A DNA stretch of 55,439 bases, taken from an uncultured Lachnospiraceae bacterium (GTDB taxonomy: Bacteria; Bacillota; Clostridia; Lachnospirales; Lachnospiraceae). Of the stretch, positions 1 to 55,439 are shown piece by piece. Both the position numbers and the translations under genes were made by a program. The first letter of the stretch is position 1. Every line of letters begins with the position of its first letter. The notes under the pieces are model-generated. The model was not told the origin of the DNA, searched no databases, and saw only the letters and a list, made by a program, of their open reading frames with translations. Where the stretch lies: positions 1 through 55,439 of the forward strand of contig CANRIG010000011.1 of assembly GCA_947630595.1 (NCBI GenBank), given 5' to 3'.

Positions 1-90
1 AAAAATGTATAATTCCCATAACCCTCGTAAAATCAGCCGATTTATTTATTTTAATTATTCTTCGTGAAACAACCCTGTTACAGGATTTGA

Positions 91-258
91 GACTGTCTGA
101 AAAACCTTTTCCTCGGGGTGCGGCAGTCCATTGTCCACGAGATCCTCGTTACATCTGTCTGCCTGCGGCGGACTGCATCCGCCTCAGGACAGACATCTGT
201 CTCGGATATGTGGACAATCAGACTGCCGCAGGCCCCTTCGGAGGTTTTGCAGACAGTC
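91..258. repeat. Dispersed fold-back element, copy A
   Basis: A 168-base imperfect inverted repeat. The outer ends are GACTGTCTG (91-99) and CAGACAGTC (250-258). GCGGCAGTC and GACTGCCGC pair further in, and the inner arms are ATTGTCCAC (130-138) and GTGGACAAT (210-218). The centre carries CGGCGGACTGCATCCGCC, a small hairpin. Related copies lie at 7022-7171 and 20368-20491. It sits downstream of the GH120 gene stop. No transposase or coding function is visible, so a MITE-like or REP-like structured element is the best description. Confidence 0.8.
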
Positions 259-322
259 TTAAAATACCCGGAAAAGCGCCGGCCGGGCCAAATCGCTGCG
301 TCCAGCTCCGTTTTACCTGGAT

Positions 323-391
323 CAGATTTTTTGCCCAAGCCAGATTTTTATCTTGGCTAGATTTTTACCTTGGCCAGATTTTGATTTTCTC
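323..391. repeat. 17-18 bp tandem repeat over the GH120 stop codon
   Basis: Four degenerate units begin at 323, 341, 358 and 375 with (C/T)AGATTTT followed by a CTTGG-like segment. The array includes the last codons and the stop of the GH120 gene, so it looks like duplication of the gene's own 3' end. Confidence 0.7.
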
Positions 392-2380
392 CGACTCTAT
401 CCCCTCAAACGGGCCCGCCGTCGGCGTGACGCTCCGGTGCCGTCCGAAGAAGTCCTGGTTAAATACGATCGGGGCGCCGTCCGGCTGTTCGTATTTCTGC
501 TCCGGCTCAAAGGCCTCCCCGAGCACCTCCGTGGAAATCATACCCTTGTTTTCCACCGGCAGGCAGCCGTACAAATTGGTTTTCAGGAACCAGCCGTCCT
601 CGCGCTGCTCCACGGAAAGCTGAATTTCATGCTCCGTGTCCGCATAGGCGTCCTTTTCCTTCTCCCATGCCTTTGCGCCGTTGTAGTAGCAGTTGCCGGC
701 CGCCCACACGGGAAGCGGAATATAATACCGGTCGCTCGGGGCGGAACCCATGCCGCAGTAGCCCTCGAACTCCGCTGCCCACTCTTCTTCCGTCATATAT
801 CCGTTGTACGGCCAGGTGCCGGTCAGCACATTGTAATCATCCCACTCGTCCGGCGTGTCCATCTGCTGTCTCATGAACGCGCGGATGGGCTGCTGCACAA
901 AAATGTTGTTGTAGAAGCGCATATCGCCGTGGAGAATCGTCATAAACCCGGCGATCTCCGTGCGGTGCGGCACATGGTAGGGCGTGTAGCGCGGCGATTT
1001 TTTCGTCTTTGACCCGTTGTCCACGCCGCGTCCCACCGCCGTGAAGGCCCCGGCAATCAGGTTGTGGACGAGCGCCACGCCCTGCGTCGGCAGCTTCACG
1101 GAGCGCTCCGACAAAAGCAGGTTGTGGTCGATCAGCGTCGGGCCGTGCGATACCTCCACAAAAATATCGTCGCCGATGCCGGTCATGCCCTCCTCGCACA
1201 TCAGATGATCGAACGGCAGGGCGTTGTGATGGAAGATGTTCTGGGTCACGCGGGTGCCCTGCGCCTGCCAGTCGAGCCAGAGCCCTCTGGTGCAGTGATG
1301 GAAGTGGTTCCTGCGGATGATCACGTCGATGGCCGCATGCATCTTGATTCCGCCGATCTCAGCCCCGGCCAGATTCTGCTTGTTGTTGATATGGTGAATG
1401 TGGTTGTCCTCGATCAGGGAGAACGCGCCTCCCAGATGGCCGACAATGCCGGTCTGCCCGCAGTCGTGAATCTCGCAGCGGCGGATGATGTGGCTGCCGA
1501 TCCGTTCCTTCGTCCAGCCCTCCCGCTGCGCCTGGCAGATCGCGTCCCGCTCCGTCTGCGTCCCGTCCTTGAATTTCTTTTTCATCCATTTGTTGTCGTT
1601 TTCCGGCTGCAGGTATTTCCCGAGGGAAATGCCGCTGCACTTGGACTGGAAAATCTCGCAGTCCTCGATGATCCAGCCTTTCGACCAGTGCGGGCCCACC
1701 ATGCCCTCCTGATAGGCCGTGGGCGGCGCCCACTGCGTAGCCGCCCTGCACACGGTAAACCCGGACAGGGTGATATAGCCCACGCCTTCCCTGGACGGAT
1801 AAAAACAGTTGCGGCGCACATTGATCTCCACCGATTCGCGGTTGGGGTCCGCGCCCTGGAAATTGGCGTAAAGAACCGTGCAGCCGTCCTGCTGCTCGGC
1901 ATACCACGTGTAAACGCTGAAATCCGGATCCCAGGAAGCCCTGTACACCTGCGGCCGCAGCACCTGCTCCAGCGACGCTGCCTCATAGAGCGACTTGTCG
2001 TTCAGATAAACCTCTCCCGTGTGGGCAAGAAACGACGCGTCAAACCAGTCCCCCGCCACCAGCGTGGTATAGGGATTGTAGCCGCCGAACAGCCCGTTGG
2101 GAATCGTTGCCTTCCAGACGGTGCCCTCCACCGGCGTCCAGTTTTTCACCGGCTCCGCGCCTGTGATCACCGCTTTTCCCTTTTTCTCCGAGCGGTAAAC
2201 GATTCTCCGCTCCGGCTCTCCCGCATGCGCGGGGTCCACATATTCCCGGTAGATGCCGGGCGCTACCAGCACCTCGTCCCCGGGAGCCGCGACCGCGGCC
2301 GCTTCCGTGATGGTCTGAAAAGGCTTTTCCCTGGTCCCGTCGCCGCCCGGCGCCGCGGAACCGTTCACATGATAAATCAT
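365..2380 (-). CDS. GH120 family beta-xylosidase-like parallel beta-helix enzyme
   Basis: Predicted 671-residue cytoplasmic glycoside hydrolase with no signal peptide. It resembles Thermoanaerobacterium XylC (GH120) along its length as I remember that protein. Shared blocks include YANFQGADPN near 171-180, WSKGWIIED near 232-240, GSHIIR near 295-300 and GHLGG near 314-318. The catalytic pair known from XylC (Asp nucleophile, Glu acid/base) corresponds to D370 in GLWLDW and E409 in FVEVSHGP. About 16 extra residues separate them here. The ATG at 2380 is chosen over an upstream TTG because it follows an AAAGGA site and matches the XylC N-terminus. The likely job is release of xylose from xylo-oligosaccharides. 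No transporter or other xylan gene is adjacent. Substrate is inferred. Confidence 0.85.
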   Translation of the reverse strand: MIYHVNGSAAPGGDGTREKPFQTITEAAAVAAPGDEVLVAPGIYREYVDPAHAGEPERRIVYRSEKKGKAVITGAEPVKNWTPVEGTVWKATIPNGLFGGYNPYTTLVAGDWFDASFLAHTGEVYLNDKSLYEAASLEQVLRPQVYRASWDPDFSVYTWYAEQQDGCTVLYANFQGADPNRESVEINVRRNCFYPSREGVGYITLSGFTVCRAATQWAPPTAYQEGMVGPHWSKGWIIEDCEIFQSKCSGISLGKYLQPENDNKWMKKKFKDGTQTERDAICQAQREGWTKERIGSHIIRRCEIHDCGQTGIVGHLGGAFSLIEDNHIHHINNKQNLAGAEIGGIKMHAAIDVIIRRNHFHHCTRGLWLDWQAQGTRVTQNIFHHNALPFDHLMCEEGMTGIGDDIFVEVSHGPTLIDHNLLLSERSVKLPTQGVALVHNLIAGAFTAVGRGVDNGSKTKKSPRYTPYHVPHRTEIAGFMTILHGDMRFYNNIFVQQPIRAFMRQQMDTPDEWDDYNVLTGTWPYNGYMTEEEWAAEFEGYCGMGSAPSDRYYIPLPVWAAGNCYYNGAKAWEKEKDAYADTEHEIQLSVEQREDGWFLKTNLYGCLPVENKGMISTEVLGEAFEPEQKYEQPDGAPIVFNQDFFGRHRSVTPTAGPFEGIESEKIKIWPR

Positions 2381-2421
2381 ATTTTTCCGTCCTTTCTGCT
2401 GTAATCTTCTCCGTACAGGTG

Positions 2422-2450
2422 AGTATAACCCCAAAGCCGCCTTCTGGCAA
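2422..2450 (-). promoter_or_regulatory. Sigma-70-type promoter for the GH120 gene
   Basis: On the minus strand TTGCCA, 17 bases, then TATACT, placed about 40 bases before the chosen start. This is a sequence match only. Confidence 0.55.
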
Positions 2451-2503
2451 TACTTTCCTGTTTTTAGAAATTATTTTCTGTCAATATTAAGAAAAAATTC
2501 TTT

Positions 2504-2532
2504 TTGAGTTTCCTATTATTTTGTGATAAACT
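2504..2532 (+). promoter_or_regulatory. Possible promoter for the YARHG-domain gene
   Basis: TTGAGT, 17 bases, TAAACT, ending about 28 bases before the ATG at 2561. The -10 box matches only moderately. Confidence 0.45.
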
Positions 2533-2560
2533 GAAATCAAAGAGAAAGAAGGTGATTTTT

Positions 2561-3412
2561 ATGAAGAAATTCGTCAATAATATTCAGAAAATTCTGCGCC
2601 GCGCCGCTGCCGCCGCCCTGTTTGTATTCTGTCTGGGCGGGGCGCTGACCGCGCACGCAGAGCCGAATGCCTATGACCTGATCGTGCCCGACGCCGACAC
2701 CCGCTATTACACGGACGAGGAGATCCGCGACATGCCGCTGCAGGTCGTGTGCTACGGCAAAAATGAAATTTATGCGCGCCACGGCCGGATGTTCGTGTCC
2801 AGAGAGCTGGACGAATATTTCCGCCTGCAGCCGTGGTACTCCGGCACCGTAATGCCGGAGAGCTTTTCCCCCAGCGTCTTCAACGCTTACGAGCAGGCCA
2901 ACATCTCCCTCCTGAGCGAGCGCGAGAAAGCGCTCAATCAGAACGGCTATGCGCTGGACCAGCCCGGCTACAGCTTTGACGCCGTCACCGATTACATCGC
3001 CGCCCGCTCCGGCACGGCGCCAGGCACGACGGGCGGGATCGGCGAGAACGCCGTGTGCGACAACCACAACCAGATTTTCTCCACGGAGTGGTTTTCCTTC
3101 GACATCCCGGACGCCTGGATGCCCGGCTTTGTCTATGAGCTCAACGAGGATTCCATCAATTTCTGCTGCGGCCTGGTGTGGAACAACGGCAAAATGAAAG
3201 GCACCATCTGCACCATCCTGCGCTCCGAGGAATGGCACCCGGCGGACTACTATCCCGCCGCGGATTATCTGGGCGACGGCCTGGGCTACTCCTACTACCT
3301 GCTCTATCCGACCGACGTGCAGTACGATCCGTCCAGCAGCGCGGAGCTGCAGAGCTATCTGTCGATGTCTCTGGCGGTGCCGGAGGTCAAGGACAGCTTT
3401 CGGATTTACTGA
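2561..3412 (+). CDS. Exported YARHG-domain protein
   Basis: 283 residues. It begins with a typical signal peptide (MKKF, hydrophobic core, AHA-EP cleavage near residue 32). The YARHG motif lies in NEIYARHGRMF in the first third, followed by an aromatic stretch (YFRLQPWY) common in this family of small extracellular domains. The C-terminal half, after a short Gly/Thr linker, has no family I recognise. The ATG at 2561 has a GAAGGTG site and gives the signal peptide; the in-frame TTG upstream does not. It converges with the L,D-transpeptidase gene six bases away. A cell-surface role is likely but the activity is unknown. Confidence 0.75.
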   Translation: MKKFVNNIQKILRRAAAAALFVFCLGGALTAHAEPNAYDLIVPDADTRYYTDEEIRDMPLQVVCYGKNEIYARHGRMFVSRELDEYFRLQPWYSGTVMPESFSPSVFNAYEQANISLLSEREKALNQNGYALDQPGYSFDAVTDYIAARSGTAPGTTGGIGENAVCDNHNQIFSTEWFSFDIPDAWMPGFVYELNEDSINFCCGLVWNNGKMKGTICTILRSEEWHPADYYPAADYLGDGLGYSYYLLYPTDVQYDPSSSAELQSYLSMSLAVPEVKDSFRIY

Positions 3413-3418
3413 TCCGCT

Positions 3419-4861
3419 TTAATAATAGAGGAAAATCGGGAACCGCTCCTGCATATGCTCGTAAATGACCTGCGCCGCGTCGTACGGCAGATTCACACAG
3501 CCGTGCGACCCGTTGGTCTGGTAAATGCTGCCTCCGAACGCATTCCTCCAGGGCGCGTCGTGCAGCCCCTGGCCGTCGTGGAACGGCATCCAGTACGTCA
3601 CCTCTTCCTCCCAGGTATCGCCCTTGAGCGTCTCGGGGCTCTTTTTGTAGGGAATCGTAAACACGCCGGTGACGGTCCCGCGGTCGTCCCGCGGCAGGCC
3701 GGAGACCACGTCCGTCTCGATGATCAGCTCTCCGTCCATATAAAACCACAGGTGCTGCTGGGAGAGATTGACCTCCACGTAGTTGCCGCAGATGTCGTCG
3801 CGGCCGTTGCGCCGGTAGCCCTTGACCGCATAGACCGGCTCCCGCTCCACCGCCGTGTTGCTCTGGATATCCGCAATCATCTGCGCCGCCTCGGCGTCCC
3901 GGTCGATCTGGTAGCCGTAATCGCTGGACTCGTATGACACGGTATGCCCGTCGTGCGCCACGAAATCGCGCTCATAGTACAGCGTGTCGTAGCGGTCCGC
4001 CAGCGCATAGACGTAATTGTAGACATCCTCCTCGCGCAGCGTCGCCTGCGCGCCGTCGATGTCCAGCCAGCCTTTCACCGTGTTCCAGTCCACCACCTCT
4101 TTCGTATCGCCGAAGGTCAGCGTGACCCGGGCCTTGCAAAAGGTATTGTAGGCCTGCATCTGGTCGTTCAGCGCGCGGTCGTCCTGCGTCACCGCCGGCA
4201 GGAAGTAAAACGAATCCGGCACCGCCAGGCTCGCGTCCGCCTGCGGCCGCGTCTGGGACGTCAGCTTGTCGGCGAAATCCCGTACCAGCACGCGCAGATC
4301 GGCGTCGTCCATCTCGTTGCCGTAGACTTCGGGCTGGATGTAGTATTCCACGCCGTCATATTCCAGGCTGGCGTCCACGCTGGCCGTGCGCGGCTTTGCG
4401 AACCGCGACGCCGACACCGCCGTATTGAACACCTTTTCGTCAAACTCAAACGGAATCTCGATCTCAAATTCATTTCCGCCCAGCAGGCTGAACAGCAGGC
4501 GCAGGTTCTGCCTGCGCATGCAGCCCTGAATCCGCTCCAGCAGCTCCATGCGGTCGATCGTGTAGCCCATCTCCGCCAGCGTCAGCGTCAGCGCGCTCTC
4601 TCCGCCCTCGCTCAGCTCGAGCTTCGGCGCGCTGAAATCGCGCTCCATGGTCTCCAGCACCTGCTTGCAGGTCTGCCCCGCCACATCGTATCCATTCAGC
4701 TTTGTTTCCTCAAAAAAAAGACCGCTGTTTGCCCGGTTATACAGGTAATATCCAAGTGCGCCCAGCCCGGCGACGAGCAGGCAGACCACAACGGTCACAA
4801 CGATCTTTCGTCCATGCTTTTTCTTTTTCAACTTCCGCCACTTACCCTTCTGACTTATCAA
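3419..4861 (-). CDS. Membrane-anchored L,D-transpeptidase (YkuD) with peptidoglycan-binding region
   Basis: 480 residues. A short basic N-terminus precedes one transmembrane segment (about 20-41). A long middle region resembles the tandem PG_binding_4 domains of clostridial L,D-transpeptidases, and a C-terminal YkuD domain starts near 345. The YkuD signature SHGCVNLP is complete, with catalytic Cys455 and His453. The family forms 3-3 cross-links in peptidoglycan or attaches proteins to it, outside the membrane. No ATG exists near the N-terminus; the start is TTG at 4861 with GGA a few bases upstream. It lies downstream of phoR with a gap of 123 bases, so co-transcription is uncertain. Confidence 0.88.
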   Translation of the reverse strand: MISQKGKWRKLKKKKHGRKIVVTVVVCLLVAGLGALGYYLYNRANSGLFFEETKLNGYDVAGQTCKQVLETMERDFSAPKLELSEGGESALTLTLAEMGYTIDRMELLERIQGCMRRQNLRLLFSLLGGNEFEIEIPFEFDEKVFNTAVSASRFAKPRTASVDASLEYDGVEYYIQPEVYGNEMDDADLRVLVRDFADKLTSQTRPQADASLAVPDSFYFLPAVTQDDRALNDQMQAYNTFCKARVTLTFGDTKEVVDWNTVKGWLDIDGAQATLREEDVYNYVYALADRYDTLYYERDFVAHDGHTVSYESSDYGYQIDRDAEAAQMIADIQSNTAVEREPVYAVKGYRRNGRDDICGNYVEVNLSQQHLWFYMDGELIIETDVVSGLPRDDRGTVTGVFTIPYKKSPETLKGDTWEEEVTYWMPFHDGQGLHDAPWRNAFGGSIYQTNGSHGCVNLPYDAAQVIYEHMQERFPIFLYY

Positions 4862-4984
4862 TTATTCCGGAAGCTCTTCCCCCCCCAAAAAGCGTTCCTT
4901 TCATAATATTGCACCATTCACAGAAAATAGTCAAGTGGGCAGGTTTATTTTTCTCAAAATCGTATCCATGCGCCGCGGGCAGCG

Positions 4985-6304
4985 TCAGGTCTCAAAGATC
5001 ACCCTGATCTCCGTGCCTTTCCCCACCTCGCTGTGCAGCTCAATCCGGGCGTGGTGCTGCGCCACGATGTGCTTGACGATGGCCAGGCCCAGGCCGGTGC
5101 CGCCGGTCGATTTGGAGCGGCTCTTGTCCACCCGGTAAAACCGCTCAAACACGCGCTCCCGGCTCTCCTCGGGAATGCCGATGCCGGTGTCCTTCACCGT
5201 GAGCACCGTCTGCGCGCCCCGCGCCTGGGCCGTCACATCCACGCGGCCGCCCGGGCGGTTGTAGCGGATGGCGTTGTCGCAGAGGTTGAACAGCAGCTCC
5301 TCCATCATGCCCCGGTCAGCGTGAATCAGGCAGCGGCTCCCATGGCAGTGCAGCGAGACGCCGTGATCAGCAGCGCTGAACTCCAGCATTTCCACGCAGC
5401 TTTCGGCCACCTCATGGAGGTCCACCTCGCTGTGCGCCGCCACGGCATGGCCGCCGTCCAGCTCCGAGAGGCGGATGGTATCGTTGATCAGCGTCAGCAG
5501 CCGGTTGGCGTTGCGGTGAATCTCCCCGGCAAAGCGGCTGACCTCGTTCTCCCCGGCAATCCCGGTCTCGATCAGCTCCGCGTAGCCGGAAATCGCGGTC
5601 AGCGGCGTTTTCAGCTCGTGGGAGACATTGGCCGTAAATTCCTGGCGCATGTTTGCGCTGCGGAGGATGTCGCTGTGCTGCTGGCGGATGGTGGTGATAA
5701 ACGGCACCAGCTCCTCGTAGGCGTCGATCCCGCCGGCATGGTCGATGTCCGCCGCCAGCCGCTCGATCGGCCGCACGATGCCGGCCGTGATATAGCGGGA
5801 CAGAAACAGGCAGATCAGAAACATCACGGCGCCGATGGCGACGATGCCGTACGTCGTGTTGTAAAACACGCGCCAGATGCTGTCCGCCTCCCTGCTGATG
5901 CGCAGGATATCGCCGTCTTCCAGCGTCAGCGCATAATAATACATATCCCGGTCGAGCGTGTCCGAATGCCGCACGACATAGCCCTCGCCGCCGTCTAACG
6001 CCTCCTGAATCTCGGGCCGGCCGGCGTGGTTGTCCATCGCCTCGCTGCCGGTCTGGCTGTCAAACAGCACCACGCCCTCCGGATCGATCACCGTCACCCG
6101 CAGTTCCTCAGGCGGAGACGCGTATTCCCGCCGCAGCGCCTCCCCGGAGGGGGCCATGCCGCGCAGGATCTCGGCATAAGTCTGCATATCGTGAATGATC
6201 TGGCTGCGGTACATATGATGAAAGACGGCAACCGCCATAAAGAGGGTCGCCGCCAGGGTCAGAAACGCCGTCAGCAGCAGATACCGGTTGATCTTCTTTT
6301 TCAT
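4985..6304 (-). CDS. phoR: PhoR-type sensor histidine kinase
   Basis: 439 residues. Two transmembrane segments (about 8-30 and 152-172) enclose an extracellular sensor region of about 120 residues. The kinase core is intact: H-box ANVSHELKTPL with His229, N-box NLCDNAIRYN (N344), G1 DTGIGIP (372-378) and G2 GGTGLGLAI (401-409). It should autophosphorylate and pass phosphate to the response regulator encoded six bases upstream. Synteny with pst, phoU and the Na/Pi carrier supports phosphate-starvation signalling, probably through contact with PhoU and the Pst transporter. No PAS domain was obvious to me. The start is ATG. Confidence 0.9.
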   Translation of the reverse strand: MKKKINRYLLLTAFLTLAATLFMAVAVFHHMYRSQIIHDMQTYAEILRGMAPSGEALRREYASPPEELRVTVIDPEGVVLFDSQTGSEAMDNHAGRPEIQEALDGGEGYVVRHSDTLDRDMYYYALTLEDGDILRISREADSIWRVFYNTTYGIVAIGAVMFLICLFLSRYITAGIVRPIERLAADIDHAGGIDAYEELVPFITTIRQQHSDILRSANMRQEFTANVSHELKTPLTAISGYAELIETGIAGENEVSRFAGEIHRNANRLLTLINDTIRLSELDGGHAVAAHSEVDLHEVAESCVEMLEFSAADHGVSLHCHGSRCLIHADRGMMEELLFNLCDNAIRYNRPGGRVDVTAQARGAQTVLTVKDTGIGIPEESRERVFERFYRVDKSRSKSTGGTGLGLAIVKHIVAQHHARIELHSEVGKGTEIRVIFET

Positions 6305-6310
6305 TTCCCG

Positions 6311-6988
6311 TCACTCTCCCGTCAGCATGTAGCCGACGTTGCGCACCGTCCGGATCATCGCGCCCGCATCCCCGAGCTTCTGGCGCAGCGTCTTGATGTG
6401 CATGTCCAGCGTCCGCGACTCGCCCTCAAAGTCCGTGCCCCAGACGCGGTCGAGAATCACGTCCCGCGAGGCCACGATGCCCGCGTTCAAAAGCAGCAGC
6501 TTCAGCAGCTCGTACTCCTTGTAGGTCAGCTCGCACGGCCGGTCGCCGGCAAACACCGCCCGCCGCTCGTCGTCCATGAAAATCGGCCCCAGGCGGATCA
6601 GGCGCTCCTCCTCCATGCCGCGGCTGCGGCGCAGCAGCGCCTTGACCCGGGAAATCAGCTCCATCACGCCGAACGGCTTGGTGATGTAATCATCCGCGCC
6701 GATGTCCAGCCCCTTTACCTTGTCGATCTCCGTAGTTTTGGCCGTCGCCATGATGATCGGCAGCCGGCGCGTCTCCGCGGCCGCGCGCAGCCGCTTCACC
6801 ATCGACAGGCCGTCCTCGTCCGGCAGCATGATGTCCAGCAGCGCCAGCGCCGGCACTTTCTCTTTCAGCCTCGCATAAAACGCAGAGGCGCAGTCAAAGC
6901 CCTGCACCTCGTAGCCCGCATTTTTCAGCGCGAACATCTCGATCTCGCGGATGTTCTCGTCGTCTTCCACAATATAAATCAATGCCAT
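6311..6988 (-). CDS. phoB: PhoB/PhoP-type response regulator
   Basis: 225 residues: receiver domain (1 to about 115) with acidic pocket E8-D9-D10, phospho-acceptor D52 in LLDIMLPD and a conserved Lys in ITKPFG, followed by an OmpR-type winged helix (TYKEYELLKLLLLN; RTLDMHIKTLRQKLG; VRNVGYML). The ATG at 6988 is preceded by GGGAG and matches the usual MALIYIVEDD start; an upstream in-frame start would add residues from the repeat copy. It pairs with phoR and likely binds the TTTTAC repeats before pstS and the Na/Pi gene. Confidence 0.92.
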   Translation of the reverse strand: MALIYIVEDDENIREIEMFALKNAGYEVQGFDCASAFYARLKEKVPALALLDIMLPDEDGLSMVKRLRAAAETRRLPIIMATAKTTEIDKVKGLDIGADDYITKPFGVMELISRVKALLRRSRGMEEERLIRLGPIFMDDERRAVFAGDRPCELTYKEYELLKLLLLNAGIVASRDVILDRVWGTDFEGESRTLDMHIKTLRQKLGDAGAMIRTVRNVGYMLTGE

Positions 6989-7021
6989 TTTTGCGCTCTC
7001 CCTGCGTATTTCCGAACTATG

Positions 7022-7171
7022 CCTCCGGGGCGTGACCATCCATTGTACACGAGATCCTCGTTACATCTGTCTGCCTGCGTCGGACTGCCGTCCGCCTCAG
7101 GACAGACATCTGTCTCGGATATGTGTACAATCGGATGGCCACAGGCCCCTCCGGATAACTTACAGACAGTC
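7022..7171. repeat. Dispersed fold-back element, copy B
   Basis: Same orientation and core as copy A. Inner arms are ATTGTACAC (7042-7050) and GTGTACAAT (7123-7131). Compared with copy A both arms changed together (C to A on the left, G to T on the right), so pairing is kept. CCATC/GATGG extend the stem outward, and CAGACAGTC occurs at 7163-7171; the left outer end is degenerate. It lies between the probable phoBR promoter and the phoB start. Confidence 0.8.
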
Positions 7172-7220
7172 TCCTGAAATCCTGCCGGATATTCCGAATC
7201 TATGAAACTCCGGTATTGTT

Positions 7221-7249
7221 ATACTACCCGATCTGCAGGTAAAATGCAA
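7221..7249 (-). promoter_or_regulatory. Probable phoBR promoter
   Basis: Minus strand TTGCAT, 17 bases, TAGTAT. It would give a leader of about 225 bases before phoB that contains fold-back copy B. A single TTTTAC overlaps the -35 region, compatible with weak self-activation, but there is no clear repeat array here. Confidence 0.5.
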
Positions 7250-7286
7250 CATCGGGATGCCTCCGCAGTCCACAGCAGCCCGGCAT

Positions 7287-9116
7287 TTACCGCGCAGGCT
7301 GCATCCGCGCCCGCATATCCACCCGGGGCGTGCCTTTGACGCGCTCCGGGAGCGCGTATTTCTCCTTGTATTTGCGGAACTGGTCGCGGAACTGGCGGTT
7401 ATCCTCATAGCGCAGCGAGTTCAGGTACTCGTGCCTGCCGTAGACGTCGTTTTCCGCCTGAATCATGCAGACCGCGATGTTGGAGCAGTGGTCTGCGATG
7501 CGGTTGTAGCTGGTGGTCAGGTCGGATAAGATGAAGCCCAGCTCGATCGTGCAGCGGCCCTCGCGCAGACGGTCGATGTGGCGCTTTTTCATCTCGTCGC
7601 CCAGATCGTCGATGACCTCCTCCATCGGTTCCACGTCGAAGGCCATGGCGGTATTTTCCTCTTTCAGTGCCTCCATGGAGATGCGGGCCACCTCCCGCAC
7701 CGCCGCCGAGAACACCTCCAGCTCGCCCACCGCCGCCTCCGAGAAGGCCAGATTTTTCTCGTAGATTTCCCGGGCCGCAGAGGCGATGCTCACCGCGTGG
7801 TCGGAGATGCGCTCGATGTCGCCGATGCAGTGCAGCAGCATCGACAGCGTGTGGCTGTCCTTCGTCTGCATCTCATGCTTCGCCGCCTGCACCAGATAGG
7901 TGCCGAGGCGGTCCTCATATTTATCCACGACGCTCTCCGCCTCCGTCACCTGCTCCAGGATGCGCTCGTCAAACGTGTCCAGCAGCGAGATGGCCGCGTC
8001 CAGCGACCCGAGCGTCACCTCCGCCATCTTCGCGCAGGCCACGCGGCACTGCGCCATTGCCAGCGCCGGGTTCTCCAGGAAACGGCTGTCCAGCGCCGAC
8101 AGGCCCTCGAGGCTCTTTTCCACCGTATGCTCGTCGCCCTGGCGGTCGCGCACCGTCCACTGCGCCAGCTTCACCAGCACCTTATGAAACGGCAGCCACA
8201 GAAGCGTCGCAAACACATTGAAAAAGGTATGCACGACGGCGATTCCGGCCGCGCCGGCCGCCTGTGTGAGAAACGAAAAATGCACCGCCGCGTTGACCGC
8301 GTAAAACAGGATCATAAAAATGATGGTGCCGATCAGGTTGAAATACAGGTGCACGAACGCCGTGCGCTTGGCGTTTTTGCGGGCCCCGATGGCCGAGATC
8401 AGCGCCGTCACGCAGGTGCCGATGTTCTGGCCCATGATGATCGGGATCGCCGAGCCGTAGGAGACCGCGCCGGTCGCGCACAGCGCCTGCAGAATACCGA
8501 CCGAGGCCGACGAGCTCTGGATGATCGCGGTCAGCACCGCGCCGGCCAGCATGCCCAGCACCGGATTTTCAAACATCAGAAACAGGTTGGTGAACTCCGG
8601 CACGTCCGCCAGCGGCTTCACCGCCCCGCTCATGGTCTCCATGCCGGTCATCAGCACCGCGAAGCCGACCATGATCGCGCCGGCGTCTTTCTTTTTGTCC
8701 TTTTTGGAAAACAGCAGAAAGGCCACGCCGATGATCGCCAGGATCGGCGAAAACGACGACGGCTTCAGCATTTTAATCAGAAAATTGTCACCCTGCAGCC
8801 CCGACAGGCTCAGAATCCAGGAAGTGATCGTGGTGCCGATGTTGGCGCCCATGATGATGCCCACCGCCCGCTGCAGCGTCATGATGCCGGAGTTTACAAA
8901 GCCGACCACCATGACCGTGGTCGCCGACGACGACTGAATCACCGCCGTCACGGCCGCGCCCAGCAGCACGCCGCGGAAAATATTGGAGGTCAGCTTCTCC
9001 AGTATCTTTTCCAGCCGGCCTCCGGACGCCCGCGACAGCCCGTCCCCCATCACGTGCATTCCGTACAGGAACAGGGCCAGGCCGCCGATCATTGTCAATA
9101 CGCTAAATATGTCCAT
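7287..9116 (-). CDS. Na/Pi cotransporter II family protein with C-terminal PhoU-like domain
   Basis: 609 residues. The N-terminal half carries two inverted membrane repeats, each with the QSSSA signature of the family (Q61-S64 in AVIQSSSATT, and a second in AIIQSSSASV). The C-terminal part is helical and PhoU-like (IGDIERISDHAVSIA; RIADHCSNIA), a layout known as NptA/YjbB. It probably moves phosphate with sodium across the membrane; some relatives export phosphate, so direction is uncertain. ATG with GGAGG upstream. It follows phoU in the pst cluster and has its own PHO-box-like array, so it is very likely phosphate regulated. Confidence 0.9.
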   Translation of the reverse strand: MDIFSVLTMIGGLALFLYGMHVMGDGLSRASGGRLEKILEKLTSNIFRGVLLGAAVTAVIQSSSATTVMVVGFVNSGIMTLQRAVGIIMGANIGTTITSWILSLSGLQGDNFLIKMLKPSSFSPILAIIGVAFLLFSKKDKKKDAGAIMVGFAVLMTGMETMSGAVKPLADVPEFTNLFLMFENPVLGMLAGAVLTAIIQSSSASVGILQALCATGAVSYGSAIPIIMGQNIGTCVTALISAIGARKNAKRTAFVHLYFNLIGTIIFMILFYAVNAAVHFSFLTQAAGAAGIAVVHTFFNVFATLLWLPFHKVLVKLAQWTVRDRQGDEHTVEKSLEGLSALDSRFLENPALAMAQCRVACAKMAEVTLGSLDAAISLLDTFDERILEQVTEAESVVDKYEDRLGTYLVQAAKHEMQTKDSHTLSMLLHCIGDIERISDHAVSIASAAREIYEKNLAFSEAAVGELEVFSAAVREVARISMEALKEENTAMAFDVEPMEEVIDDLGDEMKKRHIDRLREGRCTIELGFILSDLTTSYNRIADHCSNIAVCMIQAENDVYGRHEYLNSLRYEDNRQFRDQFRKYKEKYALPERVKGTPRVDMRARMQPAR

Positions 9117-9167
9117 ACGCTTTCCTCCAGCCTCCGCACCGCTCTTCGCCCGGTGCAGTCCGAAAGT

Positions 9168-9223
9168 AATCTAACAGGCCGACGTAAAATCCACAGCCAG
9201 TTTATGTAAAATCTGTGTAAAAT
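9168..9223 (-). promoter_or_regulatory. PHO-box-like array and -10 for the Na/Pi cotransporter gene
   Basis: Reading the minus strand, ATTTTAC occurs three times (plus positions 9217-9223, 9206-9212, 9184-9190), spaced 11 and 22 bases, which is helical periodicity. The last repeat is 10 bases from a TAGATT -10 (9168-9173). The same TTTTAC-N10-(-10) geometry is seen before pstS. This fits a PhoB/PhoP-activated promoter in which the box replaces the -35. Confidence 0.7.
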
Positions 9224-9277
9224 ATCCCGTATTCCGGTTATGGAACAGCGCTGCCCTGCAATTTTTCCGCACGAAAA

Positions 9278-9973
9278 TCAGACAGGCGAAGCCGGATCGC
9301 CCTGCGGAGCGAACAGCTGGTAAGCCTCCTCGCCGCTGCGGTGAATCCCGTTGATGGAAAATTCCACCCATTCGCCGATGTTGGTCGCGTGGTCGCCGAT
9401 GCGCTCGTAGTACTTGGCAATCATCAGCAGGTCCAGAACCTGGTCGCTGGTAAAGCCGGCGCTATTTTCATTGAGGCTCCGGCGCGCCTCCAGAAACAGC
9501 CGGTCGAGCACGTCGTCGCTGTCGATCACCTCCCGCGCCAGCGCCAGGTCGCGGTCGATGTAGGCGGCAATGCTCTTGTTGACCATCTTCATCGTAAATT
9601 CCGCCATCTCGGCGATGCACACGCCCCGCACCGGGACGTCGATGCTGCCGGTTTCCAGGATTTCCGCAATGTCCGTGGCCTGGTCGCCGATGCGTTCCAT
9701 GTCCGTGACCATTTTCAGGGCCGCCGAAATGCGGCGCAGGTCCGTGGCCACCGGCTGCTGCCGGAGCAGAAGCTGGATGCAGAGCGCCTCCACCGTGTGC
9801 TCTTTCTCGTCGATCTCCTTTTCCATCCGGTTGATCTCCGCCACCTGTTCCCCTCGCAGTTCTCTGGAGAGCAGCAGACGGTAGGTTTTCATAATCGCCT
9901 GCTCGCAGAGCGTGCCCATGTCCAGCAGCTCCTTCTGCAGCTGCGCCAGCTTTTCCAGGTATCTCTCCCGCAT
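9278..9973 (-). CDS. phoU: Phosphate transport regulator PhoU
   Basis: 231 residues with the two three-helix repeats of PhoU. The family E/D-R-I-G-D signatures are visible twice: MERIGDQATDIAE in the first half and YERIGDHATNIGEWV in the second. PhoU restrains PhoR signalling and Pst uptake when phosphate is sufficient. ATG with a GGAGG site. It follows pstB directly (1-base gap). The C-terminus runs slightly past the usual end (GEEAYQLFAPQGDPASPV). Confidence 0.93.
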   Translation of the reverse strand: MRERYLEKLAQLQKELLDMGTLCEQAIMKTYRLLLSRELRGEQVAEINRMEKEIDEKEHTVEALCIQLLLRQQPVATDLRRISAALKMVTDMERIGDQATDIAEILETGSIDVPVRGVCIAEMAEFTMKMVNKSIAAYIDRDLALAREVIDSDDVLDRLFLEARRSLNENSAGFTSDQVLDLLMIAKYYERIGDHATNIGEWVEFSINGIHRSGEEAYQLFAPQGDPASPV

Positions 9974-9974
9974 A

Positions 9975-10724
9975 TTATCCGAACCTCCCTGTAATATATT
10001 CCTCTGTTTTCCTGTTTTTCGGCATGGAAAACAGCGCCATCGTATCGTCGTACTCGATCATCTCGCCGAGCAGGAAGAAAGCCGTGCGGTCGGAAATCCG
10101 CGCCGCCTGCTGCATATTATGTGTGACAATTACGATCGTATAGTTCTCCTTCAGCCCGCTGACCAGATCCTCGATTCTGGAGGTTGAGATCGGGTCCAGC
10201 GCCGAGGTGGGCTCATCCATCAGCAGCACCTCCGGTTCCACCGCCAGCGCCCGCGCGATGCAGAGCCGCTGCTGCTGCCCGCCCGACAGCCCGAGCGCGC
10301 TCTTTTTCAGGCGGTCCCGGACCTCGTCCCAGATGGCCGCGTCCCGCAGCGCCTTTTCCACGATTTCATCCAGCCTGCCGCGGGAACGGATGCCGTGCGT
10401 GCGCGGCCCGTAGGCGATGTTGTCGTAGATGCTCATCGGAAACGGGTTCGGTTTCTGAAAGACCATGCCCACGCGCTTCCGAAGCAGATTGACGTCCATG
10501 TCCCCGTAAATGTCTTCGCCGTCCAGCGTCAGCGTGCCCGTGATCCGGCAGCCCTCCACCAGATCGTTCATGCGGTTCAGCGATTTGAGCAGCGTCGACT
10601 TGCCGCAGCCGCTGGGCCCGATGAAAGCCGTGATTTTATTGCCCGGAATATCAAGTGTGATATTTTTGAGGGCCTGAAAGTCGCCGTAAAACAGGTCGGC
10701 GTTTTTAATTTCGATTTTTCCCAT
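9975..10724 (-). CDS. pstB: Phosphate ABC transporter ATP-binding protein PstB
   Basis: 249 residues, the usual length. Walker [10 protein letters not shown] (36-44), Q-loop in [13 protein letters not shown], signature LSGGQQQR, Walker [13 protein letters not shown] and the H-loop in VTHNMQQA are intact. It powers phosphate import through PstA/PstC at the inner face of the membrane. ATG with GGAGG nine bases upstream. The 88-base gap to pstA shows no obvious terminator. Confidence 0.95.
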
Positions 10725-10812
10725 ATGTCCTCCGTCTGATATGTTCCTGCGCCCGTCTGCAGTCCCGCCGCGTCCTTTCTGAGACGCCGGCCTGCCGCCG
10801 CGCCCCGTGCGC

Positions 10813-11694
10813 TCACCCCTGCCGCTTCATCAGGCTCCGCGCGCAGGCCGTGGAGAGCGCGTTCAGCGCCAGCACCACCGCCAGCAGCACAACCGCCGTC
10901 GCGTACGCCTGATCCATGTAGATGCCCTCGGTGGAGAGCACATACATGTGTACTGCCAGCGAACGCCCGGAATCCATGAGGCTGGAGACCATTTTGGTCG
11001 CCGTGCCCGCCGGGTACAGCACCGCCGCCGTCTCGCCGACGATGCGGCCCGTCGCCAAAACGACGCCGGAGAGAATGCCGGGAATCGCGGTCGGCAGCAC
11101 CACCCGGAAAATGGTGCGCAGCTTTCCCGCGCCCAGCCCGAACGAAGCCTCACGGTAGGCGTCGGGAACGCTGATCAGAGCTTCCTCGGTGGTGCGGATG
11201 ACCAGCGGCAGAATCATGATCACCAGAGTCATCGACCCTGCCAGCAGCGAATAGCGCCATTTCAGAGCCGTGCAGAAAAACAGCAGGCCGAACAGGCCAT
11301 ATATAATAGAAGGAATGCCCTGCAGCGTCTCCGTTGTGATGCGGATCAGGCCGACCATGCGGCTTCCTTTTTTTGCGTATTCCACTAAATAGACCGCGGC
11401 GAAAATGCCCAGCGGAACGGCGATCAGCAGCGCCGTCGCGGTGATGATCAGCGTATTGATCAGCGCCGGCATCAGCGATACGTTATCCGTTGTGTAGTTC
11501 CAGGAAAACAGCTCCGGCGACAGGTGCCGCACGCCCTTGATTACGATAAAACCCACCAGAAAGACCAGCGCCGCCATCACCAGCAGCGCGGCCAGCCAGA
11601 CCAGCGCGGCTACCGCGGCGGCGAGCGGATGCCGTCCGGCATACCGCAGGAAGCCGCCCGGGGATTTGTTCTTTTTTGTATTCCGATTATTCAT
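10813..11694 (-). CDS. pstA: Phosphate ABC transporter permease PstA
   Basis: 293 residues with about six transmembrane helices and the BPD_transp_1 coupling motif region ([25 protein letters not shown]). It forms the membrane channel with PstC. Its start overlaps the end of pstC by eight bases, indicating translational coupling. Confidence 0.93.
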
Positions 11695-12544
11695 AGAGAG
11701 TTCTCCGTTTCAGCGCCGACACGCAGAGATTGATGATCAGGATAAACACAAACAGCACCACGCCGGTCGCAATCAGCGCTTCCCGGTGCAGGTCGGTCGC
11801 ATAGCCCATCTCCATCACGATATTGGTCGTCATCGTGCGCAGCCCTTTCAGCAGTCCCTGCGGCATCCAGGTCTGATTGCCCGCGACCATGATCACCGCC
11901 ATGGTCTCGCCGATGGAACGCCCGACGCCCAGCACGATCCCGGCAATCACGCCGGACTTCGCCGCCGGCAGCACCACGCAGAACACGCTGCGCTCATGCG
12001 TGGCTCCCAGCGCCAGCGAGCCCTCGTAATAGTGCTCCGGGACGCTGCGCAGCGCCGGCTCCACCACTCCCGTGACCGTCGGCAGAATCATAATCCCCAG
12101 CAGCAAAGAAGCCGTCAGCATCGTGCTTCCGTCCTGCCCGGTCAGGCGGCGCATCAGCGGCACGATCCAGACAAGGCCGAAAAAGCCGTACACCACGGAG
12201 GGGATGCCCGCCATCAGATTAACCATCGCTTTCAGGACCGGATACAGCCGCTTCGGACAGTAGAAGGCCAGAAATACGGCGGTCAACAGCGCGGTCGGCA
12301 CCCCGATCAGCACCGAACCCGCCGTCACGTAAATGCTGCCCAGGATAAAGGGCAGAATCCCGTACAGATCATTGGAGGGCTTCCATTTCTGCCCGAACAG
12401 GAAATCCGGCAGCCCGATTTCCAGCATCGCCGGAATCCCGTTGGCAAAGAGAAAGATACAGATCAGCACCACCGCCAGCACCGACGTGCAGGCCGCCGCC
12501 AGAAACAGAACCCTCATGATCCGTTCTGAATATTTTCCTTTCAT
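11687..12544 (-). CDS. pstC: Phosphate ABC transporter permease PstC
   Basis: 285 residues, about six transmembrane helices. The permease loop VEPALRSVPEHYYEGSLALG is the EAA-type contact with PstB. The ATG at 12544 overlaps the pstS stop by four bases, so it is coupled to the binding-protein gene. No special feature beyond the family pattern. Confidence 0.93.
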   Translation of the reverse strand: MKGKYSERIMRVLFLAAACTSVLAVVLICIFLFANGIPAMLEIGLPDFLFGQKWKPSNDLYGILPFILGSIYVTAGSVLIGVPTALLTAVFLAFYCPKRLYPVLKAMVNLMAGIPSVVYGFFGLVWIVPLMRRLTGQDGSTMLTASLLLGIMILPTVTGVVEPALRSVPEHYYEGSLALGATHERSVFCVVLPAAKSGVIAGIVLGVGRSIGETMAVIMVAGNQTWMPQGLLKGLRTMTTNIVMEMGYATDLHREALIATGVVLFVFILIINLCVSALKRRTLYE

Positions 12545-13395
12545 TGCAGTTCTTCCCAGGTCGTGATTTCACCCGTGAAAATCGCTTTCACCTGTTCGCT
12601 CGTCATTTCCGTCATGCCATTATCGTTGTTGACGATCACCGCGATGCCATCCTGCGCGATCACGGTCGGGGTCAGGCCCGCTTCCAGCTCGCTGTCCTTC
12701 AGTTCGCGGGACGCCATGCCGATGTCGCACAGCCCGTCGATCGCGGAGGTCATGCCCGTCGTCGAATCGCTCTGCTGCACCTCGATCTCCACCTTGTCGT
12801 TGACCGCCTGATACGCCTCGGCCAGCTTCTCCATCACCGGCGTCACCGAGGAAGAACCGGCCACGACCACCTTGCCCTCGGCCTCGCCGCCTGCAAACGC
12901 CTCCGGCTCGCCCACGGAAATATAGCCTTCCTCGCTGATCACGTTCTGGCCCTCCTCGCTCATGATATAAGCGATGAAGTCCGCCGCCGCGTCGCTCACC
13001 TCGCCGGTGGTCGCAATGTTGAACGGGCGCACTACCTTGTAGTCGCCGGACAGGATATTCTCAGCCGTCGCATCCACGCCGTCGATCGCCAGCGCCGTCA
13101 CGGTGTCGTTCAGGGAGCCGAGGGAAATGTAGCCGATCGCGTTCACGTCGCCCTCCACCGTGCTCATCATCACGGACGTACTGTTTGTGATCTTTGCGGC
13201 TTCCGTAGTGTTGTCCACCTTCTCGCCGTCCTCATTCTCCTCTTCAATGCCGAGCAGCTCAATGAACGCGCCCCGCGTGCCGGAGCCGTCCTCCCGCGAG
13301 CAGATCGTAATATTGCCCTCGGCCGCCGCCGCGCTCATGCCGATGCCCGCCGTCATCACTGCTGCCATTGCCAATGCCACTGTTCTTTTTTTCAT
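12541..13395 (-). CDS. pstS: Phosphate-binding protein PstS with circularly permuted domain order
   Basis: 284 residues. A signal peptide (about 1-25, AAA-AEG) has no lipobox Cys. The usual Gram-positive PstS begins with a GSSSVTP-type phosphate loop and passes through ITTWEEL into SREDGSGTR. Here SREDGSGTR is at 33-41, followed by the rest of the usual C-terminal half (NAIGYISLGSLND, RPFNIAT, FIAYIMSEEGQ). A linker near 158-174 then leads to GSSSVTPVMEKLAEAY at 180-195, and the protein stops at ITTWEEL (277-283). All phosphate-contact loops are present but the order is rotated. ATG has AGGAGG upstream. Gene position and PHO boxes support the Pst function; the permutation is my reading of the motif order. 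Confidence 0.9.
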   Translation of the reverse strand: MKKRTVALAMAAVMTAGIGMSAAAAEGNITICSREDGSGTRGAFIELLGIEEENEDGEKVDNTTEAAKITNSTSVMMSTVEGDVNAIGYISLGSLNDTVTALAIDGVDATAENILSGDYKVVRPFNIATTGEVSDAAADFIAYIMSEEGQNVISEEGYISVGEPEAFAGGEAEGKVVVAGSSSVTPVMEKLAEAYQAVNDKVEIEVQQSDSTTGMTSAIDGLCDIGMASRELKDSELEAGLTPTVIAQDGIAVIVNNDNGMTEMTSEQVKAIFTGEITTWEELQ

Positions 13396-13446
13396 AATAA
13401 AATCAACCTCCTGAAATGTTATGTCTGTCTTGCTCAAGACAACCAC

Positions 13447-13491
13447 ATTTTAGGAGGTTAAAGTAAAATTCACCAGCACGGTAATGTAAAA
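13447..13491 (-). promoter_or_regulatory. PHO-box-like sites and -10 for pstS
   Basis: Minus strand TTTTAC at 13463-13468 lies 10 bases from TAAAAT (13447-13452). Another TTTTAC at 13486-13491 is 23 bases upstream. The geometry matches the Na/Pi promoter. The transcript start would be about 45 bases before the ATG. Confidence 0.65.
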
Positions 13492-13508
13492 ACTATCTAT
13501 GATTCAGG

Positions 13509-14912
13509 TCAAGTGTTCTTCACCTGATACATATCCTCAAGCGTAATCAGGCGCACATCTCCGCCTGCCGCCCGCCGGACAAGCGGACCGGTAAACCCGG
13601 ATTTGGAAAACAGATAATAATATCGCCGCGAAAAATGCCCCATAGCTTCTCCGTAATCTTCCATCAGCCGCAGTTCATCCTCGCCCACCGGACTGTCCGT
13701 ATATTTGCACGAACCTATAATGCCGCGGTCATCCTCTGCGGAGGTTACTACCAGATCGATCTGCACCTGTCTGTGCGTCTTTGGATGGCCGCCCCACCAC
13801 TGCCCAGCCTTTCCAAGCGCAAAAGGAAGCTCCTGATCATAGAACAGGACAAAGTCCCGGCACATTCTCTCAAAGATTTTCCCCATATAATCCGGCAGCC
13901 TGCGTGCGACAGCCGTCGGATAGGACTGTTCAATTCTGCCCGACTGCACCGCCGACATATTGCGCGGTACAAAGGTATACCAGAAATGGAAAAACTGATC
14001 TTCTATCCGATAATAAGTCTTCTTCCCGCCGGATGCCGTCACCGGCGTTTCCTTCGCAATAATTCCAAGCGTCATCAAATTTGCCATGTATTTCGTACAC
14101 AGACCCGTGTCGATTCCCACAGTCGTCGAAATCTCCGACAATTTGGTTTTTCCTGACGCGATCGCGGTGATGATGGCATTGTACATAGCCGGTTCCCGCA
14201 TTTCCTGCTTCATCAGATTGGAAGGCTCCTCATACAGCATTGCATTGCGCTGAAACAGATTTTCCAGCAAATTTTCCTGAACAGACTGATCCGGGGAAAA
14301 CTGCTCCAGATAAAGGGGAATCCCGCCGGTAATCCCATACATCAGCGCCCGGTCCTCACAGGAATAGTTTGGAAACCAGCGGCCGGTATCTAAATAGTCA
14401 AACGGCAAAATCTTAAACTGCGCTGTTCTCCGTCCATAAAGCGGGCTCTGATAACCCAGCACCTGATTTTCCATAAAACTCATGGAGGAGCCGCAAAGAA
14501 TCAAAAACAGCTTTGTCTGTTTGAACTGATGATCCAGAAAATTCTGCAGGAGCGAAGAAATCCCCCGCTCCGCCTGCGCGAGATATGGATATTCATCAAT
14601 GACCCAGACAAGCCGTTTCCCCTCCGCCGCTTCCGCTATCTTCATAAACGCGTCCGCAAAACTGCGGTAAATCAGGCCCGCACTGCTTTTGCCGGACAGC
14701 GTCTCCGAAATGGCCTCGGATAATGCCTCCAGATTCTGTTCGGCACTGCTCTCCTGCGCCGCAAAAAAGACGGTCGGTTTCCCTTTGCAGAACTCGTTGA
14801 TCAGCGTAGTCTTCCCGACACGGCGGCGTCCGTATATAATGGCAACCTCAAGTCTGCCGCTGCCATACATGCGATTCAGCTTTGCCAGTTCCTGTTCCCG
14901 TCCGATAAACAT
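13509..14912 (-). CDS. Archaeal-type ATPase with winged helix and DUF234-like nuclease tail
   Basis: 467 residues. P-loop GRRRVGKTT (29-37), Walker B LVWVIDEYPYL and sensor LILCGSS in the N-terminal ATPase. A winged-helix segment follows (KLSEISTTVGIDTGLCTKYMANL). The C-terminus resembles DUF234, related to PD-(D/E)XK nucleases: QIDLVV then GIIGSCKYT. Family members usually have E where this has S in the GxCK motif, so nuclease activity may be lost. The ATG at 14912 has GGAGG six bases before it. Cellular role unknown; it is a single-gene unit with its own strong promoter. Related genes are often called putative defence or mobile-element ATPases, but nothing here shows that. Confidence 0.8.
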   Translation of the reverse strand: MFIGREQELAKLNRMYGSGRLEVAIIYGRRRVGKTTLINEFCKGKPTVFFAAQESSAEQNLEALSEAISETLSGKSSAGLIYRSFADAFMKIAEAAEGKRLVWVIDEYPYLAQAERGISSLLQNFLDHQFKQTKLFLILCGSSMSFMENQVLGYQSPLYGRRTAQFKILPFDYLDTGRWFPNYSCEDRALMYGITGGIPLYLEQFSPDQSVQENLLENLFQRNAMLYEEPSNLMKQEMREPAMYNAIITAIASGKTKLSEISTTVGIDTGLCTKYMANLMTLGIIAKETPVTASGGKKTYYRIEDQFFHFWYTFVPRNMSAVQSGRIEQSYPTAVARRLPDYMGKIFERMCRDFVLFYDQELPFALGKAGQWWGGHPKTHRQVQIDLVVTSAEDDRGIIGSCKYTDSPVGEDELRLMEDYGEAMGHFSRRYYYLFSKSGFTGPLVRRAAGGDVRLITLEDMYQVKNT

Positions 14913-14927
14913 AATTTCCTCCAAAAA

Positions 14928-14958
14928 CTGAACTATGATATAGTATATTATAGTTCAG
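14928..14958. promoter_or_regulatory. 31-base near-perfect palindrome, candidate operator
   Basis: CTGAACTAT and ATAGTTCAG arms plus an AT-rich centre form a palindrome with one mismatched pair around a central base. It covers the -10 box of the ATPase promoter and the start region, the classic place for a repressor site. The ATPase itself carries a winged helix. Confidence 0.65.
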
Positions 14959-14975
14959 TTTTTCTGATGAGTCAA
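14947..14975 (-). promoter_or_regulatory. Strong sigma-70-type promoter of the DUF234 ATPase gene
   Basis: Minus strand TTGACT, 17 bases, TATAAT (perfect -10), followed by the GGAGG site and ATG at 14912. One of the best promoter matches in the window. Confidence 0.75.
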
Positions 14976-15026
14976 TCGCAAAATCATCTGTGTTTTTGCA
15001 GACAAAATGCCAGGGGAAATAAATGC

Positions 15027-15314
15027 TTACCGCGCTGCGCCCAGCGCCGCATCCAGCGCCGCTCTCAGCTTTTCCTTGCAGTCGGAATAACTCTCCGACG
15101 GATGCGCCTCGTACAGCTTCGTCTCCCCGGCAAACACCGTGGGAACATAATAATAATCGTATTGTTCCGCAAGCTCCGGCCGGCGGCTTTCCTCAATCCA
15201 GTCCACCGCGACTCCGGCGTAGGCCGCGTTCTCTTTTACAAGCTCATCCAGCGCCCGGCGCGCGTTGCGGCAATAAGGGCAGTCTTCGAGATAAAATAAG
15301 GTAAGTTTTTTCAT
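15027..15314 (-). CDS. Small thioredoxin/glutaredoxin-fold protein
   Basis: 95 residues. The N-terminal strand MKKLTLFYLEDCPYC carries a CPYC redox motif, and a cis-Pro segment YYVPTVFAGETKLYE follows, as in glutaredoxin-like thiol proteins. A cytosolic thiol-disulfide role is likely. The start at 15314 is chosen because AAGGAGG lies before it; upstream in-frame codons encode repeat-derived sequence with no homology. The gene stands alone, between an ATPase and a methyltransferase. Confidence 0.8.
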   Translation of the reverse strand: MKKLTLFYLEDCPYCRNARRALDELVKENAAYAGVAVDWIEESRRPELAEQYDYYYVPTVFAGETKLYEAHPSESYSDCKEKLRAALDAALGAAR

Positions 15315-15430
15315 GGAAATCTCCTCCTTCGCTATAGTAAATTTATGATCTGCAGGGGGCTGCCGCTGTAATTGATTTATGATCCGCAGAGATGTCGCCG
15401 GACACAATAAGATTACGGCAAACCCTGGCT

Positions 15431-15529
15431 GGTATTTTACGATAATCCTGGCTCGTTCTGTCTGGTATTTTGCGGCAACTCCGGCCTGTCCTGTCTGGTA
15501 TTTTACGGCAACCCAGGCTCGTTCTGTTG
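15431..15529. repeat. 33-bp tandem repeat, three units
   Basis: Units begin at 15431, 15464 and 15497 with GGTATTTT(A/G)C and end near GTTCTGTCT, with a partial fourth unit to the left. It lies 33 bases beyond the stop of the homocysteine methyltransferase gene. Units are adjacent with no spacers, so this is not CRISPR. Confidence 0.8.
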
Positions 15530-15561
15530 CCCGGGCTGTCAAAAACCCGCGGAAAACGCGG

Positions 15562-16455
15562 TTATATCGAAAGTATCTCCGCCAGCCGGCGAATGTATTC
15601 CGGCGTGGTGCCGCAGCAGCCGCCGACAATCTGCGCGCCGCATGCGACCAGCCGCTTCATAGCCGCCGCAAACTGCTCCGGCGTCATGCTGTAATGCGCC
15701 GTTCCGTTCTCGTCCATCGTCGGCATCCCGGCGTTCGGCTTGGCGATCACCGGCACTTTCGCCACTGCTTTCATGGAGGCCACGACTGCTTCCAGCTGGT
15801 CCGGGCCCACGGAGCAGTTGAGGCCCACCGCCGCCGCGCCCATGTCCTGCAGCGATTCTACCATATCGACGGCATTTCCGCCGTAAAGCGCGCTGCCGTC
15901 CGCTTCCAGCGTCAGCGTGCACATCACGGGCAGGTCGCAGACCGACTGCGCTGCGTCCAGCGCCACCAGCGCTTCCTCTGCATTCAGCAGCGTCTCCGCC
16001 ACCAGCAGGTCCGCCCCGGCATCCGCCAGCGCGCGAATCTGCTCCCGATAAGTCTCATATAATTCCTGATAGGTCAGCTCCCCGCGCGGCTCCAGCATTT
16101 TGCCGGTCGTCGTCATATCGCCCGCCACATAGACCGGTCTTGACAGCGCGGAACACGCCTCCGCCACCTCCCGCGACAAAGCCACGCCTTTTGCATTCAG
16201 CTCCGCAAGCCTGTCCTGCAGTCCATGCGCCGACAGACTGATGCGGTTTGCGGAAAACGTGGGCGCATAGAGAATACGGCTGCCCGCCTCCGCGTAAGCC
16301 CGCTGCAGATTCTGCAGCACCTGCGGGTGCTCCTGCGCCCAGACCTCCGTGCACACGCCGACCGGCATGCCGACGCTGCGCAGATAGGAGCCGAGCGCCC
16401 CGTCCAGCAGCAGAACGCCCTGCTGCGTCAGTTCCTGAAATTCCTGCTTTGTCAT
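15562..16455 (-). CDS. Homocysteine S-methyltransferase family protein
   Basis: 297 residues, a single TIM-barrel domain like the N-terminal domain of MetH. It starts with LLLDGALGSYLRS, and the zinc ligands are visible as Cys in GLNCS and the CC pair in IVGGCCGTTPEYI near the C-terminus. It should transfer a methyl group to homocysteine from a donor such as S-methylmethionine, or act with a separate corrinoid protein; donor unknown. The ATG at 16455 has AGGAG upstream; the longer frame adds non-conserved residues. No corrinoid-binding domain is adjacent. Confidence 0.87.
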   Translation of the reverse strand: MTKQEFQELTQQGVLLLDGALGSYLRSVGMPVGVCTEVWAQEHPQVLQNLQRAYAEAGSRILYAPTFSANRISLSAHGLQDRLAELNAKGVALSREVAEACSALSRPVYVAGDMTTTGKMLEPRGELTYQELYETYREQIRALADAGADLLVAETLLNAEEALVALDAAQSVCDLPVMCTLTLEADGSALYGGNAVDMVESLQDMGAAAVGLNCSVGPDQLEAVVASMKAVAKVPVIAKPNAGMPTMDENGTAHYSMTPEQFAAAMKRLVACGAQIVGGCCGTTPEYIRRLAEILSI

Positions 16456-16531
16456 ACCTTTCTCCTTTTCCTGTTGAACGCTTTTTGCCTCACAAACTTT
16501 TCTGTCTGAAAGGCTCTTTCCGCATGAAAAA

Positions 16532-17032
16532 TCATTCATCCGCAACTTTCAGGCTGTAGTTCTCGATATCCAGATAGCGCCCGAATTTTTCGCCAACCTC
16601 GCATATAGTGCCGCAGAACGTAAATCCAAACCGTTCATGCAGACGGATACTGGCCTCATTTCCGGCCGTGATCACCGAAACCACCGTGTGTGTCCGGCCG
16701 TCCCGGCGCGCCTCCTCCAGAATCTCCCGCATCAGCGCCGTGGCCACGCCCTTCCTGCGGTCATCAGGTGCAATATATACGGACAGCTCGACCGTACTTT
16801 GATACGCTTCCTTTTCCCGGTAGGGCGACAGGCTGGCATAGCCCGCCACGTGCCCGTCCCGCTCCGCCACGATCAGCGGATGGTTTCCCACATTGTGCGC
16901 GTCAAACCACTGCCTCCACTGTTCCAGCGTCTTCAGCTGCAGGTCCAGCGTCGCCACGCCATGCTCCACTTCATAATTATAAATGTCCAGCAGCTCCTGC
17001 AGATCAGCCGCCTGTGCTTTTCGGATGTTCAT
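16532..17032 (-). CDS. GNAT N-acetyltransferase, phosphinothricin/MddA-like
   Basis: 166 residues. The N-terminus MNIRKAQAADLQELLDIYNYEV is typical of the PAT subgroup. The acetyl-CoA loop appears as DDRRKGVATALMREIL, and SIRLHERFGFTFCGTICEVGEKFGRYLD is the usual PAT C-terminal block. The substrate may be an amino acid or an analogue such as methionine sulfone; that is family knowledge, not shown here. ATG at 17032 with GGGAG upstream. Confidence 0.88.
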   Translation of the reverse strand: MNIRKAQAADLQELLDIYNYEVEHGVATLDLQLKTLEQWRQWFDAHNVGNHPLIVAERDGHVAGYASLSPYREKEAYQSTVELSVYIAPDDRRKGVATALMREILEEARRDGRTHTVVSVITAGNEASIRLHERFGFTFCGTICEVGEKFGRYLDIENYSLKVADE

Positions 17033-17066
17033 CTGTTCTCCCGCCTCGTTCGCATACTTCTTTTTC

Positions 17067-17150
17067 GTACTATCATTTAAATTGAGAGCGCTTACTTCTT
17101 GTACCATCATTTAAATTGAGTTCACTTACTCTCATACCATCTGAATTTCC
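17067..17150. repeat. 34-bp degenerate tandem repeat
   Basis: GTAC(T/C)ATCATTTAAATTGAG occurs at 17067 and 17101, with a weaker third unit from 17134 (ATACCATCTGAATTT). It lies between the phosphopantetheinyl transferase stop and the GNAT start. It could hold AT-rich promoter sequence for the GNAT gene, but no convincing -35/-10 pair was found. Confidence 0.7.
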
Positions 17151-17231
17151 GTCTTTTTGCTGTAATTTTGTTTGGATTTTAATTTCCTTTACTTCAATCC
17201 AGTTTAAATTTCAAATGCTGCACTGCGGCTG

Positions 17232-18083
17232 TCAGTTTAACAATATTTCTTCGAGTAACTCTTCTGGTCCCACATACTGTATCTCATCCGCCATCTCTGC
17301 CCATCCCACACAAGCCGCCATCGTATACGTTTCTGTCTCCCGCAGCAGAAAATCAAGCGGCTCCTGGCTTTCTGTGTCCGTCACCTGAAACGGAACCGCT
17401 TCTGATTTCATACCCTCCGCCGCTTCACCGGACATCAACGGCAGATACCCGGCAAAATTCGCCCGATCCACGCCGTAGCCGAGTCCCCGCCCGTCGCGTT
17501 TAACGAAAGCCTCTTTCAAAGACCACAAAAGCCGCAGCTGACGTTCCCGCTCCTGCTCCGGCAATCCCTGCAAAACGCGCCATTCATCGGCATGACAGAC
17601 CTTTTTGGCCAGCGGCTCCCGGTAGGAAAATTTTCGTTCCACGTCAATCCCGCAGACCACAGGATCAATCATACAGGCGCAGGCTGTCCGGCAGTGGCTG
17701 AGGCTGAACTGCAGCCAAGGATATGCACTGCTGTAGGGCTTACCCCATTCGCCGCGGCGCACGACAAGCTCGTCCAGAGAAAGGCCGCATTCCCGGCGAA
17801 TTCCGTACGCCAGCAGACCCCAGGCCAGCACATGATCCGCCGACGGTCTGCGGGCATTTTTCCGCGCATCCGCATCGCCAGACTCCGGCTCCGGGTTTTC
17901 TTTGCCGGAATCCCCACCGCCAGCTTTCCACTCCGGCTTTTCCATGCCGGAATCCTCATTGTTAGCTTTCCGCTCCGGCTTTTCCGCATAAATATCTTCC
18001 TTAAATTGCGGCAGGAGCGCTGTCGTGCGCTCCTGCAATACCCGGTATCGGTCCGGGCTGCCGTATTCACAGATATAAATCAT
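17232..18083 (-). CDS. Sfp-type 4'-phosphopantetheinyl transferase with repeat insertion
   Basis: 283 residues. Core motifs are present: SLSHC, the Mg-binding GIDVE (about 168-172) and WSLKEAFVKRDGRGLGYG. The enzyme attaches phosphopantetheine from CoA to a serine of carrier proteins. Residues 34-75 are three tandem 14-residue repeats rich in E, K, G and P (EKPERKANNEDSGM-like), placed between the short N-terminal strand and the catalytic core, where relatives have a loop. No NRPS, PKS or carrier protein is in the window, so the partner is unknown. ATG at 18083; the ribosome site is weak. Confidence 0.85.
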   Translation of the reverse strand: MIYICEYGSPDRYRVLQERTTALLPQFKEDIYAEKPERKANNEDSGMEKPEWKAGGGDSGKENPEPESGDADARKNARRPSADHVLAWGLLAYGIRRECGLSLDELVVRRGEWGKPYSSAYPWLQFSLSHCRTACACMIDPVVCGIDVERKFSYREPLAKKVCHADEWRVLQGLPEQERERQLRLLWSLKEAFVKRDGRGLGYGVDRANFAGYLPLMSGEAAEGMKSEAVPFQVTDTESQEPLDFLLRETETYTMAACVGWAEMADEIQYVGPEELLEEILLN

Positions 18084-18179
18084 AGCATTTTCTCATCAGA
18101 GCCATCTCAAAAGATATTGTCCACAGTATAGCAATCCTGCCTGCAAATGTCAACTTCTTTGCCGTTTCTGCGGCAAATA

Positions 18180-18833
18180 CTACGCGTCATTTTCGCCAAA
18201 CCGCGCCTCAAACTCCGCGCGCAGCTTTTCCAGCGCCCGCTTTTCCAGCCTTGAGACATACGAGCGGCTGATGCCCAGGCTGGCCGCGATCTCCCGCTGC
18301 GTCCGTTCCTGCCGCCCGCACAGCCCATAGCGCTCGCAGATCACCCGCAGCTCCCGCTCGTTCAGCACATCGCCGATGCATTCCCGCAGGAACTGAACGT
18401 TTTTCTGTGTCTCCAGATTTTCCAGCACATCAAACGGCTCGCTCTCCAGCACATCCATCAGCCGCAGCTCGCGCCCCTCCTGGTCGATGCCGATTTTCTC
18501 ATACATTGATACCTCGCGCGTCAGCTTTTTGCGGGAGCGCAGCATCATCAGCAGTTCATTTTCAATGCATCGGGCCGCATACGTGGCCAGACGGTTGTTT
18601 TTTTCGCTGTCAAAGGTCATGACGGCCTTGATCAGGCCGATGATTCCGATCGAAATCAGGTCGTCCGGGTCCTGTTCCGGCGCCTGATACTTTTTTGCAA
18701 CGTGCGCAACCAGTCTTAGATTGTGCTCAATCAGCAGATTCCGCGCTTCGATATCCCCTTCCTTATATTTCGCCAGATAGTATTTCTCATCCTCCGGAGA
18801 AAGCGGCTTCTTAAATGTCTTCAAAAAAAGCAC
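18180..18833 (-). CDS. sigK: Sporulation sigma factor SigK
   Basis: 217 residues with sigma regions 2 (LIEHNLRLVAHVAKKY; DLISIGIIGLIKAV; RLATYAARCIENELLM) and 4 (ERTQREIAASLGISRSYVSRLEKRAL). Similarity is closer to SigK than SigE. It directs late mother-cell gene expression in sporulation. The protein begins only about ten residues before the conserved PLSPEDEKYYL, with an in-frame TAA shortly upstream, so the cleavable pro-sequence of Bacillus SigK is absent. The gene is uninterrupted (no skin element). The start is GTG at 18833 or TTG at 18824; the latter has AGAGGTG placed better. Confidence 0.9.
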   Translation of the reverse strand: MLFLKTFKKPLSPEDEKYYLAKYKEGDIEARNLLIEHNLRLVAHVAKKYQAPEQDPDDLISIGIIGLIKAVMTFDSEKNNRLATYAARCIENELLMMLRSRKKLTREVSMYEKIGIDQEGRELRLMDVLESEPFDVLENLETQKNVQFLRECIGDVLNERELRVICERYGLCGRQERTQREIAASLGISRSYVSRLEKRALEKLRAEFEARFGENDA

Positions 18834-18836
18834 CTC

Positions 18837-18874
18837 TAAGCGGTTTTATGATATTTTATGATATCTCCCGCTTA
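18837..18874. promoter_or_regulatory. Inverted repeat upstream of sigK
   Basis: TAAGCGG and CCGCTTA flank a direct repeat of ATATCATAAA. It overlaps the probable promoter and ribosome-site region. It could be a protein site or a leader hairpin; no specific regulator is evident. Confidence 0.4.
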
Positions 18875-18941
18875 AAAGTGCTTTTCCACGCTTTTGCTTT
18901 TTCCTGTCACGGACACGCTCCGCAGTGGTTTCCATATATTC

Positions 18942-18985
18942 ATTCTGACCCTGCGCCGATTATATTCTGACTCTGCGCCGATTAT
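18942..18985. repeat. 22-bp tandem duplication at the stop of the DUF4143 ATPase gene
   Basis: ATTCTGAC(C/T)CTGCGCCGATTAT occurs at 18942-18963 and 18964-18985. The second unit contains the stop codon of the ATPase gene. Confidence 0.8.
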
Positions 18986-20277
18986 GCTTCGAGAATCTTC
19001 GGGTCGAGAAGAAAATCATAAATATTCACGGTCAAAATGCCGTAGTCGTCATAATACGGCTGCACGATGTCTCTCGTAATGATCATTTTCCGGAAAGAAT
19101 CGTCAATCTTTCGGAACGGTCTGATTTTCTGACTGCGTTTTGCCTCATCCGGCAGGGAATACGCCGACTGGATATAATACCGGGAAGAACCGAGATTGCA
19201 CACAAAATCGACTTCCAGCTGTCTGCGGCTTATCCTGCCCTCACGATCTTTCTCTGCGACCGGCACAACGCCAACGTCCACGCTGTAACCGCGCATGCGC
19301 AGTTCATTGTAGATCACATTCTCCATGGAATGAGTCTGCTCAAACTGCCGAAAGTTAATTCTGGCGTTGCGAAGTCCCAGATCAGAAAAATAATATTTCT
19401 TCGGAGTCTCCATATACGCCTTTCCCTTAATGTCATACCTCTGCGCCGATTCAATCAGGAAAGAGTCCTCAAAGCAGTCCAGATATTTCTTGATGGTCTT
19501 GGAAGTAATTCTGGATTTCTTTACCGTTCTGAACGTGTTCTTCAGCTTTTCCGGATTGGTCAGGGAACCGATGGCAGAAGAAAGGATATTCAGCAGATCT
19601 TCCAGCTCCCAGAGGTTCTTAATGCGGTTGCGTCTGGAAATATCCTGAATATAAATTTCGCTAAACAGATTCTGCAGCGCCGCAGCCTTGTCGCCGGCGC
19701 CCTCGCGAAGCACCACAAGCGGAATGCCGCCATAAAGCATATATTCAGACAGTCCCATATACGGATCGCCCCTGTACACGGACATAAACTCCGCAAAGCT
19801 CAGCGGGTACATGTGAATCTCATCTCCGCGGCCGGCAAACTCCGTCGCAATATCTTTGGACAGGAATTTCGCGTTACTTCCGGTTACGAACACATCCATA
19901 TTTTCCCTGCGCAGATAGCCGTTTAATACGGCTTCAAAGCAATCCATCATCTGCACTTCATCCAGAAGCAGGTAGTACATGCCGTCGTCCGTCACCCTGG
20001 AGCGGATATATTCCATGAACTTCTCCGGGTCTGCTCCGCGTTTTTCCTTTTCGATCCGAATCAGGTTTTCACCAATCAAATGCAGGTCGTCCGCCGAATC
20101 AAATGCAAAGCGAATAATGTGATCCGCCCCGACGCCGGACTCCAGCAAATGGTGATAGAAAATGTGATTCAGCAGATAGGATTTCCCACATCTGCGGATG
20201 CCGGTAATCACCTTGATCAGTCCGTTGTGCTTTCTCTTAATCAGTTTATCCAGGTAAAAATCTCTGCGAATTTCCAT
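18982..20277 (-). CDS. AAA ATPase with DUF4143 C-terminus
   Basis: 431 residues. P-loop GIRRCGKSYLL and Walker B YYLLLDEVQMM lie in an AAA_14 ATPase, with sensor VFVTGSN. The C-terminal DUF4143 part includes YYFSDLGLRNARINFRQ and LEVDFVC near the end. Many Clostridia carry several such stand-alone proteins of unknown role. It is not closely related to the DUF234 ATPase at 13.5-14.9 kb. ATG with AGGAGG nine bases upstream. Fold-back copy C lies just upstream. Confidence 0.82.
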   Translation of the reverse strand: MEIRRDFYLDKLIKRKHNGLIKVITGIRRCGKSYLLNHIFYHHLLESGVGADHIIRFAFDSADDLHLIGENLIRIEKEKRGADPEKFMEYIRSRVTDDGMYYLLLDEVQMMDCFEAVLNGYLRRENMDVFVTGSNAKFLSKDIATEFAGRGDEIHMYPLSFAEFMSVYRGDPYMGLSEYMLYGGIPLVVLREGAGDKAAALQNLFSEIYIQDISRRNRIKNLWELEDLLNILSSAIGSLTNPEKLKNTFRTVKKSRITSKTIKKYLDCFEDSFLIESAQRYDIKGKAYMETPKKYYFSDLGLRNARINFRQFEQTHSMENVIYNELRMRGYSVDVGVVPVAEKDREGRISRRQLEVDFVCNLGSSRYYIQSAYSLPDEAKRSQKIRPFRKIDDSFRKMIITRDIVQPYYDDYGILTVNIYDFLLDPKILEA

Positions 20278-20367
20278 GCGGAAGCCTCCTTAGGAAAGAT
20301 TTCTGCAACCTGATACAGTTTTCCGTCCTGCAGCTTCCCCACTGTCTTTACGCAAGAATACCAGACA

Positions 20368-20491
20368 GGGCTTGGCACAATCCAGTTGTACACATGTCTG
20401 AGGCATCTGTCTGATCTGAGGCGGATGCAGTCCGCCGCAGGCAGACAGATATAGCGAAGACTAAGTGAACAACTGGATTTGTGACAAGCCC
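20368..20491. repeat. Dispersed fold-back element, copy C (opposite orientation)
   Basis: Core shared with copies A and B in reverse complement (CTGAGGCGGATGCAGTCCGCC). Inner arms are TTGTACAC (20386-20393) and GTGAACAA (20465-20472). The outer arms, GGGCTTG(G/T)CACAA(A)TCCAG and its complement, pair well with each other but do not resemble the outer arms of A or B. It lies between the livF stop and the ATPase start. Confidence 0.78.
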
Positions 20492-20508
20492 GTCGCATTT
20501 CATACTTT

Positions 20509-21207
20509 TCAGTTCCCGAGATACGCCTCGCGCACCTTCTCATTTACAAGCAGCTCCGCGCCGCTGCCGGTCATCGTGATGCTGCCGGTCTCCATGACGT
20601 AACCGATGTCGGCCGTGCGCAGCGCCATGTTCGCGTTCTGCTCGATCAGCAGGATGGTCACGCCCTGCCGGTGAATCTCCCGGATGATGTCGAAAATGCC
20701 CTGCACGATCAGAGGCGCCAGGCCCAGCGAGGGCTCGTCCATCATGATCAGCTTGGGGCGGCTCATCAGCGCCCGCGCCACCGCCAGCATCTGCTGCTCG
20801 CCGCCGGAGAGCGTGCCGCCGGCCTGCCAGTGGCGTTCCTTCAGGCGCGGGAACAGGTCGTAGACCCAGTTCAGGTCGTCCTCGAGGCTGTCTTTGCGCA
20901 TGTAGGCGCCGATCTTGAGGTTCTCCAACACCGTCAGGTCCGGGAAGATTTTCCGGCCCTCCGGCACCAGGGTGATGCCACGGGCCACGATGTCGTTCGT
21001 ATCCTTGCCCGTGATGTTCTCGCCCAGGAAATTGATGCTGCCGGACGCGGGCTTCACCAGGGAAACGATCGAGCGCAGCGTCGTCGACTTGCCGGCGCCG
21101 TTCGCGCCGATCAGCGTGACGATGCTGTTCTCCGGCACCTCGAAGCTGATGCCCTTGACGGCCTCGATGCCGCCGTAATTTACTTTCAGATTCTCTACTT
21201 TAAGCAT
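20509..21207 (-). CDS. livF: Branched-chain amino acid ABC transporter ATP-binding protein LivF
   Basis: 232 residues. Walker A GANGAGKST, signature LSGGEQQML, Walker B LIMMDEPSLGLAP, H-loop in LLIEQNANMAL. The GLAP ending of Walker B is typical of LivF. It energises import with LivG. ATG at 21207 overlaps livG by eight bases. Confidence 0.94.
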   Translation of the reverse strand: MLKVENLKVNYGGIEAVKGISFEVPENSIVTLIGANGAGKSTTLRSIVSLVKPASGSINFLGENITGKDTNDIVARGITLVPEGRKIFPDLTVLENLKIGAYMRKDSLEDDLNWVYDLFPRLKERHWQAGGTLSGGEQQMLAVARALMSRPKLIMMDEPSLGLAPLIVQGIFDIIREIHRQGVTILLIEQNANMALRTADIGYVMETGSITMTGSGAELLVNEKVREAYLGN

Positions 21208-22042
21208 CCTGACTCACCCCCAGATACGCTTCAATGACGTGCGGATTGTTCTGCACTTCCTCCGGCGTGCCGTGCGCCAGCAGCTTGCCGAAATCCAGCA
21301 CGTACACGCGGTCGGAAATCCGCATGACAAGGTCCATGTGGTGCTCGATGATAAAAATCGTCAGTTTGTATTCGTCGCGGATCTGACGGATAAAATCGGC
21401 CAGCTCCTGCGTCTCCTGCGGGTTCATGCCGGCCGCCGGCTCGTCGAGCAGCAGCAGCTTCGGATTCGTCGCCAGCGCACGCGCGATCTCGAGGCGGCGC
21501 TGGATGCCGTAGGGCAGGGAGCCCGCGATCTCGTCCCTGAGGTGGTCGAGGTGCTGCATTTTCAGAAGCTCCAGCGTCTCCGCGCGCATCCGCGCCTCCT
21601 CCGCATGGTTGAGGCGGAACGTCGCCGTCAGCAGGTTCTGCTTCGCCCGCATGTGCTTGGCGATGAGGACGTTCTCAAAGACCGTCATCGTGGAAAACAG
21701 GCGGATGTTCTGGAACGTGCGCGCGATGCCCTCTTTCGTGATCTTATCCGGGGTCGGGACAAGGCGCTTCGTGTATTTGCCGACGTTTTCGCCCTTGTAC
21801 AGCTTTTTCATTTTGCCGTGCGGATAGCTCTCCACCAGCTCCTTACCATAAAAGGAAACCGCGCCGTTGCTCGGCTCGTAAACGCCGGTGATGCAGTTGA
21901 AGGCCGTCGTCTTGCCGGCGCCGTTGGGGCCGATCAGGGCCACGATCTCGCCTTCGTTGACCTCGAGGGAGAGGTTATCCACGGCCACCACGCCGCCGAA
22001 CTGCATGGTAATGTCGCTTACACGGAGGACATTTGTGCTCAT
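21200..22042 (-). CDS. livG: Branched-chain amino acid ABC transporter ATP-binding protein LivG
   Basis: 280 residues. Walker A GPNGAGKTT, signature LPYGIQRRLEIARAL, Walker B LLLLDEPAAGMNPQE, H-loop IIEHHMDLVM. The extra helical segment after the Q-loop and the AAGMNP ending mark LivG rather than LivF. It overlaps the livM stop by four bases (ATGA). AGGAGG seven bases upstream. Confidence 0.94.
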   Translation of the reverse strand: MSTNVLRVSDITMQFGGVVAVDNLSLEVNEGEIVALIGPNGAGKTTAFNCITGVYEPSNGAVSFYGKELVESYPHGKMKKLYKGENVGKYTKRLVPTPDKITKEGIARTFQNIRLFSTMTVFENVLIAKHMRAKQNLLTATFRLNHAEEARMRAETLELLKMQHLDHLRDEIAGSLPYGIQRRLEIARALATNPKLLLLDEPAAGMNPQETQELADFIRQIRDEYKLTIFIIEHHMDLVMRISDRVYVLDFGKLLAHGTPEEVQNNPHVIEAYLGVSQDA

Positions 22043-23106
22043 TGTTTAACCTCCTTCTTTTTCCCGAGATTTTTGAAAAACCGGCAGATGCCGTCGACGG
22101 AGAACTCCCGGTCGCCCATAATGCCCCTGCGGGCAAAGAGCACAATCACCATGATGATAACCGAGAACACGACCTTGCGGAAACCGGAGCGCAGCAGCGG
22201 CACCTTGAAGCCGCCGATGGTCATCTCCGTGTCCAGGAAGCGCAGCCACCACTCGGAGCTCGCGATAAACAGAAACGACGCCAGGCAGCTTCCGGTCACG
22301 GAGCCGAGGCCGCCGATCACCACGATCAGCAGAATCTCGTACGTCATCGAGGACTTGAAGGTCATCGCCTGAATCGAGGTCTGGTACATCGCCAGCAGGC
22401 CGCCGCCCACGCCCGCGAAGAACGAGGAGACGCAGAACGCCATCCGTTTGTGCTTCGCCAGGTTGATGCCCATGGCCTCGGCCGCGATCTCATCGTCGCG
22501 GATGGCCTTAAAGGCGCGCCCGTACGAGGAATTGATCATCAACACCATCACGCCGATACAGGCCGCCGAGACCAGGAACGGGAACAGCGTCGTCGAAAAG
22601 GTCGGATATTTGCGCAGCATGTTGGAGCCGTTCGTGACCACGCCCAGCTTGTCCCACTGGAAGAACGCGCGGATGATCTCCGCGAAGCCGAGCGTCGCGA
22701 TCGCCAGGTAGTCGCTTTTCAGGCGCAGCACCGGCAGGCCGATCAGCCATGCGCACAGCGCCGCCAGCAGGCCGGAGGCCAGCAGGCCCACGAAAACCGG
22801 CACCGAAAACTGAATGATGCCGCCGTCAAAATACATGTACACGGAGGCGCGGTCCGCCACCGGGATCGTCAGCACCGCGTACGCGTATGCGCCGATCAGC
22901 ATGAAACCGGCCTGGCCCAGGGAAAACAGGCCCGTGAAGCCGTTCAGCAGGTTCATGGAAACCGCCACCAGCGAATAGATGCAGCCCTTTTTCAGCACCG
23001 CCAGCGCGATGTGGGTCGGAGGCAGCATCCGCTCCAGCACTACGATGATCACAATCAGCGCCAGAAACAGAATGGCGGAAATCGTCATACTTTTCTTTTT
23101 ACTCAT
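22039..23106 (-). CDS. livM: Branched-chain amino acid ABC transporter permease LivM
   Basis: 355 residues with multiple transmembrane helices and the permease signature (AIRDDEIAAEAMGINLAKHKRMAF). Forms the channel with LivH. A GTG precedes by one codon; the ATG at 23106 is nine bases from AGGAGG and is preferred. Confidence 0.92.
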   Translation of the reverse strand: MSKKKSMTISAILFLALIVIIVVLERMLPPTHIALAVLKKGCIYSLVAVSMNLLNGFTGLFSLGQAGFMLIGAYAYAVLTIPVADRASVYMYFDGGIIQFSVPVFVGLLASGLLAALCAWLIGLPVLRLKSDYLAIATLGFAEIIRAFFQWDKLGVVTNGSNMLRKYPTFSTTLFPFLVSAACIGVMVLMINSSYGRAFKAIRDDEIAAEAMGINLAKHKRMAFCVSSFFAGVGGGLLAMYQTSIQAMTFKSSMTYEILLIVVIGGLGSVTGSCLASFLFIASSEWWLRFLDTEMTIGGFKVPLLRSGFRKVVFSVIIMVIVLFARRGIMGDREFSVDGICRFFKNLGKKKEVKQ

Positions 23107-23121
23107 CACAGCCGCCTCCTC

Positions 23122-24006
23122 TCAGACCTTATCGGTAGCGCCCTCGCCAAACAGACCGGTCGGTTTGACGATGAGGATGACGATCAGCAGCGCGAACGTA
23201 AACGCGTCGGAGAAGGTCGTCCACCCAAGGCCCTTGATGATGTTTTCACAGATACCGATGATAAACGCGCCGATGACCGCGCCCGGAATCGAGCCGATGC
23301 CGCCGAACACCGCCGCCACAAACGCCTTCAGTCCGGGCATGGCGCCGGAGGTCGGAACCACGGACGCATAGTTGGTAAAATACAGAAGCGAGCCCACCGC
23401 CGCCAGAAACGAACCGATGAGGAACGTCATGCTGATGACGTTGTCGACCTTGATGCCCATCAGACGGCTGGTCTCGAAATCGTTCGCCGCCGCCCGCATG
23501 GCCATGCCGATCTTGGTGTGGTTGATGAGCTGCATCAGCGCAAACACAAGCACGATCGTCAGCACCGGCGTTACCAGCGTCACCATCTTGGTGGTCGCGG
23601 GGCCGATCTGCACGGTGCCGGAGATAAACGGAATCGCCGGATAGGTCTGCGCCAGGCCGCCGGTCACGTAAAGCGCCAGATTCTGCAGCAGATAGGACAC
23701 GCCGATGGCCGAAATCATGACGGACATGCGCGGCGCGTTGCGCAGGGGCTTATAGGCCGCCCGCTCCACGAGCAGGCCGAGCGCCACCGTCACCACCAGC
23801 GTCAGCGGGATCGACAGATACAGCGGCATCGACGTCGTCGCATACACGGTCACGAGCGCCGCCACCATGAAAATATCGCCGTGCGCAAAGTTGATCAGGC
23901 GCAGGATGCCGTACACCATCGTGTATCCGATCGCAATCAGCGCATACTGGCCGCCGACCGAAATGCCCGCCAGCAGGTACGGCAGATTCTTGCTAATAAA
24001 ATCCAT
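23122..24006 (-). CDS. livH: Branched-chain amino acid ABC transporter permease LivH
   Basis: 294 residues, about eight transmembrane helices. The family blocks GGQYALIAIGYTMVYGILRLINFAHGD at the N-terminus and FVAAVFGGIGSIPGAVIGAFIIG in the second half are clear. GGGAGGAG before the ATG. First of the translated transport block after the livJ terminator. Confidence 0.93.
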   Translation of the reverse strand: MDFISKNLPYLLAGISVGGQYALIAIGYTMVYGILRLINFAHGDIFMVAALVTVYATTSMPLYLSIPLTLVVTVALGLLVERAAYKPLRNAPRMSVMISAIGVSYLLQNLALYVTGGLAQTYPAIPFISGTVQIGPATTKMVTLVTPVLTIVLVFALMQLINHTKIGMAMRAAANDFETSRLMGIKVDNVISMTFLIGSFLAAVGSLLYFTNYASVVPTSGAMPGLKAFVAAVFGGIGSIPGAVIGAFIIGICENIIKGLGWTTFSDAFTFALLIVILIVKPTGLFGEGATDKV

Positions 24007-24120
24007 GCTGGAACTCCTCCCTTATTTTCTCCTGGATATATCTCAAATCTTTTGTTTTATAGAGTACATGATACCGGAGGCTTTTCGGACGGAACCGCCG
24101 CAGTCCGCGGCGGCCCCGTG

Positions 24121-24153
24121 AAACAAAGAAGAGGCTGCCTGTTTCGCAGCCTC
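24121..24153 (-). terminator. Intercistronic terminator-like hairpin after livJ
   Basis: Minus strand GAGGCTGC, a 7-base loop, GCAGCCTC, then TTCTTTGTTT. A second GC-rich hairpin (CCGCCGC/GCGGCGG) follows before livH. Placed between the binding-protein gene and the permease, it would lower expression of livHMGF relative to livJ. Confidence 0.75.
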
Positions 24154-24189
24154 TGCCCTGCTCATTTCTGATTTTCGTCAGTCGCCGTT

Positions 24190-25353
24190 TTAGTTTACGC
24201 CCTGCTCCGCTACGAAGTCCCATGCGCCGGTCTCGGTGTTTGCGACCTTTACGTATGCGGTGTCGCGGATTGCGTCGCCGTTCTCAGACTCAAATGCGAT
24301 CTCGCCGGTCACGCCCGTGTAGGTGGTATCCCACAGAGCCTCGTTCACTGCCGCCGGATCGGTGGAGCCTGCGTTCTTCAGAGCCTCAAGCGCGGTGAAG
24401 TATGCATCGTAGCCCATCGCCGTCACTGCTGCGACCGTGTCGTCGCCGCCGTTGTTTGCCAGGTTGGTGCTGTCCGCATTGATCCACTCCTTGATGCCTG
24501 CATCAAATTCCTCGTTGCCGCCCTCCTGATAGAAGGTCGTAACGTAAACCTGAACATCCTTGCCCTCTGCCGCGTTGAGGATGACGTTGGAATCCCATGT
24601 GTCGCCTGCCAGAAGCGGAACAGACACGCCCTGGGATGCAGCGGTGTCGATGATCAGCTGAGCCGCCTCAGTAGAGGTCGGAGCAAAGATAACATCCACG
24701 CCCTCGTTGACCGCGGTCGTAATGTAGGATGTGAAGTCTGCGTTGCCCTCCGGGAACGTGTCGGAAATCACTTCGCCGCCAAGGCCCTCAAACGCCTCAG
24801 TGAAGTAATGGCCAAGGCCTGCGGAATAGTCGTCGCCGAGCTTGGTCAGCACGTATGCCTTGGACGCCTCGAAGTTGTCCTTTGCGAAGTTCGCCAGAAC
24901 GGTGCCCTGGAACGGGTCAAGGAAGCAGATACGGAAATAATGCGTATTGCCCTCGGTAACCTGCGGGTTGGTGCAGGTAACGCCGATCGCCGGAACGCCC
25001 GCCTGCGCAAAGGTATCGGATGCCGCGATTGCCGCACCGGAGCCATATGTACCGAGCACTACGGACACGCCGCGGCTCACCAGGTCTGCCGCCGCCGACG
25101 GAGCTTTCTCTGCGGAAGACTCGTTGTCCACGGTCTCCAGAACCACCTGATACTCTGTGCCGCCGATCTCCACGGTCGGGGCCACGCTGTTTGCGTACTG
25201 GATGCCGAGCGTCTCCTGCTTGCCGCCTGCGCCGTTGTCTCCGGAAGCCGGCTCAAACACGCCGATCTTCACAACATTTTCCTCTGCGGATACAGTCATT
25301 ACGCCGCCCAGGCACAGTGCTGCACACATCGCAAGTGCTACTAACTTTTTCAT
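24190..25353 (-). CDS. livJ: Branched-chain amino acid ABC transporter substrate-binding protein
   Basis: 387 residues. Signal peptide MKKLVALAMCAALCLGG...VSA-EEN (about 1-23). A Cys sits in the hydrophobic core but without a clear lipobox, so signal peptidase I processing is more likely. The periplasmic-binding type I fold is seen in VVKIGVFEPASGDNGAGGKQ, GVPAIGVTCTNPQVT and DVIFAPTSTEAAQLI. Exact amino-acid preference cannot be read from the sequence. ATG with AGGAGGT eight bases upstream. Confidence 0.92.
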   Translation of the reverse strand: MKKLVALAMCAALCLGGVMTVSAEENVVKIGVFEPASGDNGAGGKQETLGIQYANSVAPTVEIGGTEYQVVLETVDNESSAEKAPSAAADLVSRGVSVVLGTYGSGAAIAASDTFAQAGVPAIGVTCTNPQVTEGNTHYFRICFLDPFQGTVLANFAKDNFEASKAYVLTKLGDDYSAGLGHYFTEAFEGLGGEVISDTFPEGNADFTSYITTAVNEGVDVIFAPTSTEAAQLIIDTAASQGVSVPLLAGDTWDSNVILNAAEGKDVQVYVTTFYQEGGNEEFDAGIKEWINADSTNLANNGGDDTVAAVTAMGYDAYFTALEALKNAGSTDPAAVNEALWDTTYTGVTGEIAFESENGDAIRDTAYVKVANTETGAWDFVAEQGVN

Positions 25354-25416
25354 ACCAACTTACCTCCTATGTCTCTCTTTCTTGCAGTCCGGCGCGCATT
25401 TTCACAACGGCACACC

Positions 25417-25459
25417 GAACATACATGTTCATTTTAGCTTTCTTTTGTCCGTATTTCAA
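25417..25459 (-). promoter_or_regulatory. livJ promoter with adjoining palindrome
   Basis: Minus strand TTGAAA (25454-25459), 17 bases, TAAAAT (25431-25436). Immediately after the -10 is GAACAT-GT-ATGTTC (25417-25430), a perfect inverted repeat over the start site and a candidate operator. The leader is about 70 bases. Confidence 0.65.
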
Positions 25460-25540
25460 GGACTTTCGTCCGCTGTACAAAAAAAATACAATTTTCCGCC
25501 GCACGCGGACATTTGTGCGTAATGTCTTTTTCATGAATAC

Positions 25541-25591
25541 AAAAAACGGCCTCCGGCTTTTTCCGGATGCCCGGAATGCCGTCTGGCCGTT
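25541..25591 (-). terminator. Rho-independent terminator after the U32 gene
   Basis: Minus strand AACGGCC pairs with GGCCGTT around an inner CATCCGG/CCGGAGG hairpin, followed by a run of T (GTTTTTTGT). It closes the ireB operon. Confidence 0.8.
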
Positions 25592-25630
25592 CTTATTTTC
25601 TGCATGATTTCTGTGCGTTTCCCGCCCGCG

Positions 25631-26857
25631 TCACCGCTCGCTCCGCCGCAGGATGTCGCCGCGCTCCGCCTGGCCTGCAAGGTCCACCCACAGCTTCTGC
25701 TTCGGGTGCGGCGCGCTCTCCATCGGACTGCCGTCCGCGTCAAAGATGCCGCCGACCGTCACCGTCACATCGCGGCCGTCCGGCTTCATGATCTCGATCG
25801 TCTCCCCGACCGAAAATTTGTTGCGCTGTTCCAGCTCGTACAGGCCGTCCGCGCGGCAGCCGCCGACGATCCCCAGATACGTGTATTCCTTTATGTAGGT
25901 GTTGCTGTCGTAAATCTGCGCCTCCGCTCCCGGCTTTCCGTAGAAAAAGCCGGTCGTGAACCGGCGGTACGTGCCGCTGGAAATCTGATCGCGGTACCAG
26001 TCCATATGCGCCTCATACCGCGCCGGATCCGCCTGGTAATCGTCCAGCGCCCGCCGGTAGGTGCGGGCCACCGTCGCCACATAGAGGGCCGTTTTCATGC
26101 GCCCCTCGACCTTGAGGCTGTCGATCCCCGCCGCAATCAGGTCGGGGATGTGCTCGATCATGCACAGGTCTTTGGAATTGAAAATGTAGGTCCCGCGCTC
26201 GTTTTCCTCCACCGGCAGGTATTCGCCCGGCCTCGTCTCCTCGACCACCGCGTATTTCCAGCGGCAGGGATGTGTGCAGGCGCCCTGGTTGGCGTCGCGG
26301 CCGGTAAAATAATTGCTGAGCAGGCAGCGCCCGGAGTAGGAAATGCACATCGCGCCGTGGACAAAGCTCTCGATCTCCATCTGCGGCGGAATGTGCGCGC
26401 GAATCTGGCGAATCTCCTCCAGCGACAGCTCGCGCGCGGACACGGCCCGCTTCGCGCCCAGCTCCCACCAGAAGCGGTAGGTCTCGTAGTTGGTGTTGTT
26501 GGCCTGCGTGCTGATGTGCCGCTCGATCTGCGGGCAGATCTCCTTCGCCAGCAAAAACACGCCCGGGTCGGCAATGATCAGCGCGTCCGGGTTAAGCTCC
26601 CCAAGCTCCTCCAAATAACGGCGCACCCCGCCCAGATCGCCGTTGTGCGCCAGAATATTGACGGTCACATACACCTTCACGCCATGTCCGTGCGCAAAGG
26701 CGATGCCCTCCGCCATCTCTTCCATGGAAAAATTTTTTGCCTTGGCGCGCAGCCCGTAGGCCTCGCCGCCGATGTACACGGCGTCCGCGCCGAACCGGAC
26801 GGCGGTCTGCAGAACCTCCAGACTGCTCGCCGGAATCAGTAGTTCCGGATGTCTCAT
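25631..26857 (-). CDS. Peptidase U32 family protein, likely tRNA hydroxylation protein TrhP
   Basis: 408 residues. N-terminus ELLIPASSLEVLQTAVRFGADAVYIGG is the U32 barrel start. Conserved Cys appear in CISYSGRCLLSNYFTGRDANQGACTHPC, the iron-sulfur or active region of the family. The C-terminal beta domain (FSVGETIEIMKP) resembles YhbU/YegQ proteins. In B. subtilis and E. coli such proteins (TrhP) hydroxylate tRNA wobble uridine to ho5U. The neighbouring TrmR-type methyltransferase, which uses ho5U34, supports that role more than collagenase activity. GGGAGG precedes the ATG. Confidence 0.85.
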   Translation of the reverse strand: MRHPELLIPASSLEVLQTAVRFGADAVYIGGEAYGLRAKAKNFSMEEMAEGIAFAHGHGVKVYVTVNILAHNGDLGGVRRYLEELGELNPDALIIADPGVFLLAKEICPQIERHISTQANNTNYETYRFWWELGAKRAVSARELSLEEIRQIRAHIPPQMEIESFVHGAMCISYSGRCLLSNYFTGRDANQGACTHPCRWKYAVVEETRPGEYLPVEENERGTYIFNSKDLCMIEHIPDLIAAGIDSLKVEGRMKTALYVATVARTYRRALDDYQADPARYEAHMDWYRDQISSGTYRRFTTGFFYGKPGAEAQIYDSNTYIKEYTYLGIVGGCRADGLYELEQRNKFSVGETIEIMKPDGRDVTVTVGGIFDADGSPMESAPHPKQKLWVDLAGQAERGDILRRSER

Positions 26858-26892
26858 GGCACCCTCCCATGCTGTTTTACTTCAAACATCTG

Positions 26893-27540
26893 TCATGCGG
26901 AAACCTTCACCGTCACCGCCGCGCCGTCCCCGACCGGCACGATCGACGTCAGCAGCCCCTCCGTGTGCTTGAGCACATAGAGGTACTCCCGCATCCGCTT
27001 ATAGATCGTGCGGTTCCGGCGCTCGACGGCGTAATGCGACTCGATGATGTCGCCCTCCTGGAGCACGTTGTCCGAAATCAGGACGCCGCCCGTGCACAGC
27101 AGCCGCAGCGCCTCGGGCAGAAAACGGAGATACTGCCCCTTGGCCGCGTCCATGAAGATCAGGTCGTAGGGGCCGGTCAGGCCGCGCATCACCTCCGCGG
27201 CGTCTCCCTCCAGCAGCGTAATCCGCTCCTCCATCCCGGCCTGCGCGATATTTTCACGCGCCTGCACAATCCGCTTTTCATAATTTTCAATCGTGGTAAT
27301 CCGGCAGTCCGGCTCCGTGTTCTGCGCCATCAGAAGCGCCGAAAACCCCACCGCCGTCCCCACCTCGAGGATATGCTTCGGCCGGCGGATCGCCAGCAGG
27401 ACCCGCAGAAAGCTCTGCATGTCCTGACGGATCACCGGCACCCCGCAGCGCGCGGCTTCCCGCTCCAGCGCATCCAGAAACGGCCCGTTGCCGCTCTCCA
27501 GCGAGCTTAAATAAACCGCCATCCGCTCCGGAATAATCAT
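26893..27540 (-). CDS. trmR: SAM-dependent O-methyltransferase, likely TrmR (ho5U34 tRNA)
   Basis: 215 residues of the methyltransferase_3 family. SAM-binding motif LEVGTAVGFSALLMA, acidic DLIFMDAAKGQY, and metal-site residues in LISDNVLQEGD. In B. subtilis YrrM/TrmR makes mo5U34 in tRNA and is encoded with U32 genes, as here. The ATG at 27540 lies three bases beyond the end of the ylbF reading frame. Confidence 0.87.
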   Translation of the reverse strand: MIIPERMAVYLSSLESGNGPFLDALEREAARCGVPVIRQDMQSFLRVLLAIRRPKHILEVGTAVGFSALLMAQNTEPDCRITTIENYEKRIVQARENIAQAGMEERITLLEGDAAEVMRGLTGPYDLIFMDAAKGQYLRFLPEALRLLCTGGVLISDNVLQEGDIIESHYAVERRNRTIYKRMREYLYVLKHTEGLLTSIVPVGDGAAVTVKVSA

Positions 27541-27543
27541 CTC

Positions 27544-27900
27544 TTAAAACCTGATCCTCTCCGCTATGTCCTGCGTGTCCAGATCCAGCGCGTCCGCGAT
27601 CTCCGCCGTCACCTTCTGGATAATCCGACACACGCTCAGCTCGGTCTGCAGGAAGTCGTTGACCAGCGTATTTTTGCGGAACTCCTCGTAATCCCGCAGC
27701 AGCCGCTCCTACTCCTCGTACATGTCCATCGGCTCGCTGGCGTTCTGCGTCTCAAACACATCCAGCCGGAAGGCGTTGATCGCGCTGCGCAGCTCCGGCT
27801 GCTGTTTCACGCGGTCGCGCACCTCGCTGAACCTCCGGTATTCCTCGCTCTCCAAAATGGCCTGAATCAGCCTGTGCGTACAATCTCTAATCTCGTCCAT
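27544..27900 (-). pseudogene. ylbF: YlbF-family gene with in-frame TAG stop
   Basis: Translation from ATG at 27900 gives 63 residues (MDEIRDCTHRLIQAILESEE...) ending at TAG (27709-27711). The same frame continues for 54 more codons (ERLLRDYEEFRKNTLVND... to TAA at 27544-27546), and together they make a 118-residue protein, normal for the YlbF/YmcA family. One base change from GAG, CAG or AAG would explain the stop. In B. subtilis YlbF acts in the Y-complex with RNase Y and in sporulation control; here it sits beside RNase J. It may be a real truncation, a recoded codon or a sequence error. Confidence 0.8.
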
Positions 27901-27903
27901 CTC

Positions 27904-29589
27904 TCATTCCACTTCCATAATAATCGGCAGAATCATGGGCCGCCGCTTGGTGCGCTTCCACAGGAAATCGCCCAGCGAGTCGCGGATCGAATTTTTGATC
28001 TTGGCCCAGTCGGTCACGCGGTGGGCGTTGCAGTAGTCCATCGTTTCCTCCACGACGCCGCGCGCCTCGTCCATCAAATCCACGGCCTCGCGCACGTACA
28101 CGAACCCGCGCGAGACAATATCCGGCCCCGACAGCACCTGCCCGGTGTAGCGCTCCAGCGTCAGCACGGCGATCACGATGCCGTCCTCCGCCAGATACTG
28201 CCGGTCGCGCAGCACAATATTGCCCACGTCGCCGACGCCCAGGCCGTCCACCAGAATCGACCCGGTCGGCACATGGCCGGTGACCCTGGCCGAATCTTTG
28301 TCCAGTTCCAGCACATCGCCGGTGTTGAGCATGAAAATGCGGTCTTTGTCAATTCCAAGCTCCTCCACCAGCCGCGCCTGCGCCTTCATGTGGCGGTACT
28401 CGCCGTGCACAGGAATCGCGTATTTGGGGCGCACCAGCGAGTAAATCAGCTTGATCTCCTCCTGGCAGGCGTGTCCCGACGTGTGGACGTGCTCGAAGAT
28501 GACGTTGGCTCCCTTCATGGACAGCTCGTTGATCACCTTGGACACGGCCTTTTCGTTGCCCGGAATCGGGTTGGAGCTGAAAATCACGGTGTCGCCCGGC
28601 TTGATCGTCACCTTTTTGTGCATGTTCGCCGCCATCCGCGAGAGCGCCGCCATCGACTCGCCCTGGCTGCCCGTGGTGATCAGTACCATCTGCTCGTCCG
28701 GATAGTTTTTCATCTGCTCCAGATCGATCAGGGTATTCTGCGGGATGTCAAGGTAGCCGAGCTCCGAGGCCGTCTGGATGATATTGACCATGCTGCGGCC
28801 CTCCACCAGCACCTTGCGCCCGTATTTATATGCGGAATTGATGATCTGCTGCACGCGGTCCACGTTCGACGCAAAGGTCGCAATGATGATGCGCCGGTTC
28901 GCGTTCTCCGCAAAAAGATTGTCAAAAGTCTTGCCCACCGTGCGCTCCGAAGCCGTAAAACCTGGGCGCTCCGCGTTGGTGCTGTCGCACATCAGCGCCA
29001 GCACGCCTTTCTTCCCCAGCTCCGCAAACCGCTGCAGGTCGATGGAATCGCCGAACACCGGCGTATAGTCCACCTTGAAATCCCCGGTGTGGATCACGAT
29101 GCCCGCCGGGGAGTAGATCGCCAGCGCCACCGCGTCCGCGATGCTGTGATTGGTTTTGATAAATTCCACCCGGAATTCTCCGAGGTTGATGGACTGTCCC
29201 GGCCGCACCACCTTGCGCTTCGTGGAGCGCATGAGGTTGTGCTCGGTGAGCTTGCGCTCGATCAGTCCCATTGTCAGCTTGGTCGCATACAGCGGCACAT
29301 TCATTTCTTTCAGTATATAGGGCAGCGCCCCGATGTGGTCCTCGTGCCCGTGGGTAAACACGATTCCCTTCACCTTCTCGATGTTGTCCTTCAGGTACGT
29401 GACGTCCGGAATCACAAGGTCGATTCCCAGCATATCGTCCTCCGGGAACGCCAGCCCGCAGTCAACGACCACGATGCTGTTGTTGTATTCAAACGCCGTC
29501 ATATTCATTCCGATCAGTCCCAGACCGCCGATAGGAATAATTTTCAGTTTCGCATTGGTATTACCGGTCTGTTCTTTCGCTTTTCTCAA
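27904..29589 (-). CDS. rnj: Ribonuclease J
   Basis: 561 residues. Metallo-beta-lactamase motif HGHEDHIGALP, further ligands in TNHSIADAV and HTGDFKVD, beta-CASP part with ATFASNVDRVQQ and HVHTSGHA, and a C-terminal domain. RNase J has 5' exonuclease and endonuclease activity in mRNA decay and rRNA maturation. No ATG precedes the conserved KIIPIGGLG start; TTG at 29589 has GGAGG six bases upstream and gives a normal-length protein. It precedes ylbF by three bases. Confidence 0.93.
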   Translation of the reverse strand: MRKAKEQTGNTNAKLKIIPIGGLGLIGMNMTAFEYNNSIVVVDCGLAFPEDDMLGIDLVIPDVTYLKDNIEKVKGIVFTHGHEDHIGALPYILKEMNVPLYATKLTMGLIERKLTEHNLMRSTKRKVVRPGQSINLGEFRVEFIKTNHSIADAVALAIYSPAGIVIHTGDFKVDYTPVFGDSIDLQRFAELGKKGVLALMCDSTNAERPGFTASERTVGKTFDNLFAENANRRIIIATFASNVDRVQQIINSAYKYGRKVLVEGRSMVNIIQTASELGYLDIPQNTLIDLEQMKNYPDEQMVLITTGSQGESMAALSRMAANMHKKVTIKPGDTVIFSSNPIPGNEKAVSKVINELSMKGANVIFEHVHTSGHACQEEIKLIYSLVRPKYAIPVHGEYRHMKAQARLVEELGIDKDRIFMLNTGDVLELDKDSARVTGHVPTGSILVDGLGVGDVGNIVLRDRQYLAEDGIVIAVLTLERYTGQVLSGPDIVSRGFVYVREAVDLMDEARGVVEETMDYCNAHRVTDWAKIKNSIRDSLGDFLWKRTKRRPMILPIIMEVE

Positions 29590-29687
29590 TCTGCACCTCC
29601 ATGCCAACAGCGGAATACGGTGCCCGCATTCCGTCAAACAAATTCTGTCTCCTTTTTTCCGTCATTTTCGTTCTCTTTTGTATCCGC

Positions 29688-29948
29688 TCAGAGCTCAAGT
29701 TCCACGTCCTCCAGAAGCTCTGCAAAAACCTTCGATACGGCTTCCAGTTCGCCGTCATCCTCCACGAACACGTAACGCGCTTCCGCCTCTCCGTCCTCAG
29801 ACAGGTCTTTTAAAATGTAAGCGTCCGCTCCGTCGTCCTCCGTTTCGGTCACCAAAAGATAAGAAACACCGCCAAGCCTTGTTTCTTCCACCACAAAGAA
29901 CCCGACCGTCTCCTTTTCTCCGTCCGGGCAAAGCTCTATTCTATTCAT
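29688..29948 (-). CDS. DUF1292 family protein
   Basis: 86 residues, acidic, all-beta appearance: [22 protein letters not shown], then [23 protein letters not shown] and [14 protein letters not shown]. This matches the YrzB/DUF1292 family, which lies next to ireB and ruvX in most Firmicutes; molecular function unknown. The ATG at 29948 overlaps the ruvX end by eight bases. Confidence 0.88.
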
Positions 29949-30441
29949 TCTCCGTCCTCTCCAGACTATCCAGATACCCCTGCAGAATATAAACCGCCGC
30001 AAGCATATCCACATACTCTTTCCTGTTCTCCCGGCGCACGCCGCTCTCCATCAGGGTGCGGTTCGCCGCCACCGTGGTCAGTCTCTCGTCCCACATGATC
30101 ACAGGCAGGCCTGTCCTCCGCTCCAGCATTGCCTTGAATTCCAATGATTTCTCCGCTCTCTCTCCAAGGGTGTTGTTCATGTTTTTGGGAAGGCCAAGCA
30201 CTATGGCATGCACCTGATACTCCTCCGCCAGAGCCTCGATCCGCGCCAGCGTCCGGCGCAGCTTGTTTTCCGAGGTCCTGCGGATAATCTCCAGCCCCTG
30301 CGCAGTCAGCCCCAGAGGATCGCTGACCGCCACGCCCACAGTCCGGGAGCCGAAGTCAAGCCCGAGCACCCGCTTCACGCCTTTCTCCGCGCGGCCGGTC
30401 TCCGAACCGCCGTGAGACCCGCCATGAAGGTCTGCGCTCAT
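29941..30441 (-). CDS. ruvX: RuvX/YqgF pre-16S rRNA nuclease family protein
   Basis: 166 residues. RNase H-like fold with [17 protein letters not shown] at the first strand, [22 protein letters not shown] and a C-terminal [11 protein letters not shown]. YqgF of E. coli trims pre-16S rRNA; the family was first called a Holliday-junction resolvase. The ATG at 30441 overlaps the ireB stop by four bases; the first 22 residues are poorly conserved, so a downstream start is possible. Confidence 0.9.
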
Positions 30442-30713
30442 GCTTCCTCCCGCTGCCAGGATTTGTTCTTGATGTACTCCCGCAGGAGCTCCTCGACCAG
30501 CTCGTCACGTTCCACTTTCATGATCATGCTGCGTGCATTTTTATGGCTTGTAATATAAGTAGGGTCGCCCGACATGATATAGCCCACGATCTGATTCACC
30601 GGGTTGTACCCTTTTTCCTCCATCGCATTATAAACAACGTCAAGTACCATCTTCACGCGCACTTCCGGGTCCGTGTTGAACTTAAAGTATTGTGTGTTGT
30701 TAATGTCTGCCAT
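30438..30713 (-). CDS. ireB: IreB family regulatory phosphoprotein (UPF0297)
   Basis: 91 residues, full family length: [56 protein letters not shown] is diagnostic. In Enterococcus faecalis IreB is phosphorylated by the PASTA kinase IreK and affects cell-wall stress resistance. First gene of its operon. Thr residues near the N-terminus could be kinase targets, by analogy only. Confidence 0.93.
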
Positions 30714-30756
30714 ATTCCCACGTCCTCATATGCTTCTGTATCTTCTGATACTACAT

Positions 30757-30785
30757 ATTCTAATATAATTCCCAAAATAATTCAA
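30757..30785 (-). promoter_or_regulatory. Promoter of the ireB-ruvX-rnj operon
   Basis: Minus strand TTGAAT, 17 bases, TAGAAT, about 45 bases before ireB. AT-rich context in an otherwise GC-rich region supports it. Confidence 0.65.
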
Positions 30786-30825
30786 TCCTTTTAGAACAAT
30801 TGTTTCCGACACATTTCTGCCATGA

Positions 30826-32175
30826 TTACGGTTCAAACGCCAGCTGGTGCGGCGCGAGCTCCCCTCCCAGCCGGCCGCGCAGCAGGCGGTTTTCATAATT
30901 TTCCTCCGCCTGAATCAGCGCCCGGATGTACTCCCTCGTATAGCCTCCGTAATAGCTGCGCCCGTCCAGCGTCAGCTTTTCCTCAAACAGGACCTCCGTC
31001 TCCTCCCCCATGCGCTGCCGCTCAAACGCGCTGCGGCTGCGCTCGCCCAGCGCGATCAAACGGTCGCTGCGCACGCTCTTTTCCTGCTCCGGCACCTGGT
31101 CCGGCATCGACGCCGCCCTGGTCCCGTGCCGCCTGGAATACTTGAAAATGTGCGTCTCGTAGAGGCCGAGGCGGGTCAGAAATTCCTCCGTCTGCGCAAA
31201 CTCCGCCTCCGTCTCGCCCGGAAAACCGACAATCACGTCGGTCGTGAGCGCCGGCCGGTCAAAGACGCCGCGCAGTATGTGACATTTCTCCTCGTATTCC
31301 CGCGCCGTATAGCGGCGGTTCATGCGCCGCAGCGTAGCGTCGCAGCCGCTCTGCAGCGAGAGGTGAAAATGCGGGCAGACCTTCGGCAGCTGCGCCAGCT
31401 CCCGCGCGAACTGCTCCGTCACAATCCCCGGCTCCAGCGACCCCAGCCGGATGCGGCGGATGTCCGGAATCTCATGCACGCCGCGAATCAGCTCCGCGAG
31501 CGACGTCCCCAGATCTGTTCCATATGAGCTCAGGTGAATCCCGGTCAGCACCACCTCGCGGCAGCCGTTCGCCGCCAGCGCCTCCGCCTCCTGCAGCACC
31601 TCGGGCAGCGCCCTGCTGCGCACGCGCCCGCGGGCATAGGGAATGATGCAGTAGCTGCAAAACTGATTGCAGCCGTCCTGCACCTTCAGATAGGCGCGCG
31701 TGTGCTCCTGCGTCCTGGTGAGCGAGAGGGACTCGTACTCCTTTGTATGGTTAATATCAATTTTTTCTCCTGCCGTCATCCCCGGGCCGGTGACGCCGCC
31801 GATCTCCACATCCGGGGCGCCCCGGCGCACTTCCTCGAAATACCGCAGGGCCTCCAGCAGGTCCTTCTTGCAGTTGTTCCCCAGCACGATATCGACCGCC
31901 GCGTCCTCCTCCACCGGCTGCTGCGCGGTCTGCACATAACAGCCGGCCGCCACAACGATCGCCTGCGGGTTCATCTTCCGGGCCCGGTGCAGCATCTGCC
32001 GCGACTTGCGGTCGGCGATGTTGGTCACGGTACAGGTGTTGATCACGTAAACGTCCGCGCCCGGCGCAAAGGGAACGATCTCATATCCCGCGGCCTCCAG
32101 CATCTGCCCCATGGCCTCCGTCTCATAAGCATTCACTTTGCAGCCCAGATTATGCAGCGCCGCTTTCTTCCCCAT
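30826..32175 (-). CDS. mtaB: tRNA t6A37 methylthiotransferase MtaB
   Basis: 449 residues. N-terminal MTTase domain with LGCKVNAYETEAM, INTCTVTN and AGCYVQT cysteines for one iron-sulfur cluster. Radical SAM motif CNQFCSYCIIPYARGR binds the second. The C-terminus resembles a TRAM domain. It adds methylthio to t6A37 of ANN-decoding tRNA. GGAGGG site before ATG at 32175. It stands alone, divergent from the HPr-like gene. Confidence 0.93.
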   Translation of the reverse strand: MGKKAALHNLGCKVNAYETEAMGQMLEAAGYEIVPFAPGADVYVINTCTVTNIADRKSRQMLHRARKMNPQAIVVAAGCYVQTAQQPVEEDAAVDIVLGNNCKKDLLEALRYFEEVRRGAPDVEIGGVTGPGMTAGEKIDINHTKEYESLSLTRTQEHTRAYLKVQDGCNQFCSYCIIPYARGRVRSRALPEVLQEAEALAANGCREVVLTGIHLSSYGTDLGTSLAELIRGVHEIPDIRRIRLGSLEPGIVTEQFARELAQLPKVCPHFHLSLQSGCDATLRRMNRRYTAREYEEKCHILRGVFDRPALTTDVIVGFPGETEAEFAQTEEFLTRLGLYETHIFKYSRRHGTRAASMPDQVPEQEKSVRSDRLIALGERSRSAFERQRMGEETEVLFEEKLTLDGRSYYGGYTREYIRALIQAEENYENRLLRGRLGGELAPHQLAFEP

Positions 32176-32237
32176 ACATTCCCTCCATTTTTCGGCAATT
32201 TCACGAATAAACGCCCGAAACTCCGTCTGTTTTCCGC

Positions 32238-32266
32238 TTGACTTTTATACCCGCAGCAGTTAATAT
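32238..32266 (+). promoter_or_regulatory. Promoter of the HPr-like gene
   Basis: TTGACT, 17 bases, TAATAT, ending 37 bases before the ATG, followed by GGGAGG. Confidence 0.6.
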
Positions 32267-32303
32267 GAGGTTGTCAAAAATAACTTACCGGGAGGAAAAA
32301 AGA

Positions 32304-32534
32304 ATGAAAACAGTTCAGATTTCTTTAAATTCTATTGATAAAGTAAAGTCTTTCGTAAATGATATTACAAAATTCAACAATGATTTTGATCTGGTTTCCG
32401 GAAGATACGTCATCGACGCGAAATCCATCATGGGCATTTTCAGCCTGGATCTCTCCAAGCCGATCGATCTGAATATTCATGCAGAGGACAACATCGACGA
32501 GATTCTGGATGTGCTCTCCGCATACATCATCTGA
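32304..32534 (+). CDS. HPr-like protein lacking the active-site histidine
   Basis: 76 residues. The second half matches HPr: VIDAKSIMGIFSLDLSKPIDLNI, with Ser41 at the place of regulatory Ser46. The usual GLHARPA loop holding His15 is absent; the N-terminus reads MKTVQISLNSIDKVKSFVND. It cannot work as a normal PTS phosphocarrier. By analogy with Bacillus Crh, which lacks His15 but keeps Ser46, it may be a regulatory relative. ATG at 32304 with GGGAGG upstream. No PTS gene is adjacent. Confidence 0.8.
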   Translation: MKTVQISLNSIDKVKSFVNDITKFNNDFDLVSGRYVIDAKSIMGIFSLDLSKPIDLNIHAEDNIDEILDVLSAYII

Positions 32535-32583
32535 ATGGCGGCTTCGCAGCCGGAATCATACAAAAAATACAACGTAACACGAC

Positions 32584-32610
32584 TGAGAATGTGCCGGAGG
32601 CACATTCTCA
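32584..32610. repeat. Perfect 12-bp hairpin
   Basis: TGAGAATGTGCC-GGA-GGCACATTCTCA. It lies 50 bases after the HPr-like stop but no T-run follows, so termination is uncertain. Confidence 0.7.
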
Positions 32611-32615
32611 ATTGC

Positions 32616-32679
32616 TATACAGGGTCATCAGTCATAAGCCACGGCGCGCTCGCGCGCAAAGTGGCTTTATGACTGTATG
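32616..32679. repeat. Long stem-loop downstream of thiI
   Basis: TATACAG at the left pairs with CTGTATG at the right; inside, GTCATAAGCCAC pairs with GTGGCTTTATGAC, closed by a GCGC-TC-GCGC tip. One bulged base. A further GGATTGC/GCAATCC hairpin with inner GTGC/GCAC follows near 32743-32774. Function unknown. Confidence 0.7.
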
Positions 32680-32788
32680 GCCCGCCCAAACATGAGGAAG
32701 TAATGGGGCAGGGGCCCCATGGATTCCGAATGTTGGGGCAGGATTGCGAAAGTGCGCAGCACGGAGCAATCCGTAGAGCAATATTGTT

Positions 32789-33988
32789 TCACCACACCCG
32801 AATCGTCTCCGTCGTCTCAATCGCCGTCCGCACCAGCTCGTCAATCTTCTCATTCAGTTTCTGCTCGGAGCGCCTGATCACATTCAGATTCGGCTTCGTC
32901 ACCGGATGCTTCGCCACAAAGATGGTGCAGCAGTCCTCATAGGGCAGGATGGACGTCTCGTACGTGTCAATCCGCTCTGCGACATTGACAATCTCCTGTT
33001 TGTCAAAGCCGATCAGCGGCCGGAACACCGGAATCGTGCAGACCTCGTTGGTCGCCGCCAGGCTCTGCATCGTCTGGCTCGCCACCTGGCCGATGCTCTC
33101 GCCGGTCACCAGCGCCAGAGAGCCCGTCTCCTTCGCGAAGTGCTCCGCGATCCGCATCATATAGCGGCGCATGATGATCGTCAGCTCGTCGTGCGGGCAC
33201 TGATCGTAGATATACAGCTGAATGTCCGTGAAATTCACGACGTGCAGATCGATCGGGCCCGCGTATTTCGCTATCCTGCGCGCCAGGTCCACGACCTTCT
33301 GCTTCGCCCGCTCGCTCGTGTAGGGCGGCGCATGAAAATACGTAGCGTCGATCCTGACGCCGCGCTTGCAGATCATATAACCGGCCACGGGACTGTCAAT
33401 GCCGCCGGAAAGCAGCAGCATCGCCTTGCCGTTGGTGCCGACCGGCATCCCGCCCGGCCCCGGTATAATCTTTGAATAAATATAAATCTTCTCGCGAATC
33501 TCCACGTGCAGCATGATCTCCGGCTCGTGCACGTCCACGCGCATCTGCGGAAACGCCTCCAGAATCCGGCCGCCCAGCACGCGGTCGACCTCCATCGACT
33601 CGATCGGGTACGACTTGCGCGCGCGCCGCGCCGCCACCTTGAAGGTCTGGCCGTGCACGTCATACGCCTGCTCCAGGAACCCGATCACATCCGTGCCCAG
33701 CTGTTCGATGCCGCGGTCCTCGACCTTCAGCACCGGGCAGATGCCGACGATGCCGAACACGCATTTCAGCGCCTCCACCGTCCCCTCAAAATCGAACATG
33801 CCGTTTTCCGGGTCTTCTTGGCTGCCGCAGTCGATGTAAATGCGGCCCTGCTCCTTATACACATGGAACTTTCCGTCCACCGGGCGCAGCGCATGGCAGA
33901 TCTGCTTCACCAGCGCGTCCTCAAACAGATGGCGGTTCTTTCCCTTGATGGCAATCTCTCCGTACTTGATCAAAAAAGTCCTAAACAT
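32789..33988 (-). CDS. thiI: tRNA 4-thiouridine synthase ThiI (no rhodanese domain)
   Basis: 399 residues. N-terminal ferredoxin-like/THUMP region (LIKYGEIAIKGKNR) and PP-loop AMLLLSGGIDSPVAGY for tRNA adenylation. The C-terminal rhodanese extension of E. coli ThiI is missing, as in Bacillus, where a dedicated cysteine desulfurase delivers sulfur directly. Such a gene lies just upstream here. It makes s4U8 in tRNA and may serve thiamine synthesis. ATG at 33988; the longer frame begins with non-conserved residues. Confidence 0.94.
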   Translation of the reverse strand: MFRTFLIKYGEIAIKGKNRHLFEDALVKQICHALRPVDGKFHVYKEQGRIYIDCGSQEDPENGMFDFEGTVEALKCVFGIVGICPVLKVEDRGIEQLGTDVIGFLEQAYDVHGQTFKVAARRARKSYPIESMEVDRVLGGRILEAFPQMRVDVHEPEIMLHVEIREKIYIYSKIIPGPGGMPVGTNGKAMLLLSGGIDSPVAGYMICKRGVRIDATYFHAPPYTSERAKQKVVDLARRIAKYAGPIDLHVVNFTDIQLYIYDQCPHDELTIIMRRYMMRIAEHFAKETGSLALVTGESIGQVASQTMQSLAATNEVCTIPVFRPLIGFDKQEIVNVAERIDTYETSILPYEDCCTIFVAKHPVTKPNLNVIRRSEQKLNEKIDELVRTAIETTETIRVW

Positions 33989-34072
33989 ATCCCGTTCCTC
34001 TCGCATTTGTGCGCCGAATTTTTATCGCAGGGCTGCATAATAATACACCCTGAAAAATCTGCCCGCCAGCGC

Positions 34073-35230
34073 TCAATGCCGCGTATACCGCCGCAGCACC
34101 GGCAGCAGCTGCGCCAGCGTCTGCAGGCAGTAATCGATCTCCTCTGCGGTCGTAAACCGCCCGAAACTGAACCGCAGCGTCGATTCCAGCAGCTCCGGCC
34201 GCAGGTGCAGCTCTTTCAGCACCGCGCTCACCGGCTGCTTTTTGTTGGAAGAACACGCCGAACCGGCGGACACGTACACGCCCCGCTCCTCCAGCGCATG
34301 CAGCAGCACCTCGCTGCGCACGCCCGGAAATGCCGCGCTGACAATGTGCGCCGCGCCCTGCTCCCCCGGCTGCGAATGAATCACCACCTGGGGCAGCGCC
34401 GCCAGCCCCTCCATGAGCCGCCGCTTCAGCTCCAGAAAATGCCGCCGCTCCTCCTCCAGATTCGCATAAGCCTCCTTGGCGGCCTGCGCCAGCCCTACCG
34501 CTCCCGGCACATTGTCCGTGCCGGAGCGCATGCCCTTCTGCTGGCCGCCGCCCAGCAGCAGCGGATGAATCTTGACGCGCTCGTTTATATAAAGAAAGCC
34601 GATGCCCTTGGGCCCGTGAATCTTGTGCGCGCTCGCCGAGAGCATGTCCACGCCCAGCGTTTTCGGGTACACCGGCATCTTTCCGTACGCCTGCACCGCG
34701 TCCACGTGAAACAGAATCCGCGGATTGCGGGCCCTGATCCGCTTCCCGGCCTCCGCGATCGGCTCAATCGCGCCGACTTCGTTGTTCACATACATGATCG
34801 ACACCAGGATGGTATCGTCGCAGATCGCCTGTTCCAGATCGTCCAGGCTGATCTGTCCGGCGCTGTCCACCGGCAGATAAGTCACCCGGAAGCCCTGCTC
34901 CTGCAGGTACTGCATTGGCATCAGCACCGCCGGGTGCTCGATTGCGGTCGTGATCAGGTGCATGCCAGCGCGGCGGTTGGCCGCCGCGGCGCCGATCAAC
35001 GCCCAGTTATTGGACTCCGTGGCGCCGGAGGTAAAGTAAATCTCCTTTTCGCTGACCCGCAGCGTCCGCGCCAGCGTCTCCCGCGCCTCGCGCAGGCTGC
35101 GCTCCGCGTCCAGCCCTTTCTGATGCCGGGACGACGGATTGCCGTAATCTTCCATCATCGCGCGCACCACCGCGTCCCGCACGGACTCCGTGCAGCGCGT
35201 GGTCGCAGAATTGTCCAGATACGCCTCCAA
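34073..35230 (-). CDS. Cysteine desulfurase (NifS/IscS family), probable ThiI partner
   Basis: 385 residues, PLP-dependent. N-terminus YLDNSATTRC, Lys in SASAHKIHGPKG forms the Schiff base, and the catalytic Cys sits in VSAGSACSSNKK. It releases sulfur from cysteine as a persulfide. Gene order with thiI suggests the NifZ role of B. subtilis. The start is TTG at 35230 with GGGAGG eight bases upstream; no ATG is nearby in frame. Confidence 0.92.
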   Translation of the reverse strand: MEAYLDNSATTRCTESVRDAVVRAMMEDYGNPSSRHQKGLDAERSLREARETLARTLRVSEKEIYFTSGATESNNWALIGAAAANRRAGMHLITTAIEHPAVLMPMQYLQEQGFRVTYLPVDSAGQISLDDLEQAICDDTILVSIMYVNNEVGAIEPIAEAGKRIRARNPRILFHVDAVQAYGKMPVYPKTLGVDMLSASAHKIHGPKGIGFLYINERVKIHPLLLGGGQQKGMRSGTDNVPGAVGLAQAAKEAYANLEEERRHFLELKRRLMEGLAALPQVVIHSQPGEQGAAHIVSAAFPGVRSEVLLHALEERGVYVSAGSACSSNKKQPVSAVLKELHLRPELLESTLRFSFGRFTTAEEIDYCLQTLAQLLPVLRRYTRH

Positions 35231-35269
35231 CTCAGTTCCTCCCTTGCCGCTTTGCCTGAAACGCCGCCG

Positions 35270-35674
35270 TTACAGCACGCGGAATCCCTTCAGCGTCAGG
35301 CACTCCTCAACCTCCATGCTGTCGCCGGTGTGAAAAATCATCACCGGGCTGCCGGACTCCCGGTTGAAAGAGAGATACAGGTAATCGACGTTGATGTTGC
35401 TCTCCTCCAGCGCCGTCAGCAGGTGGTTGAGCTCGCCGACCCGGTCCTGAATCTCCACGCCGAGCACATCCGTCAGCTTGCAGACATAGCCCGCCTCCTG
35501 AAACGCCCGCGTCGCCTTTTCCGGGTCCGACACCACCATGCGCACGATGCCGTACTCCGGGCTGTCGTTCGTCACGGAGCCGAGGATGTTGATCCCCTCC
35601 CGCTGCAGCACCGACGTGATCTCCCGCATCGCGCCTTTTTTGTTTTCCATATATAAAGATACCTGACTCAGCAT
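35270..35674 (-). CDS. Tandem ACT-domain protein
   Basis: 134 residues containing two ACT domains: QVSLYMENKKGAMREITSVLQREGINI with GIVRMVVSDPEKA, then LGVEIQDRVGELNHLLTALEESNINVDYLYLS. Such proteins bind amino acids or related ligands; the regulatory target is unknown. First gene of the unit leading to the desulfurase and thiI. Confidence 0.85.
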   Translation of the reverse strand: MLSQVSLYMENKKGAMREITSVLQREGINILGSVTNDSPEYGIVRMVVSDPEKATRAFQEAGYVCKLTDVLGVEIQDRVGELNHLLTALEESNINVDYLYLSFNRESGSPVMIFHTGDSMEVEECLTLKGFRVL

Positions 35675-35779
35675 AATCTGTTCCTCTTTTCCCGTTCCTC
35701 TTTTCCGGCGCTTCGCTTCTGATTTCCTTTCGCGCCGGCAGCCCGCCGCCCGACTGACAATGGTAGGTCTGTCCGGCCC

Positions 35780-35808
35780 ATTTTATCATAACATACCGGT
35801 ATGGTCAA
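35780..35808 (-). promoter_or_regulatory. Promoter of the ACT-desulfurase-thiI unit
   Basis: Minus strand TTGACC, 17 bases, TAAAAT; the -35 overlaps the pepT stop. The spacer holds the palindrome ATACCGGTAT. Confidence 0.65.
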
Positions 35809-37043
35809 AGGAATTTTTGCCCCTCCGATTCCGCATACCGTTTCAGAATCCCAAGCATCACCTGCACCACCGCGTCCATGCCTTCCGCGGTGATGTGCTC
35901 GTACGGGCCGTGCATCGCGTAGCCGCCGGTGCCGAGATTCGGGCAGGGAAGCCCGCGGAAGCTCAGCTCCGCCCCGTCCGTTCCGCCGCGCACCGGAGAG
36001 ACGTCCGGTTCCATCCCCAGCTCGCGGATCGCCTCCTTCGCAAACTCGATCAGGTGCATGTGCGGCTCGATCTTTTCCGCCATGTTGCGGTACTGCTGGC
36101 GGATGGTGAGCCGGGCCGTCCCCGCCCCGTACTTTTCATTGATTCGCTTTTCAATCTGCCGCAGCGTGGCCTGCCGCGCCTCAAAGCGGCCGCTGCTGTG
36201 ATCGCGGACAATATAGTGAAGCTCCGCGCTTTCCACGCTGCCCTTCATCTCCGTCAAATGGAAAAAGCCTTCGTACAGCTCCGTATTCCGCGGCGTCTCC
36301 GCCTCCGGCAGCATCCGGTTGATCTCCATCGCCACCAGCGCGGCGTTGATCATCTTGTCCTTGGAGGAACCGGGGTGAATGTTGAAACCGGATACGTCAA
36401 AATCCGCCGCGCAGGCGTTGAAATTTTCATAGACGATCTCGTTCTCGGCGCCGCCGTCCACCGTATAGGCGAAATCCGCGCCAAACGCGGGAATATCCAG
36501 CAGGCCCGCGCCGCAGCCGACCTCCTCGTCCGGCGTAAAGCCGATGCAGACCTTTCCGTGAGGCCTGTCTCCTTTCAGAAGCTCCTCGGCCAGGGTCATA
36601 ATCTCGGCGATTCCCGCCTTGTCGTCCGCGCCCAGCAGGGTCGTCCCGTCCGTGGTGATCAGCGTCCGTCCGCGCAGCTTTGCAAGATGCGGAAACTGCT
36701 CCGCGCAGAGCGTCCGCCCGCTGCCGCCCAGCGCCACATCCCCGCCGTCATAGTGCCCGTGCACCTGCGGGTTCACATGCTCCCCGCAGAAATCGGGCGT
36801 CGTGTCCAGATGCGCGATGAAGCCGATCGCCGGCCTCGTCTCATATCCGGGCGTCGCCGGAATCGTCCCGTAGACGTAGCAGTGTTCATCCACCCTTGCG
36901 TCCGAAATCCCGAGCGCCTTCATCTCGTCGGACAGCAGGTTCGCCAGGTCAAACTGCCGCGCGGTCGTCGGCGACTTTTCGCCGTCCGCGTCGCTCGCCG
37001 TGTAGATTTTCACATAGTTCAGTAACCGTTCGTATGCACGCAT
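35805..37043 (-). CDS. pepT: Peptidase T (tripeptide aminopeptidase)
   Basis: 412 residues, M20 metallopeptidase. Metal ligands in IGFIAHLDTTPDF and TLLGADDKAGIAE, catalytic Glu pair in FTPDEEVGCGA, and HPGSSKDKMINA in the dimerisation part. It removes N-terminal residues from tripeptides in the cytosol. ATG at 37043 follows AAGGAAGG. Last gene of the heat-shock run or independently expressed after a 63-base gap. Confidence 0.94.
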   Translation of the reverse strand: MRAYERLLNYVKIYTASDADGEKSPTTARQFDLANLLSDEMKALGISDARVDEHCYVYGTIPATPGYETRPAIGFIAHLDTTPDFCGEHVNPQVHGHYDGGDVALGGSGRTLCAEQFPHLAKLRGRTLITTDGTTLLGADDKAGIAEIMTLAEELLKGDRPHGKVCIGFTPDEEVGCGAGLLDIPAFGADFAYTVDGGAENEIVYENFNACAADFDVSGFNIHPGSSKDKMINAALVAMEINRMLPEAETPRNTELYEGFFHLTEMKGSVESAELHYIVRDHSSGRFEARQATLRQIEKRINEKYGAGTARLTIRQQYRNMAEKIEPHMHLIEFAKEAIRELGMEPDVSPVRGGTDGAELSFRGLPCPNLGTGGYAMHGPYEHITAEGMDAVVQVMLGILKRYAESEGQKFL

Positions 37044-37106
37044 CGTACTTTCCTTCCTTTCTTCGCCTGTCCTGCAGCGCAGTTTTTTTTTTCAGTATCT
37101 GTATCT

Positions 37107-37955
37107 TTACGGCCGCCCGCATTCCCGTTCAGCCGCTTCCTCCGTGCTTCTCCGGCCGGCCGCGCCCGCTTCCGCACTTTCTCTCCCGGCCGTGCCTTCT
37201 GCACTTTCCCGTTCAGCCATATCCTCAAGCCGGAACATGAGCGCCGCCAGCACCGTCATCCCCGCCGTCTCCGTGCGCAGGATACGCCGCCCCAGCGACA
37301 CCGGCTCCATCCCGGCCGCCTGCGCCAGCGCGATCTCCTGCCCGTCAAAGCCGCCCTCCGGGCCGATGAAAACCGCAATCGACTCGCCCGGCCGCAGGCC
37401 GTCGAAAAACGCCCGCGTCTGTCCCATGCCCCTGGCCAGCTCATAGGGAATCACCTTTTTATCAAAACCGGAGGCGTACTCCACCGCCTCCGCAAACGTC
37501 ATCACCGGCCGCACCTGGGGCACGGCCATGCGCTTTGACTGTTTGGCGGCGCTCTCCGCAATCGCGTTCCAGCGCTTGAGCCGCGCCGCCTGTTTTTTCT
37601 CGTCCAGCTTCACCACGGTCCGCCGGGTCGCCACCGGCACGATCTCCGCCGCGCCCAGCTCCACCGCCTTCTGGATAATCAGCTCCATCTTGTCCCCCTT
37701 GGGGAGCCCCTGGAACAGACAGATGCGGGACGGAAGCTCCGCGTCGGAATCCTCCGCCCACATGATATTCGCCGTCACATAATCCGCCCCGATCTGCGAC
37801 AGCTCGCAGCGGTACTCCTTCGAACCGCCGCCGCTGACCGTGATCTGCTCGCCGGGCTCCATGCGCAGAACGTTGCGGATGTGGTTGACATCGCCGCCTT
37901 CAATGCGGATTTCGCGCTCGCCGATCTGCTCCGGCGTCACAAAGAAATGGTACAT
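37107..37955 (-). CDS. rsmE: 16S rRNA m3U1498 methyltransferase RsmE with repetitive tail
   Basis: 282 residues. N-terminal PUA-like part (VNHIRNVLRMEPGEQITV) and SPOUT domain: VELGAAEIVPVAT, AVFIGPEGGFDGQE, SLGRRILRTETAGMTVLAAL. It methylates U1498 of 16S rRNA. After the last conserved helix (LEDMAERE) there is an Ala/Glu/Arg-rich tail of about 35 residues with a repeated (R)ESAEG pattern, not usual for the family. Fifteen bases from prmA. Confidence 0.92.
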   Translation of the reverse strand: MYHFFVTPEQIGEREIRIEGGDVNHIRNVLRMEPGEQITVSGGGSKEYRCELSQIGADYVTANIMWAEDSDAELPSRICLFQGLPKGDKMELIIQKAVELGAAEIVPVATRRTVVKLDEKKQAARLKRWNAIAESAAKQSKRMAVPQVRPVMTFAEAVEYASGFDKKVIPYELARGMGQTRAFFDGLRPGESIAVFIGPEGGFDGQEIALAQAAGMEPVSLGRRILRTETAGMTVLAALMFRLEDMAERESAEGTAGRESAEAGAAGRRSTEEAAERECGRP

Positions 37956-37970
37956 ATTGTTTCCCGTCCT

Positions 37971-38942
37971 CTACTTGTCTGCCATCTCCTGCGGTCTTCG
38001 TGCCGTCACCGACACCCAGTCGTTCTGGCGCGTCACTTCTACGACCTCGAGGCCTGCCGCCTTTACCGCCTCCGTCACCGCCGTCTCACGCTCCGCGATA
38101 ATGCCGGAGGTAATGTAGATGCCGCCCGGCTTCAGGCAGTGCACAACCACCGGCGTCAGCGGAATCAGCACCTCTGCCAGAATGTTGGCCGCCACAATGT
38201 CGTATTTCTCACGTCCGACCGCCTCCTGTACCTGCGGGTCGTCAATGAGATTGCCGGTCATGACCTCCATCGCCCCCTCGGGGATGTCGTTGGCCGCAAG
38301 ATTCTCCTGCGTCGCCGTGATCGCGCACGGGTCGAGATCCGTGCCGACCGCGTGCCTGGCTCCCAGCTTGAGCGCCGCGATGGAAAGAATACCGCTGCCC
38401 GTGCCGACGTCCAGCAGCACCGTCTCCGGCGTAACGTACTTTTTGAGCTGGCGCATGCAAAGCTGCGTCGTCTCGTGCATCCCGGTGCCGAACGCGGTGC
38501 CGGGATCGATGTGGATGATCATTTTGTCCCGGTCTTCGGGCTTTACCTCCTCCCAGGAGGGGATGATCAGAATGTCGTCCACGTAAAACTGATGGAAATA
38601 CTCTTTCCAGTTGTTGATCCAGTCCTTGTCTTCGGTCTGGCTCTCCTCAATCGTGCCCTCGCCGATATCCGCGAACATCCGCAGGCTGTCCAGCTCCTCC
38701 CGCACCCGCGCGAGGATGGCTTCCTTGTCCGCGTCCTCCTCCAGATAAAAGCTCAGGTACGCAATTCCGTCGTCCTCCGGTCCGTCCGGCAGGATATCGA
38801 CGAACATCTGCCGCTTATCCGACTCGGTAAGCGGCACCTTGTCTTCAATCTCAACGCCTTCCACGCCAGCGTCCGCCAGCGAGGAAATCACAATGTCTTC
38901 GACCTCTGTCCGGGTCTTTAAGGTAAATTTATTCCAGCGCAT
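37971..38942 (-). CDS. prmA: Ribosomal protein L11 methyltransferase PrmA
   Basis: 323 residues. SAM motif VLLDVGTGSGILSIAALKLGA and post-motif YDIVAANILAEVL. The N-terminal substrate-recognition domain is present. It methylates lysines of L11 in the ribosome. Adjacent to dnaJ and rsmE, a frequent Firmicutes order. Confidence 0.93.
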   Translation of the reverse strand: MRWNKFTLKTRTEVEDIVISSLADAGVEGVEIEDKVPLTESDKRQMFVDILPDGPEDDGIAYLSFYLEEDADKEAILARVREELDSLRMFADIGEGTIEESQTEDKDWINNWKEYFHQFYVDDILIIPSWEEVKPEDRDKMIIHIDPGTAFGTGMHETTQLCMRQLKKYVTPETVLLDVGTGSGILSIAALKLGARHAVGTDLDPCAITATQENLAANDIPEGAMEVMTGNLIDDPQVQEAVGREKYDIVAANILAEVLIPLTPVVVHCLKPGGIYITSGIIAERETAVTEAVKAAGLEVVEVTRQNDWVSVTARRPQEMADK

Positions 38943-38957
38943 ATATGGATACCCTTA

Positions 38958-40145
38958 TCAGTCCTCAAATGTCTCTTTTAATTTGTCCATGAAGCCTTTC
39001 TTTTTGCCCTTTTCCGACGGCTTCTTTTCGGCCGCCTGCCCCAGGCTGTTGCCGGTCGCCTGGTCAAACTCGCGCAGCGCCTGCTTTGCCGCCTCGTTCA
39101 GTTTGGTCGGCACCTCAATCACAAGCGTCACATAATGATCTCCGCGCACGTTTTTGTTGCGGAGCGAGGGCACGCCCTTGCCCTTGAAGCGGACCTTGGT
39201 GTCGGTCTGTGTGCCCGGCTTGACCGTATACAGAATATCGCCGTCCACGGTGCTGATGCGGATGTCGCCGCCGAGCGCCGCCTGCGCGTAGGTCATGGGC
39301 ACGGTCGAATAAATATTCATATCCTGACGCTGGAAGATCGGATGTCTGCCGACAACCACCTCCACCAGCAGATCGCCGCGCGGCCCGCCGTTCGTTCCCG
39401 GCTCGCCCTTCTCGCGGATACGGATGCTCTGTCCGTTGTCGATGCCGGCCGGAACCGTCACCTTGATTTTTTTGCGGCTCGAGGTATAACCCGTGCCGCC
39501 GCAGTCCGGGCATTTGTCCCGGATAATTTTGCCGGTGCCGTGGCAGTCCGGGCACGTCTGCACATTCTGCACCGTGCCGAACAAAGACTGCTGCGTGAAC
39601 ACCACCTGGCCCTTGCCGCCGCACTTGGGGCAGGTCTCGGGTGAAGTGCCGGGCTTTGCGCCGGTGCCGTGACATTTTGTGCACTCGTCCTTCAGATTCA
39701 GCTCGATCTCCTTCTCGCAGCCGAAAATCGCCTCCTCGAAGGTCACGCGCACACTCGTCCGCAGGTTCGCGCCCTGCATCGGCCCCTGGGAACCGCCGCG
39801 CCGCCGGCCGCCGCCGAAGAGATCGCCGAAAATGTCGCCGAAAATATCGCCCATGTCGCCGCCGAAATCAAAGCCGCCGAAACCGCCGAAGCCACCCGCG
39901 CCCGGGCCGCCCTGCTCAAAGGCTGCATGGCCGAACTGGTCGTACTGGCGGCGCTTCTCCGGGTCGCTCAGAACCGCGTACGCCTCCGACGCCTCCTTAA
40001 ATTTTTTCTCCGCCTCGGCGTCTCCCGGGTTCATATCCGGATGGTATTTTTTCGCAAGAACCCTGTATGCTTTTTTTAATGCCGCCTCATCTGCATTTTT
40101 GTCTACGCCGAGGACCTCGTAATAATCCCTTTTATTCTCTGCCAT
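38958..40145 (-). CDS. dnaJ: Chaperone DnaJ
   Basis: 395 residues. J domain with HPD ([11 protein letters not shown]), Gly/Phe-rich linker with repeated GGFGG, four CxxCxGxG zinc repeats ([32 protein letters not shown]) and substrate-binding C-terminus. It stimulates DnaK ATP hydrolysis and delivers unfolded proteins. Downstream of dnaK with a 108-base gap containing a stem-loop. Confidence 0.96.
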
Positions 40146-40165
40146 ATAGATACCACCTTACTCAA

Positions 40166-40200
40166 CGATGCCCCTGAAGGTGTGCGCCCCAGGGGTATCG
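40166..40200 (-). other. Stem-loop between dnaK and dnaJ
   Basis: CGAT(A/G)CCCCTG arms pair around a 13-base loop. No T-run follows, so it more likely stabilises or processes the mRNA than terminates it. Confidence 0.5.
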
Positions 40201-40253
40201 TATTTTTCTATTCTGTTCTGTGTATCCCGGCGCCGCCCGGCGCCCTCTTTTGA

Positions 40254-42179
<1,926 letters not shown>

Positions 42180-42845
42180 TTAATTTGCAACCTTCACCAT
42201 GCTGTGGCGCACCACGCTGTCGCGGTAAAGGTAACCTTTCTGAAATTCTTCCACGACCGTGTTCTCTCCGGCCTCCTCATCCTCAACATGCATCACGGCA
42301 TTGTGAAGATTCGGATCAAAGGGCTGACCCACCGCCTCGATCGGCTTGACTCCGGCGTCTTCCAGCGCGGTCATCAGCTGGCGGTATACCTTTTCCATGC
42401 CCTGCACGAACGGATCCGCCTTCTGCTCCTCGGTAAGGCCCGCAAGGCCACGCTCAAAATTGTCCACCGTCGGCAGCACCTTCTCGATCATGCTTTTGGC
42501 TCCGACCTCAAACATCGCCGCTTTCTCCTTTTCGGAGCGCTTGCGGAAATTGTCAAATTCGGCCATCTGCCGCTGCACCCGGTCGGTCAGCTCCTCGATC
42601 TGCGTGTCCCGCTTATCCTTCTTTTTCTTGCCGAAAAAGCCTTTCTTCTGGGGCGCCGCATCCTCCTGCGCGCCGCTCTCCGGCGTCCCTGCGCCGTCCC
42701 CGTCCGCGACCGTCCCGGAATCCGTATCCTCCGGCTGCGCTTCTTCCGGCTGCGTCTCCTCCGGCTCCTGCGCGTTCATCTCTTCGCCGTCTTCGCAATC
42801 CTCTCCGGTCTCGTCGAGGATTTCTTCGTTTTTATTTTCTTCCAC
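42180..42845 (-). CDS. grpE: Nucleotide exchange factor GrpE
   Basis: 221 residues. A long acidic, low-complexity N-terminus (EEMNAQEPEETQPEEAQPED) precedes the coiled coil (FDNFRKRSEKEKAAMFEVG) and the beta domain (GQPFDPNLHNAVMH). It releases ADP from DnaK. The start is GTG at 42845 with AGGTGG upstream, three bases from the hrcA stop. Confidence 0.94.
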   Translation of the reverse strand: MEENKNEEILDETGEDCEDGEEMNAQEPEETQPEEAQPEDTDSGTVADGDGAGTPESGAQEDAAPQKKGFFGKKKKDKRDTQIEELTDRVQRQMAEFDNFRKRSEKEKAAMFEVGAKSMIEKVLPTVDNFERGLAGLTEEQKADPFVQGMEKVYRQLMTALEDAGVKPIEAVGQPFDPNLHNAVMHVEDEEAGENTVVEEFQKGYLYRDSVVRHSMVKVAN

Positions 42846-42848
42846 TGG

Positions 42849-43883
42849 CTATTCCACCTTTCCGTCTTTCTTGAATATCTGATCCAGCTGCGCCATCAGC
42901 GTCTTCATCGTGCTGACGACCTTGTCGTAATCCATTCGCTTGGGGCCGATGACCCCGATCCGGCCGTACATGCCCTCGCCGATCTCGTAGGTGGCCGTGA
43001 CCACGCTGCAGTCCTGCATCGACGGCACCGGAGATTCCTGCCCGATGTACACCTGGATGCCGGTCTCCTGCGCGGCGTCGGTATTGATCATGTCGATCAG
43101 ATCTTTCTTCTCCTCAAAAGCGCTGATCAGCTCGCTCGCCTTCTCGCTGCTGCTCAGCTCCGGATATTTGAAAATGTTGGTCGCGCCGCTGGTGTAAATC
43201 TCGACCTCGTCGTCCGACTGAATCGCCTCCGCGACCGCGTCCAGCACCTGGTTCACTACCTCGCTGTGGATGCCCGCCTGCACCTTGAGACGCGCGATCG
43301 TGCTGAGATTGATCTCCTCCAGCGTCAGCCCGTTGAGCGCGGTGTTGAGCAGGATATTCAGCTCCAGCACCTTTTCCTGATCAAGATCATGCTCAATGTG
43401 GATAATTTTATTCCTGACCACATTGCTCTCGGCGACGACGACCGCCAGAATCTGCTCCTCATTGACGATCGAAAGCTGAATAAACTTGAGCTTCGTGCGG
43501 TGGTACTGGGGGCCGGAAATCATCGCGGCGTAATTGGTATTGGTCGCCAGCACTCGCGCCAGCTGCTTGAGCACCAGCTCCATCCGGTCCTGCCGCTGAA
43601 TCATCATTTCTTTCATCTCGGTGACTTCGCGGTCTTTTTCTTCCATCATCCGGTCCACATACAGGCGGTAGCCCGCGTCGGACGGAATCCGCCCCGCGGA
43701 CGTGTGCGGCTGTAAAATGTAGCCCATCTCCTCCAGGTCGGACATCTCGTTGCGGATGGTGGCGGAACTCAGATTCAGATCGGCAAACTTGGAAATCGTG
43801 CGCGAACCGACCGGCTCGCCCGTCTCCAGATAAGTCTTGATGATAGCTTTCAGAATCGTCCATTTCCTATCATCGAGCTGCAT
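42849..43883 (-). CDS. hrcA: Heat-inducible transcription repressor HrcA
   Basis: 344 residues. N-terminal winged helix (YLETGEPVGSRTISKFADLNLSSATIRNEMSDLEEMGY) and the HrcA C-terminal fold. It represses its own operon by binding CIRCE until GroE becomes limiting in heat stress. ATG with AAGGAG. First gene of the operon. Confidence 0.96.
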   Translation of the reverse strand: MQLDDRKWTILKAIIKTYLETGEPVGSRTISKFADLNLSSATIRNEMSDLEEMGYILQPHTSAGRIPSDAGYRLYVDRMMEEKDREVTEMKEMMIQRQDRMELVLKQLARVLATNTNYAAMISGPQYHRTKLKFIQLSIVNEEQILAVVVAESNVVRNKIIHIEHDLDQEKVLELNILLNTALNGLTLEEINLSTIARLKVQAGIHSEVVNQVLDAVAEAIQSDDEVEIYTSGATNIFKYPELSSSEKASELISAFEEKKDLIDMINTDAAQETGIQVYIGQESPVPSMQDCSVVTATYEIGEGMYGRIGVIGPKRMDYDKVVSTMKTLMAQLDQIFKKDGKVE

Positions 43884-43914
43884 CTGAATCTCTCCTTTCC
43901 CTTTTTGCTTCTTG

Positions 43915-43941
43915 TTAGCACTCTAACCGGTCGAGTGCTAA
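43915..43941. promoter_or_regulatory. CIRCE operator
   Basis: TTAGCACTC-N9-GAGTGCTAA, a perfect match to the consensus, between the promoter and hrcA. Confidence 0.97.
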
Positions 43942-43955
43942 TGTCTTACGTTGTT

Positions 43956-43984
43956 AATATAATACCGCGGTTCTCTTTTGTCAA
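43956..43984 (-). promoter_or_regulatory. Heat-shock operon promoter
   Basis: Minus strand TTGACA (perfect -35), 17 bases, TATATT, directly upstream of CIRCE. Confidence 0.8.
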
Positions 43985-44256
43985 TAGCATTTTTTACTTT
44001 TCTTGGATTTTTCTTTCTTGGATTTTTTGTCTGCGCATGATCTGTCGGAAAACGATCTGACGAATTTCCTCTATAAAATCTTCCGACACGATCCGGCGGA
44101 TTCCGTCGCGTTTCGCCGCGGTTTTACAGCATTTTCTTCTATAACTATTTGTTTTTGTCGAAAGTGGACGCTTTATATTGTTTGACTTTTGGGGGATATG
44201 TGATATAGTATAAATCAGTGAAATTAACTGTTTACTTTTCAGAAAGGTCATATTAT
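43985..44256. other. Divergent intergenic region
   Basis: Between the heat-shock promoter and the SGNH gene. A plus-strand promoter, TTGACT (44182-44187), 16 bases, TATAGT (44204-44209), serves the SGNH gene. The remaining AT-rich part holds a TTTCTTGGATTTTT duplication and nothing else I can assign. Confidence 0.5.
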
Positions 44257-45063
44257 ATGAAGAAAGGTACCCTTGCTGGTATTCTGCTCGCGGCCGCCGC
44301 CATTCTCGCGCTCGGCCTGCTGGCTGCATACCTGACGCTGCAAAACAAAAATGAGCTCTTTTCCGGCCATGCCAGCCGCACGGAATCGGAGGCGGAAGCC
44401 GTTCTGGCCACGCTGCGCGGCACACAGGAATCAGAGACCGGAACGCAGGTCCTGCCGGACGGAGCCTCCGAAGGACGCGTCCCGGGCCTGTATTCCGCAG
44501 ACGGCTCCGGCAGTTCCAACGCGCTCTCCGGGCAGGCTTCCGTACAGATTCCCGACGACTTTTTTGCGATCTGGGTCGGCGATTCCCGCACCCTCGGCAT
44601 GGAGGAGGCCATGGATAACGACGACCTCTATATCGGCGCGGCCGGCGAAGGCTACGACTGGTTCTCCGCGAGCGGGCTGCCGCTGCTGAAAGACGCGCTC
44701 AAAGAATACCCCGACGCCCCGGTGGTGTTCAACTTCGGCGTCAACGACTACGACAACATGGAAAATTACCTGAATCTTTACACGTCGCTGACCGAAGAAT
44801 ACCCGGATACGCATTTTTATTTCCTGGCCGTTTATCCCATCGACCCGGAGCTGTGCGAAAACATCACAAACGAAGAAATCAGCGATTTCAACAGCCACCT
44901 GCGGGAGCTGTTCCCGGATACCTATCTGGACAGCTACACGCAGATCATGATGCGCGAGCTGCGCCCGTTTGACGGGATTCACTATGAAAAGGATGCTTAC
45001 CGCTCCATCTACGAATTTGCGGCGCAGCAGATCCTGCGCCGCGAAAGTGAAGGGGCTTCCTGA
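44257..45063 (+). CDS. Membrane-anchored SGNH/GDSL-like hydrolase
   Basis: 268 residues. N-terminal transmembrane anchor (about 5-28), a Ser/Gly/Glu-rich linker to about 97, then an SGNH fold: Ser110 in VGDSRTLG, Asn163 in FGVND, and Asp239/His242 in DGIHY. Family members deacylate lipids, glycans or peptidoglycan-linked groups; the substrate is not shown. Start at 44257 with AAAGG; the upstream in-frame ATT-rich codons are non-conserved. Likely acts outside the membrane. Confidence 0.82.
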   Translation: MKKGTLAGILLAAAAILALGLLAAYLTLQNKNELFSGHASRTESEAEAVLATLRGTQESETGTQVLPDGASEGRVPGLYSADGSGSSNALSGQASVQIPDDFFAIWVGDSRTLGMEEAMDNDDLYIGAAGEGYDWFSASGLPLLKDALKEYPDAPVVFNFGVNDYDNMENYLNLYTSLTEEYPDTHFYFLAVYPIDPELCENITNEEISDFNSHLRELFPDTYLDSYTQIMMRELRPFDGIHYEKDAYRSIYEFAAQQILRRESEGAS

Positions 45064-45200
45064 TTCATTTTGCTGATTTATTTCGTTGATTTATTTCATT
45101 GATTATTACATTGATTTACTTTACCGTTTTTTCGCTGATTTATTTTACTGATTTATTTTGCTGATTTCTTCTGCTGCTTTCTTTTATTGATTTCTTTCAC
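45061..45200 (+). repeat. 13-bp tandem array starting at the SGNH stop codon
   Basis: About nine units of TGATTTATTT plus three variable bases, mostly 13 bases long, two longer. The first unit's TGA is the gene's stop codon. The array fills most of the gap to the convergent hemW gene and is very T-rich on the plus strand. Confidence 0.8.
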
Positions 45201-45252
45201 AATTTTATTCTCGACCTGTTTTATAGCAGAAGTTTCACAGCAAAAGTTTCAT

Positions 45253-46845
45253 TTAAAGCAGGAACTCCGCCATCACCAGATTGCTCAGATCAAGGCCGCG
45301 CCCGGATAGCGCAATGCGTCCCGCGCGGCGCACGAGCAGCTTCTGGCCGCACAGCTTCTGCAGTACTTCTCCGTAAATTTGATCGACCGGGCAGCCGAAT
45401 CTGGAGGCAAACTCCTGCTCCGAGACGCCGTCCGTCATGCGCAGACCCAGAAACATAAATTCCTCCATCCGATCCTGCTGTGTCAGGCAGAGCACTTCCC
45501 GTTTTGAGAAATCTCCCTCCAGATAATCCTCCATCTCCTGTGGATTGCGCAGGCGCAGCCAGCGGAGTGCGCTTTCGCTCTTTGGTGCTGTTCTCGGAAT
45601 GTTTTCTTTCATCCCGCCGGCAGTCTCCTGACTGTTTTCTTTCATCCTTCCAGCAACCCCTTGATGATTTTCGTCTAACCTTTCGGCGATCTCTCTATCG
45701 TTTTCCTCCAGTCCTTTGACTGACACTGGATTGTCTTTTTCCCATCGAAAGGCTTCTCCGACAGTCTCCCGACTATTTTCTTTCATCCTTTCAGTAGCCC
45801 TTTGACTGTTTTCGTCCAGCCCTTTGACGATCTCTCTGTCGTTTCCCTCCAGTCCTTTGACTGACACTGGATTGTCTTTTTCCCATCGAAAGGTTTCTCC
45901 GACAGTCTCTCTATCATTTTCTTTCAATCTCTGAGCAACATCCGGGCAGCCGAATTCCAGCATATACAGCAGTGACGACGCCCCCAGACCGAACCCCGCA
46001 TACTCTGTGCCGCGCCAGTAGCCGATATTATGGCGGCATTCACGCCCCGGCAGCGCATAGTTGGAAATCTCATAGCGCCGCAGTCCCGTCTCGCCGAGCA
46101 GAATTTCCGTCAGCCGGTACATCTCCCGTTCTTCTTCCTCTGAGGGCAGAAACAGCGGCTGTTCCCCCTGCTCCCGCCGCAGCGCATCCTCGTGATAACG
46201 CGCAAAAAATGGGGTTCCTTCCTCTATGATCAGACTATACGCTGAAATATGCTCCGGCCGCAGCGCGGTCACACGACGCAGCGTCCGCTCCCAGGATGTC
46301 ACATTTTGTCCCGGCAGTGCCGACATCAGGTCAACATTGATATTCGCAAATCCTGCGCCGCGGGCCGCTTCCCAGATGCGCTGAAAATCCTCCCACGTAT
46401 GAATCCGCCCCAGAGCCGCCAGTTCCGCATGATCTGCCGACTGCAGTCCCAGGCTCAACCGGTTGACCCCGGCCGCCCGATACGCCCGCAGCTTCTGCGC
46501 ATCCGCAGTACCCGGATTGCACTCAAGTGAAATCTCGGCGTCCGCATCCAGAGAAAACGCATCTGCAATCTGCTCCAGCAGTTGTCCAATCCAAGCACCA
46601 GGCCACAAAGACGGCGTGCCGCCGCCAAAGAAAACCGAGCTCACATGATACGCGTCTTTGCCTGGAAAGTTCGCAAGCTCCCGCTGCAGCGCATGAAAAT
46701 ATGCTTCCTGCCGCGCAGGACTGCCGGGTGCGGAAAGGAAATCGCAGTATGCGCATTTTCTGACACAGAACGGAACATGCAGGTAAAGCTCCAGTTCCCG
46801 TCTGCCGGTATTCTGCTGTATCCTTTCCTGCTTCTGTCTGATCAT
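45253..46845 (-). CDS. hemW: Heme chaperone HemW (radical SAM) with 115-residue repeat insertion
   Basis: 530 residues against about 380 usual. Radical SAM Cys27-x3-Cys31-x2-Cys34 in FCVRKCAYC, GGGTPS, SLGLQS and NVDLMSALPGQ are intact. HemW transfers heme to respiratory proteins; it is often annotated as oxygen-independent coproporphyrinogen oxidase, but the HemW family differs from HemN. Residues about 306-420 are an insertion of two 47-residue repeats (RxKEN(D/S)RETVGE...FRWEKDNPVSVKGLE) plus a partial third, placed between ASSLL and RLRNPQEMEDYL. Both flanks are normal, so the protein may still fold with an extruded loop. Confidence 0.9.
   Translation of the reverse strand: MIRQKQERIQQNTGRRELELYLHVPFCVRKCAYCDFLSAPGSPARQEAYFHALQRELANFPGKDAYHVSSVFFGGGTPSLWPGAWIGQLLEQIADAFSLDADAEISLECNPGTADAQKLRAYRAAGVNRLSLGLQSADHAELAALGRIHTWEDFQRIWEAARGAGFANINVDLMSALPGQNVTSWERTLRRVTALRPEHISAYSLIIEEGTPFFARYHEDALRREQGEQPLFLPSEEEEREMYRLTEILLGETGLRRYEISNYALPGRECRHNIGYWRGTEYAGFGLGASSLLYMLEFGCPDVAQRLKENDRETVGETFRWEKDNPVSVKGLEGNDREIVKGLDENSQRATERMKENSRETVGEAFRWEKDNPVSVKGLEENDREIAERLDENHQGVAGRMKENSQETAGGMKENIPRTAPKSESALRWLRLRNPQEMEDYLEGDFSKREVLCLTQQDRMEEFMFLGLRMTDGVSEQEFASRFGCPVDQIYGEVLQKLCGQKLLVRRAGRIALSGRGLDLSNLVMAEFLL
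45625..45930. repeat. 141-bp in-frame tandem repeat inside hemW
   Basis: The blocks starting at 45705 and 45846 are near-identical for over 70 bases and spaced exactly 141 bases (47 codons). Smaller 33-36 base sub-repeats encode variants of KENSRETVG. Confidence 0.85.
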
Positions 46846-46908
46846 TGCTCATCGCCCTCACATGTTCCTGTCCGATTCGGATTCATCGCTCTCTCCTGTT
46901 CCTGTCAC

Positions 46909-47619
46909 TTATTCGTCGGCAGTCTGTTCGCTGACCGTTATCCGCTTAATCACCGGCTGATCTTTCGCATCCACCGTACCGTTGTCATCCTGCACCGGAG
47001 TGTCAGCACAGATTTTATCGACGATGTCCATCCCTTCCGTCACATAACCGAAACCGGCATAGCTCCCGTCCAGATAAGTGCTGTCCGACTGCACAATGAA
47101 AAACTGGCTGCTAGCGCTGTCCATATCCTGCGAGCGCGCCATGGAAATGACGCCCCGCTTGTGCGAAATCGGATTGTCCACGCCATTTTCGGAAAACTCA
47201 CCCTTGATCGTTTCATCCGAGCCGCCGGTTCCGTTTCCCAATGGATCGCCGCCCTGAATCATAAATCCGTCGATAATCCGGTGGAACGTAAGCCCGTCAT
47301 AAAAGCCCTCTTTTGCCAGCGAAACAAAATTCTCCACCGAAATCGGGGCCGCATCCTCATCCAGCTGCACCACAATATTCCCGTAATCCTTCACCGAAAT
47401 CGTCGCTACCGGCCCGTGAACCTGTGAAAGATCAACCTCCGCCGCACTGGACGCCTCCGTTGTCTGCTCCGAGTCTGCTGTAGTCCTGCTTCCCCGGCGC
47501 TGTCCCAGAATCAGTAAAAGCAGCGCCAGCACAACTACCACGCCGCAAAGGCCAACAATGATCAGGCTGTTGTTTGGTTTCTGCTCATCTTTTTTCTTTT
47601 TTGCCAATTTGTTGCTCAT
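46909..47619 (-). CDS. Membrane-anchored cyclophilin-type peptidyl-prolyl isomerase
   Basis: 236 residues. A transmembrane helix (about 18-40) follows a Lys-rich N-terminus; then a Thr/Ser/Ala linker and a cyclophilin domain with FHRIIDGFMIQGGDP, and SMARSQDMDSASSQFFI. It should assist folding of exported proteins at the outer face of the membrane. ATG at 47619 with GGAGG. Confidence 0.92.
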   Translation of the reverse strand: MSNKLAKKKKDEQKPNNSLIIVGLCGVVVVLALLLLILGQRRGSRTTADSEQTTEASSAAEVDLSQVHGPVATISVKDYGNIVVQLDEDAAPISVENFVSLAKEGFYDGLTFHRIIDGFMIQGGDPLGNGTGGSDETIKGEFSENGVDNPISHKRGVISMARSQDMDSASSQFFIVQSDSTYLDGSYAGFGYVTEGMDIVDKICADTPVQDDNGTVDAKDQPVIKRITVSEQTADE

Positions 47620-48168
47620 GATTTTATTCCTCCGATCTTAATCTCACAGTGAATTGTCTTTTCCGAAATCTATTCCCCAGTGTATCCGAAAACCGCCAAG
47701 AGGTCAAGCAGGCGGAAAAGCGGTCCTGACGAAAATGGTCAAAAATGAAATTTATCTGAAAACTACAATTTCACCTCTGCATTACATCTTACTACAGTAC
47801 CGGCCGTTTTTCCAGAAGCAACCAGCTGTTTTTCCAGAAGCAACCAGCTGTTTTTCCAGAAGCGTTTTTCCAGAAGCAACTGATCGTTTTCCCAGAAGTA
47901 AATAGATAAACTGCATCCCAGCCCCGGCCGAAACCTGAAAATCCGATAGAAATGCTATCGTCCGCCTGAATTGCAATCGAACGTCACTTTTCTATATCGC
48001 TTCGTTTCTTAAATAATATGTTAATATATATTGCAAAAAGAGACTTTATATGTTATGCTGTTAAGTATCAGATCAAAAGATAAATCAAATCCGGTGAAAT
48101 TCCTGCGGCGTTCCCGCATTTCCCTGTTTGAAAAAGGAATCCGTTATGCTATGATAAAGGAGGAACCG
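47620..48168. other. Intergenic region with ppi promoter and 22-bp tandem repeat
   Basis: A minus-strand promoter TTGACC (47702-47707), 17 bases, TACACT (47679-47684) serves the cyclophilin. From about 47805 to 47898 a 22-base unit GTTTTTCCAGAAGCAACCAGCT recurs about four times, some units shortened. A plus-strand TTGAAA (48128-48133), 16 bases, TATGAT (48150-48155) serves the Rpn relic. No gene was found between. Confidence 0.6.
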
Positions 48169-48968
48169 ATGAACAGACAGCAGAATATTACCGCTGACGT
48201 ATCTATTGTACCGCTGAAAGAGCTGAACCTTACGGCGCGCTTTCTTTTCGACGAAGTGATGGAGGACCCGCAGACACAGCAGGACGTCCTGAGCATTATT
48301 TTCGGCAGGGAGATTCCTGTGATACGCTCCAGCGCCACGGAAAAGGAGCTGCTTCGCTTTTAGAGCCCGGTGTGCCGGATTATAACCGCCTGAACCAGAC
48401 GTATCTGATTATGATCATGACCTTTGATTTGTTTGGGTATGAGAAATATCAGTATACGTTTCTTCCGCGCTGTGAGGAAGTCGGGGAATGCCGGCTGGAG
48501 GACGGAGCGACCCGTATTTTCCTGAATACGAAAGGAAAGAACGACAGCGAGGTATCGCGGGAACTGGCCGATTTTCTGCATTACGTGGAAAATACGACAG
48601 ACGAGGAAGCCGCCAAAACAGACAGCGAGCGGATCCGGCGCATCCATGAGCGGGTATGTAAGGTGCGCTCCAGCGAAGAAATTGGGGTGAAATATATGCA
48701 GGCATGGGAAGAAAGATATTTTGACAAAGAGGAAGCCCGGGAAGAGGGTCTGAAAGAAGGCCGGGAGAAAGGCCTGGAAGAAGGCCGCAAAGAAGGCCTG
48801 GAGGAGGGCCTGAAAGAAGGCCGCAAAGAAGGTCAGGAAGAAATCAATCAGCTGATCGCGGCATTGATCAGGGACAACCGCACAGACGATCTGCTTCGGT
48901 CTTTGGCCGACAAAGAATACCAGGAGGAACTGTTGAAAGAATATAAAATCGGGAAACAAAACGTATAA
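48169..48968 (+). pseudogene. Rpn-family (PD-(D/E)XK) recombination-promoting nuclease gene with internal deletion
   Basis: The first part (ATG at 48169) reads NLTARFLFDEVMEDPQTQQDVLSIIFGREIPVI, the usual N-terminus of Rpn/PDDEXK transposase-type proteins, then meets a stop at 48361-48363. In another frame LLEPGVPDYNRLNQTYLIMIMTFDLFGYEKY continues from about 48357 to the normal C-terminus with its (K/R)EGLEEGRKEG repeats. The central segment with the catalytic D...ExQ residues is missing. The parts lie in different frames, so the gene is a deletion relic. A second ORF from 48372 could still make a catalytically dead C-terminal protein. Confidence 0.82.
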
Positions 48969-49301
48969 TCAAATGGGAATATTATCCCAGTCGCTGCAAC
49001 AAAACAGGTCGCTCAGCTCCGTGTCCTCATAATGCGTCCCGTTCACGACGTTGTATAGTTCCAGCAGATTCTCTTTCTCGCCGAAAATCATGGCAAACAA
49101 TCTGGCCTTGTAGGTACGGTCGGCGCGGGGATGTTCTGCAGGCGTTCTTTGAGCAGACTTTTGAGCAGCTTTCTGAGTTGTTCTTTGAGCGGCCTTTTGA
49201 GCAGCTCGCTGGGTAGTCTTTCCAGCGTTTTTCTCAACGTTTCTCCTGTTATCTCCCTGAGCACCAACATTCTTTCTGGCTCTTCTTCTCGATTTCAGCA
49301 T
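48969..49301 (-). pseudogene. Truncated PD-(D/E)XK nuclease family transposase-like gene
   Basis: 110 residues from ATG at 49301 (GGAGG upstream). A repetitive Q/K/A/T stretch (TTQRAAQKAAQRTTQKAAQ) leads to DRTYKARLFAMIFGEKENLLELYNVVNGTHYED, the N-terminus of another Rpn-like family. It then ends after 18 unrelated residues instead of continuing with the expected 200 or so. Its stop abuts the stop of the neighbouring Rpn relic, suggesting a deletion joined two such genes. Confidence 0.75.
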
Positions 49302-49392
49302 TGCACACCTCCATGCTCTTTGACAATTTCCCGGTTCCAAAAACATGAAAGTTTCCAAATCAAACATTCGGCAATTAAAATTGATCCAGATA

Positions 49393-49456
49393 CGACATAA
49401 CGTGCAGAAAACAGATTGGAATTCTTGCTTTGCCCTCTATTGTATCATTATTGTTT
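49393..49456 (+). repeat. 64-bp direct repeat, copy 1 (downstream of glf)
   Basis: Core CAGAAAACAGA(T/C)TGGAATTC. About 85% identical by eye to 50757-50820, same orientation. Confidence 0.8.
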
Positions 49457-49546
49457 ATATAACGCAGCACAAGCTTTATAATATTGCCGCCAATTTAAAA
49501 TCAAAATTAAGAGGGCGCAGCATGTGAAAGCCAAAACACTTCATTA

Positions 49547-50668
49547 TTATCTGCCCAATGATAGCGCTCGATCCAGCGCCGCCGCGATCACCTGATCCAT
49601 ATCGTAATACTTATACTCTCCCAGGCGTCCGCCGAAGACAACGCCCGGTTCCCGGTCCGCAAGCGCTTTGTATTTGTTATACAGAGCATTATTTTTTTCA
49701 TCATTGACCGGATAATAAGGTTCGTCCCCCTGTTTCCACTCCGAACTGTATTCCCGGCTGATGACCGTCCCGGGCAAATCCCTCCCGTTTTCATCCCGGC
49801 CAAATGTGAACCATTTATGCTCAATAATACGCGTCCACGGCGTTTCCTGGTCGGTGTAATTCACAATCGCGTTGCCCTGAAAGCTGGACCTGTCCAGAAA
49901 CTCCGTCTCAAAGCGGACAGAGCGGTATTCCAGCGGGCCGAAGCAATAGCCAAAATAAGCGTCAACCGGGCCGGTATAAACCACCTGCTCCGCCAGCGCG
50001 TCCAATTCCGCCTTATGCTCCAGATAATCCACGCCCAGGCGCACTTCAGCGCCGTCCAGCATCTTTTCCACCATCTTTGTATACCCGCCGGCAGGAATGC
50101 CCTGATACAGTGCGTTGAAATAATTGTTGTCAAACGTAAACCGCACGGGCAGCCGCCGGATAATAAAAGACGGCAGCTCGGCACAGGGGCGTCCCCATTG
50201 TTTTTCTGTATATCCCTTTATCAGTTTTTCATAAATATCCGTCCCGACAAGCGAGATCGCCTGTTCTTCCAGATTCCGGGGTTCTGCGATGCCCGCCGTC
50301 CTGCGCTGCTCTTCAATCTTCTCCGCCGCTTCCTCCGGCGTCGTCACGCCCCACATTTTGTTGAACGTGTACATATTGAAAGGCAGGGAATACAACTCGC
50401 CCTTATAGTTTGCAATGGTTCCCAGCGTGAAACGGTTAAACGATGCAAACTGATTCACGTAATCCCAGACCATCCGGTTATTCGTATGGAAAATATGCGG
50501 CCCATATTTATGAACCTGGATCTGCTTGATTTTTTCCGAATATACATTCCCGGCAATATGATCACGGCGGTCAACGACAAGGCAACGCTTGCCGGATTTT
50601 GTCATCTGTTCCGCGATTACAGCGCCATATAAGCCTGCTCCAACAATCAAATAATCATACTGTTTCAC
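49547..50668 (-). CDS. glf: UDP-galactopyranose mutase
   Basis: 373 residues, flavoprotein. FAD motif YLIVGAGLYGAVIAEQ, then KYGPHIFHTNN and the family blocks KGYTEKQWGR and YTGPVDAYFGY. It converts UDP-galactopyranose to UDP-galactofuranose for surface glycans. The start is GTG at 50668 with AGGAGG eight bases upstream. It is flanked by 64-bp direct repeats, and no galactofuranosyl transferase is in the window. Confidence 0.94.
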   Translation of the reverse strand: MKQYDYLIVGAGLYGAVIAEQMTKSGKRCLVVDRRDHIAGNVYSEKIKQIQVHKYGPHIFHTNNRMVWDYVNQFASFNRFTLGTIANYKGELYSLPFNMYTFNKMWGVTTPEEAAEKIEEQRRTAGIAEPRNLEEQAISLVGTDIYEKLIKGYTEKQWGRPCAELPSFIIRRLPVRFTFDNNYFNALYQGIPAGGYTKMVEKMLDGAEVRLGVDYLEHKAELDALAEQVVYTGPVDAYFGYCFGPLEYRSVRFETEFLDRSSFQGNAIVNYTDQETPWTRIIEHKWFTFGRDENGRDLPGTVISREYSSEWKQGDEPYYPVNDEKNNALYNKYKALADREPGVVFGGRLGEYKYYDMDQVIAAALDRALSLGR

Positions 50669-50756
50669 AATTGTATCCTCCTGTATGTTCTGGTATGATT
50701 CATCACATGTATCTGTTTTATATCACATAGGCGTCCTGAACCATAGGGTTCAGACG

Positions 50757-50820
50757 CGGCATACCGCTCAGAAAACAGACTGGAATTCCTGCTTTGCCTC
50801 TCATTGCATCATTATTGTTT
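50757..50820 (+). repeat. 64-bp direct repeat, copy 2 (upstream of glf)
   Basis: Matches 49393-49456. Its end touches the ugd stop codon. Confidence 0.8.
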
Positions 50821-52034
50821 TAATCCACCGAAAAGAGATCCCTGGTATATATCTTCTCCCGGCATCCTGCCAGCTCGCCAGTTTCGCGGTTGGCGAGAAT
50901 CAGGTCACACTGGGCAGTAAATTCCGCAAAATCCGGGATGACTTTGCTGCCCATGAAATCATCCGTGGTAAGGGTCGGCTCGTAAATCACTACCTCCGCA
51001 TTTTCTTCCATGAGCATGCGAATAATATCCTGGATTGCGGACTGGCGGAAATTATCGGAGCCGGTCTTCATGATTAACCGGTAAACACCTATCGTGCAGG
51101 ATGCTTTTCCATCCCTCTCAGCGCATTTTTTCGCTTTCCGCAAAGCCTGTCCGACAATAAACTTTTTGCGGGTCATATTGGATGCTACGATAGCTCCCAT
51201 CATGTCATTGGGGATTCCTTCGTAGTTAGCTAAAAGCTGCTTTGTATCCTTCGGAAGGCAGTAACCACCATACCCAAAAGAGGGATTATTGTAGTGCAGC
51301 CCAATCCGGGGATCCAACCCCACGCCCCGGATGATTGATTTCGTGTCCAGGCCATGCATCTCCGCATAAGTGTCCAGCTCGTTAAAGTATGCGACCCTCA
51401 GAGCAAGGTATGTATTGGCAAAGAGCTTCACCGCTTCCGCCTCTGTAGGGGCCATGAGCAGAGTCTCTACATTTTCCTTCTTTGCTCCCTGCTGGAGAAG
51501 TCTGGCAAAAACGGCTGCGTGTGCTTTTGCTTCCGGATCGTCCTGATCAGCCCCTACAATAATCCGCGAAGGGTAAAGATTATCATAGAGCGCTTTCCCC
51601 TCCCGCAGAAACTCCGGCGAAAAGAGGATATGGCTTGTCCCATGCTTTTCCTGCATTCGCCTGGTAAAGCCGATAGGCACGGTGGACTTTACAACAATGT
51701 ACGCCGCCGGATTTATCTCCAGAACCTGGGCAATGACCGACTCCACAGACGAAGTATTAAAATAATGCCGATCCGGATCATAGTCGGTAGGTGTGGATAC
51801 AACCACAAAATCAGCGTTCTGACAGGCAGATTTCCCATCTATAGTTGCTGTCAGCGTCAGCTTTCCGCTTGCCAGATATTCCTCAATTTCCTTGTCCCGG
51901 ATGGGGGACTGACCTCTGCTGATCATATCTACTTTTTCCTGCACAAGATCTACGGCGAAAACCGTATTGTGCTGTGCCAATAGTACCGCTAACGACAATC
52001 CTACATAGCCTGTTCCAACCACAGTAATTTTCAT
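50820..52034 (-). CDS. ugd: UDP-glucose 6-dehydrogenase
   Basis: 404 residues. NAD motif ITVVGTGYVGLSLAVLL, catalytic region FGYGGYCLPKDTKQL with the active Cys, and VKSTVPIGFT and SPEFLREGKALYDN. It oxidises UDP-glucose to UDP-glucuronate, a precursor for acidic polysaccharides or, with a decarboxylase, UDP-xylose. ATG at 52034 begins the conserved MKITVVG; a GTG at 52046 overlaps the stop of the upstream relic (GTGA) and is also possible. Confidence 0.93.
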   Translation of the reverse strand: MKITVVGTGYVGLSLAVLLAQHNTVFAVDLVQEKVDMISRGQSPIRDKEIEEYLASGKLTLTATIDGKSACQNADFVVVSTPTDYDPDRHYFNTSSVESVIAQVLEINPAAYIVVKSTVPIGFTRRMQEKHGTSHILFSPEFLREGKALYDNLYPSRIIVGADQDDPEAKAHAAVFARLLQQGAKKENVETLLMAPTEAEAVKLFANTYLALRVAYFNELDTYAEMHGLDTKSIIRGVGLDPRIGLHYNNPSFGYGGYCLPKDTKQLLANYEGIPNDMMGAIVASNMTRKKFIVGQALRKAKKCAERDGKASCTIGVYRLIMKTGSDNFRQSAIQDIIRMLMEENAEVVIYEPTLTTDDFMGSKVIPDFAEFTAQCDLILANRETGELAGCREKIYTRDLFSVD

Positions 52035-52042
52035 GTGTGCTT

Positions 52043-52155
52043 TCACCCGATGTTTCCTTTCTCTTTTATTGCTGTCTCTGATATAAGTTCCTCTTCAAAG
52101 TATTCAATGGTGGGCATAAGCCCATCCTTGAGCGGGATTTTGGGCCCCGCCCCAG
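52043..52155 (-). pseudogene. C-terminal remnant of an NAD-dependent epimerase/UDP-glucuronate decarboxylase
   Basis: Minus-strand translation of the gap gives PKIPLKDGLMPTIEYFEEELISETAIKE to a TGA at 52043-52045. This resembles the end of SDR-type enzymes such as UDP-xylose synthase (GWxPKVPLxEGLxxTIEYF). Nothing of the rest remains; upstream codons run into a TAA at 52193. The remnant's stop overlaps an alternative ugd start, as in a formerly coupled operon. Confidence 0.6.
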
Positions 52156-52198
52156 TTCCTTTTTCTTGTTCGCTTGTTAAACTGAACACTCCTTATAT

Positions 52199-53656
52199 CT
52201 ATAACTTAATCTTTCCCTGTCTTCTTTTCCCAATCTGAAACATTCTCATAAACATTGCATCTCGCTTAATGTAAAAATATATACAACAGCCAACCGCATA
52301 AACAATTATCCCACTTGCAACCTGGAGCAATAATGTCTGAAGCGACTCTCCGAGCTGACCCACACAATAGACCGCCGAAAACATAAGGCTGCCAATTCCC
52401 AAAAAAGGAATGCTTTCTTTTAAATACGTACCTACATTTAATTTTTTACGAACAAAAAAAGTCTGTATCACACATACTGTAATTTCTGCTGCTATCGTTC
52501 CAACTGCCGCGCCAACTGCCCCTAAAGAAGGGATCAGTGTCCAATTGATACCCAGGTTAACCACAGCCCCCATGATTACGGAAATCAGATATTCCCGGTC
52601 TTTTTCTTCCGGTATCAAGTACTGTGTACGGATCACATTAGCAAAACCTAAAAAAGGTATGGTGCTCGCCAAATACATAATGAGAACACCGGATTGCCGA
52701 AACCCGCCTCCCCAAAAAACCGGGGCAAAAACCTGCCCGACCCCTGCCATCCCAAAAGCAAAAGCAATCGCAAGACACATCACATATCGCATAGAAACAG
52801 AGATATATTTCCCCGCGATTGATCGATTTTCGTTTTTGATAAGATTTGACATCCTGGGAAGCAGTACCAGGCCAAATGCAGCAATCAGAGAAACCGGGAC
52901 ATTGATGATTCTTTCTGCGTTCTCATAAAATCCCAGTTGCTCCTTACTACTGATCACACCCAGCATGATCTTATCCATACATTTGTATAAGCTAATCGCA
53001 ACCACTGGGACAAATAAGATAAAGAGCGGCTTGATATGCTTTTTTACTTCATGGATACAAGGCCGAACCATGTGTACAAACTTACATAATGGAACCCAAA
53101 GAACCATTTGTCCTAAAAGTAGGCCCACCGCCATGAGCGCGCAATACTTCCATAGATCGTCAGCATCTTTCACCAGAGTAAATATACAGATTGCATTGGC
53201 TATTTTTACTGCTGTGCTCTGGATAACGGTAATCTTAAACTCTTCAAGTCCAAAATAAAACCAGCTGATATCAAATAGTGCACTCAGCACATAGGCTCCT
53301 TGTATCAGCACGAGTATTCTATCCGTTTTGACCATCATAAAATATAACATATAACAAGCCAGACAGAGGATGGACACTGCAACATGTATGGCCAACAGAT
53401 TACTAAAAGACCGGTTCAATTCATTGTGGTCATCTCTCGTTTGAGCGATAACACGACTGCCATAATTCTGTATGCCCAACATGGAAAACAAGACAAAATA
53501 GTTTGCAATCGAATAGGAATAGGAATATCGTCCTAAACCTTCTGCCCCTATTACCCTTGCGATATACGGTGATGTAAGCAATGGCAACGCAAGAATCAAA
53601 AGCTGATAAAGCATTTGATAAACTAAATTCTTTTTAATGCTATTTGCTTTTTTCAT
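52199..53656 (-). CDS. Wzx-type polysaccharide flippase
   Basis: 485 residues, about 12-14 transmembrane helices, MATE/PST superfamily. N-terminus NLVYQMLYQLLILALPLLTSPYIARVIGAEGLGRYSYSYSIANYF is typical of O-antigen/teichuronic-type flippases. It should translocate lipid-linked repeat units across the membrane. ATG at 53656 overlaps the polymerase gene by 17 bases. Codon use is AT-rich compared with the core genes, in line with horizontal transfer of the locus. Confidence 0.9.
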   Translation of the reverse strand: MKKANSIKKNLVYQMLYQLLILALPLLTSPYIARVIGAEGLGRYSYSYSIANYFVLFSMLGIQNYGSRVIAQTRDDHNELNRSFSNLLAIHVAVSILCLACYMLYFMMVKTDRILVLIQGAYVLSALFDISWFYFGLEEFKITVIQSTAVKIANAICIFTLVKDADDLWKYCALMAVGLLLGQMVLWVPLCKFVHMVRPCIHEVKKHIKPLFILFVPVVAISLYKCMDKIMLGVISSKEQLGFYENAERIINVPVSLIAAFGLVLLPRMSNLIKNENRSIAGKYISVSMRYVMCLAIAFAFGMAGVGQVFAPVFWGGGFRQSGVLIMYLASTIPFLGFANVIRTQYLIPEEKDREYLISVIMGAVVNLGINWTLIPSLGAVGAAVGTIAAEITVCVIQTFFVRKKLNVGTYLKESIPFLGIGSLMFSAVYCVGQLGESLQTLLLQVASGIIVYAVGCCIYFYIKRDAMFMRMFQIGKRRQGKIKL

Positions 53657-54875
53657 GTTTTCCCCATACCAACCTAACTCTGACTGGTTTACTGCCATAC
53701 TTCAATAGCGAAAGCCTTTCAGCATTCATTCCCAGAACAAGCATCGGATATAAAAACACTGTTTCAGTAATGGATTCCGATATCCCCATAAACAAAAAGG
53801 CAATCAAAGTAAAAAGAATAATTTTCCCATAAATAGTATCATTGGCTGATCTGAGTGACTTATTAGCGATGCTAATTCCACACAATAAAATCACCAGCAA
53901 TGCAATACCCCCGGTAGTCAGAATATACAATAAAAAATTATGTGGATGTGTTGCCCATCGTAATTCCCCTAAATGCTGTACATATTCAGTTCCTGTCAGA
54001 TATCCGTATCCCCAAAGGGGACGCGCTTTAACCATGGATAACACATAAGCCCACATCGATGTCCTGCCACTCAAACTGGCACTTCTCCCAAATACTTCCT
54101 CAATAATTCCAGTAAAGTGGTTCTGTATATTAAATATTACAACCAATATTGTTCCTGTAAATGCTATAGCTACCCCACTATATAAGGAAACCCATGACGG
54201 AAGCTCCTTTTTTTTCGAATGGAAAAACAACAATAAGCCAAGAAACAATACCAACCCCAACAGAGCTGTTGCCGAATCTACTAAAAGAAAGGTACTGCCC
54301 GTGCATAGGAGTAAAAAAATCGTTTTTGCCGAAAGCTTTCCATACAAATAATATGACCGAATCAACGCCATACACACAATTGGTAAAATTGTTCTTATTT
54401 GTATATTTTTATATCCCAAAAACCAATTAGACGCATATAATTCCGACTTATACAAGCCATCTGGATTCATCAGCACCGTAATCAAATTTATATATACCAG
54501 CCATTCAAAAATGCCGAAAGTTTTTACCAATGTCTGCGGTTTTTTAATCAACCAGAGATCAAATAACAAACACATTGCAAATGCAGAAAAATTACTTCCT
54601 ATGTAATGAAATAAATCTCCTCTCAAAAATACAGTAATTAAAAAAATATATCCATAAAAAACTAAAATCCATATTCTGGATTTTGTAACTGGTTTAACAA
54701 TTACTGCTGCAATGACAAGAATAATCACACAACCCAGACCGAAAAAATCATATAAATTATCTAAAAAAGGAATCGTTCCAAAATACGCAGGCTTTGTCAA
54801 CCCCACAAGTAAGACACCCAAAAGAATTTTATTTTCAAATAAATCTTTTTGTTCTAATGTGTTAATATCATGCAT
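53640..54875 (-). CDS. O-antigen ligase/Wzy-type polysaccharide polymerase
   Basis: 411 residues, about 10-12 transmembrane helices. The Wzy_C-like block SGRTSMWAYVLSMVKARPLWGYGYLTG and the later ATHPHNFLLYIL with its conserved HN are present. It probably polymerises repeat units outside the membrane or ligates them. AT-rich, sharply different from the core genes. Overlaps the flippase. Confidence 0.83.
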   Translation of the reverse strand: MHDINTLEQKDLFENKILLGVLLVGLTKPAYFGTIPFLDNLYDFFGLGCVIILVIAAVIVKPVTKSRIWILVFYGYIFLITVFLRGDLFHYIGSNFSAFAMCLLFDLWLIKKPQTLVKTFGIFEWLVYINLITVLMNPDGLYKSELYASNWFLGYKNIQIRTILPIVCMALIRSYYLYGKLSAKTIFLLLCTGSTFLLVDSATALLGLVLFLGLLLFFHSKKKELPSWVSLYSGVAIAFTGTILVVIFNIQNHFTGIIEEVFGRSASLSGRTSMWAYVLSMVKARPLWGYGYLTGTEYVQHLGELRWATHPHNFLLYILTTGGIALLVILLCGISIANKSLRSANDTIYGKIILFTLIAFLFMGISESITETVFLYPMLVLGMNAERLSLLKYGSKPVRVRLVWGKHEKSK

Positions 54876-54936
54876 TTTATATCCTCACTAAAATTTCTGC
54901 ATCCTTTGAAAATAATATTATGCACACCTTTATTAT

Positions 54937-55092
54937 GCATTTGGCAATATCATCAAATCCTGAAGAACACTGGCGATCCTTCATTCACAAGAATGATTTC
55001 CAGACTCCCATAGGTTTGATAGGCAATACTACAAAACATTGACACAGATATTTCTCTACTTTGTAAATGAGCACAACTGAAATATTACCAAT
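54937..55092 (-). pseudogene. Frameshifted N-terminal remnant of a family 2 glycosyltransferase
   Basis: Minus-strand frames give NISVVLIYKVEKYLCQC, then in another frame SIAYQTYGSLEIILVNEGSP, then CSSGFDDIAKC. Read together they follow the GT2 start (ISVIVPVYNVEKYL..CLDSI..QTY.NLEIILVNDGSTD.SG). At least two frameshifts are needed. It lies just upstream of the polymerase gene. Confidence 0.65.
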
Positions 55093-55439
55093 CAAATTCG
55101 TATGCCTATTCCAACTTTTGAAAAACTATTGCCCACTGGAGACATTATATGCATAGAGTAACCGTTTATAATTAGACTCTCTGTGCTTTACTGCTTGCCA
55201 ACATCTTTGTATACAATAATATGGAAATAGCCAATGTCTTGAAATGAAAAAGTATCTTATTCTCTGCCTACAACTATAAAAATCCGATATTCTACAGGCA
55301 TTAATGTATTGGCTTACGGTTTCATTTTTATAATATATATTCATGAAATAAGCATACTTTTTAAATAAAACTTTCCCAAATCATCGGACTATAGGAGAAC
55401 CTCATAAATCCAATGTCTGATTACAAGACATAACCAAAT
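55093..55439. other. AT-rich window end
   Basis: No supported gene. A 72-codon minus-strand frame (55126-55344) has no recognisable motif and may be more decayed glycosyltransferase sequence. Confidence 0.4.

Follow-up and report, generated by a model that had tools for sequence, protein, structure and literature searches.

A naturally circularly permuted PstS at the head of the pst operon in a Lachnospiraceae genome

The stretch of DNA that was analysed (the window; 55,439 nucleotides from an uncultured Lachnospiraceae bacterium of the gut) carries a pst operon on its minus strand, the features of which are collected in Table 1. The first gene encodes PstS, a textbook transport protein, and is followed by pstC, pstA, pstB, phoU and the genes for a Na/Pi cotransporter, a response regulator and a histidine kinase. 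An earlier note on this DNA, made from the sequence alone, had described the pst operon as intact and preceded by PHO boxes. The former description holds, as family profile matches place pstC, pstA and pstB alongside pstS. Of the PHO boxes a single TTTACA stands, the second copy being only degenerate by eye; TTTTACAT repeats upstream of pstS are clearer in some of the 15 relatives viewed. A Pho box upstream of the window pstS is plausible but weak. The 471-aa open reading frame upstream of pstS (13509-14924) contains, by eye, an ATPase-like P-loop and gave no NCBIfam match.

Table 1. Features of the pst locus (positions in the window) and fused tandem PstS proteins of other genomes (positions in the loci named)
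Feature	Position	Strand	Basis or remark
PhoR/PnpS-like histidine kinase	4985..6304	minus	best NF046044, 254.2 bits, below cut-off of 400
PhoB/PhoP-like response regulator	6311..7039	minus	best TIGR02154, 216.9 bits, below cut-off of 296.2
Na/Pi cotransporter, C-terminal part PhoU-like; flanked by phoU and the two-component genes	7287..9116	minus	TIGR00704, 241.9 bits; PF02690
phoU	9278..9973	minus	TIGR02135, 172.8 bits
pstB	9975..10724	minus	TIGR00972, 417.5 bits
pstA	10813..11694	minus	TIGR00974, 268.2 bits
pstC	11687..12544	minus	TIGR02138, 284.1 bits; overlaps pstS stop (ATGA)
pstS, circularly permuted	12541..13395	minus	ATG 13395-13393, stop 12543-12541; 284 aa plus stop
Old proximal half (B), now last	12544..12876	minus	residues 174-284; alignment and half-order profiles
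GSSSVTP, presumed phosphate loop	12838..12858	minus	45-row alignment: G, S, S, S and P invariant
New linker between old C- and N-termini	12877..12912	minus	about 10-12 residues
Old distal half (A), now first	12913..13317	minus	residues 27-161; alignment and half-order profiles
SREDGSGTR, presumed phosphate loop	13273..13299	minus	45-row alignment: 7 of 9 positions invariant, remaining 2 nearly so
Signal peptide	13321..13395	minus	end placed by eye at Ala-rich AAAAE; without lipobox
Single TTTACA, possible Pho box half	13485..13490	minus	weak
Fused tandem (ABAB) PstS proteins	L158:1952-3730; L159:2068-3933; L160:1740-3773; L161:1756-3708		

Both SREDGSGTR and GSSSVTP, which we take to be the phosphate-binding loops, are present in the window PstS according to the 45-row alignment. 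Counted from the Met they start at residues 33 and 180, respectively, and the C-terminal end reads ITTWEELQ; the stretch 12544-13398 (minus strand) that was used for many runs has one extra Ile codon before the Met, which raises the numbering by 1. In the structure model, pLDDT is below 50 over residues 1-22, the region of the signal peptide.

The earlier note had remarked that the motif order is inverted relative to canonical PstS, and this is borne out by alignment to known structures and by rotation of the sequence. In phmmer searches of the PDB the canonical chains 4q8r, 4gd5 and 1twy each matched the window PstS in two stretches of reversed order, and 4h1x_A ('Phosphate-binding protein pstS 2') was colinear with it (residues 20-284 versus 1-264, E 8.6e-65). 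After rotation of the window protein to the canonical order, 4q8r, 4gd5, 1twy, 4exl, 4n13 and 4ecf each gave one stretch, and the match to 4h1x broke into two. The family model TIGR02136 behaved likewise: the full native protein scored 181.9 bits in two stretches, the native order without linker 181.0 bits in two stretches, and the rotated copy 193.6 bits in one. None of the three reaches the curated cut-off of 206.6 bits and, since the rotated copy also falls short, the swapped order accounts for the split and not for the whole shortfall in score. PF12849 matched in two stretches with 113.4 bits, above its cut-off of 27. As the canonical half order (the GSSSVTP half followed by the SREDGSGTR half) was not found, the protein is filed as a permuted variant and not as a canonical member.

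The predicted fold and connectivity are the same as in the crystal structure 4h1x, in line with the colinear match over the full length. The short linker that the earlier note saw between the old termini is indeed there. The proposal that the new termini lie at the domain crossover is rejected: residues 177-283 align with residues 4-113 of E. coli PstS (1ixh), which places the chain end near E. coli residue 113 and inside lobe 2, the boundaries of which we take to be about 76-246.

A genome scan yielded 309 loci encoding relatives, of which the best 80 were kept. The halves are in the permuted order in all 80, and in all 80 pstC lies on the same strand as pstS; as these are the nearest 80 of 309, exceptions further out could not show. 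Among the taxa in the record titles are Lachnospiraceae, Blautia, Eggerthellaceae (Gordonibacter, Slackia, Adlercreutzia), Oscillospiraceae and Traorella. The permuted form, defined by a near full-length match through the new junction, occurs in at least 50 of the 150 genomes sampled from the family, at least 56 of 291 of the class (partial junction matches in G219 and G396 uncounted) and at least 10 of 299 in the phylum sample, own genome included; these figures are lower bounds because the matches were counted by hand among those listed. The canonical form (TIGR02136 above cut-off) was found in 50 of the same 150 family genomes, and G071, G087 and G093 have both. A stop codon was flagged inside three permuted matches, one in the class sample (G353) and two in the family sample (G146 and a second copy in G036).

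Matches were found in 116 of 245 genomes of the phylum around G439, which was sampled with the genome of L081 at its centre. The best 20 loci from this phylum (L138-L157) comprise 3 canonical and 17 permuted ones, the latter being of a divergent kind in 16 cases and of the window type in one (L138, the same gene as L081). A census of half order over L001-L157, with separate profiles for the two halves, counted 118 ORFs as AB (permuted), among them the window's own gene three times (L002, L003, L114), and 38 as BA (canonical). In addition, four proteins from further genomes are fused tandems of the permuted unit (ABAB, 593-678 aa) encoded beside pstC and pstA; in the L159 protein the two copies are nearly identical. 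Some genomes carry two permuted pstS genes, which adjoin each other in L167, L168 and L169 and are separated by several kilobases in L176.

In a PstS tree of 73 rows with the halves in a common order, the window group (23 rows, 4h1x and the window protein among them) has support 85/83 and the divergent group (20 rows) 100/98. L164 and L132/L165 sit among the canonical rows, in a fork that this tree does not resolve. The PstC tree, the bootstrap of which was unsettled (correlation 0.970), gives one clade per group (99/95 and 100/97). The concatenated tree likewise recovers each group as a clade (98/97 and 100/99), the two being separated by canonical rows; in both trees L132, L164 and L165 fall within the window group. 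The groups were named after inspection of the first tree. This tree had 108 rows and included 26 hand-picked ORFs of the 100 permuted ones in L001-L131; L138 and L177, which repeat other loci, and L176, with two further permuted genes, were left out, and L108 was absent because a weak extra match spoiled its order string. The 73-row tree was made by thinning out 35 further rows by hand, and 61 rows each went into the trees for PstC and for the concatenated data.

The best trees favour two permutations. Our tentative reading, to which we assign a little under an even chance, is that PstS was permuted at least twice at the same lobe-2 loop, giving the window group (Clostridia, Eggerthellaceae and streptococci) and the divergent group (mostly around G439, sometimes ABAB); if so, the N-terminus and any membrane anchor were shifted from lobe 1 to lobe 2. 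We refrain from a firmer claim, as a single clade of permuted rows is not rejected in AU tests (p 0.269 for PstS, 0.388 for PstC and 0.216 for the concatenated data); for the window group held together with L132, L164 and L165, p was 0.306. This result, together with the identical arrangement and cut in both groups, speaks for an alternative that stands at even chances, namely that all permuted PstS, including the divergent group around G439, stem from one event and that fast evolution mimics separateness. Against a single event, canonical rows separate the groups in the concatenated tree, 2% of 200 bootstrap trees have a branch with all permuted rows together on one side, and the linkers differ: the median is 10 residues in the window group (9-21, 116 ORFs, own gene three times) versus 20 in the divergent group (14-22, 17 ORFs).

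We infer that the canonical order is the ancestral state because it is present in distant phyla. Most likely, a permutation would have come about when a canonical pstS was duplicated in tandem, the copies fused and the outer halves were lost. The four fused tandem proteins found do not bear this out, as they repeat the already permuted unit.

A link between the permutation and loss of the lipid anchor was considered and is unsupported: a lipobox was found in 41 of the 80 permuted loci, by a loose regular expression with visible misses and false hits. The window PstS has cysteines at residues 32 and 223 only. Its genome encodes Lgt, and a lipobox-like motif is present in 6 of 20 SBP_bac_1 proteins (the best 20 of 25 matches; L192 doubtful). 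By eye, 13 of these 20 (L178-L197) have an ordinary signal peptide and no lipobox; in L191 a contig edge hides the N-terminus.

The source genome is rated 99.04% complete, and no second PstS was found in it, TIGR02136 matching only the two halves of the window pstS. For that reason the window protein is very likely the genome's working phosphate-binding protein, as had been proposed, and it is probably functional. PF12849 matched one other protein of the genome, which is TupA-like and falls below the cut-off of the tungstate-binding TupA model. This protein (L001:100-957) lacks a lipobox by eye, and its gene is followed by those for an apparent permease and ATPase. No PHO4-type transporter was found in the genome; there are two Na/Pi cotransporter genes, one of them within the pst operon. 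The phosphate specificity of the window PstS is a prediction, and the shared PF12849 match would fit a permuted protein of PstS fold that serves another oxyanion, but this is quite improbable given the first position of the gene in pstSCAB-phoU with Pho-type regulators adjoining, the conservation of both phosphate loops and the lack of any other PstS found in the genome.

We are highly confident that the locus encodes a naturally circularly permuted PstS, the only one found, at the head of pstSCAB-phoU and beside a Pho-type two-component system. The rival idea of a truncated tandem with a missing upstream segment, or of two canonical copies wrongly assembled, finds some backing in the fused tandem PstS of other bacteria but can be dismissed, since the ORF is complete, with its own signal peptide and the ATGA overlap with pstC, and the same order is conserved across genomes (80 of 80 kept loci) and in 4h1x. 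The permutation is real and conserved. With lobes assigned from the alignment and the standard fold to halves whose order is directly observed, the chain would start in lobe 2 with the SREDGSGTR loop and cross to lobe 1, where the short linker, in place of the old C- and N-termini, would lead into the GSSSVTP loop; the chain would then cross back and end in lobe 2 at ITTWEELQ. The two phosphate loops would come together in the cleft, as they do in ordinary PstS, and the protein would therefore be expected to bind phosphate and deliver it to PstC/PstA.

The rearranged PstS is common in the window's family (at least a third of the sampled genomes), yet no paper text was found that calls it permuted. 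The splitting of family-model scores by the swapped order may hinder the naming of such genes. Moreover, the two forms constitute a natural topology pair for asking which of a binding protein's features (among them folding, closure of the lobes, docking to PstC/PstA and membrane attachment) depend on chain order. The earlier note knew of no permuted PstS on record, which has to be corrected, as 4h1x has the same topology and has been public since 2012. No paper naming 4H1X was found, and the structure is known here as a PDB entry alone. A search by title and start of abstract found no paper describing a permuted PstS, which is weak evidence, most subscription journals being outside its coverage. 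The passages of PMC12421899, PMC12096839 and PMC4990184 that were available do not describe one as such; the first, a PstS structure paper with a tree that includes pneumococcal PstS, has no word beginning with 'permut' in its main text. No paper that fits the Synechocystis entry 9l8j, the title of which speaks of an 'evolutionary hotspot', was among the 10 of 26 matches listed. The permuted variant thus appears to be undescribed in the accessible literature text, though the structure 4h1x is public.

The canonical proteins 4q8r and 4gd5 (Clostridium) and 1twy (Vibrio cholerae) share homologous halves and the phosphate loops with the window PstS but have the halves in the opposite order, their N-terminus presumably lying in lobe 1. 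The closest known counterpart is PstS2 of Streptococcus pneumoniae (4h1x, title SP_2084), which agrees with the window PstS in its permuted order over the whole length, at 44-45% identity, and in its fold. The pneumococcus also has PstS1 (4exl/4lat), canonical by alignment, whereas the search of the window genome yielded a single PstS. Beyond PstS, the clearest precedent found for a permuted binding protein is TpMglB-2 (Tp0684) of Treponema pallidum, described in the passages available from PMC4990184 as a naturally circularly permuted sugar-binding lipoprotein and ABC substrate-binding protein. Type Ic binding proteins of the TpMglB-2 kind are marked by a Type I sugar-binding fold in which strands of the N-lobe are permuted. 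By the description in that paper, TpMglB-2 differs from the window PstS in its Type I/cluster B fold, its different cut and a fourth crossover, and the authors consider that tethering to the membrane might account for the permutation (PMC4990184).
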